A DNA stretch of 64,000 nucleotides from Antedon mediterranea. Its lineage: Eukaryota > Echinodermata > Crinoidea > Comatulida > Antedonidae. The stretch is taken from NCBI RefSeq assembly GCF_964355755.1, contig NC_092672.1:21138501-21202500 (forward strand), given 5' to 3'. Within the stretch, counting starts at the first letter, position 1. Every line of letters starts with the position of its first letter. Positions 1 to 64,000 of this stretch are shown piece after piece. The notes beneath the pieces are model-generated. The model did not search any database. It was given only the letters and a program-made list of their open reading frames with translations, and was not told where the DNA came from. The position numbers were made by a program, and so were the translations under genes.

Positions 1-1814
1 TGACGAGATTGTAATAGTAACTTCAGTAACTATTACAGTACTTATTTATTATACGACACAAGACAATTGTATCTGACAGGTACGTACATTATTCTAAAAA
101 ATAAGTCTAGATAGATCCCTTGGGCGTCATAAATCACAGGCCAACAAATCAGTACTCATGACAGAAATTCGACCCAGTTTGGTTCACACAAATGTTTACA
201 GGAAGTTCAACACCACAACCGATGATTTGCCCTAAATATTTAGGTAGACTACAGTTTAATTTTTCACTGAATAGGAGCTTGAATTTCCGATTTCCATTTC
301 GCAGAATGTCTAGGTCTATTTATTTAGTTTGGTTCTTATAATATAAATACAATCAACTTTATTACTGCGGTTCCATCACCACCACCACGTGCCGCCGCCC
401 AATTCCCGTACATACATTTCCATTTCTCCCTAATTTCTTTAATCCACATAAATTAATTGTCCTTTATGGAATCCAGTATTGGTTTTGTTGTCTCTATTTC
501 TGAATACCCCAATTAGGGGGACACTTCCGTTTTTGTTTAGTGTCCCAAAAAAGTCCCCGTCCGTGGATTCTACTGTATTCGAGAACCATCTGTGAGCACC
601 CCTAGATGGTACGCGAGCGAAGCGAGCGTGCCATCTAGTTATGTGAATGAACACTAAATATGAAAATAGACTGTAAGGAGTGGTAGGCAGTTGGTGCTAC
701 AAATTGGTTTAATTTTGAGTTGATTGGTAAAGTCAGTATAGTTATCAAGATTTCTAGTCCAAGTTGAGTCCATAATTTGTCAGTTTGCACTGTAGTTCAT
801 ATTAAAGCAAGAAATACTACCCTAACTATTATCAGATTAATTTATTTACAAATCTGATTTGTAATTTACAGTGTAGTATGGAAGGCTGCAATGAGTAGGT
901 TTGAAAATAAACACTGAAATACTGGATTTGGATCAGAGTGCAAACCATTTTTGTAAATGTAAAAATTACACAATTGTGGGATGGTGTTAAGAGTATGGGA
1001 GGGGCATGTGCTTTCACCCCTAATTAGGAATGTCAGAGCCTAAAATCTGGGCAATCCCTAGGCTTGATTGTTTTTTTATCCAGTCACCATGCATCACAGA
1101 TTTACAAAGCCAATTAAATTGGACAGAAAAGTATGAGTCAAATGTAAAATTGTCATATTAAACATTTTTTTGAACGGCAACAGATTCTATGTAAAAGATG
1201 CCGAGATTGAATTCATTTTCTTAATTTTGTTTTTCTCTTTTGTTGGGGCAGTCCCCCTTTTATTGCACATATTATGATAAACAATATGATAAAAGTTATA
1301 TCTATCTATCAATGGATATTTATGTTATACATTTTTTACTGCACTTTTAAATTTTGGCCTATAGGCCTATAACACACACACATTCCTATTAGGGAGTGCA
1401 TTAATTGTCTCTTTTATCATAATTAACCTTAAAATGCACATTTAATCTTTTTAAAGTTATATATATGCATTATTTTTACAAAACGTCAACAATTGCAGAT
1501 CTAGTGTCTTTAACCAATATTAAAACCGATGTTGTAATTTCATGAATTAAGTCATAGATTGTATACCTTCCAAAACTCCTAAGCGTCAGAATCATTTTTT
1601 GTTAGGTCGTTTTCTGACTTAGTGTATTTATTATTATTATCAAGCAAAGTAAGAATGCAGTGGCGCACTCTCCGCATCTCATTCGTAACGATTCGTACAG
1701 AGGACACCGTCATACAACCGCGGCCCCTAGGCCTACCTATTGTTTAGCTGACAGTCAGTAAGCATAAATAAAAGTGTATATACGTCAAAAATGGAACGCT
1801 GTGGTTAACTACAG
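1..1814. other. Non-coding, no gene recognised
   Basis: AT-rich sequence with no coding signal that I can support. The short open frames here do not resemble any family. A compact hairpin at 602-638 is listed separately. The stretch near 1500-1575 resembles 3800-3885 (both end in the same phrase about a run 'gattgtataccttccaa'), so part of it is a dispersed repeat. Confidence 0.5.
602..638. repeat. Short perfect hairpin
   Basis: The arms 602-614 and 626-638 pair over 13 bp with one T.G wobble, around a loop of 11 bases. It is much richer in G+C than its surroundings. It could be the terminus of a small DNA transposon or a foldback remnant; nothing nearby decides this. Confidence 0.55.
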
Positions 1815-2200
1815 ATCATCATCATAGAGGATATGTTAATAATAATATAGTACACTAACTGTGTGCTGTAGTATACATTATAGCAACCTACAGTATGTGT
1901 GGCTAGTATATGTATCATCATCATAGGATATGTTAATAATAATATAGTACACTAACTGTGTACTATAGTATACATTATAGCAACCTACAGTATGTGTGGC
2001 TAGTATATGTATCATCATCATAGAGGATGTTAATAATAATATAGTACACTAACTGTGTGCTGTAGTGTACATTATAGCAACCTACAGTATGTGTGGCTAG
2101 TATATGTATCATCATCATAGAGGATGTGTTAATAATAATATCGTACACTAACTGTGGTAACTGTGTACTGTAGTATACATTATAGCAACCTATTTTTTTT
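1815..2200. repeat. Minisatellite, about 97-100 bp x 4
   Basis: Four head-to-tail copies start with ATCATCATCATAG and contain TTAATAATAATAT, a GTACACTAACTGTG block and, in the first three, CTACAGTATGTGTGGC. Copies differ by small indels (loss of AG in copy 2, a duplicated GGTAACTGTG in copy 4). The last copy is truncated at about 2190. No coding content. Confidence 0.9.
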
Positions 2201-2469
2201 CAAGGCCATCCACCCAACTGTGTCAATACCGAGGCTATTTATATATTTAATTTCTTCAACAAATTTATGTAAATAAAATTATTGAGCTATAATAAGCATT
2301 AAATTTTGCGCTTTTTTCGGGGCTTCCTCTAGATGTACGTTCGCAATAAACTTGAACGCAACGCAATAAAAACTAAATACTGAGTGAATGAAATCGGCAA
2401 CAAAATGTTATATCGCCCTGCAATTAGTCACATGTGTTTATTGGAGGGGAAAAGTATGATTGTTTTGCT

Positions 2470-2673
2470 CATTGGTAGCATGCTACTGTACATATGAGAG
2501 TGTCTTTTCCTGCAAATTAGAGGTGCCATTTATCATGATTTTTATGTGCGAGAGTACCATTTCCATTCCGTTTCTAGGGCGTCATTTAACATTTTAAGTT
2601 CGCTTCGCCATAGGTCCTGTCGATGGCCTTGGACAAGCACCTTGAAGCGCCCTGTTGTGACGCTTTTACTTTT
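2470..2673. repeat. Dispersed repeat resembling 27950-28100
   Basis: The run from about 2530 (a 'catgatttttatgtgcgagag' type phrase, then 'ggcgtcatttaac' and 'cgatggccttggac') has a diverged partner at 27950-28060 in the same orientation. It adjoins the 307-bp inverted repeat. An open frame here is not convincing as a gene. Confidence 0.4.
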
Positions 2674-2980
2674 AATTGCTTTTAATAGGCTTATGGGGAA
2701 AATGTCACCATTTAGTAGGCTAGTACCTCAACCCATCCTCAACCAAGGTTGGGCTGAGTTGATGTGAATCTTTACAGTTGCGCCCCCTTCCCCTCTTTCA
2801 CAAAATCCTGGATCCGCCCCCTGGAATGCATTAATTTATTTATTAATAGTAAAAGCCAAAGTTGTTTTTTGAAATGCTTATTGTCTGATTCAGCAGCCAG
2901 TTATCTAATGTATACGTTTTAGTTTTACTTAATTGTTTACAGGTATAATAACCATTTTGACATACTGTATATCATTTATT
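2674..2980 (+). repeat. Left arm of a 307-bp inverted repeat
   Basis: This arm is the reverse complement of 4389-4695 with only a few differences (for example one G/T in GGGCTGAGTTGATG and one in AATAGGCTTATG). It contains GGATCCGCCCCC, a phrase common at the ends of invertebrate DNA transposons. Either this is the terminal inverted repeat of a larger element or two copies of one short element in opposite orientation. Confidence 0.85.
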
Positions 2981-3103
2981 TGAATAGGTACATACAGCAC
3001 ATCTTTGTTATAGTGTGTTTGTATTAATAATTCTAATGATCATTAGCTTTGATTTTGCCTGTGAACATTCAGTTGGTTAGATTTTGTCTTGTCTCTGATC
3101 ATT

Positions 3104-3590
3104 AAGTCAAGTCAAGTCAAGTCAAGTCAAGTATCATTTATTATCATTTGTTTTAGGAAAAACATAGAAATTCTGTTTGCTCTGTTGGCGGAGCACAATA
3201 TCCAACGGACACAACACGAACTCAAAAACAAAAACATTACAAAAAAAAAGTGTCTACATCATATTTAAGGGTCTAATAGATCCTGGAAAGAAACTATTTG
3301 TAAATCGTGCCTTATTGGCCTTAATAGAACGAAATCGCCGACCGCTGCGCATCAACTGGAACATACTAGAGGCCGGATGAAAATGATCATCTTTGATAGC
3401 CACTGCCTTTTTCAGAAGACGATCCGAAAATATGTTCTCCAAAGGCAGTTGTGTAGATCCAATTATACGCGATGCGGTCTTGACTATTCTATTTAGGTCA
3501 CGCTTTTCATTTTCGGTAGCGCTACCGAACCATACCGTTAAAGAATACGTTATTACACTCTCTATAACTGACCTATAGAAGGACGACATT
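3104..3590 (-). mobile_element. 5'-truncated LINE with CTTGA-repeat tail
   Basis: On the minus strand, 3589-3254 encodes the C-terminal end of a non-LTR reverse transcriptase protein of the L2/Rex1/CR1 group: FYRSVIESVITY near the start, then TVWFG, a run resembling RIVKTASRIIG, HPASSMFQLM, GRRFRSI and NSFFPGSIRPLN before the stop. A 3' UTR of about 120 bases follows and ends in five CTTGA units (3105-3131), the short tandem tail typical of this group. The 5' side is cut off at about 3590, so only the last part of the protein remains. It is a dead-on-arrival copy lying in the loop of the 307-bp inverted repeat. Confidence 0.85.
3254..3589 (-). pseudogene. LINE reverse transcriptase, C-terminal fragment
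   Basis: About 110 codons open on the minus strand. The segment lies downstream of the catalytic reverse-transcriptase core and corresponds to the conserved tail region of L2/Rex1-type ORF2 proteins (FYRS-IES--TY----WFG, then R--RIIG, HP----F-LM-SGRR-RSI, NSFFP). No YxDD motif or endonuclease remains, so it cannot act alone. The start codon is only the first Met in a truncated frame. The reading frame is intact up to its natural stop, suggesting a moderately young copy. Confidence 0.85.
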
Positions 3591-4146
3591 AACTACTAAT
3601 GCCTTGATTAATAATGGATTTATTCAATACCTAATTACATAGAGTTAGAAAATTACTGTTATCTTTTTTTTTATTTTATAATTGCATTATATTTGGTTTT
3701 ATAGTGCAACCTCTTTCAAGAGCGGTTATTAACTAACTAACCCTTGATCCCCACAGTGCCTCTCTGATAAAATATAATCTCAAACCAATCTATTGAAAAT
3801 GTAAAAACAAATCTGATAAACTCAACTAATGTTAAACTGATGATGCAATTTCTTGACTTAAGTTGTAGATTGTATACCTTCCAAGCCATGTATGATTGAC
3901 ATGATTTTAATCAAACATCTTTATTTTATTAATACTTTGTATGAACCTCATCTTATTCAATGTTCAAGTATTTTTAATAATTCCAAGTAAAAATACATTG
4001 TATTTTCACAAGACCTTAATCAGTCATTATTAGGGTTTACCTGAGGTACCTTGATACACCTTTATTGCTTTACCTAAAATGGTAATTTATGTTGGTTTGT
4101 AGTTCTAATCAACTATATGATAAAACAAAGACAACACTATGGTGTA
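3591..4146. other. Inverted-repeat loop, no gene
   Basis: AT-rich sequence between the LINE fragment and the SINE. The part at 3800-3885 resembles 1490-1575. No other feature seen. Confidence 0.4.
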
Positions 4147-4380
4147 AATTTTTTTTTTTTTTTTTTTATTCATACTCATCCAACAGCGAGTAACTCGCCA
4201 ATTACAGGATGGATAAACTATTTAATAATTTATCGTGCTTATAAACTAAGTCTCATTTGAGGCTTAGGGAGTGGAGTTGAAAGAGTCATGAGTTACAACC
4301 CTGCCCTAGGTCAGGATTGAACCCGGGACCTTGGGATTGGAAGGCAAGCACGTTAACCACCAAGCTACAGCTCCACTCCA
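4147..4380 (-). mobile_element. tRNA-derived SINE with LINE-type 3' tail
   Basis: Read on the minus strand from 4380 down, the head carries a pol III A box (TAGCTTGGTGG, 4357-4367) and a B box (GGTTCAATCC, 4314-4323) about 34 bases apart, in a tRNA-like context. A body of about 110 bases follows and then a 3' end with the hairpin GCGAGTTACTCGC (4186-4198) and a poly(A) tail (poly(T) on plus, 4149-4167). The last 57 bases before the tail match the 3' end of the LINE at 5244-5845 (about 85 per cent by eye). The internal promoter would drive pol III transcription, and the shared tail suggests mobilisation by that LINE family. Confidence 0.85.
4314..4367 (-). promoter_or_regulatory. SINE internal pol III promoter (A and B boxes)
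   Basis: A box at 4357-4367 and B box at 4314-4323 on the minus strand. The B box fits the GWTCRANNC core; the A box differs from TRGYNNANNGG at one position. Spacing is typical of tRNA genes, but the flanks do not close into a tRNA acceptor stem, so this is a SINE head and not a tRNA gene. Confidence 0.75.
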
Positions 4381-4388
4381 TGAATTGC

Positions 4389-4695
4389 AATAAATGATAT
4401 ACAGTATGTCAAAATGGTTATTATACCTGTAAACAATTAAGTAAAACTAAAACGTATACATTAGATAACTGGCTGCTGAATCAGACAATAAGCATTTCAA
4501 AAAACAACTTTGGCTTTTACTATTAATAAATAAATTAATGCATTCCAGGGGGCGGATCCAGGATTTTGTGAAAGAGGGGAAGGGGGCGCAACTGTAAAGA
4601 TTCACATAAACTCAGCCCAACCTTGGTTGAGGATGGGTTGAGGTACTAGCCTACTAAATGGTGACATTTTCCCCATAGGCCTATTAAAATCAATT
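4389..4695 (-). repeat. Right arm of the 307-bp inverted repeat
   Basis: Reverse complement of 2674-2980, same length, few mismatches. The match stops sharply on both sides. The 1.4 kb between the arms contains the LINE fragment and the SINE. Confidence 0.85.
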
Positions 4696-4974
4696 AGCAA
4701 TTTTACAGAATATATTGAATTGCCCTGGTTATCAGATAAAAGTGTTGGTCTTTTGTACAACAATTTGCATTCAACTATTGATAGAGAAGCATTATATATT
4801 TTAGATTTTTTTATTTCAGCATTACTCCGTAGACCTACTTGAATCTAGAATTAATATATTATTAATTGATAGAGGAGGCATTGGTTGAGGAAAGTGTTGA
4901 TAGATGAGACATTTATTTACTCAACATCATGTTCAGTACTTTTAGTCCTAGTACTGTATTTATATTGATTATTG
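4696..4974. other. Non-coding spacer
   Basis: AT-rich sequence between the inverted-repeat arm and the 81-bp minisatellite. Nothing recognised. Confidence 0.4.
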
Positions 4975-5227
4975 TCAAAATTAGAGGAAGGGATAGTATA
5001 TAGGTTGAGTTTAAAGCCACATCTACAGATGATCCTCTAATGGTGTGATGAGCTGTCAAATTAGAGGAAGGGATAGTATTTAGGTTGAGTTTAAAGCCAC
5101 AATCTGCAGATGATCCTCTAATGATGTGATGAGCTGTCAAATTAGAGGAAGGGATAGTATTTAGGTCGAGTTTAAAGCCACAATCTGCAGATGATCCCAA
5201 TTATTGCTTCATTCTGTGATGAGTTGT
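4975..5227. repeat. Minisatellite, about 81 bp x 3
   Basis: Three direct copies begin with TCAAATTAGAGGAAGGGATAG and contain GAGTTTAAAGCCACA and GCAGATGATCC. Copy 3 diverges after the GATGATCC phrase. A minus-strand open frame through the array is simply the repeat translated three times; I do not regard it as a gene. Confidence 0.9.
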
Positions 5228-5243
5228 CACACAAGTTTCTTTT

Positions 5244-5845
5244 TATTTTTTTATTTTTATTTTATTCAAACTCATTCAACAGCGGGAAACCCGCCCCTTA
5301 CAGAATGGAATAAACTATACCATATAAAAATATATAAAAATCTTAAAATCTAACAATACAAATTTATACAATTTTACTAATTTTATTACAAAAACAATAA
5401 TAACGGTCAAAAAAGAGATCAATAGAATTATCTTTAACAACACAATTATTAAAAAGAAGACAAATACGTGAAATAAATCCATTCTTGGTAACATTAACAC
5501 GACAATACGGCACATAAAGAAGATTACATTTGGAATTACGAGTACGACAACCAACAGCTTTAACATGAAAGGAAAACAAGGAGATAAAATTACAATTGAA
5601 ACGGGAATTCATACATTTATACAAAAACTGAAGATCGAACATAGAACGACGAGAGACAAGCGAAGGAAGAGAGACAGACAAAGGAGGACAGTGACAAGTA
5701 GAATACACAAAACGAACAAAACGATCTTGGACTCTTTGAAGACGGGTACTATGAACAGACGAAAACGAATTAGACACAACACTACAGTATTCAAGATGGG
5801 GACGGACAAGAGAAACATATAAATTTATTAAAGTATTAGAATTTT
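5244..5845 (-). mobile_element. 5'-truncated LINE sharing its 3' end with the SINE
   Basis: The minus strand from about 5845 to 5364 encodes the C-terminal part of a non-LTR reverse transcriptase protein. Upstream of the first possible start the frame already reads VRPHLEYCS, followed by RLQRVQDRFVRFV, RRSMFDLQFLYK and a cysteine-rich tail, the usual order in Jockey/L2/CR1-group proteins. The 3' UTR (5363-5262) ends in the hairpin GCGGGTTTCCCGC (5282-5294) and an A-rich AAATAAAAATA tail. It is truncated at about 5845, so endonuclease and catalytic core are missing. Confidence 0.85.
5364..5777 (-). pseudogene. LINE reverse transcriptase, C-terminal fragment
   Basis: About 137 codons, open to a natural stop; the frame continues upstream to about 5840 without a stop, so the apparent start is arbitrary. 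The segment RLQRVQDRFVRFV plus SRRSMFDLQFLYKC is diagnostic of the region after the reverse-transcriptase domain in non-LTR retrotransposons. No catalytic residues are present. Family assignment to the L2/CR1/Jockey assemblage rests on these motifs only. Confidence 0.85.
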
Positions 5846-5846
5846 T

Positions 5847-5897
5847 AAAACACCAGAAGAATTTTTAAAACACTAGAAAAAATTCTTCTGGTGTTTT
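5847..5897. repeat. Perfect 20-bp hairpin
   Basis: 5847-5866 and 5878-5897 are exact reverse complements (the arm reads AAAACACCAGAAGAATTTTT) around an 11-base spacer. It directly abuts the truncated 5' side of the LINE. It may be an insertion-associated inversion or a small palindromic element. Confidence 0.75.
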
Positions 5898-6097
5898 TTT
5901 ATGTTTTTATCATTAAGTATCTACCACTAGTATTCAAATAACTCATAATATTATCATCATGTTTTTATGTCTGTGAAAAGAAGCTGTGTATGTATTAATG
6001 CAGTTTACTTTAATATAAAAATATTTTTATTTGAATTGAAAAATTGTTTTTTTTTTTATAATATAACATTATACATTGTTTTTGCGTTTTCTTTCAG

Positions 6098-6160
6098 TTT
6101 AGCAATACAATGGCTCTCCATGGATGGCTGGTTAATCTTTGTGCAAAAAATGGTCTTGAG
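6098..6160 (+). CDS. Ankyrin-repeat gene, first coding exon
   Basis: A pyrimidine-rich acceptor (CTTTCAG, ending 6097) precedes an ATG at 6110 and the donor GTAGGC follows at 6161. The coding part is 51 bases, 17 codons, reading MALHGWLVNLCAKNGLE, and ends in phase 0. The acceptor implies at least one upstream 5'-UTR exon that I cannot place. The sequence looks like the N-terminal half of a capping ankyrin repeat (NLCAKNGLE resembles the helix-turn of the motif). Its join to the exon at 6809 keeps the frame. The start is the first ATG after the acceptor. Confidence 0.65.
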
Positions 6161-6808
6161 GTAGGCAAGTTTATACTGTTTTAGGATAATAGCATTTAAC
6201 CAGCAACAATTATAGCAATGCTATCACATTAACAACTTAATAAATTGTTCTATTAGCTTATGATATGGAAACAAGAGAACTAAAACAAGTACTGTAACTA
6301 AATAAATTAAATAGTGACAACAAATTACAGTATTACAATGGATCAAATAATCACTGTAGTGCTTCTATGCTGTTGGCTCATTTGATGTGATTGTTTTGAT
6401 TTATTTGACCAGCATGATATATCAACACATTAACATACAATACAACATAGAGATGAAAAATGCTGGGCAGGGGCAGCTTAAGCAAAATACATTGCTGTAA
6501 ATCAAATGAACCAGCTATCCCTCATACAAAAATAAATATTAAACAAATAATTAAATACAAATTTCATTAAAAAATTTTTATAAAAATATGTTTACAAAAT
6601 TAATGTAAATACAAAATTTAAGACAAGAAGAAAAAAAAACTTACAGTATTTATTTGGGCAATCTAATATATTATGATAATATTATAATATAATGGCTGTA
6701 ATTTAATACAACATGGAATGTATTTTGTTGTCTATGTTTACTATAGTATATGTATTTTTAAGAAAAATGTAACTGAATGCATATTGATCTATATGTTTTA
6801 TTTCATAG
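6161..6808 (+). other. Intron 1 of the ankyrin gene
   Basis: 648 bp, GTAGGC to TTTCATAG. AT-rich; nothing else recognised. Confidence 0.55.
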
Positions 6809-6883
6809 ATTGCAGGGGAAAAAACTGCTGAAGAAATTTGCCATTTCATTATTAGCAACAATGCTGTCAACATCCAAGACCAG
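6809..6883 (+). CDS. Ankyrin-repeat gene, exon 2
   Basis: 75 bases between acceptor TTTCATAG and donor GTATAC, 25 codons in phase 0. It reads IAGEKTAEEICHFIISNNAV followed by NIQDQ, matching the second helix and the loop of an ankyrin repeat (EEICHFII, then the position of GADVN--D). Together with exon 1 it makes about 42 residues, a slightly long first repeat. The phase-0 borders match the 99-bp repeat exons downstream. Confidence 0.7.
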
Positions 6884-9679
6884 GTATACATCAATTTGTT
6901 TTCCTTTGTAATGAATTTGATATACAACGTTAAATTACTTGACACTAATTAAAGTACATCAATACTAATTTGTTTTTAAGATCTTTTATAATTGTTCTCT
7001 GGTTGCATATTTGCAGTTAACATACACACTGATTGTTAAAAGCATCATATTTATGTTTTATCTTAGCTGTATGTTAGATGGTTTGTATATTGTGTGTTTA
7101 TATCTTATCTTAGCTGTATATTAGATGGTTTGTCAATTGTGTGTTTATATCTTATCTTAGCTGTATGTTAGATGGTTTGTCAATATAATTGAGTACTCTT
7201 TCTTTCAATACAATTTGCTTAGACAATTTGATTGGCTAATACCGGATTTGAATAATGGCTTGGTAACCCAATCCCCTGTAATTGTAATTAATTTCAGAAT
7301 CTGAACAATGATATAATTATTAATAATATAATAATAATTTGATAACTAAACAAACTTTTATTAACATCATACTAGAGTAGTAGAAATATATACATTTCTT
7401 TTATTAAACTTTATCACTGAAAGAAAAATAGAAGGCACAAGGCAGCAAAGGGTGAACAGGTGGCAAGCACCTCCATTCATGTTTAACAACTTGAACAGAT
7501 AACAAAACATAAAAACACAAACATTTAAGATATAAAAATAGCTGAAATTATACTATTTTCAATTTCATATATAAAGCGCAACATTTAAGACCTGACCACA
7601 ACAAGCATAATGGAGGTACACACCTAATTGGTGACAGTGGCTTAGTCTGCTTTTGTGCTTTCCTGGCAGCTAGTGACTATGATTTTATATTTTCTTTTGC
7701 GTTTTGTTTGTTAAATTTGTTGATTTTTATTATATTTTGTAAAGTGTATTTTTTGCTTAAATAAATAACAATAAATAATATAATACCTGCAATAGAAAAA
7801 GGTAATACCCATGTGCATGTATTGTCAGGGTCAAAGTTATTTAACAAATTTCTTTTTACATATTATTATTATTTTAATGAATTGTGGAATATTATTCGAT
7901 CTGATACAAAATGGTAGCTGACGCCAAATGGGAATAATCCTTTGGAAAAAATTATTAATTTAGGGGTTTTAGCTTTACACTTCAGACTTCTTATATAATG
8001 TTACCATTAAAGTTATTGTAAATATATGCTTCTTTTATTTCTTGATAAATATAAATATTTATAAATAAATGTTGAATGAAACTTATAAAGAGACATAAGA
8101 ACAAACCGATGCAGTTCTGGTAACCCTGTAGCCTTCAGTTAAAAGTTAAATTATACAAATTTATCAAGATGAATATCATAGATGGCCATAATTACACATG
8201 CTCTGCTTTGCATAATTTTCCCCTCTAAATCAGCCAATGATTGCAACATAAAAATAGGTATGATGGTGATGTGAAATAGTACGAAACGCTCTATTATTCA
8301 GCTCTATACTAAATTGATTTTAAATATAATATATAAAAAAGTCCTACATTATATTATAATATCATTCATGCTTATATTAACAAATAATGCCTATTTTTCT
8401 CTCTTTGGAAAATAGATTACTTTTTTAAGGCACATACTGTAATATAACTCATCAGCTTTTGTATTTTTGTTATATGAAAGAACGGATTTCACAGCAGTTT
8501 GTCCACTTTATAAAATGTACCATAACCTTAACACATTGACAAGACTTAACCACTTTTTAATAATAAAACAGCCTAAAACATGGTAGAACACTAGAGAAGC
8601 CTTTTGCCATCCCCATCCACCACCAGTTCCTGATGCCGTGCCGATTGTTCAAACTTTGTCACAAACCCCTTTTCCCCTCCCTATTTTTGAATATAGTGAC
8701 TGTTTTATTACTACAGTATTACTATTTTATTATTATCAAATCACAAATACAAGATCAAAATAAAAGTACAATATAACATATTTACATGATAAAAATATTA
8801 ACAAATTAAACTTAATTATTATGTTATGTTCAGGCCTAATTTATCTAATTTGTTTTGGTACTTAGTATAACATAGTATAATAGCAATAATTCTTGTTATT
8901 CTTTCAATGATTATGATAACATACTGTCTGTTAGATCCTAAATGTATATCAAAGCAAAGCTGAAAATTAGTATTAGGCCTATACCGTATCGTTTTTGTTA
9001 TAAAAAGACATTAAATTTTAATTGCTTAATTTTATTAGATATGTTTTTGACACAGCAAAATAATATGATTGTTAAAAGGTGATGTTATACAGTAATTACA
9101 CTGTCATTGTCAACAATTGTGTATAAAATAGAAACGCCTTCCACAAAACACACTAATAAACATTAGGCCTAAATGATTATCAACAAGTACGGCTATTACA
9201 AGTTGGAGTGGTGCAATTGAATAGTGAAAACCTGTCTTATTAACAGCTACAACACAATTTGAAATTTAAAATAAATATTCTAGTTTTATAACTGCACTGT
9301 AAAATAATCCTATAAATAAAATTGTTTAAAACATGTAGGATACCTTTTCTTTACACAATAGTTTGCATTCAATCCAACAATTTCAAAATAAAATTGATTA
9401 TAGATGATATAGTAATAGTATAATCTGTTTTATATTTCAGAATTCAAGTATACCTTGATCATGAGCATAAGAATAGTTTACACAAACAATACATTTTACA
9501 ATGCTTTGTAGAAATAATCATTTAAAATTGATTGTGGTTATTAAAAAAATATTAACTTTTATTAAATTAAGGATATCATTTATAAGATTATTAATATTAG
9601 TCATTTTTTGTGTGTTAGATATAAGGGAATATGATGTACATGTTTTGTAACCTTATTTATTATTTAATATTTTCAATAG
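6884..9679 (+). other. Intron 2 of the ankyrin gene
   Basis: 2.8 kb of AT-rich sequence. It holds a three-copy tandem repeat at 7056-7185. No other gene or element recognised. Confidence 0.5.
7056..7185. repeat. Tandem repeat, about 47 bp x 3
   Basis: Copies share TATCTTATCTTAGCTGTAT and TTAGATGGTTTGT, with one or two substitutions between copies. Intronic. Confidence 0.85.
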
Positions 9680-9778
9680 GATGGCGATACAGCATTAATG
9701 TGTGCTGCTTATGCAGGTAATACAACCATCTGCCAACTGGTCTTAGGTGGTGGAGCTGATGTCAATATGCAGAATAAT
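9680..9778 (+). CDS. Ankyrin-repeat gene, exon 3 (one full repeat)
   Basis: Exactly 99 bases between acceptor TTTCAATAG and donor GTAAGT, 33 codons in phase 0, reading one complete ankyrin repeat: DGDTALMCAAYAGN, then TTICQLVLGGGADVN and MQNN. The consensus G-TAL--AA--G (helix 1), the second helix and the GADVN loop are all present. One repeat per exon, bounded in phase 0, is an arrangement seen in large ankyrin proteins. Ankyrin repeats bind other proteins; the partner cannot be inferred. The exon is close in nucleotide sequence to the decayed exon at 13198, including the start of the following intron (GTAAGTCATAC), which argues for tandem exon duplication. Confidence 0.85.
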
Positions 9779-12700
9779 GTAAGTCATACACACAGTTTAA
9801 CATTAATTTAAACCTTCAGTGAAACAAATCAATAAATTTAAACTATTGTTTTTAGAATTTAGATGCTACCACCACTATAAGACTTTAGGAAAATCATAGA
9901 TATTATATAATATCTCTATGGGAAGATTAGTTTAGTTGACAATACACTACTGTAGTATCCATGTTATTATACTATTGTAGTTATATTATAATAATACCAA
10001 TTCTCATAACAAACATATTTTATTTTTAAATATATCTTGTACATTCTTAAAATGAATAGAATAACACAATACTGGTGTGTATATAGGTCAATATAGAAAT
10101 GATGAATATTATAAGTTATAAACACATGTGTAATAACTTATTTTCTTCTTTTTTACAAATTCTCATACTATTACTATTCTGTTTAAATTTGCAATCAAAT
10201 TTTTGTATTAAGAACATGTATACTTCAAGTTACTGTTTTACACACTGTTATACCATAACATTAATATGTGTATTAAATAATATACACATTTATTTTCCAT
10301 AATTCATTGCCGAATGCTGCTTTTAGAAATAAAGTGTGAAATGAATTTTACACCACAGTTTTTAACAATTTTTGCTATTGATTAATAAAAATGCTGATAG
10401 CATACACCTCAATCATCAAAGTAAAATTAAATGGTATTAAAGTCAGTATGTTTTTATAAATTGATATTAACATTCAATAGAATACTCATAACACTTTTCA
10501 TAGCATAAACTTCTTTTGAATATTTAACTGTATTTTAGTATTAGGCAGGTCAGAAAATAGGAATAACATTTGTTGATATAATAAGTATGTACATTAAAAA
10601 AAAATAAGTTGTGAATATGAATCACGTCTATCATCAACCTTCACCTTGATTCCTTTGCTCTTTATAATTTGAGGATATTTCTAGATTAAAATGATATATC
10701 TATGCTGAAATGAAAGGTAGTGAAGATTATTTTTGATAGAAGGGCTCTTCTTACCTAAAATTAGAGCAAATACATAAGCCCATAACACCATAATAATATT
10801 ATGACAAAATATGTATTACATATACACACACATATATTATACAAAATTTCATATTTTTTTGTGGTATATTGTTCTGTATAATTTTGAAGATCCTACTGTA
10901 AGTTGTTTAAATTTAACCAATGGCAGCATATCATAGTTAAAATTATTTGAGTTGCTCCTACAGCCTTGTGTTAATGTTAGTTGGAACCATTGTTATAATT
11001 TGAAATCTTTTGGTTAGGAACCAAATTCAAGGCTATTAGTACTGTATTAAATTATATTGGCTTGCTACTCATATATCTTTGTCATTGTTGGGCTAAATTT
11101 AGCTATTTTAGGGCTTTCAACAATCTACAACATTCTAATTTTTATGGGCTAATTAAAATACAAAATCTAGCTATTATTTAGCATTCAAAATCTACAGTAT
11201 TCCAGCTAATTTTGTATTATTTAAAACTGATGTAAATTGCTGAAAGGCCACATAACAAACAAAACTTGTTTAGCGTCCCCTGCCCTCCCAGATTTTTGGC
11301 TTTCCTCTGGTGTAATTTTTTGTTTGTGTTTACGAGAAAAAATTGCTTTAATAGAAGCTTAACAGTATTGTGGTTATAATCAAGAAATTTCAAATTTAAA
11401 TTAAAAAATTAGTTCAACAATATACTGATAAAGGTACACAAGTATAGCCAACAATTCTTGCATAAGCTACATTTAACTTTCTACATAAAGCATTGCTCTC
11501 TAGTTCTAAATTTACGACTGTAAACCTCACTCTTAAATATTAGTTTGAATTATACTAAATGGTTTGGTCTATATATGAAACGAAAACAATTTCTTATAGT
11601 ATAGTTTTCAAATTCATTTTTTTGTAATCCCATGAATTTTTAAACATATAATTACATACATCTATAATGTATTTTTGTTTATATGCAAGGTAGGCTAGAT
11701 AATAAACAGCACTTTATAGCACAATCAATGATTGTATACAAGATTACAATTGTACAACTCTGTCAATAACCAATGCTAATTACATATGATTCAAGCATTC
11801 AAGTTGTTATCAAACAATAGATAACAAATTTAATACATAGCAAAGCAGAATTGTTTCTATGAATTAAAATGCCCACATAAAATATCCAACACAAGAAACA
11901 GGTTTAATGTCTAAGGTATAATCTCTTTAAAGCCTTACCGAAGATTTGAGTCATATTCTCTGACAACATAGTTGAAAAGGTATAGCATGTATAGTATAAT
12001 GAACACAATGATGATGAAAACAATTATGAAGTATCATATCAAGAAGATATATACTGTCACACTTTGTAATAAACAATGCACTTTGTAACTAATAATTTGT
12101 GTGAGAAGTGTGATAAATTAAAGGATATTACAACAATAGTGAAACAGTAAAACAGGATTATACAAACAATGAGGACATTTTTAATTTATAAAGTTTTATT
12201 GTGAAACAACTTTCATTATTATGGCATTCCATTATTCTGTACATTTTCATCGATATTATCTCCAATAATGTAATGTTTTTACTTATATATAGTAGAAGGT
12301 ATGTGATGTATGATATGTACTGTATGCCTATTTTTAATAATAGGATTAGAAGGACCAAATCATCAATAGTTACAAATTGTTGAGTCTTAATTTAATTTTG
12401 CATGTTCAATCACAGCTAATGCTATAAGATCATAGAGGTATTCATTGTATTTAACTACTGTGGAGTAGCTTTGTGTCACTTATTACTGTTCTATTGATCA
12501 GATCACAGTACATAATATCTCTGTTTAAAGTGAATTTATTTGTTTCATAATGATTCTTCTACATACTGTTCTTAATAACAATGTCACTATGACAATTAAT
12601 TCATTAGATAAACACACACACACACACACACACATTAAAGTAAATCTGATAAATTGTTGTCTAATGTAAGTTATTTTCAAACGTCATTCATATTGCACCT

Positions 12701-13197
12701 TATCAAAATATTTCAAAGCATATCACAGATAACTAAAACTAAATAGTAAAAAACAAGAATGTCAAATATTTTGTCTGCTATTTTTTGCCCAAAATAGTTT
12801 TGCTTTATTTATTTTCTTTGGCCTTATATTTATTTTGACCAATATTCTATCTATGCATATAGAACAAACAAAATGCCATAAGTAAGAAGCAATTATTTTA
12901 TTAACCGATAGAAGCATAATGTATATTTTCAAATGTAAAACAAATTGGAATAGCTCACACAAAACAATAAATTGTACATGCTTTATAAAACAATATTTAA
13001 AAATGTATTGTTTCGAAAATTAACTGAAGACATTGTTGTGGGAAAATAGGACAAGTAGATCAAAATGCAAGATAAACATTTATTATTCAATAGTTGTATA
13101 AAACTATAAGATATTTAATCATTTTATTTTATTACGTATTATCACGTTGTACTGTATGTTTTCTAATAATATTGTTAATGTTTAATATATTCAATAG
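9779..13197 (+). other. Ankyrin gene intron between 9778 and 13198
   Basis: 3.4 kb, AT-rich. Contains a CA microsatellite at 12612-12636. No coding element recognised. Confidence 0.5.
12612..12636. repeat. (CA)n microsatellite
   Basis: About 12 uninterrupted CA units. Confidence 0.95.
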
Positions 13198-13288
13198 AAT
13201 GGTCATACAGCATTACATGTTGCTGCTCAAGTGGGCAGTACTGAAATCTGCAATCAGATATGCCTGCATGGAGCAAAATGTTCAAAAT
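13198..13288 (+). pseudogene. Decayed ankyrin-repeat exon
   Basis: An acceptor (TTCAATAG) like that of the exon at 9680 is followed by NGHTALHVAAQVGSTEICNQ in phase 0, a good ankyrin first helix and start of the second. After ICLHGA the frame fails: an extra A and a deletion relative to the GADVN loop lead to an in-frame TAA at codon 31, and the donor GT expected before AAGTCATAC is missing. The following intron sequence still matches that of the exon at 9680. I read this as a duplicated repeat exon that has lost its 3' end and donor. It could instead be a terminal exon of a short isoform ending at that TAA. Confidence 0.7.
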
Positions 13289-13321
13289 AAGTCATACATT
13301 CATTATTATTCATTATATGTT

Positions 13322-14053
13322 TCACAGCCAAAGACGGAAATCTCCGTCTTTCAATGCCTAGCGCCAGACCGCCAAAGGCGGAAATTTCCGTCTTTGGCTT
13401 TTTATTGCACAATTTGTTAGATCAGGTATATATGGACCGCATGTAGAAATTTCAACATCCAAATCGATATGGACCGCAAATATTTTGATACCTTATTAAC
13501 CCCTAGTGCCATTGACCCCAGCTGGCCTACATCGCGTCCTATCCGTAAACAACATAATGTGCTTACTGCGGATGAAGCAATTGCAGAAATATTTGCCGAC
13601 TCTGACTCTGAAAATGAGTATTTATTATCCCCAGATGATGAAGGTATATTTGTACCTAAATCTAGTTTATAAAATGTAATAAATAATTGGAGATAATTTA
13701 GCTAGCCTGGCCTCTAGGCTAGTTTGTAGAATAGGTTGAGAATCGTGACACTGACAGACGGTGCAGCCAGGCTAAAAACCTCATTATCTCTGCTTTGTTC
13801 TCCGATTGAGCCTAAAGTGCTAAAAGTGAGCCAAGTTCTTTGTACAATAATGTGGTATTACAGTTTTATTTCAATAAAGTGTTTGGTACCATTGGAAAGT
13901 TTATTTCTATCTCATTATTTGAGTGTATATTGCATGTTATTCTGATTACAAACACCTTTGCTATGAGCTTTGAAAAACAGGTAAATTTATCTAAAATGGC
14001 TGGCGGTGAGGGGTACTTCCTGTATTGAATGCCTGACGGTGAAAGTGTTAATC
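13322..14053 (+). mobile_element. piggyBac-like remnant or MITE
   Basis: Two palindromes lie at the left (13330-13351 around GACGGA-TCCGTC; 13371-13398 around GGCGGAAATTTCCGTC), then a short frame that looks like the N-terminus of a piggyBac transposase, then a right end finishing in TTAA (14050-14053) with the motifs CACCGTCAGGCATTCAATAC and CACCGCCAGCC on the minus strand. TCAATGCCTAGCGCCAG at the left side is a partial counterpart of TTCAATGCCTGACGG at the right. A TTAA at the left end is not clear. The catalytic DDD domain is gone, so it is non-autonomous or a decaying copy. Confidence 0.5.
13469..13672 (+). pseudogene. piggyBac transposase N-terminal fragment
   Basis: 67 codons. The segment LTADEAIAEIFADSDSENEY followed by LLSPDDEG has the signature of piggyBac-family N-termini: a short helix with alternating hydrophobic residues (EAI-EIF) then an acidic, serine-rich stretch (DSDSENE). 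The remaining roughly 500 residues, including the catalytic aspartates and the C-terminal cysteine-rich domain, are absent; non-coding sequence follows the stop. The call is by pattern only. An unrelated acidic small protein is possible. Confidence 0.5.
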
Positions 14054-15036
14054 TGAAATTTCACTCTTCATTTTACTTATAATCGAATAACATTCTTAAA
14101 ATGTTTAAAAAAACCCAGAATTGATCAATAAATGTGTAATAATATGCCAAAATAGTATGAATAATTTTATTCTGAAATAATTATGAACAACACTTATTAT
14201 TTGTATGAAATAAAATTCTCAAAATCATCTATTAAAACTTGTAATCAACTGTTTGTATTAGCAAATGTACTTCACGTTTGTGCAGGCAAGATCTTATATA
14301 CACATAAAACACAATATTTTTTATGTGAGTAAAAGATTTCATCATTCAATGCTAAAATGAGAACTTGAATTGTACAACACAGTTTTTAAATGTTTGTTAT
14401 TTTATTTCATTTCATTTATTCATTCGACCAATAAACAGATACAGAACAGAACAAAGCACATGGTCATTGGCAAATAAAGCAAAACAATTACTATAACCGC
14501 CCTGGCTTTTAAACACGATGTAGCTCTCGTTCTGCGAAGCCTAGCAACTAACGAAAAACAGTGACGTAAAGCTTGAAAATCCCCTTATAGAATATGACAT
14601 CATCTTTTGTGCCTTCTATTTGCATAAGCGATGTTTAGGTAGTAATACGCAGGGTGGTTTTGGGCGCTTTAGGTGCTAAAGGGGTAAAGAGCAATTAAGA
14701 CATACTGTAAATTAAAACAACAAAATACAAAAAATATTGCACCAAGTAAAACATTTGTACAAGCTTACTAAAAAGTCTCTTAGTATAAGGGACCTATACA
14801 TAAATATACAAAATTAAATAATTAAAAGATTAATAATCGGTTATTGAAAATTTAACTACTGTAATATAATAGAAGTTGCCTTAACATAGTAGCACAAATT
14901 AAATTGTAAATTTTGATTAAAATCTTTATTAACTCAAGATCCTGTATATTTAAAGCATAACGGAACAAAATTTCATTTTTTTTAAAAGAGCAAAATAGAC
15001 ATAAATTGGCATTTCTCAACATTGAGACAATTGAGA
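14054..15036. other. Ankyrin gene intron, repeat-like pieces
   Basis: Around 14400-14480 the minus strand reads like a retroelement 3' tail (GGTCGAATGAATAAATGAAA). No open frame of note. Nothing else recognised. Confidence 0.4.
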
Positions 15037-15110
15037 ATAGAGTTGTAGCTTGATGATTAAGACGGTCGGCTAGCAATCTAAGGGTCCTGTGTTACATGTT
15101 TTTAAGAATA
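15037..15110 (+). mobile_element. Degenerate tRNA-type SINE head
   Basis: The run GAGTTGTAGCTTGATGATTA then AGACGGTCGGCTAGCAATCT then AAGGGTCCTGTGTTAC follows the A-box, anticodon-arm and B-box order of tRNA-derived SINEs, but the B box is damaged (GTGTTAC instead of GGTTCGAATCC). It shares GTAGCTT-GT/AGGTTAA with the SINE at 4147-4380. Probably an old 5' fragment. Confidence 0.5.
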
Positions 15111-15778
15111 AAAACTTATTTCATTGTATCCTATAACTTTTTTAAACATTGATGCTTTCAAGTAAATTTAAAACAATTATTGGATGGATATTGTAATTGA
15201 AGACTATCTAAGTTGTAATCCGGCAGATGCGGACATTCAGGCGACCCTTGTGAATCAAAAACGTTAAAGAGTGAAAAAGTTCATAATGATGAAGCCTTGT
15301 CATAAACAGTAGAATTGAAGCCATTTTATGATACATTACAGAAGGATAATCACTAGGTTTATTTTTACATTTCATCTGACTCCAAAATCTTATTTGTACA
15401 GTAGGCCTTGTATTTTTAGCTAAAGAATATATTTACGCTGACAGTAAAGTATCTCGAGCAAACTTTAAATTATTTTTTGTCATTTCTTAAAATATAAAAA
15501 CAAAAAAACAGGCCAATGTTATTAAATTATAAAAAACCCGTTATTGTAAGTTAATTTATACTAGAGTGTACATGAGCAAAGCAGGCCTACCCTATAAAAA
15601 TGAATAAATAATATATTAAGATTTAATGACAATTTTTGACAAAATAGGTTTTATTACATGATATACCAAAATATGAGTCCATATTATTAACATGATAATA
15701 TTATGAACAATTTCATATTTTTTGGTGGTTGTTGTGCTTTGTATAGCAAATTTTGAAAATGTCTTAAATTATCACCTA

Positions 15779-16300
15779 TAACAAGTGTTATAACGTTCGT
15801 AAAAGCCAGTTACTTATTCGTCGTAGAGGGCGTAGATGCAAACAAGTTTGCTGAACTGGGGTGGCAAATGGTAAAGTAGGTCATGGGTGATCGATTCATA
15901 GTAAATAAAAAAAAAAAAATTAAGTATGTCAAGTGTTATAACGTTCATAAAAGCCAGTTACTTATAGAGGACGTAGATGCAAAAAAGTTTGCGGAACTGG
16001 GGTGGCAAATCGTAAAGTAGGTCAAGGGTGATTGATTTATACCAACATTTTTGAAAAAATTAAGTAGGTCAAGTGTTATAACGTACGTAAAGCCAGTTTC
16101 TTATTCACCGTAGAGGGCGCAGATGCAAAAAAGTTCGCGGAACTAGGGTGGCAAATGGTAAAGTAGGTCAAGGGATACCAAAATATGTTGAAAATATTAA
16201 GTAGGTCAAGTGTTATAACGTTCATAAAAGCTAGTTACTTATTCGCCGTAGAGGGCGTAAATGCATAAAATGTTATTGAACTTTGACTGGAAGAAGTAGA
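15779..16300. repeat. Tandem repeat, about 130-150 bp x 3.5
   Basis: Copies begin with AAGTGTTATAACGT and contain AAGCCAGTT, GTAGAGGGCGTAGATGC, GCGGAACT-GGGTGGCAAA and GTAAAGTAGGTCA, ending in AATTAAGTAGGTC. The fourth copy breaks off after GTAGAGGGCGTAAATGC. Copies have diverged by indels in their A-rich parts while the GTAGAGGGCG core is kept. Intronic; no coding content. Confidence 0.9.
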
Positions 16301-17927
16301 GGAGGTCAAGTCTAACATGTTGATGCAATAACCACTCAATTAGATAGTTATTACATATTAAAATCTGTTTTTAAAAATATTTGTGACTGTCCCTTTAATT
16401 CAATTTGAATAAGGAACTAGGAACTAGTAACCAACTTCACAGACATAGCATTCGACAGCTTGTAAAAAAATTGGTCAAAAACACATTTTTCGCACAAACT
16501 TGCTGTTTTAACATAGCTTAATAGATAAAGGGGAATCAAACGGTGCCCCAGCTCAAAAGGCGCTAGCTATCAGTCTTCTGGTTTAGGAAGAGTCAGAGTA
16601 ACACATTTTAAGTTTTGTAATATAGATTGGTTTGCTACTCATCATTATAGTCATTGTTGGTCAATATTTGCCTACTTTTGGGTTATTTAAAATTGGTTAT
16701 TGATTTTGTCTTTTAAATTTAAATTGTCTTTAAATAAAAGTTAAATTGTGCGTAGTGCTGCCAATTTGAAAGGTATTCAAATCAATTCTAAGACTAGAAA
16801 TCTGTTTGGATATCATAGATGAAATACCCCTTGTAGCATTTCAAAGATATCATTTTTGATAAATGAATTTGACAATTATTGAAACCATTAGAGATCAGAT
16901 GGTCATCAAACTTATATAAATAAAAAATGGAAAAACCAATACAATAGATCTTTAGTCTGCTTTATGGCATATTTAACTGTCTGCTGACTGCATATTTAAA
17001 CATTGATGATTGTTAGAATTCAAATTATTAATGGTGGGCTTATACTTAACATAGGTCTACTTTACTGTGAAAACAGGATGCTGGTCAACTCATCACTAAA
17101 ATACTTTGATAACAAATAGTATATCAAGACTTAAATATTATGAAGAGGGAAGCTTGAATGCCACTATTATTCCAAAATAGGGATAGGCTGCTGTGTAGTG
17201 TTTATATGACATGTTCAGTTTTTAAATTCACTAGTAAATAATAAACCTTCTTAGTTTCTGTCTAATAGCATTACTGCTAATGCAGTATATTAAAGTTTAA
17301 ATTTCTAAATTAGATAATTTATTGTACTATACATCACAGCCACTGATCATAACTGGGCCCTCTTGGAGACCAGTCTTTGACTGAAGAGGTTGCCCAGTAT
17401 AAACAAAATATTTTAATTTCAATAATGACACGTCAACCAGTAATTTTGATCAAAACAAATTTAAGGCAAATGTACTGTACATTACTTTACATATAGTCTA
17501 CTCGCCCTAATTTGCTAAACATTTTAGCAGCTAGAAATATTGCCACATAATTTTTTTTGGGTAAAAAATGTGTATTTTTTTTTTCGTCCAATGTTGAGAG
17601 TGGCCTAACAACAATGAAATCCATAAATTATAAATAATTACAACATTGTTTTTCATATGTATGGACAATGGTGTTTATAACCCTTTAAACTGTACAGTAC
17701 AAACAATGGCATAGACTCGACATTAGGATGTTTTTTCACTGACAGAATTAACTTGGATTTATAGATTCAACAGCAAAGTGAAGTTCTCGTTCATGTTTTA
17801 TGCCACAAATTCAGACCACTGGTTCCTTCTGAGCATGCACAATACAATTGTGTCATCATCTCCAATAAGAATCTGAGAATAAGAACATGATGTTTGGTAT
17901 GATAATTATCTATACTATGTGAAATAT
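16301..17927. other. Ankyrin gene intron
   Basis: AT-rich. A retroelement-like 3' hairpin at 17353-17397 is listed separately. No gene recognised. Confidence 0.4.
17353..17397. repeat. Hairpin resembling a retroelement 3' end
   Basis: CTGGGCCCTCTT pairs with AAGAGGTTGCCCAG across GGAGACCAGTCTTTGACTG. Such GC-rich hairpins followed by a TATAAA-type tail are typical of LINE or SINE 3' ends. No coding remnant is attached. Confidence 0.4.
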
Positions 17928-18026
17928 AATAACCTCTATGTGCTTAATATTTTAACCCAAGCTGGTCACAACCTCATATGTATGTGCCTGATCAAGGCAG
18001 GATCAGATGTGAATGTTGCAAGTGAT
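17928..18026 (+). pseudogene. Decayed ankyrin-repeat exon lacking its acceptor
   Basis: 99 bases, 33 codons in phase 0, ending in a good donor (GAT|GTAAGTCATAT). The 3' half is clear ankyrin: AGHNLICMCLIKAGSDVNVA and SD match helix 2 and the GADVN loop. The 5' half has lost the TALH-AA motif (it reads NNLYVLNILTQ) and no AG stands before position 17928, so normal splicing in is unlikely. The intron start GTAAGTCATA is the same as after the exon at 9680. The exon may be skipped, which would not shift the frame. Confidence 0.65.
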
Positions 18027-20809
18027 GTAAGTCATATATTTAACAAAACATTTTACTTTTTTTTCCAATTTAAAAAGTCTAGATTAATTTTTCACAAAAT
18101 CTACAAATTGGAGTAGTAAAGATTTTGTCTGATTTAATGTTGTAATTATAGTTACAAAATTTTCACTCATCTTAAACCTTATTCATTATTTTAATGATTT
18201 ACTTACATTAATACATAGGCCTATACAACAAATACAATACATTAGTTTATATTTTTGAATGACAGGTTTGTCAAATATAATTGTGGCACATTTCAACAAA
18301 TTACAGCATATAATTACTGTAGATAAAACCAAATTACATTTGCTCATAAAGAGTATTATCGTTTTTCGGAATGTGCCTTGAAAGCTTTGGTCTTTGTTCT
18401 ATCGTCTTACTGTACACCATCGCTTGTAGTATAATATCCCACTACCCGGCCTGTGTTAAATATAAAGGCATCCATGTCTAATTCATATTATATTTACCTG
18501 TTTCAAATGAAAAAATGGATAGCTACTGTAGATTGTTTTAAATTTAAAGAAAAGAGAATAGATTTAGAGAATAATTTGCAAGCATGTAATTATATTTGAA
18601 CATAATGAACAACTACCTAAAAGGTAGTCTTCTTTATTGTACCTTTTTAATATCCTAGATGTGGGTAAAGTACTTTAGAAGAATCCTTTATCACTTCTCA
18701 TCTGTTGTGCTGGCATACATATCTTATTTGTTTTATTCTTTGACTTCATTTATATATTATCTTTCATTTATATGTAATTGTGAAACATTCTAAGCATGCC
18801 ATTATTTGAAAATATTTTCTTATCTTATTTTATGCAATGTTATTATATTCTTCAATTTTCAACAACAGCTATAGCTATTTAAAAAGAAAAAAGTTGATTG
18901 AATATAATTGTATGGAAATTTTTCAGAAAATTCAGTCGATGATCACTGTTTAAAAAAAAATATACAATAAGAAATATTTAATGCAGTATTTAAAATGAAT
19001 TAATGAAAACAATTATGCATTTCTTCAATGGCCGCAAATGGTAACTGGCTGCAGGCCTTTTAATTTATTTTAAAGTCAGGTTTTTCAAAATTTACCCAAC
19101 TTTGTCAATAAAATGATCCAATATTTGGAAATAAGTAAATAATATTCTAATTTTAGCTATTGATTATGTGAAAATTATTAAATTTGAGACCTCTAATCAG
19201 TCTCATACTTAGTAACTTTATTAAAACTAAAGACAAGGTTGACATGATGATTTGTTTGTTGCTAGAGGATAACGGTGTATTACTATCAGCAAGTTAAAAA
19301 AAAAAATAATGTTCCTCAAATTTTCTAGACTATAAAACATGTCCTACTATAACAATTTGTCATGATCCATTTTAAATTTGAGTGCTAAATAAAACTTGTC
19401 TGCTAAATCTAAAACTTAGTTTTCTTCATCTTTCTGATTTGACAGTAAAACAAATGTAATGTCATTGCAAACTCTTGTTTATATCACCATGGTTAAGAAC
19501 TGAATAGGCCAAATTTGTTTTGTTACGTTTCATGTCCAGGATTTGAAATTTTTATTTTTTATTTGAGAAATTACAGTTCTAAATCTTACATAATTTATTT
19601 TAAATTGTATTTTTAAGTGTATATGGTCATTATTACAGTTATGATCATACTTCAGTTGAAAATAATTTCCATTAAACAATTCTACAAGAGAAGGAGCACA
19701 ATACATGCAATGGCTTTCTTTAACTTACCAGTATTTTCAGTTAATTCATTGCAATTATATCCTGCATTAATATCATTGCAATTATTATACTACTATATAA
19801 TTTGTATTCAAGCAAATTATGTAGTTAGACAGGAGTAATAATGTCAGCTGCATTACATCAAATCAAGAAATTTTAATACAATTACACTGCTAGAAACAAT
19901 GGTCAATCCAATTGTGGTCCCAATATGTCCTCATAAAGAATGGGAAAATAATAATAATAATGGATAAATAAATGACAAATATTGTTTATTATTATTATAA
20001 CTTTAAAATCATAGCACATGGGCAGTACTCACCAATTTTCATATTTGTTGCTCATACCAAAATGTAAAACCACTAATGCTAGAGAATTTATTTGTTACAG
20101 ACTTATGGCAAAATCAGCATTGTATTAAACTATCGCATGGAAGTTTTCAAATAATATATACTATGGCCCAGTTTCTTCTGCCAAGAATATACACACTGTA
20201 TATTATTTTATATGGTATTTTTTGTGGCAGCAGAAATGGGTCTCATAAAAAATATACTGTATAAATATACCGTATAATCTTGATCATTATCGATATCGTT
20301 ATCTCTGATATTTTATCATACTGTATATTTCTTGCACCTTTCTGCTGCGTCATGAATATACCATCTATATTGTTCACCCATAACACAAGGTTTGTTGAGC
20401 ATACCCTACTTAGAACAATTACTAAAATGTCACAGTGGACTGAAAATCTTAAGATATTTGCTCTATTTAAATGTGATAGAACCGAGGTTTCAGTGTAATA
20501 GGAGATGTGGGGTTTGGTTGTCGTCAAAACAAGTGAACAGTAAGCAGTACAAAACAGCAATGGACAATGACTGAAAGTTAGGTAGACACGGGGTTATCCG
20601 GTCCCATATGAGATTTTACGGGATCGAACCATAGCTATCTATTCCTCAATCCATATAATCCCACAAAGTAGTTTTCAAAGGAAACGGGTCACCGAATTAT
20701 AATTCTAATATATTATTACGTTATGTTTATGCCGTACATATTGTAGCAGAAACAGGGCCTATCTTACATTAATGGCTCATTGGGATGACTAAAGGTTGGT
20801 ATTAATAGT
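18027..20809. other. Ankyrin gene intron upstream of the BEL element
   Basis: 2.8 kb, AT-rich, no recognisable gene or complete element. Short open frames near 19.6 and 20.3 kb have no family resemblance. Confidence 0.45.
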
Positions 20810-21333
20810 TGTTGTGGAATCGGTGAGAAATAATGAGGTGAACACGTTGTTGCAATATGTTGTCTTTATTAGATTTATTATTATTCAACAACTGTGTTGG
20901 GTTGTCTATAAGAACAAACAAAATACACTAAGTAGATAGTTCTGTAGTCAACAAATACTTCAAAACATATGATAATAAAGAATAGTACGACTACCCCCTC
21001 TATAGTAATAGAAAGATGTAGACACTCGTACGCCGACTCGACTCAAAGTGATAACGTCAAGCGAGGCCTAGATATATGAACTTTAACAACAATAAAATAT
21101 CTAATTTTTAAAGGTGTACACAACTCAAAGACTGCCCCTGCAGACTCCTGGCTAAACATATTAATAAACGATTCTAATTAAACTCACCCAAAGGGTTCCA
21201 AAAAACAAATAAAGATGATTACACAGCATGAATATCTCACACGATACCAAATTGTATATGATTTCGTTCAGCCTGCGTATTGTACGCGCACTGGCACGCA
21301 ACTCACAAATTGAAAACAAATGACGTCATGACA
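20810..21333 (-). repeat. BEL/Pao 3' LTR
   Basis: 524 bp, TGTTGTGGAATC at the left and TGACGTCATGACA at the right in plus orientation. On the minus strand, the coding orientation, the LTR begins TGTCATGACGTCA, with a CRE-like palindrome TGACGTCA at 21321-21328, and carries AATAAA (plus TTTATT, 20865-20870) near its end. Confidence 0.95.
21321..21328. promoter_or_regulatory. CRE-like palindrome in LTR
   Basis: TGACGTCA, the consensus binding site of CREB/ATF bZIP factors, lies five bases inside the outer end of the U3 region. The other LTR has it at 27297-27304. Function is inferred from the motif only. Confidence 0.4.
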
Positions 21334-21345
21334 TCCCAGCCCCCT
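21334..21345 (-). other. BEL/Pao polypurine tract
   Basis: The minus strand reads AGGGGGCTGGGA directly before the 3' LTR. This is the expected position and composition of the primer for plus-strand DNA synthesis. Confidence 0.75.
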
Positions 21346-21479
21346 AAAAAGTGACGGATAGTCACAACTAGTAACAAAGTCTACAACTTTAAATGTAACA
21401 ATGAAAAGTTCATAAATGTCAATTACACTTTAAATCATCAATCACAGTGGTCAAGGAACATCATCTGATCCACATATCA

Positions 21480-24400
21480 CTACATGTCTGAACGTTCGGT
21501 GCTCTTCATTAGCATGATCAACTTAGTAACCGGTTTCTTAGCATTGATACCATCTGCAAATCTTATGTCAACAATCCTAACAAGGTCATCTTTCCCTGGA
21601 TAAACTTTACTGACTTCTGCCATTTTCCAACTACCACGTTTCTTGTTCTCACCAATGACAAGTACTATGTCACCTTCCATTACATTCTCCATTGATTTCT
21701 GCCATTTAAGTCTTGGTGAGAGCTTATGGATACACTCCATCCATCGGTGCCAGAAACCATTCACCATAGAGTTACAAATTTCTCTCCGTTTTCTCAAATT
21801 TCCATGGAATTCTTCACACGGTACTTCCGGACACTGTAAATCACCTCTTCCAATCAGGAAATGATTAGGAGTTAATGGCGGGTGATCCAGGGGCGATGAT
21901 GACTTGGCTGTCAAAGGTCGACTATTGATAAGACCAGATATCTGACAGAACACCGTCTCCCATTCAACAAATGTTAGTCTATCAGCTTTCACCAACTGTC
22001 TCATGCCTTTCTTCACCTCTTGAACCATGCGCTCAACAGCTCCTTGGTGATGAGGTCCACCTGGTGGTCCAAATTTCCACTGCACATTATAACGTTGGCA
22101 TTGTTCTCGTATCTTCGTCTGGTCTAGTCTCAAATTCAACTCATTTATTGTATTGTCAGCCCCTCTGAAACATGTGCCATTGTCACTCACCAACAAAGAT
22201 GGTGCTCCTCTGATGCTTACAAATCGTTCCATTGCTTGTAGGAACGCTTGGGTAGTAAGATCTTGGACACAGGTTAAGTGTACAGCTCTAGTCACGGCAC
22301 ACGTAAAAACTGCACAATATCCTTTTGTGGTGGTATTTTTGTTCAGTTTAACGTTAACTGGGCCCAGATAGTCTACGAGTGTGGAACTAAATGGCGGTGA
22401 GCATGGTTTCACTCGGAAGTCTGGTAGGTCAGCCATCTTCTGCTCTATTGGCTTCCCTTTGTGTCTCCTACAAATAGTACATTGTCGTACAACTGTTTTT
22501 GAGATATTGGTATCCCCAATAATCCAAAACTTCTTTCTTACCTCTGATGCGGTTCTCCGGTGGCCCCCATGTAAAGAGTGTCTGTGTCTATCCCGAACAA
22601 TCAGTAAACTGATATGGCTTCCCTTCGGTAGTATGTAAGGGTGTCTTATGTCATACGACAGTGGTGCATTCTTAATCCGTCCACCAACACGGTACACTCC
22701 TTCTTTCTCATCGAAGACTGGATCTAGCTTCATGATGTTGTGATCATTGAAATTTATCTCAGCTTGTCCCTGTCGGATCCAAAGCAACTCAGCTTCCTTC
22801 AATGCATGTGGTGAAGGCCACTCAGAAATTTGTGAAGTTAACTTCTTTAACCATTGGTTCTTTGGTAACTGCTTTAAGGACACAACTCTTGCTGTGACCA
22901 TCTTAAGTTTTGGCCAACTAGAAAACTTGGTGGGATCAAGTATTCTTTCAAATTCAGGGATAGCCTTTATTTTGAGTGTTAGTGTCTTAGCATTACGGAC
23001 ATGGAATTTCTTTTGTTCTCCATCTTCAGAAGCTACTTGAACATTTGTCGGAGTTTTAGGCCAAGAGATTGGTGGTGATCGTAGGAACCCTGGTCCATCG
23101 ATGACTTTCTTCATATCGTCAATGTTTCCTCCTCTTGAAACAATATATATAGTGTTCTGGTCTGATGGTACAAAGGCAATATCTTTGATCGGGTCAAATT
23201 CAGAAGTGATCTCACCTACACGGTATGCAACATACGATCGGAAAGATTTAGATTGACCTCTCAGCCAACTGATGACAGTCATACTGTCTGTCCAAATCTT
23301 TGAATAAACTATGTCAAACCTCAAAGCATTCTTTACAGTGAGCATCAGCCTTGAAAGCAGCAGAATTGCTTGAAGTTCTTTCCTGGGGATGCTTGATTGT
23401 TTAAGTGGTGTGAGTCTGGCTCGGGCGCACACAAACGACAAATAAGCTTCAGTTGACTCTTCATGTGACCACCTTAGCCAAACTCCGATACCCATAGCAT
23501 CTTCTGAAGCATCACTTGCACCATGCAGAGATACTTTTGGTAATGGTCTTTTTCCTCTAAATGGCTCTGGAATAAGACATCTTGGAATTTCTATGTCACT
23601 TGCTTTTTCAAGGTCTTTATTGATTTCACTGAGAATAGCACAAAGTTCACCTCTCTGGTTAAGTGGTGTATCCCAATCAATGTTTAGTTGCCACAGTTTT
23701 TGTAACAGTGTTTTCGGTCGGACAAGGATACCGGAAAGCATACCGAATACGTCATAGTAAGAAGCGGTTTGTTTCAGAATGCTACGTTTAGTTGGGATTA
23801 GACCTTGAATTAGTTTAACCTCTTTGACCTTTAGAGTGTCGTTCACAAGGTCCCACTTTGTTCCCAAAGCTGTTGCAGCAGTGGCGTCTTCTGATTCATC
23901 ACACATATTCCTAACATTGGATTGCCATTTCCTGATATTGAAGTTTCCTTTCTTCAGAGTCTCAATGAGTTTAGACTTTAAGTTGTCGGCCTCATTAGCA
24001 TCAGTAACAGATTCATTCAAATCATCCATGTAAAACTGGTCAGTAACAATTCTTTCTAATTGTTTATCACCGGGTGCATGCTCAGATACTATATGCCTCA
24101 AAGTCACAATAGCCGCAGTTGGTGATGGCTTGTCACCAAATGTAACAGTCGTCAACTCGTACACTTGAATTGGATGGTTAGGATTCTCTCTGAACACAAA
24201 TCGATGAAAGCGGGCATCATCAGAACTGATTTTAATAGCCTGGAACATCTTACTAATGTCGGCAATTATACCAACTTCGTTTTCTCGGAATCGTAGGGCA
24301 ACATCAAAAAGATCTGTATTAACATTTTCTCCTTTATATAAATAATCATTAAGAGAATGGCCTTGAAATCTTGCCTTCCCATCATATACCACTCTCACAG

Positions 24401-25112
24401 GTGTTGTTTTAGATTCTTTGGTTACGGCAAAGTGTGGTAAAAACCACATCTTCCTTCCAGCCTCTCTATCTCTTTGTAGCTCTGCTTCTGTCACTCGACG
24501 AGAGACACCTCTTTTCAGTTGATCTCTCATTTGTTCGCAATACACTTCCCATTCTATGCTTCTATTCTCAAATTGCTTTTCTAGGCTCTTCAGTCTCTTC
24601 ACAGCATACCCATAGTTATCTGGAAGGTCATTTGGTGCCCTTTTCCAAGGCAATCTAATTTCATAAGTTCCATTTGGCAGTTGTTTCACACTCTGATCAA
24701 TTGCTTCCGTTGCCTTGCGGTTTGTAAGATGTTCGGAGCATTTGCACTTCTTTGGTTCTAAACCCATTGTCTCAATGCCAAGAAAATCTTCCATTGGTCC
24801 AACGGCAGACACATTAACATAGTTGAAGAGTGCTGATGTGGTGAGTTGTCCTCCTTGGATAAACCATCCAAAAGGACATTTCACGGCTACAGGTTCATTG
24901 ATACATTCACCTCGGAGGTACTCTTCCCAAATCATTAAGTGTGTGTTATCGACACCAAGCAGTACATCAATAGTTGGGTATGGAGCAACTTGTAAATCAA
25001 TTTCATTTAGATGACTGTATTGTTTAAGCTGTTCTTTGTATACTATAGGAGCATCTCCGCAGGGTTCGTCTATTTCTGTGACGGTGAGTGGACAAGGAAG
25101 ACCATGTACCAT
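21480..25112 (-). CDS. pol: BEL/Pao Pol polyprotein
   Basis: 1210 codons. Residues 1-110 look like the C-terminal part of the retropepsin-like domain (PTIDVLLGVDN). Reverse transcriptase spans about 220-430, with YDGKAR near 243, D284 in IIADISKMF and the catalytic YMDD at 361-364. RNase H spans about 525-660 with D534, E579 and D609 in place, but the segment expected to read NPAD reads NTIY at 653-656, so the last carboxylate is a tyrosine. Integrase follows: H848, H851, C878, C881 zinc finger; D914, D977 and E1027 (SDNGT and HHQGAVER). A C-terminal GDIVLV domain closes it. The Met at 25112 is only the first after two in-frame stops; Pol was probably translated from Gag in one frame. Confidence 0.95.
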   Translation of the reverse strand: MVHGLPCPLTVTEIDEPCGDAPIVYKEQLKQYSHLNEIDLQVAPYPTIDVLLGVDNTHLMIWEEYLRGECINEPVAVKCPFGWFIQGGQLTTSALFNYVNVSAVGPMEDFLGIETMGLEPKKCKCSEHLTNRKATEAIDQSVKQLPNGTYEIRLPWKRAPNDLPDNYGYAVKRLKSLEKQFENRSIEWEVYCEQMRDQLKRGVSRRVTEAELQRDREAGRKMWFLPHFAVTKESKTTPVRVVYDGKARFQGHSLNDYLYKGENVNTDLFDVALRFRENEVGIIADISKMFQAIKISSDDARFHRFVFRENPNHPIQVYELTTVTFGDKPSPTAAIVTLRHIVSEHAPGDKQLERIVTDQFYMDDLNESVTDANEADNLKSKLIETLKKGNFNIRKWQSNVRNMCDESEDATAATALGTKWDLVNDTLKVKEVKLIQGLIPTKRSILKQTASYYDVFGMLSGILVRPKTLLQKLWQLNIDWDTPLNQRGELCAILSEINKDLEKASDIEIPRCLIPEPFRGKRPLPKVSLHGASDASEDAMGIGVWLRWSHEESTEAYLSFVCARARLTPLKQSSIPRKELQAILLLSRLMLTVKNALRFDIVYSKIWTDSMTVISWLRGQSKSFRSYVAYRVGEITSEFDPIKDIAFVPSDQNTIYIVSRGGNIDDMKKVIDGPGFLRSPPISWPKTPTNVQVASEDGEQKKFHVRNAKTLTLKIKAIPEFERILDPTKFSSWPKLKMVTARVVSLKQLPKNQWLKKLTSQISEWPSPHALKEAELLWIRQGQAEINFNDHNIMKLDPVFDEKEGVYRVGGRIKNAPLSYDIRHPYILPKGSHISLLIVRDRHRHSLHGGHRRTASEVRKKFWIIGDTNISKTVVRQCTICRRHKGKPIEQKMADLPDFRVKPCSPPFSSTLVDYLGPVNVKLNKNTTTKGYCAVFTCAVTRAVHLTCVQDLTTQAFLQAMERFVSIRGAPSLLVSDNGTCFRGADNTINELNLRLDQTKIREQCQRYNVQWKFGPPGGPHHQGAVERMVQEVKKGMRQLVKADRLTFVEWETVFCQISGLINSRPLTAKSSSPLDHPPLTPNHFLIGRGDLQCPEVPCEEFHGNLRKRREICNSMVNGFWHRWMECIHKLSPRLKWQKSMENVMEGDIVLVIGENKKRGSWKMAEVSKVYPGKDDLVRIVDIRFADGINAKKPVTKLIMLMKSTERSDM
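23145..23153 (-). other. Altered RNase H active-site codons
   Basis: Codons for Pol residues 654-656 read ACT ATA TAT (T I Y), where BEL/Pao proteins usually have P A D before the SRG motif, which is kept here (VSRGG). Three consecutive changed residues including the catalytic aspartate are unlikely to be tolerated. Confidence 0.55.
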
Positions 25113-25136
25113 TTACGTCTTCAATGTAGCAATTCA
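25113..25136 (-). other. Two in-frame stops between Gag-protease and Pol
   Basis: TGA at 25134-25136 and TAA at 25113-25115 are in the same reading frame as both flanking open frames, separated by six sense codons (I A T L K T). BEL/Pao elements normally have one continuous frame here. Point mutations are the simplest reading; stop readthrough is an alternative that two successive stops make less likely. Confidence 0.8.
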
Positions 25137-26759
25137 GCAATCGTAGTTTCTTAGTAATTTCTTACCACCAACCAGACTCAGATCGTGTTTTTGATAAACA
25201 TCTTGATTAGTAAGTGGAATGAGTCCCGATCGCAGAAGTGTCGCTTGGCTTCCACCATCCAATAAGATACGCACTAGACGGCGGGTTTTGCCACATCTCA
25301 GGTACCCCATAACAGTAGGTAAAGTCACTTGTAATTTACTTTCTCCATTGTTGGTGACCATGCCTGCCTGCTTAACAACTGTGGTTGGATCCGCTGGTTG
25401 AAATGGTTGAGCATTGCAATTAAGATTGGGTTGATCCTTTTTTTCATACAAGACAGGACAAACAGCCGGAAAGTGAAGGTTACTTCCACAAGATGGAGTT
25501 CCACAAGGTGCGGCAAATTGACAGGAATTCTTATCATATGGAGGTTTACCAGCAGAGCAATTGTTGTGACCACATCTAAAACAGATTCTGTTCTTTTTCA
25601 TCACTTCATATTTCTCCTTTTGAGACAAACTTCGAAACTTGTTACAACTCTTTAAGAAATGGGTATTCGCAGTTGGATGCAGTGCACACTCGGGATTTCT
25701 ATTGTAGTCTGACTTGTATCCTTCTGCAGATGACACTACAGCAGCATTTGAAGCCTTCTTTGACGATGAAGATGATTCAGTTTCAGTCATGGGCATAGCT
25801 TTCTCAAGTAACAATAATTGGCTGTACAGCCATTTAACCAAGCCAGTGAGAGAATGACCTGTGTCGTTGTCCCTAACGCTTTTATAGTAAGCTATTCTGT
25901 GTTCTTCTGGTAGCTTCTGTTTTATTTGGCTCAGCATGATTTTGCTGTTCAATTCTCCAGATAAACCAATGGTTTCCGCTCTGGTTTCAAACGTTTGAAG
26001 GGTTTGGACAAAACGACTCATGGCTGGAATGTTGATCTTGTCCTTACTTTCATAGGACTTTAAATTCTCTAGATCCTTCAACAGACTATCAACCACTCTG
26101 TCTTTGTCTCCGTAGCGTTCATCTAACACTTCCCAAGCTCTAGCCACATCGATACATCCTTTAACCATGTTTCTTTCTTTGCTGTTAATCATAGATTCAG
26201 TTAGCTGGTAGAAACATTCAATCTCAGTTAGATTAGTTGCACAATGTGTAAATAATTCTTTAAATCTTTTGTAATCCCGGATGTTGCCATTAAATGTAGG
26301 ATACTTCATCTTTGCCATGGTAGGCGTTGACCTTGCCATAGCAGGTCGAGGTGTAGGTGAACTGAATGCAGGCGGCGAGGCAACCGTACCAGCAGGCTGC
26401 GTTGAGGCTGATGTTTGAAGAGGAGTTGTTGGAGTTGAGAATGGTACATCGACTGTAGATTGTGAGTGGCGCAGGGTAATCTCCCGTTTTGCACATACCA
26501 ACCTTTGAAGGAAATCCATCTCACATTCTGACATCCATTTCTCTTCCGTATCAAATTCTCCCTGGTCTTCAATTACATCAATCAGTTCAGAGTGTTTTAA
26601 CTCAACTTTTCTGAACTGTTCCTCCGCCTTGATAATGTAAGTTTTTAAAACATCTGGTTCGCAATTTTCTTTAAGTAGTGATTCTATCATGGACAGAGTC
26701 CTTGTTAACTGACCTTTGCTGTTCCGTCTGGTAAGCTTCAGTTTGTTTAAGTCTGCCAT
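25134..26759 (-). CDS. gag: BEL/Pao Gag-protease
   Basis: The open frame begins at 26822 inside the 5' LTR; the better start is the Met at 26759 (MADLNKLKLTRR), 28 bases inside the LTR border. From that 541-residue protein: an N-terminal helical, charged region; a Ser/Pro/Thr-rich linker (about 100-150); a capsid-like domain of the DUF1759 type starting at MKYPTFNGNIRDYKRFKELF; then a Cys/His region with CFRCGHNNCS and several further CxxC/H pairs, expected to bind RNA; and the start of a retropepsin with ILLDGGSQATLL. The active-site triplet reads D-G-G instead of the usual D-S/T-G. The protein stops within the protease; the rest of that domain opens the Pol frame. Confidence 0.9.
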   Translation of the reverse strand: MADLNKLKLTRRNSKGQLTRTLSMIESLLKENCEPDVLKTYIIKAEEQFRKVELKHSELIDVIEDQGEFDTEEKWMSECEMDFLQRLVCAKREITLRHSQSTVDVPFSTPTTPLQTSASTQPAGTVASPPAFSSPTPRPAMARSTPTMAKMKYPTFNGNIRDYKRFKELFTHCATNLTEIECFYQLTESMINSKERNMVKGCIDVARAWEVLDERYGDKDRVVDSLLKDLENLKSYESKDKINIPAMSRFVQTLQTFETRAETIGLSGELNSKIMLSQIKQKLPEEHRIAYYKSVRDNDTGHSLTGLVKWLYSQLLLLEKAMPMTETESSSSSKKASNAAVVSSAEGYKSDYNRNPECALHPTANTHFLKSCNKFRSLSQKEKYEVMKKNRICFRCGHNNCSAGKPPYDKNSCQFAAPCGTPSCGSNLHFPAVCPVLYEKKDQPNLNCNAQPFQPADPTTVVKQAGMVTNNGESKLQVTLPTVMGYLRCGKTRRLVRILLDGGSQATLLRSGLIPLTNQDVYQKHDLSLVGGKKLLRNYDC

Positions 26760-26786
26760 TGTAATTATTTCACTAGTTGTTGAAGC

Positions 26787-27309
26787 TGTTGTGGAATCGG
26801 TGAGAAATAATGAGGTGAACACGTTGTTGCAATATGTTGTCTTTATTAGATTTATTATTATTCAACAACTGTGTTGGGTTGTCTATAAGAACAAACAAAA
26901 TACACTAAGTAGATAGTTCTGTAGTCAACAAATACTTCGAAACATATGATAATAAAGAATAGTACGACTACCCCCTCTATAGTAATAGAAAGATGTAGAC
27001 ACTCGTACGCCGACTCGACTCAAAGTGATAACGTCAAGCGAGGCCTAGATATATGAACTTTAACAACAATAAAATATCTAATTTTTAAAGGTGTACACAA
27101 CTCAAAGACTACCCTGCAGACTCCTGGCTAAACATATTAATAAACGATTCTAATTAAACTCACCCAAAGGGTTCCAAATAACAAATAAAGATGATTACAC
27201 AGCATGAATATCTCACACGATACCAAATTGTATATGATTTCGTTCAGCCTGCGTATTGTACGCGCACTGGCACGCAACTCACAAATTGAAAACAAATGAC
27301 GTCATGACA
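26787..27309 (-). repeat. BEL/Pao 5' LTR
   Basis: 523 bp, about 99 per cent identical to the LTR at 20810. On the minus strand it drives the element. CRE-like TGACGTCA lies at 27297-27304 and AATAAA at 26847-26842. The sequence following it, GCTTCAACAACTAG on the minus strand, does not show an obvious tRNA primer-binding site beginning with TGG. Confidence 0.95.
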
Positions 27310-29800
27310 ATAGTAATACCTAAGGGTAGACTCACAGCGTTAGGTTTGTTATCCAACACAAGGTAATCCTCTCTTGATAGGGTTCCTATTAACGCAAATG
27401 GCGAGGCGTAACAGCTTCCTAACGGTAATCTGCAGCTTAGTTCACATACAAAAGTATGTACACTGCTTACATAACGCCACCATGAGTCTGAACATACCAT
27501 AAGACACTGAACAGTACTATGTTTAAAAATAAAGGTGATTAATCAAAGGCTGATAACTCCTCCACATAAAACTCCTAGAAAGTAGGAAGCATTTTGTCCT
27601 CTTCCCTGACTGACTGAGCATATGATCTCTCTATTAATAATTTATATTGTAAACCTTATTATGTAAACAGAAATATCAATGGAAATTCTTCTTCACTAAA
27701 AAGTTTTTAAAGATATGCTACATTATTAGCAATTTACACCTAAATCCAGCCCTCAGTCTTAACCCTTTTCCAACATGCAATTTGTTTTTTGAGGATATTC
27801 ACTACATTATTAGCAAATTACCCCCTCAATCCACCCTTTTCCAACATGGCTGTTGAAAAAGTGTGTCATCCATTGGAATAGTTTTATTGCCAATATTGTA
27901 TGTCTGTGGATTTTCCATCTGAATTGACATAGCAGCAATCAATCATTGTGCCACTTATGAATTTCATGTGTGAGAGCATTTCCGGCCATCTAGAGGTGTC
28001 ATTTAACAAAATTTGCTTTAAATCCCGCTCCCTTTTCAGATCCTGGCTAAGGCCCTGGACATTTGGGCAATCCCCTTACGATAGTCCTGCTACCGCCCCT
28101 GTAAATAATTCTAAGCATGTGAAACAAAATACTGATTATTGATTATTTGAAAGTGGATAATTTAAAAACATAAAATATGTTTGTATCACATGGATGACAC
28201 ACACACAGAGTGATATATCACTTTGTTAGTTTTTCTGTCTTGTGCTGCTATCTGTATTGTGGTATTCAAGCTTTAAAGTTTAAAAAAATTAAGATAAAAT
28301 GAGTTGAATATTTATTATTGAAATGAGTAATTATTATTCAATTACATAATAAAAAATTAGTTTTGATAGCTGAATTCAATTAGCTTGGTGTTTATGAACA
28401 TTACTATTACTACATTAATACATAACTTGCTTGCTCATCTTGATTGTGCTAAATACTTATGCTAGGGTTTTATTTCTAGATTTTTCGTCCTCTTTTAATT
28501 CTATACAATCAAGTATTTTAATGAAATCAGTAAAACAGCTTAAAGAATAATAGGAACTAAAGAGAACGCTAAAGATATTGTTAAAAGTGCAATAAGTAAG
28601 AAGTAATTATGTCGGATGAGTATCACCCTTCCTCACCATTATCTTATCTTTAGTAAGTCAGGGCGTTTAATTGTTGGTGTTCCACTTTAGTGCTTTTTGA
28701 CAATTAGGCTTAAATATAGTTGTTACTGTGTGCAAAACAATATCAGTTTTTTGTGGCAACAGTGTACAGTTATATGCTCTAATTTAAAATATAATCTTTA
28801 ATGTGTATTATTATCAATACATAATGCTATACATTATGTTTTTTCACGCTATGGTCATAAATTTCAATTTGAAACACTTTATAAAACATTGAAAACAATA
28901 GTGCCTTCACCATTTTATTAAATTAATATTTTTTTAAACAGTATTTAATCAATAGTATGTTATTTTGTAGGGTTTTAATAAAGTTAGTGTAATTACTTCC
29001 GTAGAAAAAAAATGGTGTTTTCACTTATAAAATGACAAATAAATGGTTAAATTCAACAAAAACCCATTGGCTGGCAGCCAATTTGAACATTTTTTCTTTA
29101 AATTATTTATTTTGAAAATTTTTTTTCAGGGGCCATTGCATTTTTAACAAAAAAACTTCAAAAACAAAAAAAATTTCACAAAGCTTCAATTGTTCTTACA
29201 TGATTTTGTATTTTAAAAGCGCAATTTTTTAAACAATTCACTTAAATGCCCTATGATCCCTGTGTATTATAATGATCAAAGATGCTAGTTGTATGTACTG
29301 AATATTTTAGTATGATTTATTCATCATTTTTAGTAATGCATTTTGCCATACTCTCTTTTATTGTCAACACACTACGAACTCCGTCCACCACCTCCTCCTC
29401 ATTAAATAATGAAGAGCAATGATATTATTGGATGTAATATAGACCCATATTAGACCCAGTTTTAGTTTGTAATTATTTTTTCCATAATACATTACAAGGG
29501 CCTATACATTTTATATTACACAGTGCCCTCACTCATCATTTATTTTACTTAAATTCTGTTCATATTGTTAGCACTTTCAATACCAGTGTACTGTTCAATA
29601 AAAACCCAAAAATCTGTACAAAATTTAATTTAATTTAATTTTTTTAGACCTTTTTTACAAAACAACTTTATTGAAATAGCATTTAAATAAAAAAAAAACT
29701 ATTACCAGCATTAAACTAGATGAAGATTTCATTTCATTATTCGGTCTATTTCAGTATATCCAAAAAAAAAATGAAATTGGGGAGACCAGGGTCAACCTAA
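27310..29800. other. Ankyrin gene intron downstream of the BEL element
   Basis: Starts with the target duplication ATAGT. A two-copy repeat of about 95 bp lies at 27715-27865 (CTACATTATTAGCAA, CCCTTTTCCAACATG). 27950-28100 is a diverged partner of the repeat at 2530-2660. The rest is AT-rich. No gene recognised. Confidence 0.45.
27715..27865. repeat. Tandem repeat, about 95 bp x 1.5
   Basis: CTACATTATTAGCAA-TTAC followed by CAATCCA/CCAGCCCT and CCCTTTTCCAACATG occurs twice. Confidence 0.65.
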
Positions 29801-29880
29801 GTGAACTTAATCACTGAGACTCTAAGCTCACTATGTCGGTCGGTAGGTCGGTCGGTAGGTCGGTCGGTAAACACTAACTC
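29775..29880. repeat. GGTC/GGTA microsatellite in a MITE-like context
   Basis: CTCACTATGTCGGTCGGTAGG and repeats (29832-29870) follow GAGACTCTAAG. The same order (GCGACTCTATAGTTCACTAAGTCGGTCGG) occurs at 42235-42275, so this is a fragment of the same dispersed element family. Confidence 0.6.
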
Positions 29881-29881
29881 A

Positions 29882-29990
29882 AATTTGCACACGTGACTAA
29901 AGCTATGTATACGGCCTTGTTAATCAAATAATAATAAATACAACATAGTATAAAACTGACTCCAAATAACAATGATTCAACGTTTCAAAC
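29882..29990 (-). repeat. Direct repeat, left copy, beside a 5S-type SINE
   Basis: 109 bp nearly the same as 30468-30581 (AATTTGCACAC, GTATACGGCCTTGTTAATCA, AAACTGACTCCAAATAACAA, ATTCAACGTTTCAAAC). The two copies abut the SINE body exactly on both sides. On the minus strand this would be the SINE tail. Confidence 0.85.
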
Positions 29991-30467
29991 TTTATTTGAT
30001 CATCATCAGGAATGATGATAAAATGTATTATTACTGGTCCTCAAGTTTAACTGGAAACTGAGGAAATTCGGATTAGGCCCTCCACGGACCCACGGCAGCC
30101 AGCAGTGCAGCGCCTACCAGATCAGCACACCGGGAGACGATCCCCTACTCTTTCCGAATAGTGTACCAAGTTCTTTAGCGTGCACTGTTAAGTACACGGG
30201 ACCAACGGCTTTACGTCCCATCCGAAGGACGAGGCAATGAGAGTAAAGCATCTTGCCTAAGGATGCAATTAGTATGGTACAGATAACCTCGAACCCATGC
30301 CTATCACATGCTAGTTCGATATTACCTTTCCACCATCACTCTCTGGTGTATATACAGCACCCGCCGCTATTTCTAGACGGTCTCCCATCCAGAACGCAAC
30401 CGGGCCCAACGTTGCTTAACTTCGGTGATCTGACGAGAACCGGTGTTTCAACGCAGTATGGCCGTAT
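29991..30467 (-). mobile_element. 5S-rRNA-derived SINE
   Basis: The minus strand starts with a 5S rRNA-like head of about 120 bases (30466-30346): TACGGCCATACTGCGTTGAA, then TTAAGCAACGTTGGGCCCGG, then GGATGGGAGACCG and GGGTGCTGTATATAC. These follow the 5S order including the box A, intermediate element and box C of the internal pol III promoter. A body of about 350 bases follows with GGTTCGAGGTTATCTG and ATGGGACGTAAAGCCGTTGG, resembling conserved central parts of metazoan SINEs. It ends near CTGATGATGATCAAATAAA. SINE3 is the class name for 5S-headed SINEs. Confidence 0.85.
30346..30466 (-). promoter_or_regulatory. 5S rRNA-like head with internal pol III promoter
   Basis: Retains GGATGGGAGACCG (minus strand, 30390-30378), the box C part, and TTAAGCAACG in the box A part. 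Several substitutions and the attached SINE body rule out a functional 5S rRNA gene. Confidence 0.75.
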
Positions 30468-30581
30468 AATTTGCACACCTGACTAAAGTCATGTATACGG
30501 CCTTGTTAATCATCTATTTAAATAATATTTACAACATAGTATAAAACTGACTCCAAATAACAATGATTCAACGTTTCAAAC
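30468..30581 (-). repeat. Direct repeat, right copy, beside the 5S-type SINE
   Basis: 114 bp, nearly the same as 29882-29990 apart from a few substitutions and a short indel near the AT-rich part. On the minus strand it lies immediately upstream of the 5S head. This looks like the tail of a preceding, otherwise lost SINE unit. Confidence 0.8.
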
Positions 30582-31094
30582 ATTATTGTTATTATTATGG
30601 AATGCTTTATTAAATAGGTAACAGCAGTGAGCACCAGTGCTTTGCACAGTCTGTAGTATAATTAAAATTATTCCATCTTCTATCATTGTTATATTTATTC
30701 ATCTTCTTCTTCATTATAAGACAATAACAAACAAACTCGTTTAAATATAAATCTACCCACTGTAATGTTGGTGTTGCTACAGTTGTTCATACTTTAGAAC
30801 AATGACAGATTATCAATGCTTACTTTATAGCATTCATTCAAGTATAAGCAATAATGTCAACAGTATACTATTTGAAAATCACAAGACAAAAAAATCAACT
30901 TTATTATTATGATTTTGTAAAGCTTAATATTTGTTAACATACTGTTCATTCTTTTAAATTCAAACTTTATTTATCCACAAAATATCAAAGATTAAAAATA
31001 AACTTGTTTCAAAAATGAAAAATTTTAAAACAGTGATCGTGCCTTTAGTTGCATGGTCATTGACACTATTTTAACTAAAATAATTAACTAAAAA

Positions 31095-32606
31095 TTAAAG
31101 TTTAGTTAGCAAAGTTCAAAAGGATGAATTAAAACACCTAATAAAATCCTTAAAAAGAGGCTACGAGGATGCTTGTTTTTCTTGTCTTACCATTATTGAA
31201 TAAATGTTATTGAATTGAAATTAAATTGAATTGAATTAACAGCCACCACATATTATAATATACATTAATGACAAAATATGATGTTTTAATTAAGTTTAAC
31301 TAAAAATGAAAAACTACAATGTGTATTCCCTTTGCGTACTGATCAGCCATTTTTTATTGCAAGGTTTCAAAATGATGCAATGAACTTTACTCTGTCCATT
31401 TGATTGAATGTTAAATCGACCAAATATAAGTCCTGATAATGAACAGAACAGAGTATGCTCAGTATAATGTGCATTAAGCATGCGCAGATTAATATTTTGT
31501 GTAGATTACCGTGATCCTTTCATCTACCGTCCACCTCTACTGTCATAAAGTCACTAGTAGGTTTTATTGTAAATTAACAGCAACAGCTACCGTATACTAA
31601 ATAGTGGTACTAATCATTGTCAGTATTTTCATTTCTATTGTAAATTAATAGTCAACAGATACCTCTTAGAATCGGTAAGTCATACATTCTACTCATTCAC
31701 CCTTTACCAAAAATTTTGTATTTTTAAAATGTCTTTCTTTCCATCATATATTCATTTATGACTGACAATTTTATACTTATAGTTACATTCTACTGTAAAA
31801 CAATAATACTCTCATTGTCATTACATTCAGCCTCTTACATTAACATTCAAATTAATTCAGAATAAATACATTTGAATGATGAAGTAAACAGAATAACTAA
31901 AATACAAATAAATTGGTATATTTCTATACTATTGTACCTTATAACACAAGCATCTCCTGTTCGTCCGAAGCGCGTAACAATTTCGAAAGGCATTGTCAGA
32001 TAGAATAGAGCTAATGGGTGTTGCCATTGTGAGCCATGGAGTAGCGCGCCCTCATCAAATTAGAAAGTCAAAATCATAGAGGGGATCTGCTAATACTATA
32101 GAGGGATAGAGTAATTGACTGAGCCCTCTATAGGAATTAATAGTTTTTACTTCCTAGTTTGGAGGGGGCGCTGCTCCATGCTATGAAATGGCGTCGCCCA
32201 GTTTGACCTTTTAACCCTGTACTTCCAATACTGTGTTTTGAATGCAAATTGAAGAACAGGAGATTCTTGTGTTATCAGTTCTTTGCTTTGATGGAGATGA
32301 TGATACATAAAACTGTTATAAAGCCTATCAAACATACAGTGCTAGTTGACGGTGATTATTTGCTTTTTGTCAAAAGTAAATAATAGTCAACCAGAAATAA
32401 AACTTGGTTTACTAAAGCTTTGGTTGCCAACGCAATGTAGGCGCTACGCAAGTGCGTTGACCAATAACAAGCAACAGTTCGGATAATCCATCACATTCTG
32501 ATTGGTAAATTTGCTTGATTTAATTTACAAAAAAATTGCATAGACTACAGACAAATGGACAGACTAAATGTTGGGACAAACAAACTTATTACATGCAATT
32601 ATTACT
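31095..32606 (+). repeat. 1.5-kb dispersed repeat, copy 1
   Basis: Matches 52003-53512 over its whole length in the same orientation, with scattered substitutions and small indels. The first 150 bases look like a LINE 3' end (TTGTTTTTCTTGTCTTACCA then AATAAATGTTATTGAATTGA and ATTGAA units). Further on, a CpG-containing part (TTCGTCCGAAGCG; GCCATGGAGTAGCGCGCCC) lies near 31960-32060. No protein frame is shared. The ends do not show clear terminal repeats. Confidence 0.85.
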
Positions 32607-35600
32607 TAAAAAATAATTTGGGATTTACACTACCCATCTGAATATACATACACCTTAATCTGAATACCTTATCCAACATGATTACAGTGTTTAAACAGCG
32701 AATAACACTATGCCTTTGTAGATTCATTCCATAACATAGTTTCATTCCATTAAAACTACAATAGTAACATTATCATATAACCTATATAACCTACCACTTT
32801 TTTTAATAGAATAAACCAAATGCTATCATCTCTTTAACTATTTAATACACAATAACATCTACCCGTCTATGATAGTGCAACGTGTCAATCACACTCACAG
32901 CTAAAGACACCCTTGTACACCTTTGTGTCTTATTATTCAATGCATTTCAACACAATGCTGCTCAGACACCACCTATATTATTCTACTTGAGTTTGCTAGA
33001 TCATCATATAAAAGTGCATTATGATGAGATCAGATTGTTTTTATATAATTGTACTTTATTAATAATTATAATATTGACAAGCATTCTGATGTTTGTTCAT
33101 GATTGTGCAGAGCCATGATAAATACAATTGTCACAGCTTGAATAAGGTAACAGGGAGAAAATTAAATGAAAACCTTCCTCAATAATATTTCTCTGCTCAA
33201 ATGCTGGATTGTAATGAGTTTTTAATATTAAATGTGTCTATATAATTTATTGTTTGTTAAGTAGGTCTTTTAACATAGTGATGTTTAATGTGAAATGGTT
33301 AAATGTATTCAGAGTGAGATCTGCCAATGTAAATTATCTTAATTAAAATCATTTACATTAGAAACTTTCAATTGTATTTCTATTATATTTTATCAATTTT
33401 AAGTGCTGTTCTTAATATACAATTGCAGTCTACCAAATCATGGAGCTATAAAGCTCAATGAGACTGAAAAACTGTTAACTTATGATGTACACAGCCTATT
33501 TAATACTTAGTTGAAATGCCATTATTATACATTTTTAATCATTGATTTATTTAGAGAAATTAATAAAACTTCACCAGAAGTTTTAGAATGGTCATATCAG
33601 TTGTATTTTGATTATTTATACTACTATAACAATATATGTTCACATTTTGTAGTAATACACTACCAACATGTATAGATAGTATTTACAATACCCATCTGAA
33701 TAATTATACTACACCTTAATCTGAATACCTTATCCAACCTGAATACAGCATTTATACAGCGAATACTGTTTTGTAGTTTCATTCCATAAAGCCATAATTT
33801 AACATCAAATAAATAGTCATAAAATTAAAATTAAATCTTCTTTATTTTATTAGATTCATTTCTTTGTTTTCTTTTGAAAAAGATTTTAATACACCAAAAA
33901 AAAAACCCCAAAAATAAAAACATCTACCCTGTATGTGATGATACACATGGGGTCAAATCATTTTTCTATTCGACCTATTCGCTATCCTTCGCTAGGACAG
34001 AATAATCTGGATTTTTTTTTTTTTACATTAATCCAAGTTAATCAACTACCACACTTTATTTCAAAAGATATTAAACATTTTTTAGCATAATTATTTTTTT
34101 TGTAAAATGGCTGCATAATTAGTTATCCACACCTTGGCGGATAACTCCTTGTGATTGTATAAAATGATCATCAACTTTTTTTATCTGTATTATTCTTCTT
34201 TCATTCCACATTTCATAACTTCGTAAAGTTGTGCACCTACTATTTTTTTAAATTTTATGAATTTAAATGATTGATCATAGATCAAAAAACCAAACGTCAT
34301 TTTGTATTGACACTTTTTTAATTTAAGTCATTTCAAGAGTCAACTTTCTATGGATTAAAAATGGCATGTTTCACAAAGTTACGCACACAAGATTTCTTAC
34401 AACCAACACCTGCACTTGCTTTAACTTAATGCGCATTCTCAGTTTGTGAACTTAATTTAATTCTCTTGAATTTTTCATTATTTAAGCCTTAAAAGAATTG
34501 AAAAGTCAATTAAACCATATCAACTTTTATTTTAATGACTTACTGATTTTGATTTTAAATGCATTATGGCTACTCATACATGCTGATTGCATTGTTAACC
34601 CTATTTCACATTGACTATTCTTTTTATTGTACAAGTTACTAAATATTTTAGTTTACTTAATTCACTTCCCACAACCTTAATCAATAATCACCTTGAAAAA
34701 TTTCAATATAAATTTACCTCCTGGTTCATCCTGTTTTTCATCACTGTTTTCCTCCTTGTACTCTATTTGCACAAACATACTTTGCCTATTATATTATTCT
34801 TAATAGTTGTTGTTTACAATAGTGATGAAAGCATTAATTTTGAAAATTTCTGTAATTTCGCGTGGAAGTAATCATATTTATCTTAATTTATGTCATGTTC
34901 ATCCCACCAAAATCTGATGATGAAAACAGTTACCATGAAATTAGTACTTATGTAGAAACAAGGCTATAAAAAAAAGGATAGATTCAGGGTTTAACAAAAT
35001 ATATGACATAATCAATTTTAACCGGCTGAAAACATCTATTGAAATCCTCCATACATTATGTAGAAGAGCTGACTATTGCAATATGCTTTATTAGTTGATG
35101 CCATTCCAAAAGATTGTAAGTATAATTAAGAATCATAACAACAATATGTCTGTACATATTAAGGATGAATGTATTATAACAAACATGAAGCCAACAGCAA
35201 AACGTATATACTCATGCTTCAAATCAAAATCTATTACTTCTCGGGTTTTAGACAAATGAAATGTTGCTCTCAACGCCCAAAACATCATCTGATAAAGAAG
35301 ATGAAAAATGGAAAAATATACTAAATTATAAACCATTACATAAAATTGTTCCAACTAACTTACAGCTGTATCTGGAAATTGAAAAATAAAAATGAATGTG
35401 ATATATATGTGTTATTGAAAATGAAAAGCATATGTTCTTATAATTATTGTATACATAACAAATTATGTAAAAATATTGATAACATTTTTATAGGAATAGA
35501 CAATAGCAGAAGTTCATTTAAAGAACCTCTTTAATGCATGGCTCAGATTGTCTACAGTATATACATATATACAGTGCTTAAATGCTTTAAGTATCTAATA

Positions 35601-36232
35601 CCTTGCAATTGTATATTCTTTTAACAATCGTAAATCATACAGGTTTGATAATGCATTTTTTCTCATATTTGAATAAAATAGGTGTTTATCAAGTCAATAC
35701 TGTATTCAAATTTAGGAACAGCTTAATCACAAAATAATGGGATCATTGTGCACTTTGTAATATTAATAATTCATTATACGATGTATTGATACTTTAACAC
35801 TTCTTTATTGTATCTTGAACTTTGTTGTTATCATTGATACAATAATACATGAATCAAGTGTCAACAATTATAGAGCATTCATATTAACAGTTAATGTTGA
35901 CTGATATGATTTTACTGTACCTTTCATCTCATCTTGAAAATTAAAAAAGTAAATAAAAATTAATCAAATATTAAAAATAATACAAATATAAATAAGGCTG
36001 ATATTGATGATATTGATTGCAATTTGCCTAATGAGGTTTGATGATTAAAATGAGAACTCAACAGGGTGAATTTTCAATACAAGATGTAGGCCTACTGTAA
36101 GTAATAATAACCTGTCATTCTTTTAAAATACAAAATAAATTGGCAAATTGATGGTAAATGCCACTTAGAAGAGTTTATATGAAAGTATTTGTATGATAAA
36201 ATTGAATTATCATATGCATTTATTATTTTTAG
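32607..36232. other. Ankyrin gene intron, no gene recognised
   Basis: 3.6 kb of AT-rich sequence. Phrases such as CACTACCCATCTGAATA with CTTAATCTGAATACCTTATCCAAC occur at about 32625-32700 and again at 33690-33750, a short diverged repeat. Open frames near 32.9, 34.6 and 35.2 kb have no family resemblance. Confidence 0.45.
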
Positions 36233-36331
36233 AATGGATCAACACCTCTGATTGAAGCTGCATATAAAGGTTTTGATGAAGTCTGCTTGGTCCTTCTCAA
36301 TAAGGGAGCTGATGTAAATCACCAAAACAAG
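36233..36331 (+). CDS. Ankyrin-repeat gene, downstream exon (one full repeat)
   Basis: Exactly 99 bases between acceptor TTATTTTTAG and donor GTACTT, phase 0. It reads NGSTPLIEAAYKGFDEVCLV then LLNKGADVNHQNK, a complete ankyrin repeat with TPLI-AA--G, second helix and GADVN loop. The same length, phase and boundary residues (N-G at start, QN[KN] at end) as the exon at 9680 show it belongs to the same gene, after roughly 18 kb of sequence that includes the BEL insertion. No further ankyrin exon or stop-containing exon is seen to the right, so the gene may continue beyond the window or has ended in an exon I do not recognise. Confidence 0.85.
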
Positions 36332-38132
36332 GTACTTTCACACATTGTATTTCAAACATTTTTAAATATAGGTGGCCAGTACAATTAAATTAATAATTTA
36401 TGTTTAGTGTCATTGATACTGGGATTGTAGGATAATTCAAAGTTAGTACTATTTCAAAATCTAGACTATTAGTATATTTAAATTTGTTTGAAAATGTATA
36501 CCACAAATATTTGTTGACATGCACAACAAATAGTTTCTTTATTTTGCTTTGTTATCCTATTTTGTAAAGAAATTAATCAGAGCCTTATCATTAAAAGTTT
36601 ACATTATTTATATATGCATGTGTTTATTTTCACCAGTCAAAATTGCTAAATTATAGCAGGTATCCTGCTATACTTTATTTGCACAAGTAATTAGCATTCT
36701 TTACATAATAGATTAATCAACTGATAACATGTGTACTACAAGTTTTTTCAGCATATCCTAACTTCATTTCCTATTCTCCCAATGTAAAGTTTAGCAGGCT
36801 AACTCTCTCGTGACTCTGGAGAGTTTGCGGACGTAAAGCTCCATCCCTATTCTTCCAATGTAAAGTTTAGCAGGCTAACTCTCCTGACTGAGAGTTTACA
36901 GACGCAGCGCAAAGCTCATTTCATAAAGTTTAGTTTGGCAGGGCGACATGTGACATGATACTGTATTTTAATAATAATTCATTAGAAAATAATTAATAGG
37001 AAACTTATATTTTAAAGATGTGACCTTATACAGTACCAATTCAAAATTACAATAATTACTATGTTTTGTTTTAAAGTTAAAATGTGTTTATCGTGGACGA
37101 CGTGTGAATATGTTTTTGACCCGGGCTTCCTTGTCCTTTGTCACTAATAATAGAGGCATATTTGCATAGTTTAAAATAAATACGCAATAAAATTCATATA
37201 AATAAAAATTATATTATATAATATATATTTTATATTATATATTAAAATGTATTTAATTTATTATTACAATATTTCAAAAATAAGCTCAGATGCCGGTGGT
37301 GAGCAAAATATGCGCACTAAAAATAACTTTGGAAAACACCCACCCTAGTTTCAAAACACGATTGCATGTCACGAGGTTAAAATAAACGCCGTGGTTAGGA
37401 TTCCGACACCGGAACTCAACTGCCCACCGTTGGGGAATCCGACACGCTATTGCGCATGCCCAGAGCTCTGGGAAGTGAATTTAGCTTGTGCCACACACCA
37501 CACTACCTGAGAGGATTTACTGTAGCCTAGTTAGTCGTTGCGCGAGCAAGAGAGCGATGGATGAAACTTGGCCTAGGCCATACATGAATTAATAATTGAA
37601 AACGACTACGTCACGCGTTAAAATAATTATTATGATATTAATAAGAATCAGTATCTATCTACCGTAAGAATCGTAATGCTGTAGTAGCGTTGCGACCCCC
37701 AGTTTTTTCACATCTACGCGGTGGCTGCCGTCAACAAATTAATTTGTGACTGAATGTTATGTACAGTTTATAATGCATTATATGAAATCTTTTATTTTGT
37801 ACTTGAAAAATCATAAATCTAGTCAACTCATGTAATTATATAATTCATAATTATATGAAGTTTATATATGAATCAAGCAACAACCACTTTTTAATTACAA
37901 AATAAATAGGCCCACTGGTCACGTCTAGCTGGTAGGCCTAGCCAAAAGTATTTACTATTCGTGGATTAGCGAAGCCGCGAATTTCGCGTTAAAAAGTGAC
38001 GCACGCGGCAGGCGACGGACGCTTCCAGTGTGAACATACAAGCGAACAGTGTACGATAGTCGAATTTCAACTTCAACGCGTTGAAAACGACAGCAGCGAA
38101 GGCTTCGCACGCGAATTTTCAAAAGTTGAACC
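36332..38132. other. Non-coding, tandem and AT-rich repeats
   Basis: A two-copy repeat lies at 36775-36935 (CCAATGTAAAGTTTAGCAGG, GCTAACTCTC). An AT-only stretch lies at 37205-37260. From about 37960 the sequence turns CpG-rich (GCGAAGCCGCGAA, GACGCACGCGGCAGGCGACG, CTTCCAGTGTGAAC), like termini of PIF/Harbinger-type elements. Confidence 0.5.
36775..36935. repeat. Tandem duplication, about 70 bp
   Basis: CC-ATTCT-CCAATGTAAAG then TTTAGCAGGCTAACTCTC then GAGAGTTT-C-GACG occurs twice, with a partial third start at AAAGTTTAGTTTGGCAGG. Confidence 0.7.
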
Positions 38133-38424
38133 TTGGTCAACTTTTTGAGGCGTCGCGAGCGCGGTTCGCGTTCGTCAACCAATCAGAAGTCGGGAATATC
38201 TCTCATAGACGAGACACCGACGGCAAAAAAATGGTGGCTGACGAGCGAGGTCTTTATGGAAATACTTTGTCATTACCCTTCTTGTCTTTACGATAAGGGA
38301 AGTAAGTCATACATAGACAGAAACATAAGGATTAATGCATGAAGACAATAATTCCAGACAAACATCTGTGTAGAAGAATGCCAGAAAAACTAGGCCTAAA
38401 ACGCGTCAGAGATCAATTTGTAAA
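38133..38424 (+). pseudogene. MADF-domain exon, frame broken
   Basis: The frame at 38133-38342 contains LTSEVFMEILCHYPSCLYDK then GSKSYIDRNIRINA, the N-terminal half of a MADF (Myb/SANT-like) DNA-binding domain. At 38340 it meets TGA where MADF domains have the conserved AW. Beyond it, other frames carry VEECQK and RVRDQFVK, both expected from the domain's second half, so at least one frameshift has occurred. A donor GTGAGT stands at 38425. MADF proteins bind DNA and often end in a BESS motif; such a motif lies at 41981. It may be a decayed host gene or the DNA-binding partner gene of a Harbinger-type transposon. Confidence 0.6.
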
Positions 38425-38596
38425 GTGAGTTGGCAAGCCTTTTTATTTCTAGCCTACCTAGGTTTAGGCCATACTATTGCCTAGCTAGGCCTACCTAGCC
38501 TAGGCTACATATGTAGCCTAGGCTAGGTATATACTAGGGTATATTATACCCTAGTAGGCTAGGCCATGCCAAGTAGTACTTATAGGCCTACATAAT
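38425..38596. other. Start of MADF/BESS intron, TAGGCCTA-rich
   Basis: Dense overlapping copies of CCTAGGC and TAGGCCTA, as also at 41760-41850. Confidence 0.4.
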
Positions 38597-38730
38597 GGGT
38601 AGTAACAAAGTGCGAGGCAGCGAAGCACGCGAGGCAGGGAAGGCATGCGAGGCAAGTCAGAAATTTATGCGAGGCATCGTTTTACCATCATCAAAAAATG
38701 CGAGGCATCATTTTATCATTTCTCAAAATT
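38597..38730 (+). repeat. Element A left terminal repeat
   Basis: Copies of GCGAGGCA near 38612, 38629, 38646, 38672 and 38699, plus degenerate forms. Mirrors 41590-41729. Confidence 0.75.
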
Positions 38731-38814
38731 GCAAGGCAGGAAATCACCGAAATTGAAGTAGCCTAGGCCTAGGCCCGCTAGGCTAGTTTCCTTTTGCACC
38801 TGCCTTGTATTTTA

Positions 38815-38904
38815 GGGTGTCACGAAACCTCAGACCACGAAAGCTCAGACCCCCTAAGACCTAAGATCACGAAAGCTAAGACCCAACACCTAAGATTACA
38901 AATA
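38815..38904 (+). repeat. Element B left TIR
   Basis: 90 bp, identical to the reverse complement of 39804-39893. Confidence 0.95.
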
Positions 38905-39138
38905 CTAAGATATACTACAGCTTAAAAACAATACTTGTTTATCCATACATAATTTTAAACACAGTAGGTTTCATTTATTACCATAAATATAATTTAATAC
39001 TACCGCAAAACATAGATAAACTCACATTATTTTCGCCCGTTGAGTAAATGTATATTTTTTCTTTACAACAAACAAACTTGACGGGTTGTTTGTTGGTATA
39101 TATTTACTCCATTGTGTTGGTTCAGAGGATGTTTTTCT

Positions 39139-39797
39139 TACGCACCTGCCTTTCTTGTATTTTGACTCCAAATTTGTTGACTAACTTTATCCTGAACACC
39201 ACACTTTAAAATTAGGACTTATAAGTACTTTCAGAAGGAGAAACACATAATAACAAATAAATAAATCCTTTAAATTGATGATTTTACAGATGTGTTTCTT
39301 TGTATACTGTAATGTAACTCCTCGAGCTCCCATGCTCAATGTTTTTGTTTCTATGGAGCGCCAAAAGAGCAACAATAATAGTACAAGTATAAAAACAGAA
39401 AGAAAACGAAACGAAAAAACTTATCATGATTTTTAAATTAAAATTTATTTGCCAGTATTTATTTCTTCGTACTTGCATGATTATACTATTATCATTACAA
39501 TTTTAATTTTACATTGTTCCATCCACACTGTAGATGGACTCCACAGAGTTTTCAGCCCTCTATATAATTTTTGCTCTTTTGACGTTCCATAGAAACAAAA
39601 ACATTGAACATGGCCCATGGGGTAGGCCTACTGTACTGTAGGCTAGTCATTTTGTGTGCGAGAAAAACGTCTGTAAAATCATCAATTTAAAAATGTATTT
39701 GTTACTTTTTATGTGATTCTTTTTCATGAAAGTGCCAATTCTAAGGTGTGGTATTCAGAATAAATGTTAGGAGTTAAAATACAAGGCAGGTGCGAAA
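39139..39797. mobile_element. Element F2: second foldback copy inside element B
   Basis: The inverted ends CGCACCTGCCTT and AAGGCAGGTGCG are followed inwards by TTGTATTTTGACTCC and GGAGTTAAAATACAA, then AACACCACACTTTAAA versus TAAGGTGTGGTATTC, and the GGAACGTCAAAAG / GGAGCGCCAAAAG phrase on both arms. It is the same family as F1, which encloses element B. Confidence 0.75.
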
Positions 39798-39803
39798 GAT
39801 AAA

Positions 39804-39893
39804 TATTTGTAATCTTAGGTGTTGGGTCTTAGCTTTCGTGATCTTAGGTCTTAGGGGGTCTGAGCTTTCGTGGTCTGAGGTTTCGTGACACCC
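39804..39893 (-). repeat. Element B right TIR
   Basis: 90 bp, identical to the reverse complement of 38815-38904. Confidence 0.95.
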
Positions 39894-40697
39894 TTGTATT
39901 TTAACCAACTTTATCCTGAATACCACAGCTTAGAATTAGTAGGCCTACTTTAATTAAGAAAAATCACATAAAAGTAACAATAAATCCATTAAATTGGTGA
40001 TTTTACAGACGTTGTTTTTCTCGCATTTCGCACACTCAATGTTCAATATTTTGGTTTCTATGGAACGTCAAAAGAGCAAAATTAATTAGAGGGCTAAAAA
40101 CTCTGTGGAATCCATTTATATTTAACGCATTATTTGGTGAAAATCAAGTACAATTTCAATAGATTTTGTCACTGTTAGTAAGGAAAAATGTTACTGTTGA
40201 TAATGTACACGGTTTCGTTAACCTTTTAAAGAATGAAATAGAAAAATTCATCATAATATCCTTAGTAGGATGTCCTAGGTCTAGACTAGGTAGTGATGTT
40301 GATTTACGATCGATTATTATCTTTGAAAACAGAACAGTATCAGCAGTAACATATTACAACATTTTTATTGACAAATTAACAAATATATTGAAATGAAACG
40401 TGTTTTTCACCAATAAATGCATGAGAAATTGACGCATTCCACTGAGTATTAGTCCTCTATTATCGTTGCTTTTTTGGCGCTCCATAGAAACAAAAATATT
40501 GAACATTGAATAAGTGAAATTCGCGAACAGTGTGCGAGAAACACGCCTGTAAAATCATTAATTTAAGGATTTATTTGTTACTTTTTATGTGATTCTTTCA
40601 TTAAAGTACTCATGAGGTATACTTCTAAGGTGTGGTATTCACACGATAAAGTTAGTTATCAAATTTGGAGTAAAAATACAAGCGAAGGAAACTAGCG

Positions 40698-41589
40698 CCA
40701 GGTTTATTAGTACGTACATGGACAACAATAAATAAAAATCGTTCGTAATATACCTAGCTTACTAAAACAGGAATAGTGTATCATTATTAAATATTACACC
40801 AATTATTATATCAAAATTGATTAAATTATTTTCTACATAGGCCTCTTATCTAGGTTAGGGCTAAGCATATTAGCTAAAGTTTAATTTTAGGCCTAGTATT
40901 ACAATTGTCGGACGTAAGTCTTTTTTCACACGCGCTCCAGAATTCTGTCGCAATTTTTTTCTTTGCGGCATGTTATTGGATCGGCATATCAGTTACCTTT
41001 TATTCACCGCCAGTTATTGAACTTGTCCTAGCAATCGCTGTTCACCTTATTTGCGAGAGAGGTACACGTGTTGTTCCTAGAGAATGGAATGTCAAAAATG
41101 TCTTTGGCACGCCGCTCAGAGAGAAGTCTGTGCGTTGCTGCTGAAACCACGTGCTATAGGAGGGGAATGCACCACAATCCTCTGAGCTGAGGGCTGAATC
41201 ATTCCGCTACCTGCTAAATAGTAAAGAGGGATTTTCCATCTCTCGGGTCTACCGGATCTAGGCGCAGGGGTGTGACAAAATATTATTTTCACTCTGCTAT
41301 GTTCGAGAGACATGTGAGTGAACACGCTCGAAATGCCAACAAACATTGCAGTCATTTGATGAGTGTGTCGCTATAACAATTATTGTTTATCGAAAGTTGA
41401 AGACTGTCGTTCAGATTTTTGAACCGTAGTTTGGGCACTTTTGTAAAAGTAAAATTTGACACGATATGACTTGAATGAAAAAACAATCGTTACATAAAAA
41501 TAAACAACATGATGAGTGTATACACGAATCTATTTAGATACGCTTGTATCGATTGATTATTAGGTCTATAATATAGCACAATAGCACGT
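40698..41589. other. Internal region of element A, unidentified
   Basis: Higher G+C than the surroundings, with overlapping open frames on both strands at 40905-41144 (+, 79 codons, a hydrophobic middle such as VAIFFFAACYWIGISVTF) and 41116-41355 (-, 79 codons). I recognise neither. This could be captured host sequence or decayed transposase. Confidence 0.35.
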
Positions 41590-41729
41590 TAAGATATGCC
41601 TCGCACCTTTTTGAAATTGTAAACTATATGCCTCGCACTTTTGGAAATGATAAAATGATGCCTCGCACAAATATTTGGCATGCCTCGCTTGCCTCCCGTG
41701 CCTCGCTGCCTCGCACTTTGTCAACACTC
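41590..41729 (-). repeat. Element A right terminal repeat
   Basis: Six or more copies of TGCCTCGC, the reverse complement of GCGAGGCA, ending CTTTGTCAACACTC. Confidence 0.75.
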
Positions 41730-41980
41730 CTACATAATACTTACTAATCCCTACTAGTCTACTATGTGCTAGGCCAGGCCTAGCCTAGGTTAAGCCTACT
41801 ACTATGAGTACAGTACTACTAGGCCTAGCTAGGCCTAGCCTACTTATTATTATTAATTAATATTTATAGGCCTAATATTTAGTTGATTTAGTGTTGTAAG
41901 TCTATAGGCCTAGTAGTAGTAATATTAATACATAAATATTGTTGTTTTTTGTTTGTTTTTTTAGGTCAATTAGATGAACA

Positions 41981-42130
41981 TTGATAAATGGGATCCTTCA
42001 GGCTATTACCAGCGTTACAAACTCCACCAATGACCAAGCTAGTAGTTTAAGCGGCCAGTATATTATTGCCATGGAATTACGAGCAATTGCTCCTCAAAAA
42101 CGTGGACTGGCAATTATGAGGCTGATACAG
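41981..42130 (+). CDS. BESS-motif exon
   Basis: The last part of an exon ending at donor GTTTGT (42131) reads, in phase 0, LSGQYIIAMELRAIAPQKRG then LAIMRLIQ. The pattern of a hydrophobic pair, an acidic/polar turn, P-KR and an amphipathic helix ending in IQ fits the BESS protein-interaction motif of MADF proteins. Joining to 43045 keeps the frame. The 5' border is uncertain: after the acceptor at 41964 this frame has TGA at 41975, so either an acceptor within the exon is used or the gene is broken here as in the MADF part. Confidence 0.5.
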
Positions 42131-42227
42131 GTTTGTATAGACTTTTTTCAAATGGGTATGTCAGTTGGTGACATACATTGGCCAGAAAAAAATGATTTGA
42201 GCAATATGCCTTACTATAGCAATTTTT

Positions 42228-42994
42228 AGTCGCGTGGAAGCGACTCTATAGTTCACTAAGTCGGTCGGTCGGTCTGTCTGTCTGTCTGTCGGTCTGTCTG
42301 TCTGTCTGTCGGTCCGGTATCACTATGCGTTTTATCGCTTTATGACCTTATCTTGATATCAGTTTAATCTAGCTAAGTAAATTTTTCACAGAATATTCCT
42401 TATGGCCAGGAATCGATGTGGTTATGTTTTTATGGTGCGCAATAAAAAATTACGCGGTCTACGCACGATTTAACGAAATCACGTTTGTAATCATATCTTA
42501 ACAACCATGAATCACAATTAAATAAAATTTGGTACTCATAAATTTCAGGGCATAAATCATCATATGGCAATACAATTACGTGCGTAGCGCATGTAACGCA
42601 TGCGTACGCGCGCTTAAAATTTTCAAAATTTATTTTCGATGAAATAAGAGTACGTTTCAGGCAATTTTAAGCGTTTACAAAATTGCCATGAGTGCGCAGA
42701 TTTTTGCGCGCGCACTGCGCGTTAAATGTTATTGCGCATACTTTTTTTTCTGTTTTCTTGAATTACTTTTCAACTCGAAATTACGTTATATGAGCACGTC
42801 AAATGTGACAGGCTACGCACGTGTAAATTAAAAAAATATAAATGTTTTTAAACATTTCAACATTTTTAAACATGTTCAGTAATTTCGGTCAGTATAGTTT
42901 ACTATGTCGGTCGGTCCGTCTGTCTGTCGGTCTGTCTGTCTGTCGGTCTGTTTGTCTGTCGGTCCGGTATCACTATGAATTGTAGCACGCGACT
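42228..42994. mobile_element. MITE-like element with AGTCGCGTG ends and GGTC/TGTC arrays
   Basis: The 9-bp inverted ends AGTCGCGTG (42228) and CACGCGACT (42994) enclose two direct copies of a block TAGTT-ACTA-GTCGGTCGG followed by a TCTG/TCGG microsatellite and GGTCCGGTATCACTATG (42251-42330; 42893-42977). Between them are CpG-rich runs (GCGCGCACTGCGCG). It lies in the intron between the BESS exon and the terminal exon. A fragment of the same family lies at 29775-29880. Confidence 0.65.
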
Positions 42995-43044
42995 TAATGG
43001 CTGTTGGCCTTGTTTAATACTTGTTTCATTTTTTTTTTAAATAG

Positions 43045-43083
43045 AAAATGGAAGAGATTAAGGAGGAGTTGGACTGTAACTAG
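43045..43083 (+). CDS. Terminal exon of the BESS gene
   Basis: The acceptor TTTTTTTTTAAATAG is followed in phase 0 by KMEEIKEELDCN and TAG. A short charged helix directly after the BESS motif, then a stop, is typical of MADF-BESS C-termini. The call rests on splice signals, frame and the preceding exon; such a short piece is weak evidence alone. Confidence 0.5.
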   Translation, partial: KMEEIKEELDCN

Positions 43084-43889
43084 TATTTATTAAGTGGTTA
43101 TAGAAGGAAAGCTGAACTGAATGTCTTTTCTTTAGCAATAGAGAACACATGGAAATATATGTATATGTTTTGTTATACTCCAATACTAAAAAAATAGTCA
43201 AATTGGCTGCCAGATAATGGAATTTTTTTCATTTTATAAGTGAAAACATAAGTTTTTTTGGGGTTTTTTTCTATGTAAGTGATTAACTTTGTTAAAACTA
43301 CAAAATGGCCTATTCAAATTTGATTTTAATCATCTTCATTTTTCATGATTCTATGGGACAATACATCTTTAAGTTTAGTGTCATTTTTTGGACAAGATAT
43401 ATTGTCTTCCTGAAAATATAATTTAAAACATTTTCGTTGTGTGTAATACAGTATAACACTTTAGGGTTAGTTATTCACTTTTAACAATAATAATATTTCT
43501 TCAATTTTCATTTTTTTTTGGGATGATACATTTTAAATTTATTATTTTATTTAGAAAATAAATGTGAAAACTTTACATTAATATATAGGCCTATAGTTTA
43601 TATTTTGAAAGTGACAAACCCATGAAGATTCCCAGTTCGTGTTTATATGAAATGTTTTATATGGTTATAATAACCTCTGTTGATATTTGTAAGTACACCA
43701 CTAATAAATACAGTCAGCAGATCACATGTACGTGTAATCAACATGCAATAAATGCTTTAATTCTTGTAACTGTATTGATATTGGATACATCTTCTTTTTT
43801 CCTTGTGATATATACATACAATCATGCACATTTCAGGCTTTGGAAAAGAATAATATTTTCCCACCAAAACCAAACACTGTGATTGGTGT
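43084..43889. other. Downstream of the BESS gene, no gene
   Basis: AT-rich with T-runs. Resembles parts of 28985-29100 (GTGAAAACA, AAATTGGCTGCCA). Nothing coding recognised. Confidence 0.4.
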
Positions 43890-43936
43890 AACCAGGGAAG
43901 AGTTAAATTACATTTTAATTTAACTCTTCTCTGGTT
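43890..43936. repeat. 20-bp hairpin
   Basis: 43890-43909 pairs with 43917-43936 over 20 bp with one G.T wobble and a 7-base loop (ACATTTT). It could be a folded-back transposon end or, less likely, a small-RNA precursor. Confidence 0.7.
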
Positions 43937-44019
43937 AAACTTACATAGGAAATACTTCAGAGTCATCTTCTCTGATTATTTTTAATGTAGCATTGTATTG
44001 GCCAACACACTATCTCCTA

Positions 44020-44172
44020 GGCCTAGCAATCACGACGAATCAGCACATCGTGACGCGTTTAGTGGGAACCGACAAGAAAAACTAATAGACGCATGACAAT
44101 TCAACTTTCAAAGCGATCCGTCGAATGACGCATGACGCTTCGCGGCTTCGCGTTTGGTGTGCACCGGCCTTT
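44020..44172 (-). mobile_element. PIF/Harbinger-like terminus
   Basis: The minus strand reads GGCCGGTGCACACCAAACGC then GAAGCCGCGAAGCG and CGTCATGCGTC, the kind of CpG-rich terminus seen in Harbinger-type elements of animals. GCGAAGCCGCGAA also occurs at 37970-37982, upstream of the MADF exon. The two may bound one element that carried the MADF/BESS gene; a matching left tip and target duplication were not found. Confidence 0.4.
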
Positions 44173-44429
44173 ATATAATAACGTTTACGTTTCTGATGTT
44201 TTTATGCAATTTCAAATTTTTATTTTTGTGCTGTAGTTTAGTAAAACTAAATTTATCTTACCGGTTCCACCCTTTAAGAGAGAAAGATCCTACTTCCCTT
44301 CCCTTGTAGTAGAGCACCATATCAAGAATGTTAAATAACGGGCAAGAGATGTAAATACTAAAATTGCTTGTTACAAACACTTTATTCACAGTACAATATA
44401 ACAATATTACTATAAGCCCAATAGTACAG

Positions 44430-44962
44430 CCACATATGTAAGGAAAACTAGCTCCAGCTTGATATTTGTGCCAAAATAGATTTTATTTGCTAACTTTGTT
44501 ATTCTTAAGTTGCTGAATTCAAAAAAGTTAGGTGCCATTTTTTTCGACCACTCCTTCAGCCGCCATTTTGTATTTCAAAATGGCCGACATTCCATACTAA
44601 ACTTTGTCATCCATGGTATCATCTGAAAGGGAATGTAATACTGATCATTTTATCCCATTACATCTATATACAAAAATGCATAGTTACATAGTTATTTAAC
44701 AATAAAACAAGTCACGTGACCAATAAAGGTCAAAAGGTCAACATTTTAATTTTCTCAAATACTTTACTGTTTGGTATCGTAGGATAGCTTTTTTATTCTG
44801 AATACAGTTTTACTAATATCTATTCAATTTTCCTTTGTTTTTTGTCATAATTTTCCAATTATGTAAATAAACTGTTTTTAAATGTACAATAAAAAAGGTC
44901 TCCTTCGTATTAAGATAAATACGGTTTTTCTTATTGGTTTTACAATTCATTCAAATGTTTGG
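44430..44962 (+). repeat. Left arm of a 2.9-kb inverted-repeat element
   Basis: Diverged reverse complement of 46584-47308. Shared phrases include GGTGCCATTTTTTTCGACCA, ATTTCAAAATGGCCGAC, CCATGGTATCAT and TCTGAATACAGTTTTACTAA. Identity is clearly lower than for the other inverted repeats here, so the element is old. Confidence 0.8.
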
Positions 44963-46583
44963 TAACATTTATCTGGTTATAATAACAATTTCAGTGTGTG
45001 AAAATACTCTAATATAAGTTTAGTTTAACTATCAAGATCCTCGATATGCCCGGTTTTCGCATTGCAAGTAAAAAACAAGATCAAACAACCATTGCTTTGC
45101 AGGTAAATTAGTTGCAACGCAAACATGATCTTGGAGGTAAAGTAATTGATTTTAGTACCTTTATTTGAGCAAGTTCATACAACTACTACGGCAGAAACGT
45201 AACTTTGGAAAGTAATTTAGATTTCTCTTAATTCTGCTAGTTAATGTAGTTTTATTTATAACTATATCCAGTGCAGTGGCATCTATGTTTTTTTTTCAAA
45301 CATGGTTTTCTGCCAATAGCATGGTTGCATGTTGTAAGCATAGGCCTATATATATAAAGTAAATCGATAAAAAACTTGTTTCTTATTTAAATTAATTTAT
45401 ATACATATTCTTATATTATATATTGGATATTTGTGTGACCATAAAGGAAGGATAGAAAACAGCTCATCTATACTGTGTATAAGTAGTCGAATAATCTTCC
45501 ACCGTTTCAGATGATAACATAATTATTGAATATACAATTAAATCGGTGGCATATGCTCATACTCATTAAGAATACCAATACTAACAACAAACGGATACAA
45601 TGGGATCATGCCAAAGAACAATAAAATAATAATAATTCAAAACGCATCGATGACTGAAAAGCCGATTCCATCCCCTACCGGTGTGTGGTCGCACTTCACT
45701 CTTTAAAAAAACCCCCACTGCATTTTTGATAAATATAACTGAGACATGCAGTAAAAGTAACAAAATTAAAATACAAATTTATAAAAGGGAATTCAATAAC
45801 ATAAATCGTTACATACGGTACATATTTATAAAGTGTCTGTAGTTAAAAGATTTCGTTTTTCTCAAACTAATTTGAATATTATTGCTGGAAAGTAGATATT
45901 GCTTCCCTTTTTCCCGATAAATTCTTAAAGTTAAGTTACCACAAACAAGTATAGTTTGATTAATTATTCTATGTGACTTTTGATGATAACAACGTATAGT
46001 TAGGATTTATATTGCGATAATCACAAACCATACGTAAAAATCAAAGGGAATTTTTGGACGTTAAAAATACCGTAATTCGTTTCTCTACAATATCGATTGG
46101 TAGTTTGTAAAGGTAGTAAAGGCAGCAGTAGGACACTTACTTTTCTTTATTACGTGTAAACTGACGTTCAAAGAGAAAGGGAAAGACATGCCAATTAACA
46201 TTTGCATTGTGCACAATGGCTTTATATTGTGTGGTACCCGCTTTGACAAAAATGCAAATGATTTTGAACGCTACGCAAATGATACCGTGACCCGTAGCAT
46301 TTTTTTTCTTTTTACGAAAAACAGAAATGTAAACTACCTAAAAAAAAAAATAGATTCAGAATTTAAAAAGCTATTCAACGAAACAAAGCAAAGATGTGCT
46401 TTGACAACAGTTTATTTCACCTTTGTTCACGGACAATAGTTATTTTGATTTTAAATTAAATAACTCGGAAACTTGACATTGAAGTTAAGTGTAATCCAGT
46501 ACCGTACGGTACTTATTCAGTATTTGGATAATATATAATATAAAACATATAAATGAACAATGACAAAGTCGAAAGAAAATCAA
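44963..46583. other. Centre of the inverted-repeat element
   Basis: 1.6 kb, AT-rich. Contains an 83-codon open frame at 46188-46439 (+) that reads MPINICIVHNGFILCGT near its start and a Lys-rich middle. I do not recognise it. No transposase domain seen. Confidence 0.4.
46188..46439 (+). CDS. Unidentified small open frame
   Basis: 83 codons from ATG to TAG, with balanced composition for this AT-rich region: a hydrophobic start (NICIVHNGFILCG), charged segments (FDKNANDFERYAND) and a lysine-rich helix (YLKKKIDSEFKKLFNETK). No signal peptide or known motif. Its position in the middle of an inverted-repeat element suggests a remnant of an element-encoded protein, but a chance frame cannot be excluded. 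Confidence 0.2.
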   Translation: MPINICIVHNGFILCGTRFDKNANDFERYANDTVTRSIFFLFTKNRNVNYLKKKIDSEFKKLFNETKQRCALTTVYFTFVHGQ

Positions 46584-47308
46584 ACAAACATTTGAATGAA
46601 TGGTAAATCCAATAAGTAAAACCGTATTTATCTTAATATGAAGGAGACTACTTTTTTCATTGTTAAAATGAGTATAGCGAGGCATTTAATGAATAGGCAA
46701 ACTGCCTTAAAATGTGATATGTTTCGAGAAACTATTCTCATCATCAGAAGAACAGAAAACAACGCCTAAAGTACTTATATACCAATAGGACAGGTATGTA
46801 AATAAGGATTAGCATGATAAAACAACAAGGAACATTTAAAACAGTTTATTTACATTTTTGGAAAATTATGACAATAAACAAAGTAAAATAGAATAGATAT
46901 TAGTAAAACTGTATTCAGAATAAAAAGATCTATCCAACGATACCAAACAGTACAGTATTTTGGTGAAATTGCCTTTTAACCTTTATTGATCACGTGATTT
47001 GTTTAATTTCGCAATTACTATGTAACTATGCATTTATTGATATGGGTGTAATGGAATAAAATAATCAGTATTACATTCCCTTTCCAATGATACCATGGAT
47101 GACCAGCTTTAGTGTGGAACGTCGGCCATTTTGAAATACAAAATTGCGGCTGAAGGAGTGGTCGAAAAAAATGGCACCTAACTTTTTTGGATTCAGCATC
47201 TCAAGAATAACAAAGTTAGCTAAAAAAATCTATTTTGGCACAAATATCGAACTGGAAGACATAATAACCCGTACTACAACGACTAGGAAACCTTTAACAT
47301 GTGGCTTA
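46584..47308 (-). repeat. Right arm of the 2.9-kb inverted-repeat element
   Basis: Reverse complement of 44430-44962, interrupted at about 46664-46832 by about 170 bp that contains GTTTCGAGAAACTATTCTCA followed by TCATCAG, resembling a retroelement 3' end. Outside the insertion the arms align throughout. Confidence 0.8.
46664..46832 (-). mobile_element. Short retroelement insertion in the right arm
   Basis: Absent from the left arm. The minus strand reads CTTCTGATGATGAGAATAGT then TTCTCGAAAC, similar to CCTGATGATGATCAAATAAA and GTTTGAAACG at the end of the 5S-type SINE (30010-29980). No coding content. Confidence 0.5.
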
Positions 47309-47931
47309 CCTTTCATTGGTCATGCTTTTTAACAACCTACCTTCAACCCCTGCGTTAGCGGCTGCGGTAACACTAACCCAGCGAATGCTATGCAGTCCAA
47401 ATATACTCATTGTACCCACAGCATAAAATATCCTTAAACAGCACGGCAGCGTGAATAGGACATCTTTCTAGCATGTGGCTACTAGTTGATTTCACTGACT
47501 AAATAGTGCTAATGTGGTTCCATGCCTTCTACTCTCTATATCAGCATGTATAAAGACCTAGACCCAGGTATCTGTGTCCAACAATAGTGTCCAACCACCA
47601 ATAGTTCTTGATAGTTCAAACACTGAATTATTTAATATTTTAAATGAACTAAAATTTACACTATGTAGTATTTTTATAAAAAATTAATAAAATATGAACT
47701 TAATGTTGATTTTCCTTTTACCTAACCTTGTATTATTTTAGGTAAATACAGAATTTCATTTACAGTATTGTTGTACAAAACTATGGAACAATCAAGTCCT
47801 TCTGTTTCTGAATTATTTCTTGTAGATGTTAAATCTTTGATTAGTTTTACACCTTTTCACCTTCTGTCAATTATTTAAGAATTACTGACATTCAGTGATT
47901 GAAGTTTCTCCTTCATCTAATGTTCAAGCAG
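47309..47931. other. Non-coding spacer
   Basis: AT-rich; nothing recognised. Confidence 0.4.
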
Positions 47932-48252
47932 TATCTATATATAAATTTACGTAAGGGCAAAATTCGGTAAATCGCGCGTTACTTCTAGAATGTTTACTCG
48001 ATGGTATATAAAGTTGGTTCGTACTTTCGGTACTGATTTTAACCACCTGATGTAACCCTGTTTACTAATTAAATTGAGTCAGATAATTAGTTATTGGCAA
48101 TTAAAACGAATTTAGGTTCAACGATTTGCCCCAAATAGGGGTGTTTTCCGATCGTGGTATACACTGTCTAATGCATGTCCATCGTGAAAAATACCCGCAT
48201 ACAATAATACGAGGATGCTTCGCATTTTCCTATCTCCTCCTACGATAACTGT
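47932..48252 (+). repeat. 320-bp repeat, inverted partner at 57720-58042
   Basis: Begins TATCTATATATAAATTTACG, continues GGGCAAAATTCGGTAAATCG, and includes CCAAATAGGGGTGTTTTCCG and TATCTCCTCCTACGATAA. The reverse complement at 57720-58042 matches at about 95 per cent by eye. Confidence 0.9.
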
Positions 48253-50099
48253 TTTTAATGGCTGAAAACCGGTTGAACAGCTCGAGTACAGCATCATAAT
48301 ATTGAAGACAGGCCGATTTTCTTTAAAAAAAATACTATTTTGATAGATTTAATATACGTTTATACAAATGTATTGATTTGCAATGAATGGAACATTCCAA
48401 ATTATTTCGTTTAACCATACTTGCATACCTCCATGGTTTAACACAAGTAGGTAAATTTATAGACCCTTGGAGAATAAACAGAAATAGTATTGTAATTCTA
48501 TACAATACTGCAAATAGGTATTAACCACTTTTGATCGCCATTTGAATCAAAAGTGTGTTGGTATACTGTTAGATATAATATAAACAAATATACTAATAAA
48601 CGTTATCACTGTGAGTGTGTGGGTAGCCCCTACTTTTAGATTATAAACACATAATAATATAATACTACTTTATTACTGTCAGTTGTTTCTCAACGTTTGT
48701 ATTAATTAATAATTACAAAAATATAAACGTATTAGTGGTCTTTAAATGTACTTCACTATTTCAAACGACCATGAGACAGTGACAGTTTTAATAAAGTATT
48801 AAATCGGAAATGTTTTACTCTATTTAGTGGTATATTATTTATAGGCCTATAAAAAAAATATTTTGTTACTGAGTGGATATAAAAGAAATATAAAGAATAA
48901 TTTAATATAAAGAATATATTAAAAAATTGTTCCTCTTTGTACCTCATCCCCAACGCTCAACTCTAATGACAAGTTTCAAGGTGCTAATTTTGGTTGACTT
49001 CATAAATCATTGTGTCTATCATCTAGTTGTTATAATGTTTTTTTTATTGAGAATTGTCCTATAATTTCACACATAAATTAATTATTATTATTATTTGAAA
49101 TCAAAATAAAATGTACATTGACTTAGGAATGTATTTAATAATTGCCCTGATTTAATGCACAACTATTAATTTAGATTGTATACTGGCTTTTTCTTTTTAT
49201 CCAAATGTACATATGAAAAACATAAGCACTCATTTTGAGGGCTTGTGATGAGTTGAAAATCAAATAACAATATTATCAAGTTAAAGTTCAAAACAATTTT
49301 TTTTGTAATGGTCAAATGAATGCAAAACAGAAAATATATTTAGGTTACATTAATTTCTTTAAAAAGTAGCATGAAAACATAAAGTGAATTACATGAATAA
49401 AGGTAATAACTATACAGGAACCAAAACTTAAAATAAATAAATAAAATCAACAGAAATATAGACAATAGCATATTATTTTATCAGAAAAGTAGTTGGAGAG
49501 ATAATGATTTTCAATTATTATATAAAAGTTTTTCTGATTAGAAACAAGGGTTAAATCAAGACTATTCCACCTATATTTGGGGAAAACAATATTTTTTATT
49601 TAAAATAATTGCCAAACTCTGCAATCCTAAAAAAAACATAGCAAACCTCATTTAACCAACATAAAGTGATTGAATCAGTAGTTTACAACTCACTTGGTTT
49701 GTCAATTAACAAATTTAAATATATTTTTGTTAAATAATTAATTTTGTGGTTAAGCATCATTTTTTTGGTTTAAAAACAATATTGATAAACCTTCACCGCC
49801 CCAAACAATGTTACAATAATGTATAAGTAAAACATTTTATTTTAATTTCTTTAGAATACTAATATATTTAGATATTTTATTTGAGAAAAATTGTTGGCAG
49901 CCAATAATCTAATTAAAAGACCAAGGAATGATACTTCACTTTTTTCAATTAATTTTGCATTAAAAAATATAACAATTGTTGTGTGTAAGTTCACTAATAC
50001 AATTAGTTTTAGTCGTATTAATTAATAATTAGTTTGTAGTGAATAATTTACTAACTTACTTAACTTTAAATTTAAAAAGTTCAACAAGACAATATTGTT
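48253..50099. other. No gene recognised
   Basis: 1.8 kb of AT-rich sequence with many short A or T runs. Nothing identifiable. Confidence 0.4.
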
Positions 50100-50480
50100 A
50101 TTAAAATATAAAGTTGTATTATCTGCATAAAAAAATTTGTCTCAAAGATTTACTAATTATTAATTTGAAATAATGATTTCGATCTGTAAAATATCTTTTA
50201 AACCAATCTAAGAAAGGCTCCAAAATACCATAATGAAACCACTTGAAAATATCATGGTTTACAACATCAAAAGTTTTTGATAAATCTTGAAAAGTACTTT
50301 CAAAAGCAGTATTAACAGAATTAGTGAGTTCAAGAAAAGCATGACAAGTGGTATTGTATGCATACAATTTTCATTATTTTTTTGAAAAAATGGGTAAAAT
50401 TAAGATTGGTATAAAAGTATCCGTTTTTAAATACAGGATTTACATTTAATATGATTAGGTATAGAACCCATCATGAATGA
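50100..50480 (-). pseudogene. Degenerate LINE reverse transcriptase
   Basis: The minus strand at 50367-50119 reads CHAFLELTNSVNTAFES then FQDLSKTFDVVNHDI, GILEPFLDWFKRYFTDR and HYFKL, matching the LDLSKAFDTVNHDIL ... DWF-SYL-NR block of non-LTR reverse transcriptases. Upstream, damaged traces of the NYRPI-ILP--SKI-E motif (THFFKKIMKIV) can be read in the frame before it. The YxDD core and everything downstream are missing. Several substitutions show that this is an old copy. Group: L2/CR1/Jockey assemblage. Confidence 0.8.
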
Positions 50481-52002
50481 TTAATTAATGGCGTATGTGA
50501 GATGGCTTATGAAGCAACCTTTTTAAGAATCATGCTCTGAACCTTTACTAGAATTCAAATTTGTAATTATATTAAGCACTTCTGTTTCAGATATAAATGG
50601 GAGGTGGTAATTAAGAGATTTGGTCTTTGCCATTTTAGACTATATAGAATTACAGAGTTTTACAAATGTGGCTATACTTTTTATATCTTGAAATATTTGA
50701 ACTTTTATGAATTTTTAAAAGTTTATGCTAATGTTTACTAAATTTATTTAGGTGGGTGTCATCAATAGTTGTTTTAGTGTTTTGGTTTTTTTTAACTTCA
50801 AAAAGTATATAAAAAAATGTATCCAACATTAGGATTAAGTCTACAGTTTAGACGAATCAGTTTGTCATTAATGGAATGCAGTAGAAGTAAAATTGAGAAA
50901 AATTACAAATGCAATCAATTTTTTGTATTTATAAAAACGCCATTTTTTACGTTTTTTTTAAATTACTTTCCTTAGTTACACATAGAAATGGTTGCTAAGG
51001 TAACACTATAGGTAAAATATGAAAATTGTTGAGAATTGTTATGAACTATCTTGTAAATTTTGATAAAACATTAATAGTTGTAGTAAAGTGGGGACCTGTC
51101 CTGTTTTGCATTCTGACCCCTTTTGACCTCAAATGACCTATTTACAAGGTCAGATTTTTTGGGAGGTCTTTCTGTATCCCTTTACACAAAATAGATTTTA
51201 AAATTTATAAAACCATTGACGCAATTATTTCCAAGTTTAACATCATTTTCCATCAACTAAATATTTCAATGCAAAATACTGTTTTTCTGGCAATTAATTG
51301 AAATAAACCTGGCAACACATTCTCCTATTTTATCTAAACTATTCGTATGACTCTAGTAGCATTATGACAAGCCACATATACATTTTATTATTGGAATAGC
51401 CATATTTAAATTGTGTTTCATGTGTTTTGTTTGTTGATATTTTGTTATATTTTTTGTATTTTTCGTATTTTCCTGGCAACACAAAACCTATGTACACAAT
51501 TTACCCCAGTTTTTTTTGTGATTATTGTTGACAAACCTATTGACTATCAAATTAAAAAACCTCATTGATTTAAAAACACCACTTTGGAAGTTATAGGTAC
51601 GTTTATGAGGTATACTTTTATAAAAAAAATATTTTTTAAAAACACCCATTTTTAAAATAATGGTATCAACCAAACTCCATTTTGTAATTTATTTTTTTTC
51701 TACATTAAATGGAACTCAATACATGTTGTTTACACTGCTATAAACAAAAACTGTATACTGTAAGTATTTTTGGTTCAAATAAGTATACAAAGTTTGTACT
51801 TTTTCACTATAGAAAAACTGTGAAAAATGGCAAAAACATCAAAATTTGGATAATTGACCGTTGCCATGGCAACGGAGGCTAAAAAATAAATGAATGTTGT
51901 AGATATGCTTTTTATTGAAATGTCTATTCATGGTAAAAATTTGAGAGAAATCCATTTTTTTACATCTGCCACCAAATCTTTGATTTTTACAGACAATGGC
52001 TC
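50481..52002. other. No gene recognised
   Basis: AT-rich, T-run-rich. The part at 51100-51130 (ACCTGTCCTGTTTTGCATTC, CCCCTTTTGACCTCAAATGA) is slightly richer in G+C but has no frame. Confidence 0.4.
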
Positions 52003-53512
52003 TTAAAGTTTAGTTAGCAAAGTTCAAAAGGATGAATTAAAACACCTAATAAAAACCTTAAAAAGAGGCTACAAGGATGCTTGTTTTTCTTGTCTTACCA
52101 TTATTGAATAAATGTTATTAAATTGAAATTAAATTGAATTGAATTCACAACCACCACATATTTAATATACATTAATGACAAAATATGATGTTTTAATTAA
52201 GTTTATAACTAAAAATGAAAAACTACAATGTGTATTCCATGCGTACTGTATATCCATTTTTTATTGTTGCAAAGTTTCAAAATGACGCAATGAACTTTAC
52301 TCCGTCCATTGGATTGAATGTTAAATTGACCAAATATAAGTCCTGATAATGAACAGAACAGAGTATGCTCATAAGCATGCACAGATTAATATTTTGTGTA
52401 GATTACCGTATCCTTTCATTTACCGTCCCCTTTGTCTACCATCCTGTCATAAAGTCACTAGTAGGTTTTATTGTAAATTAATAGCACACTACGTGCAACA
52501 GCTAATACAGTAGTACTAATCATTGTCAGTATTTTCATTTTTGTTGTAAATGTATAGTCAACAGAGACCTCTTAGAATCCGGCTTCTGAGTCATGTCAGT
52601 CATACATTCTACTCATTCACCCTTTACCAAAAATTTTGTATTTTTAAAATGTCTTTCTTTCCATCATATATATTCATTTATGACTGACAATTTCATTCTT
52701 ATAGTTTCATTCTACTGTAAAACAATAATAGTCTCATTGTCATTACATTCAGCCTCTTACATTAACATTCAAATTAATTCAGAATAAATACATTTGAATG
52801 ATGAAGCCTAAAAAAACAAAAAACAGAATAACTAAAATACAAATAAATTGGTATATTTCTATACTATTGTACCTTATAACACAAGAATCTCCTGTTCGTC
52901 CGAAGCGTGTAACAATTTCGAAAGGCATTGTGAGATAGAATAGAGCTAATGGGTGGCGCCATTGTGAGCCATGGAGTAGCGCGCCCTCATCAAATTAGAA
53001 AGTCAAAATCATAGAGGGGATCTGCTAATACTATAGGGGGATAGAGTAATTGACTGAGCCCTCTATAGGAATTATTAGTTTTGACTTCCTAGTTTGGAGG
53101 GGGAGCTGCTCCATGCTGTGAAATGGCTTCGCCCAGTTTGACTTTTTAACCCTGTACATCTAGTACTACTATAAGTTCTTTGCTTTGATGTAGATGATGA
53201 TACATAAAACTGTTATAAAGCCTACCAAACATACAGTGCTAGTTGAGGGTGATTATTTGCTTTTTTGTAAGCAAAGTAAATAATAGTCAACCAGAAATAA
53301 AACTTGGTTTACTAAAAACTAAGCTTTGGTTGTCAACACAATGTAGGCGCTACGCAAGCGAGTTGATCAATAACAAGCAACAGTTTGGATAATCCATCAC
53401 ATTGTGATTGGTTAATTTGCTTGATTTAATTTACAAAAAAATTGGACAGACTACAGACAAATGGACAGACTAAATGTTGGGACAAATAAACTTATTACAT
53501 GCAATTATTACT
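52003..53512 (+). repeat. 1.5-kb dispersed repeat, copy 2
   Basis: Matches 31095-32606 from TTAAAGTTTAGTTAGCAAAG to GCAATTATTACT. Differences include an 11-bp insertion (CTAAAAAAACA near 52808) and a deletion of about 60 bp near 53165. Both copies are in the same orientation, 21 kb apart. Confidence 0.85.
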
Positions 53513-53744
53513 CAGTAATCACCTCTGTAGTCCCATGGGTACTCTTTTAAATAGTTATTGATTACAGTGCCTTAAATTAAAATATTCTTTAAATAATAAT
53601 TGTGTAAATTGATTTGACCAGGACCTTACCATGCCAATCCATATCAATACTTTGAGTTACAATTGTAGATAATATTATATTGATATTCATTTGTAGCTAT
53701 ACACTAGGCTTCATTATCTTAAGATTACTAGAGTATGCGTAACA

Positions 53745-54145
53745 GCAGTATGATCATACACACTGTTTATATTTTGTGTGGTGTAAGGAGTACAAAGGTA
53801 GGCCTATAGCTACAGCAGTAGGTCATACTCACTGTTTATATTTTGTGTGGTGTAGTACGTACAGGGGTAGGCCTATAGCTACAGCAGTATGATCATAATC
53901 ACTGTTTATATTTTGTGTGGTGTACTAGTACGTAAAGGGGTAGGCCTATAGCTACAGCAGTAGGTCATAATCACTGTTTATATTTTATGTGGTGTAGTAG
54001 GTACAGTGGTAGTCCTATACTACAGCAGTATGGTCATAATCACTTATAGGGCTGGAAATCATTCAAATATACACACTGTTTATATTTTGTGGTGCAGTGG
54101 GTACAGTAGTATGGCTGCATCAGTGTGATCATACTCACGTAGGGC
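53745..54145. repeat. Minisatellite, about 62-67 bp x 5-6
   Basis: Copies share GCTACAGCAGTA, GTCATA-TCACTGTTTATATT and TTGTGTGGTGTAGTA, separated by GGTAGGCCTATA. The last copies are interrupted by a duplicated phrase TAGGGCTGGAAAT. Confidence 0.85.
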
Positions 54146-54269
54146 TGGAAATTAAAAGTATGGTAGTATATGTGACCTGCTTTTAGTCTAGGTGACAAAG
54201 TTATTGAACTTGATTCTTCATTATGTAAACATTTAAATATTTGAATTAATACTAAAGATTTCTTAAAAC

Positions 54270-54652
54270 AATAATTGAATTGCACCGATACTATCAAGCA
54301 GTGATACGACCAGTTCTCCAATATGCCTGTGCTGTTTGGTCCCCGAGTTTATCCAAAGCACAATCTGACCAAATCGAACATGTCCAAAGAAGAGCGTGTA
54401 ACATAATATACCCCGATGGTACCTCGTATGCTGATACCCGCAGATACCTTAACATCATCACTCTATCTGAACGCCGCGAGAAGTTGTCAAGAAAATTCTT
54501 TGATAAAATGAAAAAAGAAGATCATATATTATACTCTCTCTTACCTAAACCTCTCACACACAACCATCAGCTCCGACGCGTAGATCGTTCACCCTCTCCA
54601 AAGTCCGGACACAACTCACAAAAAACTTTCCACGGAGTTTTCAATGATTGGT
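54270..54652 (+). pseudogene. LINE reverse transcriptase, C-terminal fragment
   Basis: About 124 codons to a natural stop (TGA at 54652): YYQAVIRPVLQYACAVWSPS, then RVQ-type block HVQRRACNIIYPD, then TLSERREKLSRKFFDKM and HILYSLLP. This is the conserved tail region of L2/CR1-group proteins (RPVLEYA--VW, VQ-RA--II, L--RR--L---F). The 5' side is truncated at about 54270. The frame is intact, but endonuclease and catalytic core are absent. The 3' UTR continues to 54810 and resumes at 57362. Confidence 0.9.
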
Positions 54653-54810
54653 GAATGATCATAAACTGAGTTATGATAAGCAAATTGTGAACCCCTTTTG
54701 GTTTGTGTTACTGGATGTACTATGATGGCCATTGAAAGACTGATTTGTGGACTATGATATATTTTAGTATTACTTGTTTGGACTGTGTTATACTATGTTT
54801 TTTTTATATA
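54653..54810 (+). mobile_element. LINE 3' UTR, part before the LTR insertion
   Basis: 158 bases following the stop, ending in TTTTTTTATATA where the Gypsy-type element begins. The other part is 57362-57453, which ends in AATAAATAATAATAATAAT, a normal tandem tail. Confidence 0.75.
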
Positions 54811-55908
54811 TGTAAGGATGTGGATGACAACACAAAAGGAAAAACACGCCTTTTCTCACTTTTACCACGGTCCGGTGGTGTATTTGGTTTTAATTTGTTT
54901 TTAGCATAACAGTAGAGATCAGTATGGTCCTGAAAACCACAAAATAAATACAATGAGAAACAAAAGTAAATAATATTCTAAAATACAAGCCAATTCTTAG
55001 TAACGACCTCAACTTAACAGGCGACTCTAATAAAAAGGATTCTCTCTGAGGACTGCGACTATTACATCAAACGGCACGTCTACCTAAACAGCCTCTGTAT
55101 ACTTTGTTAGAGTATACAAATACCTAATTAATTACCTACACAATTGCATCATAAGTGCCTGAATATTACTATTATATTACTAGAATAAATGCATGTTGGA
55201 ATTTACTCACACTATTTGAATACTAAACTTAGTCTATTCATTGAATCAAGGAGTTATAATCTTAGGTTTGTGTAAAATATATAAACAATAACAAATCCAT
55301 GGGCGCAGCCATTTTGTATGATAAATAGAGGGCGCACTACATGACGATCTATCACGAGCATGGTAGCCTCGTGTGTACAAATTAATCAAGTGTGAACTGT
55401 AGGATGAACTATTTTATACAAACTGTTAACTAGAAACTATCTTCTATAAACTAAACATTACTAAATCTATCTAAACATATTTTGTTAATACAAAGAAGGT
55501 TTATCACAAAAGTATATATTATAACATTATATAGCATAAAATCCTAGTTCAAAGATTGTAACACAATACTATTCAATAGGCTTCCTAACTGCACATTCCA
55601 TGAGTCAAGGTTAACCCAAAACAAATGTCTAGGCCTATGAATGCAATCATCTTAAAATACAACATTAATGTTTCTTAAACATAACAGAATCTTATAAATG
55701 TATAACAAAGTAATATATGTATAAAGTAGAGTAATTACCTTTTAATCAGATCTTTAATTAAATAAGAGACAAAACTATCTGCTTCCTTGACCGGTTCATG
55801 AATACAAAAGAAAGAAAATCATTTGAAAAAGACTGTTACAATTATAGGGGGCAGTAACACCTATAGGGGGCAGTATTTAATTATCACATGAATAGATTAA
55901 TCCCCACA
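54811..55908 (-). repeat. Gypsy-type 3' LTR
   Basis: 1098 bp, TGTAAGGATGTGGATGACAA at the left and TAATCCCCACA at the right in plus orientation. Confidence 0.95.
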
Positions 55909-56209
55909 CTCCCCTGTTTAAGCTGAGTTTGTCCTCAAACTTAATATTACGAAATAAAATGTGAGAAACAACAAAATCAGCTGCATTCTGTCCTCGCAAT
56001 TTTCTGACTTTTATAGCTGCCTTGATGTCTTCAACAAAGGACTCTACACATTCCCCTCCGGCTCCCACAAAGTGTCTCATCTTCTTCTCTGGGAGAACAT
56101 ATACTGTGTTTCCATTACCATGGGCAGCACGCCTAGTTGCTTCTAGTTCGGCTCTTAGCTCATCAACCGTCCTCTGCACATCTCGCAACGATGCCTTGCT
56201 TGCCATCAC
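55877..56209 (-). pseudogene. gag: Truncated Gag of the Gypsy-type element
   Basis: 110 codons. It starts MMASKASLRDVQRTVDELRA, a coiled-coil-like helix, then VYVLPEKKMRHFVGAGGE and VESFVEDIKAAIKVRKLRGQ, the usual start of a Gypsy Gag (a short matrix-like part and the first capsid helix). After about residue 85 the frame passes the deletion joint into FEDKLSLNRG, which is the sequence just before the polypurine tract, and ends inside the 3' LTR. Capsid, zinc knuckle and all of Pol are missing. The start lies about 32 bases after the primer-binding site. Confidence 0.75.
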
Positions 56210-56241
56210 TGATCTCTAATGTTAAAGCCAAATACGATCCA

Positions 56242-56261
56242 CGATCCCACTTCTGACACCA
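56242..56261 (-). other. Primer-binding site, leucine tRNA type
   Basis: Minus strand TGGTGTCAGAAGTGGGATCG, starting three bases inside the 5' LTR border. Starts with TGG as expected for pairing with a CCA end; the rest fits the acceptor and T-arm side of leucine tRNAs from memory of the family. Confidence 0.7.
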
Positions 56262-56264
56262 AAT

Positions 56265-57361
56265 TGTAAGGATGTGGACGACAACACAAAAGGAAAAACA
56301 CGCCTTTTCTCACTTTTACCACGGTCCGGTGGTGTATTTGGTTTTAATTTGTTTTTAGCATAACAGTAGAGATCAGTATGGTCCTGAAAACCACAAAATA
56401 AATACAATGAGAAACAAAAGTAAATAATATTCTAAAATACAAGCCAATTCTTAGTAACGACCTCAACTTAACAGGCGACTCTAATAAAAAGGATTCTCTC
56501 TGAGGACTGCGACTATTACATCAAACGGCACGTCTACCTAAACAGCCTCTGTATACTTTGTTAGAGTATACAAATACCTAATTAATTACCTACACAATTG
56601 CATCATAGGTGCCTGAATATTACTATTATATTACTAGAATAAATGCATGTTGGAATTTACTCACACTATTTGAATACTAAACTTAGTCTATTCATTGAAT
56701 CAAGGAGTTATAATCTTAGGTTTGTGTAAAATATATAAACAATAACAAATCCATGGGCGCAGCCATTTTGTATGATAAATAGAGGGCGCACTACATGACA
56801 ATCTATCACGAGCATGGTAGCCTCGTGTGTACAAATTAATCAAGTGTGAACTGTAGGATGAACTATTTTATACAAACTGTTAACTAGAAACTATCTTCTA
56901 TAAACTAAACATTACTAAATCTATCTAAACATATTTTGTTAATACAAAGAAGGTTTATCACAAAAGTATATATTATAACATTATATAGCATAAAATCCTA
57001 GTTCAAAGATTGTAACACAATACTATTCAATAGGCTTCCTAACTGCACATTCCATGAGTCAAGGTTAACCCAAAACAAATGTCTAGGCCTATGAATGCAA
57101 TCATCTTAAAATACAACATTAATGTTTCTTAAACATAACAGAATCTTATAAATGTATAACAAAGTAATATATGTATAAAGTAGAGTAATTACCTTTTAAT
57201 CAGATCTTTAATTAAATAAGAGACAAAACTATCTGCTTCCTTGACCGGTTCATGAATACAAAAGAAAGAAAATCATTTGAAAAAGACTGTTACAATTATA
57301 GGGGCAGTAACACCTATAGGGGGCAGTATTTAATTATCACATGAATAGATTAATTCCCACA
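56265..57361 (-). repeat. Gypsy-type 5' LTR
   Basis: 1097 bp, about 99.5 per cent identical to 54811-55908. Confidence 0.95.
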
Positions 57362-57453
57362 TATATATTTACTATTATATTTATGTCAACTTCATCACTG
57401 TTTACTTGATGCAATAAAAGAAATAAATAATAATAATAATAATAATAATAATT
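57362..57453 (+). mobile_element. LINE 3' UTR, part after the LTR insertion
   Basis: Continues the LINE interrupted at 54810 and ends in an (AAT)n tail at 57425-57453. Confidence 0.7.
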
Positions 57454-57719
57454 GCAAATGAAAAGATGCTGATTTTTCTAAATGTCAGGCCTTCTATCTG
57501 ATGGTTTGTATCCTAATATAATTGTTTGGCGACTTTTTCAATTTCATTTTATAACTTGATACAACTAATTTCAACATTTGCTCTTCTAGTACTCCTTTTT
57601 AATTTTATCTGAATTGTTCACATTCCTCAAATATGTATCATGGATGTTCAAAGGAGACTTTAATACCATATAACCATAAAATCTTTATTATAGGCCTAAT
57701 AGAGAGTTTGTTTACATTT

Positions 57720-58042
57720 AATTATCGTAGGAGGAGATAGGAAAATGCGAAGTGTCCTCGTATTATTGTCTGCGGGTATTTTTCAAATTGGACATCCATT
57801 AGACAGTGTATACCACGATCGGAAAACACCCCTATTTGGGGCAAATCGTTGAACCTAAATTCGTTTTAATCGTCAATAACTAATTATCGAATTCAATTTA
57901 ATTAGTAAACAGGGTTACATCAGGTGGTTAAAATCAGTACCGAAAGTACGAACCAACTTTACATACCATCGAGTAAACATTCTAGAAATAACGCGCGATT
58001 TACCGAATTTTGCCCTTACGTAAATTTATATATAGATATCAG
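57720..58042 (-). repeat. 320-bp repeat, inverted partner of 47932-48252
   Basis: See 47932. Ends on the plus strand with CGTAAATTTATATATAGATA. Confidence 0.9.
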
Positions 58043-61000
58043 GTGCTTAATTAATATTTTGATTAATTTTCAACATTTGTCCAATTGTCCAATTGAAATG
58101 CGTTGTTTTGTCAAATAAGTTGACTCCAGTATGTTTCCTTGTACTAATAGGCCTATTGTTAAATAATATTTATTTATTTTACTTACTCTGGAAGCACCTT
58201 CATTCAAGAAGTGTGCCACTGTTTCTAAAGTGTAGCTTCCAAATAAATTATTATATTATATGTAAAAAAAGTGGAGTAAAGTTACTTTAGGTAACTAATT
58301 AATTATAAAGGCATTCATTTTAAATGTGTTATAATTATAGCTAATTCTTTATCTTGTTATTTACTTTATTAATATTAAAAATAAACTTCCAACAGCAAGG
58401 AGTTATTTAATTACTAATTATGTGTACACATTCAGAATACCATAGATATATTTAATAGTGAAAATACCTCTATGAGAATCCCTACCAACTAGCCCCAACA
58501 TGCATTTGAGCAGTGGGGTGTGTGTAATAATTAGAATAGCCACAAGGATATCTCAGAAAAATTTTACTTTTTAACTACTGGACAGATTTTTTTGAAAAAA
58601 AATCTAATAATTCTTAAAATAATGCAAGACTATAGCAATCATGCTTAATAACGAAAAAGTTATTGTGAATATTACTGAAATTGTGTTCAGGCAGAATGAG
58701 TTTATATCACACTTCCTGTTCACCAAGATAAATTAAACAGATAAGATTGTAATCCTTTTTTTTCCACTTTAACTGGTGACTCTACTTGTAATGATTGTTT
58801 ATTCTTACTATAGGCGCACCTATGCCTGAACCTATTACGGTTATGGTATGCACTAAATATGTCCATCATTATGGGATTAAATATTATCCTTATTTAGGCT
58901 ATTTATTAAATAATAATATATTACGAACTGAGGCATACTATTATAGTAGGCCTATGTGTAGCCACAAATCGTTAAACGATATATAATTTAGTCCTACAAT
59001 TTCACTGAACTCTAAGTATGTGATCGTAAAAATCATAAATAATTTAATTATACAATATCAGACTAAAATAGAAGAATTTTAGTTTTGCTAAACGGTCATA
59101 ATATAGACTGAAACATAAATTAAATGTCATATACAGTAATAAAAATAAGAAATTGTGTCGTTGGAATTCTAATATACGTATATTTTTGAATATTCATGAG
59201 AACAAATTATATAATTTTTTTCATGCGCGCACTAAAATATGATTTTAAAATAAGTTGGAGTCTTTAATATGCTACAAAATGCACTAGGGTTATTAAATTA
59301 AAAAGTTGCTTAAACGGTAAAATTTCGATTTACCAAATGATACGTCTATGGCTTGATAAAAAATATGATTAATTTGTTAGCTGGTATAAAAACTGCGATA
59401 TCTCCGTAAAAATTTACTCGATTTTTAAACGGTTTTTTCGAGAAAAAAGCTCAAAGAACAATGAACAACTGCACAAAGGTCATGCTTCACTATGATGTAT
59501 TAGAAACTACTGCGCAGCCTCTGTTTACTTTTACTGATTGATAACTGTATTTCAAATGAAGACTATGTTATTGTTACATGCAAAAAAGCACTGAATTCAA
59601 GACTGACATTTTTTTACAGGCAGACTAACTTCTTAGATGCAAAGTAGACACTTTTATGCTCTGCAATAATTCAATGTGTTTTCGACTACTGTATGCTACA
59701 TCAGTCTGGTATTCTGGTATAACTTCACTCCTCAAAATAAACTGTAACCCTAAATAAAATTGTACAGTTTTTTCTTATCACCCACTAACAATCAACCACT
59801 AATGAAACAATTTCATTAACCACTAATGTACAAAACTTCATTAAAGTAGAAAATTAGTTTAGAGTTATTTTGGAAATATTCTATATTTTTTTGTGGAGAA
59901 AACATTTTTTAATTTGTTGAACTTCAGTTTTAATCCTATGTGTCTTTGTCAATTCTCTATGTTTTTCTTCTCTGAGACAAATATGGTACTACATTTTTCA
60001 CATGTACGCTGAACTTTTATCTGTCCCACTTAATAAAGTTGAATTGTCGAGTTTGTTGAATTTAGCCTGGTTAGTGTCTGTCCGTTCATTCGTTAATTTA
60101 ATATTTTTACAACTGTAGGACATACAGTATAGGGTCTTTACTTTTTATAGGGTCTATTGAACCTAGTTTGACTGTCTGTCCATCCTTCAGTTCTCATTTT
60201 TAACCTTTGGACTAAGTGTATTTAATAAAAAATGCCGCCTTCGGTTTTTTGCGAGTGGGAGACGTGGAAATGACAATTCACAACGAGAGTATCTCCCCAA
60301 TCCCCTATTAGAACAAAGTAAATTCTCTTATCTAATTATAATTTGAGTAGAATATAAAAAATGATGAAATATAATGAAACACCTAACTTTTTCTTCAAAT
60401 ATGTTTGATACAGAGATGCTGTACTGTAAGTTGCTAACTTTTTTTATGCAATTGTTGTGTATTAAAATTGATTAGGGAAAAATGAAATCACAAAACATTT
60501 TAATCTTTTGTAGTTTATTGTAAAGAACATATTGTTTTTATTTCATTTTCATAAATTGTAGTATACACTTACATATAAATAGAATTCAGTACTGTACTGT
60601 AATACTTAAAAACATATGGCCTACAATGTTTCAAGCAGTTAAGGGGAATCATTGGACAGTATTAAACAGTTAAAAAATTTAAAAAAAATTAAATTTATTG
60701 TATTTCGGATCTCAAACAACAAGTGTTGTTCAGTGACTTTATAGAGATCATTACTGCTATCTGCCAAGATATGTTTTTCTTGGTTCTGTGAGATTTTGTT
60801 TAGTACATGCTGTTGTATCTCCAAACATTTCCGAAATCCTTTATTGCTTTATTAATCCTTCTAGCTTCATTTTCATTTTGTTTGTCATTTCTGTCATGGT
60901 CTGTTTAATGAATAGGAAAAAATATACCATTTAGTGACATGATTTATATATTTATACTTTTATTGTACATGAATGTTATTAAAGTGAAATGAGGTTGGTT

Positions 61001-62630
61001 ATATTTTTTTAACATATGTACAAAATTGAACTATGGTGAAATGCATGCAGTACATGAATGTTATTATAAAAAAATGTTACACCTTTGTACCAGTAACTTC
61101 CATAATGAATGAAGGAATGTTGAATACTTTGATTTGGGTGAGGGTGGGGCTACTGATATTTTTTACCTACCGGTTATAGCTTACTTAATATTATTTTATT
61201 TTTTAATTTTAATTCATATATCAACTGACAGATATGAAAACAATTCCACTAAAAAGTTGATAAACATGAAACAGTAACATCTTTATCTCATTGTAACATT
61301 AAACAACGGAATCAGGTTAATAATACTGCAGTGTAATTCTTTAATATAATAAACAGTATGAATATTATTATTATAAAGTGTTGTACATTAAACAAGCATT
61401 GCGGATTGTTTGTATATTAGAAATATGCACAAAATTAAATTATGACAAAGTCCCGGTGTAACTTGGTAGCAACAGTTTCTACTAGGCCGACATTACAATT
61501 CCTTAATCTAATAAAACAGTGCATGAATCTTATATGAATTGATGCACATTACATAGGAGGTGGAAGATGGGTAGGGTTAATTTAAATAAGCACAATGGTG
61601 GTACTTACCTGACTGAACATTGAATACTGATTGTTGAATGTGTCTCTCCTGGCGGAGGGAAACAACAATTTACAAAAGAATGCCATAACATGTGGAGTAG
61701 CGTGATTGTTGTTCACCTAGTTGTGTGTGTATGTTATTATAACATTTATTTTATCAAAATATTAAAACCACTTTAAAAATGAAATAAAAAATGTTTACAT
61801 AGAACTACACGTAATACACAAAACAGTGATATTTATTAGGTCATCCTTTCACCCACTAACAAGTTTTACAATAACAAATCTTTTTCTCATACTCTCTCTC
61901 TCTCTCTGGAAATGCGACTTATCTCTAACTTTCCATACGGAAAGTCTTACAATTAAAAAATTGATGGCCGGATGGGCACCGACTGATAATTTTAAAAATG
62001 AAAATTTGTTTAAGATTAAAATTTACATTTCCATCTGATAATTAAGACACTTTCTAAAGGTTAAAACATTGAAGTATAGATAAGTAAACAAAGATTTTGG
62101 TTAAGTTTAATTTAGTAGTAAAACCATTATTTATCCAACGAGAGTTGGCGGACAAACAAACATAACTCGAATCCTAGATTTCTAACTTTCAGAACATAAC
62201 AAATATTCTAGTGGTTAAACTATTGTTATGTTAGTGGTAATGTATTACATTATTGTTAATGCTATATTAGTGGTTAATTTTTGTTATAAATGTGTCATTT
62301 TAACAGAACAAATACCCAGAGATACATTATAGCATTTATGTTATAACAGTTCAGTTTATAGTCCTATTTTAATATTTGTATCTTTTTTGTTTTCATTAAT
62401 TCTAAAAGCAAGTAATATAATTTAAAATACAAATTGCATAGTTGTAAAATAAATGTTTCAAACATGCAGTTGAAAATAAAAAAAAAGGCAAATTACTAAA
62501 AATAATGACAATGCTGTGGGTGGCTGGATCTCAATGGAAAAAAAAAATTAGCAAAAAGCTAAATCAAAACGATAAAGTAAAAGTTAAAACAGCCAGACAT
62601 TTTAATATAGATATCTTCTTTATTGTTTGT
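58043..62630. other. No gene recognised
   Basis: 4.6 kb of AT-rich sequence. A diverged pair of short repeats lies near 60060-60200 (GTCTGTCC-TTCATTC; CATACAGTATAGGGTC). A (CT)n microsatellite lies at 61892-61907. No coding frame with family resemblance. Confidence 0.45.
61892..61907. repeat. (CT)n microsatellite
   Basis: Eight CT units. Confidence 0.9.
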
Positions 62631-62990
62631 GTATAAATGGACATTTATGTATATTTTGTTAATATTTTTTAATTATATCGTCACACGAACCGGCGAATCC
62701 GCAAAATGTCCATTTCGAGAAAATCGCGATTGTCAAAAAGGCACCTTTTGCACGGTCATTTCTCGCAAGAAAATAAGCGAATGTCCATTATTTTTGTGGT
62801 TAATTATGTAAAAAATATATCAAATGAATAATTTTAAAATGTCCATAAAAAAATATACTCATTAATTAAAGAGTAATCACTTAATTAATACATTCGTCAC
62901 TTCGTGTGAAGATTATTTACCGCGTATCGCGTAACTAATCGATATTCGACGCATATTCGTCACTTCGCGTGTGAACAAGGATCTTACGCA
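62630..62990. mobile_element. MITE-like CpG-rich segment
   Basis: AAATGGACATTT at 62635 and AAAATGTCCAT at 62836 are inverted. GTCACACGAACCGGCG (62680) and, further on, CGTCACTTCGTGTGAA and CGTCACTTCGCGTGTGAAC (62893-62978) resemble Harbinger-type terminal motifs. The CpG content stands out from the AT-rich surroundings. No coding frame of note. Confidence 0.4.
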
Positions 62991-64000
62991 ATGACTATGA
63001 AATATGCGGTATTCGCCATGATTGCGTGGTAATGAATAGGCAGTTCCACCTAAACATCTTAGATAGGGCCCTCACGATAATAATATAAAGTAAACAAATT
63101 ATTCTGTTAAAAATGCAAAAGAATAATCACAAATCAGTTGCAAAATATAATTTATAGTAGACTAACTGATGCACAAACATCATTTTAGCTATTGTAAATA
63201 ATGCAAACACGTAAACATGGTTCATTGAATTAAATTTAATTATTAATTTATACATTATTTTGATCTCTACATAAGGCAAGGCAATGTTAGATAGTTAGAA
63301 TAAACGTTTTTAATTCAATTTTCCCTTAGTAGGCCCTACGGGAACAGTTAAAAAATAATGTTGACAGTCCATTGTACAATACGGCCTTTTCAGCATATTA
63401 GGCCTACAATCATTTAGCCATTCATGACCAATATAGTATTTATTAAATAACATTAAATGTGTTATCTGCCTTTTCTAATACAGTATCCATATTAAAAGGC
63501 TAATTTAAATTATTTACTAATTTTATGGGATACTGTATATAGCAATGTGGTCTTATTGTAGGGCATATCACAGGATACTGTGCAGACTACCCTATATAGT
63601 ATACGATAGTATTTAGTATAGCCATGCCCCCAAAGATATTTGGTGACGCACTGATTATAATAACTATACTGTAACTATCTAATTTAAAAAGCAAAAACAA
63701 AAAAATATAAATACTCTAACATCAAAATGTATGAATTGTTTAATAAAAATGTGTATACAGAAATGAAAGTTATTATCCTTAGTAGCATTATCCATTAACA
63801 ATAAAGGTGAAATTTGATGTTTCTTTTTAATAATCAGGTTATTTATTCTCTAAAAAATTAAATATTTCAAAATAATTATGACTATAACATTGATGTAGGC
63901 CTAATCGTTACCGTACCGTTTTGTGTATGTATTGTCAGTACCATAATTTAATTTAATGTTTTTGCTAGTGCTCGAGTGAACGTACGAAAGAACAAACATG
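62991..64000. other. No gene recognised
   Basis: AT-rich end of the window with a few TAGGCCTA motifs. No feature identified. Confidence 0.4.

Follow-up and report, generated by a model that had tools for sequence, protein, structure and literature searches.

The window analysed here is a 64,000-nucleotide stretch of the Antedon mediterranea genome (NC_092672.1, positions 21,138,501 to 21,202,500). It harbors a SINE and a LINE fragment on the minus strand; the sequences and coordinates that the initial annotation gave for both hold, with limits refined to about 4150-4379 and 5244-5856, respectively. The SINE, a copy of the type we call SINE-A (4150..4379), consists of a tRNA-like 5' part, a body, a 3' tail shared with the LINE, and poly(A). 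We call the 5' part tRNA-like on the basis of an A-box-like motif (TAGCTTGGTGG) and a B-box-like motif (GGTTCAATCC) read by eye, and no tRNA match was found in it by ARAGORN or Rfam. The LINE is a 5'-truncated copy of family F1 (5244..5856), containing the C-terminal end of the ORF, the 3' UTR, the shared tail and an A-rich repeat tail. Its upper limit was set by its longest relatives, which align from query base 10, i.e. window position 5856; the frame is open over 5364-5864 and homology begins at about 5856, hence the C-terminal reading frame is taken as 5364..5856 on the minus strand. As for the surroundings, one arm of a 313-base inverted repeat (2673-2985 and 4384-4696, 98% complementary, arms 1398 bases apart) begins beside the 5' end of the SINE, and tandem copies of about 81 bases, two of them 96% alike and a third diverged, lie just past the 3' end of the LINE at 4941-5182. 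Another LINE-like C-terminus, recognised by eye and with no Pfam match, is located at about 3105-3592 (minus strand) and is followed by (ACTTG)n in place of the shared tail, and two long minus-strand frames of 1210 and 575 amino acids at 21480-26861 resemble, by eye, a BEL/Pao-type LTR retroelement.

The common 3' end of the two elements was borne out by 64 ungapped nucleotides at 84% identity, A-rich ends included (4150-4213 versus 5246-5309); the local alignment score of the tails is 89, whereas 387 pieces drawn at random from the window reach 33 at most. In minus-strand orientation, the SINE ends in CATCC TGTAATTG GCGAG TTA CTCGC TGTT GGATG AGTATGAATAAA, and the LINE in CATTC TGTAAGGG GCGGG TTT CCCGC TGTT GAATG AGTTTGAATAAA. 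Both contain the 13-base hairpin described earlier, GCGAG-TTA-CTCGC at 4186..4198 in the SINE and GCGGG-TTT-CCCGC at 5282..5294 in the LINE, and the difference between the two stems is indeed a single compensated pair, A-T in the former and G-C in the latter. In addition, each hairpin is enclosed by an outer stem that had been overlooked, formed by CATCC (4207..4211) and GGATG (4177..4181) in the SINE, and by CATTC (5303..5307) and GAATG (5273..5277) in the LINE, where the single-sequence fold pairs four of the five bases of the 5' arm. The outer stems, too, differ by one compensated pair, which is C-G in the SINE and T-A in the LINE. The apical loop differs as well (TTA in the SINE, TTT in F1), and so does the spacer. 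Altogether, SINE-A and F1 differ at 10 of 46 anchored columns, and four of these differences make up the two fully compensated pairs, while one-sided stem differences number zero. When ten differences were placed at random, two double changes with no one-sided stem change arose with P = 0.003 (retention of pairing not being demanded), and at least two double changes, irrespective of single ones, with P = 0.053. Single-sequence fold energies are moderately below those of shuffles (z = -2.94, -2.40 and -1.22, the last for SINE-B, see below), and we did not use them as main evidence.

We searched the whole genome (354 Mb in 18 contigs, eleven of them large) for further copies. The DNA search with SINE-A returned 2926 first-look candidates, among which 40 scored copies have 95-100% identity, and that with F1 returned 146 first-look candidates, of which 40 were scored (49 pieces listed), the best eleven matches being 95-100% identical. 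A tail pattern in which the hairpin and a single base in each arm of the outer stem are left free matched 295 times, compared with once for the reversed control; among the 100 matches listed, most have the inner stem of the LINE (GCGGG..CCCGC), of SINE-A (GCGAG..CTCGC) or of a variant that we call SINE-B (GCGGG..CTCGC). A looser pattern gave 840 matches versus 5 in controls, and among the 100 listed the inner stem mostly pairs, as judged by eye. None of the nine genomic matches to a pattern with another spacer length has the shared tail. In SINE-B the SINE body has diverged but the tail is the same, and the fourth inner pair, G.U, is in its letters an intermediate between G-C of the LINE and A-U of SINE-A. 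The stems of SINE-B differ from those of F1 by a double change and by a one-sided change from G-C to G.U (P = 0.057), a weaker result than that for SINE-A. Seven SINE-B copies are 97-100% identical to the copy L063. A further variant, SINE-C, is represented by one copy (L130) and has the same body as SINE-A at 89% identity. We ruled out that SINE-B is the 3' end of a LINE by testing 25 loci of SINE type, comprising L142-L149 and 17 from the range L061-L078. The 5' head is present in 19; of those without it, L067, L070, L071, L078 and L142 have SINE body preceding the tail, and in L065 (as the longer piece L138) the tail stands alone, without a LINE protein match. Target-site duplications of the 27 SINE insertions considered were not above control, a match of at least 7 nt occurring in one of them, located in a tandem repeat, and in 0.745 on average and 5 at most in the controls. 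The SINE-B copy L068 sits in a tandem repeat, and a clear target-site duplication is not visible by eye at its junctions.

A protein search with the LINE C-terminus detected related LINEs, 150 of the 1685 hits being scored. From such hits we hand-picked 40 distant LINE 3' ends for diversity, blind to their tails and including several copies of most families; the first 20 have 38-50% protein identity, and the further 20 came from the same search and one with family F8. The two-tier structure was found in 38 of the 40 (20/20 and 18/20), which represent nine tail types, F3-F11; the tail was not seen in the fetched pieces of L117 and L119, and some tails, such as those of L113, L115 and L121, are damaged. 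The element is laid out as an outer stem, a TGTWANNG-like spacer, the inner stem, TGTTGG-like letters and an A-rich repeat, and in most families it directly precedes AATAAA-like repeats. The apical loop varies from about 3 to 9 bases, and most families differ from each other in its length and letters. Conservation in the nine protein-found types is 97% for TGTT, 82% for the TGTWA side, 73% for stem columns and 57% outside; with F1 and F2 added, these values are 98%, 82%, 71% and 59%. We rely for the conservation of these letters on the nine protein-found types alone, since the patterns that found the other rows had fixed them: F7b, F12, SINE-C and a 5S SINE were found by a pattern fixing CCTGTTA and CTGTTGG, and the F2 row by one fixing TGTT.

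Protein identity between the five LINE families with long open frames is 43-51%. Pfam matches to RVT_1 and Exo_endo_phos_2 were found in all five families scanned, F1 included, and no RNase H family matched any of the five proteins at E 0.001. CR1-type LINEs are defined by the presence of an APE-like endonuclease and a reverse transcriptase and the lack of RNase H, the combination found here in 5/5 proteins, and insertions of CR1-type LINEs have little or no target-site duplication. In all five families with long ORFs (L101-L106), a 2A-like DxExNPGP motif near the N-terminus precedes the endonuclease, and the N-terminal region is variable. Common to the five families is also a basic, aromatic segment between the endonuclease and the reverse transcriptase, beginning with PWFD (KWFD in F4). 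Zebrafish L2 proteins are reported to bind their own tail through the region between these two domains (PMC4176376), which the segment may resemble.

A tail of this kind also occurs on a SINE copy with a different head. In one fetched piece (L131, minus strand), a unit headed by a 5S rRNA match (Rfam, 58.7 bits) carries a tail that agrees with that of LINE F6 at 42 of 46 columns, so that this 5S SINE and F6 probably make up another SINE/LINE pair of the same architecture. The window itself contains another unit headed by a 5S rRNA match at about 29995-30469 on the minus strand (Rfam, 73.8 bits, 30349-30469), with an AATAAA-like stretch at its end; by appearance, this unit is a SINE of the 5S type bearing another tail.

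For the covariation analysis, we aligned 12 of the 17 tail types using MAFFT; F9 was omitted as decayed, and F7b, F12, SINE-C and the 5S SINE were found later. RNAalifold recovered both stems from these 12 types unprompted (five outer pairs, and four inner pairs plus a G.U pair), and for 6 of the 10 consensus pairs at least one sequence has both bases changed. We limited the count to nine pairs, since this alignment has gaps in part of the F4 inner stem and misaligns the fifth inner pair in some rows; once the columns were anchored, that pair formed in 13 of 17 rows. Over these nine named pairs, 94.3% of cells are paired compared with 79.1% in shuffles, two-sided-change cells number 18 versus 5.6, and the covariation score is 0.493 versus 0.199, none of these values being reached in 500 shuffles; six pairs have a two-sided change versus 3.6 (7/500), and the number of further pair types (10 versus 8.7, 110/500) is not above chance. 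When the structure was slid by 1-3 columns, only 30-57% of cells paired and two-sided cells did not exceed 6. We then applied a null model in which substitutions are redistributed along a tree, the tree being built from the same columns and the ten pairs having been named after F1 and the SINE had been inspected. Across the 17 anchored tail types, 156 of 170 cells are paired versus a mean of 105 and a maximum of 133 (0/3000), and compensated branch changes amount to 9.0 versus 1.4, with a maximum of 6 (0/3000). However, no pair was significant in an R-scape-like, tree-corrected test of all pairs (best E 0.18 and 1.2; low power with 17 rows), though the two best of the 946 column pairs both lie in the structure. 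Covariation in the stem, for which the initial annotation had proposed a test, is seen against the shuffle and tree nulls but not in the all-pairs test. The proposed selection on RNA structure is well supported for the families, as pairing is kept over 17 tail types despite many two-sided changes.

Within families the picture is different. In 58 single copies (21 of 31 F1, 20 of 20 SINE-A and 17 of 18 SINE-B loci, the others differing in length or spacer), we counted 13 one-sided stem changes and no two-sided change, and one F1 copy, L028, is without the 3' arm of the hairpin. Hence the compensation that had been expected across genomic copies is absent from the single copies sampled and present between families and tail types. 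Since the sampled copies decay without compensation, compensation and selection are to be placed in the source elements, and it is well supported that RNA-structure selection acts at the level of families rather than of single copies.

We consider it highly probable that the shared tail is a selected two-tier RNA element used for the mobilisation of these SINEs and LINEs. According to this explanation, the element would comprise the outer stem, an internal loop (TGTWANNG / TGTT) and the inner hairpin, followed by the A-rich repeat, and would be carried at the 3' end of related LINEs that encode, where their ORFs were read, the 2A-like motif, endonuclease and reverse transcriptase. The LINE protein most likely recognises the tail and begins target-primed reverse transcription there, and the tail would give access to this machinery to one or more tRNA-like SINE lineages and probably also to a lineage with a 5S head, known from one copy. 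Mobilisation would take place in trans, with F1 or a close relative as the presumed partner of SINE-A. As the fold would have to persist in source elements, stem changes would survive mainly if compensated. Of this explanation, the sharing of the tail, its copy number, structure and covariation, the ORF domains, and the uncompensated decay of sampled copies are observed, while binding by the LINE protein, mobilisation in trans and the partnership of F1 or a close relative with this SINE are inferred. The tail is under RNA-structure selection, and a recognition site for the reverse transcriptase would be its simplest role.

The initial annotation suggested that the SINE is driven by this very LINE family. 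In its favor, the tails of SINE-A and SINE-B are nearest to F1 over the longer stretch, with alignment scores of 67 and 66, versus 52 and 48 to F7. On the other hand, the single SINE-C copy scores 68 to F7 and 42 to F1, and in the anchored columns SINE-A is nearly tied, matching F1 at 36 and F7 at 35 of 46. SINE-A matches SINE-C at 43 of 46 columns, so the SINE tails are nearer to each other than to any LINE tail compared. Moreover, the loop and spacer of the SINE are unlike those of F1, which counts against the explanation, as experiments on zebrafish L2 elements indicate that the apical loop matters for specificity (PMC4176376). The partner might instead be another LINE of the group, either one resembling F7 or a relative of F1 that is extinct or was not sampled and whose hairpin reads GCGRG-TTA-CTCGC, and the differences between the SINE and F1 would then record the partner's tail rather than a change inside the SINE; we regard this as a serious possibility, albeit the less probable one. 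A pattern admitting either outer-stem form after TTTATTCCA found the LINE form in 57 of 57 matches and the SINE form in none, and the SINE-type outer stem is likewise absent from the 40 F1/F2 ends read, both of which speak against such a partner. Neither with two dedicated patterns nor among the matches listed for the broader ones (100 of 295 and 100 of 840) did we find a LINE with the exact SINE tail. Besides the 57 LINE-type matches just mentioned, the two dedicated patterns returned three with an altered base ahead of the tail. We rejected these as LINEs, because L140 and L141 proved to be old copies of the SINE, and C3:3322530 falls within a SINE match already scored. One F1 copy, L139, carries the TTA apical loop of the SINE, which we read as a point change. 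Taken together, with SINE-A and SINE-B nearest to F1, SINE-C nearest to F7 and the SINE tails nearest to each other, F1 is the best candidate partner of the SINE, and a likely one, but not the sole candidate.

The role of the fold might also be another than recognition, such as transcript 3' end formation or stability, or the binding of a host protein. The position of the element immediately before AATAAA-like repeats in most families would fit such a role, and structural selection alone leaves the ligand unnamed. However, the tail is common to LINEs and to SINEs that differ in their 5' parts, and transcription of these elements presumably proceeds by different routes; moreover, in the stringent LINEs studied the LINE protein binds stem-loops at this place (PMC4176376); we therefore hold this alternative to be improbable. 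Still far less credible is mere shared ancestry, by which the tail would be a common fragment and its compensated changes coincidental. It is true that only two compensated pairs separate the two sequences in the window, and that the placement test disregarding single changes is borderline (P = 0.053), but the lack of any one-sided stem difference between SINE-A and F1 (P = 0.003), the group-wide covariation beyond both the shuffle and the tree nulls, and the exclusively one-sided changes in freely drifting sampled copies all argue against coincidence.

Within the recognition explanation, the site contacted could conceivably be the internal loop between the stems (TGTWANNG / TGTT) and not the apical loop as in zebrafish L2, because TGTT/TGTWA is conserved above the stems and the apical loop is variable in length and letters. 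We put this forward as a tentative and rather doubtful idea, and slightly lowered our confidence in it because the apical loop is not free, TTT occurring within it in 9 of the 11 LINE tail types. If it were true, the role of the stems and the apical loop would largely be that of a scaffold. A cross-recognised tail could then be common to several LINE families and SINE lineages within one genome, and a switch of partner family would not require a SINE to acquire a new tail.

The system has clear relatives in the literature. The protein of a stringent-type LINE is described as binding a 3' stem-loop and starting reverse transcription there, and SINEs with the same tail are copied in trans (PMC4176376, PMC3747384). 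Three characteristics of this type are found here, namely, a 3' tail beyond poly(A) common to SINE and LINE, a compensated stem-loop, and a LINE with endonuclease and reverse transcriptase. As in Antedon, a 3' stem-loop tail is common to the LINE and SINE of the eel pair UnaSINE1/UnaL2; in UnaL2 and in zebrafish ZfL2-1 and ZfL2-2 the stem-loop tail is needed for retrotransposition, and the eel and zebrafish LINEs, like those described here, encode endonuclease and reverse transcriptase (PMC4176376, PMC3747384). In contrast to these, the Antedon tails have two stacked stems flanking a conserved internal loop, and a variable apical loop. The sea urchin pairs SURF1/CR1-4_SP and SINE2-3_SP/CR1Y_SP consist of tRNA-derived SINEs and CR1-type LINEs (PMC3747384), a combination that the tRNA-like SINE and the candidate CR1-type LINE here resemble by description, and 2A-like motifs such as those of the LINEs here have been reported in sea urchin non-LTR retrotransposons (PMC4981915). 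The L1 and SINE tails of maize and sorghum likewise have about 50 related 3' nucleotides, a hairpin and compensatory stem mutations, but, as that account describes them, belong to L1-clade LINEs and have a single hairpin with a conserved UCU loop (PMC3747384). Hence SINE/LINE pairs with common hairpins and compensatory changes have already been published (PMC3747384, PMC4176376). In our literature search, no title or abstract found describes the present pair, and combined terms for compensation in SINE/LINE tails matched PMC3747384 solely. We therefore regard the pair as a new one of a known, stringent type, although the families may be catalogued elsewhere.

While the mechanism itself is familiar from other animals and plants, the informative relatives around this pair are unusual. 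A single genome contains about a dozen tail types of one RNA architecture, carried by LINEs and by at least one, probably two, SINE lineages, and across these tail types the fourth stem pair occurs as G-C, G.U, A-U and U-A. The tail types form a natural series in which to study how a LINE protein might change along with its RNA tail, and whether a SINE could exchange its partner.
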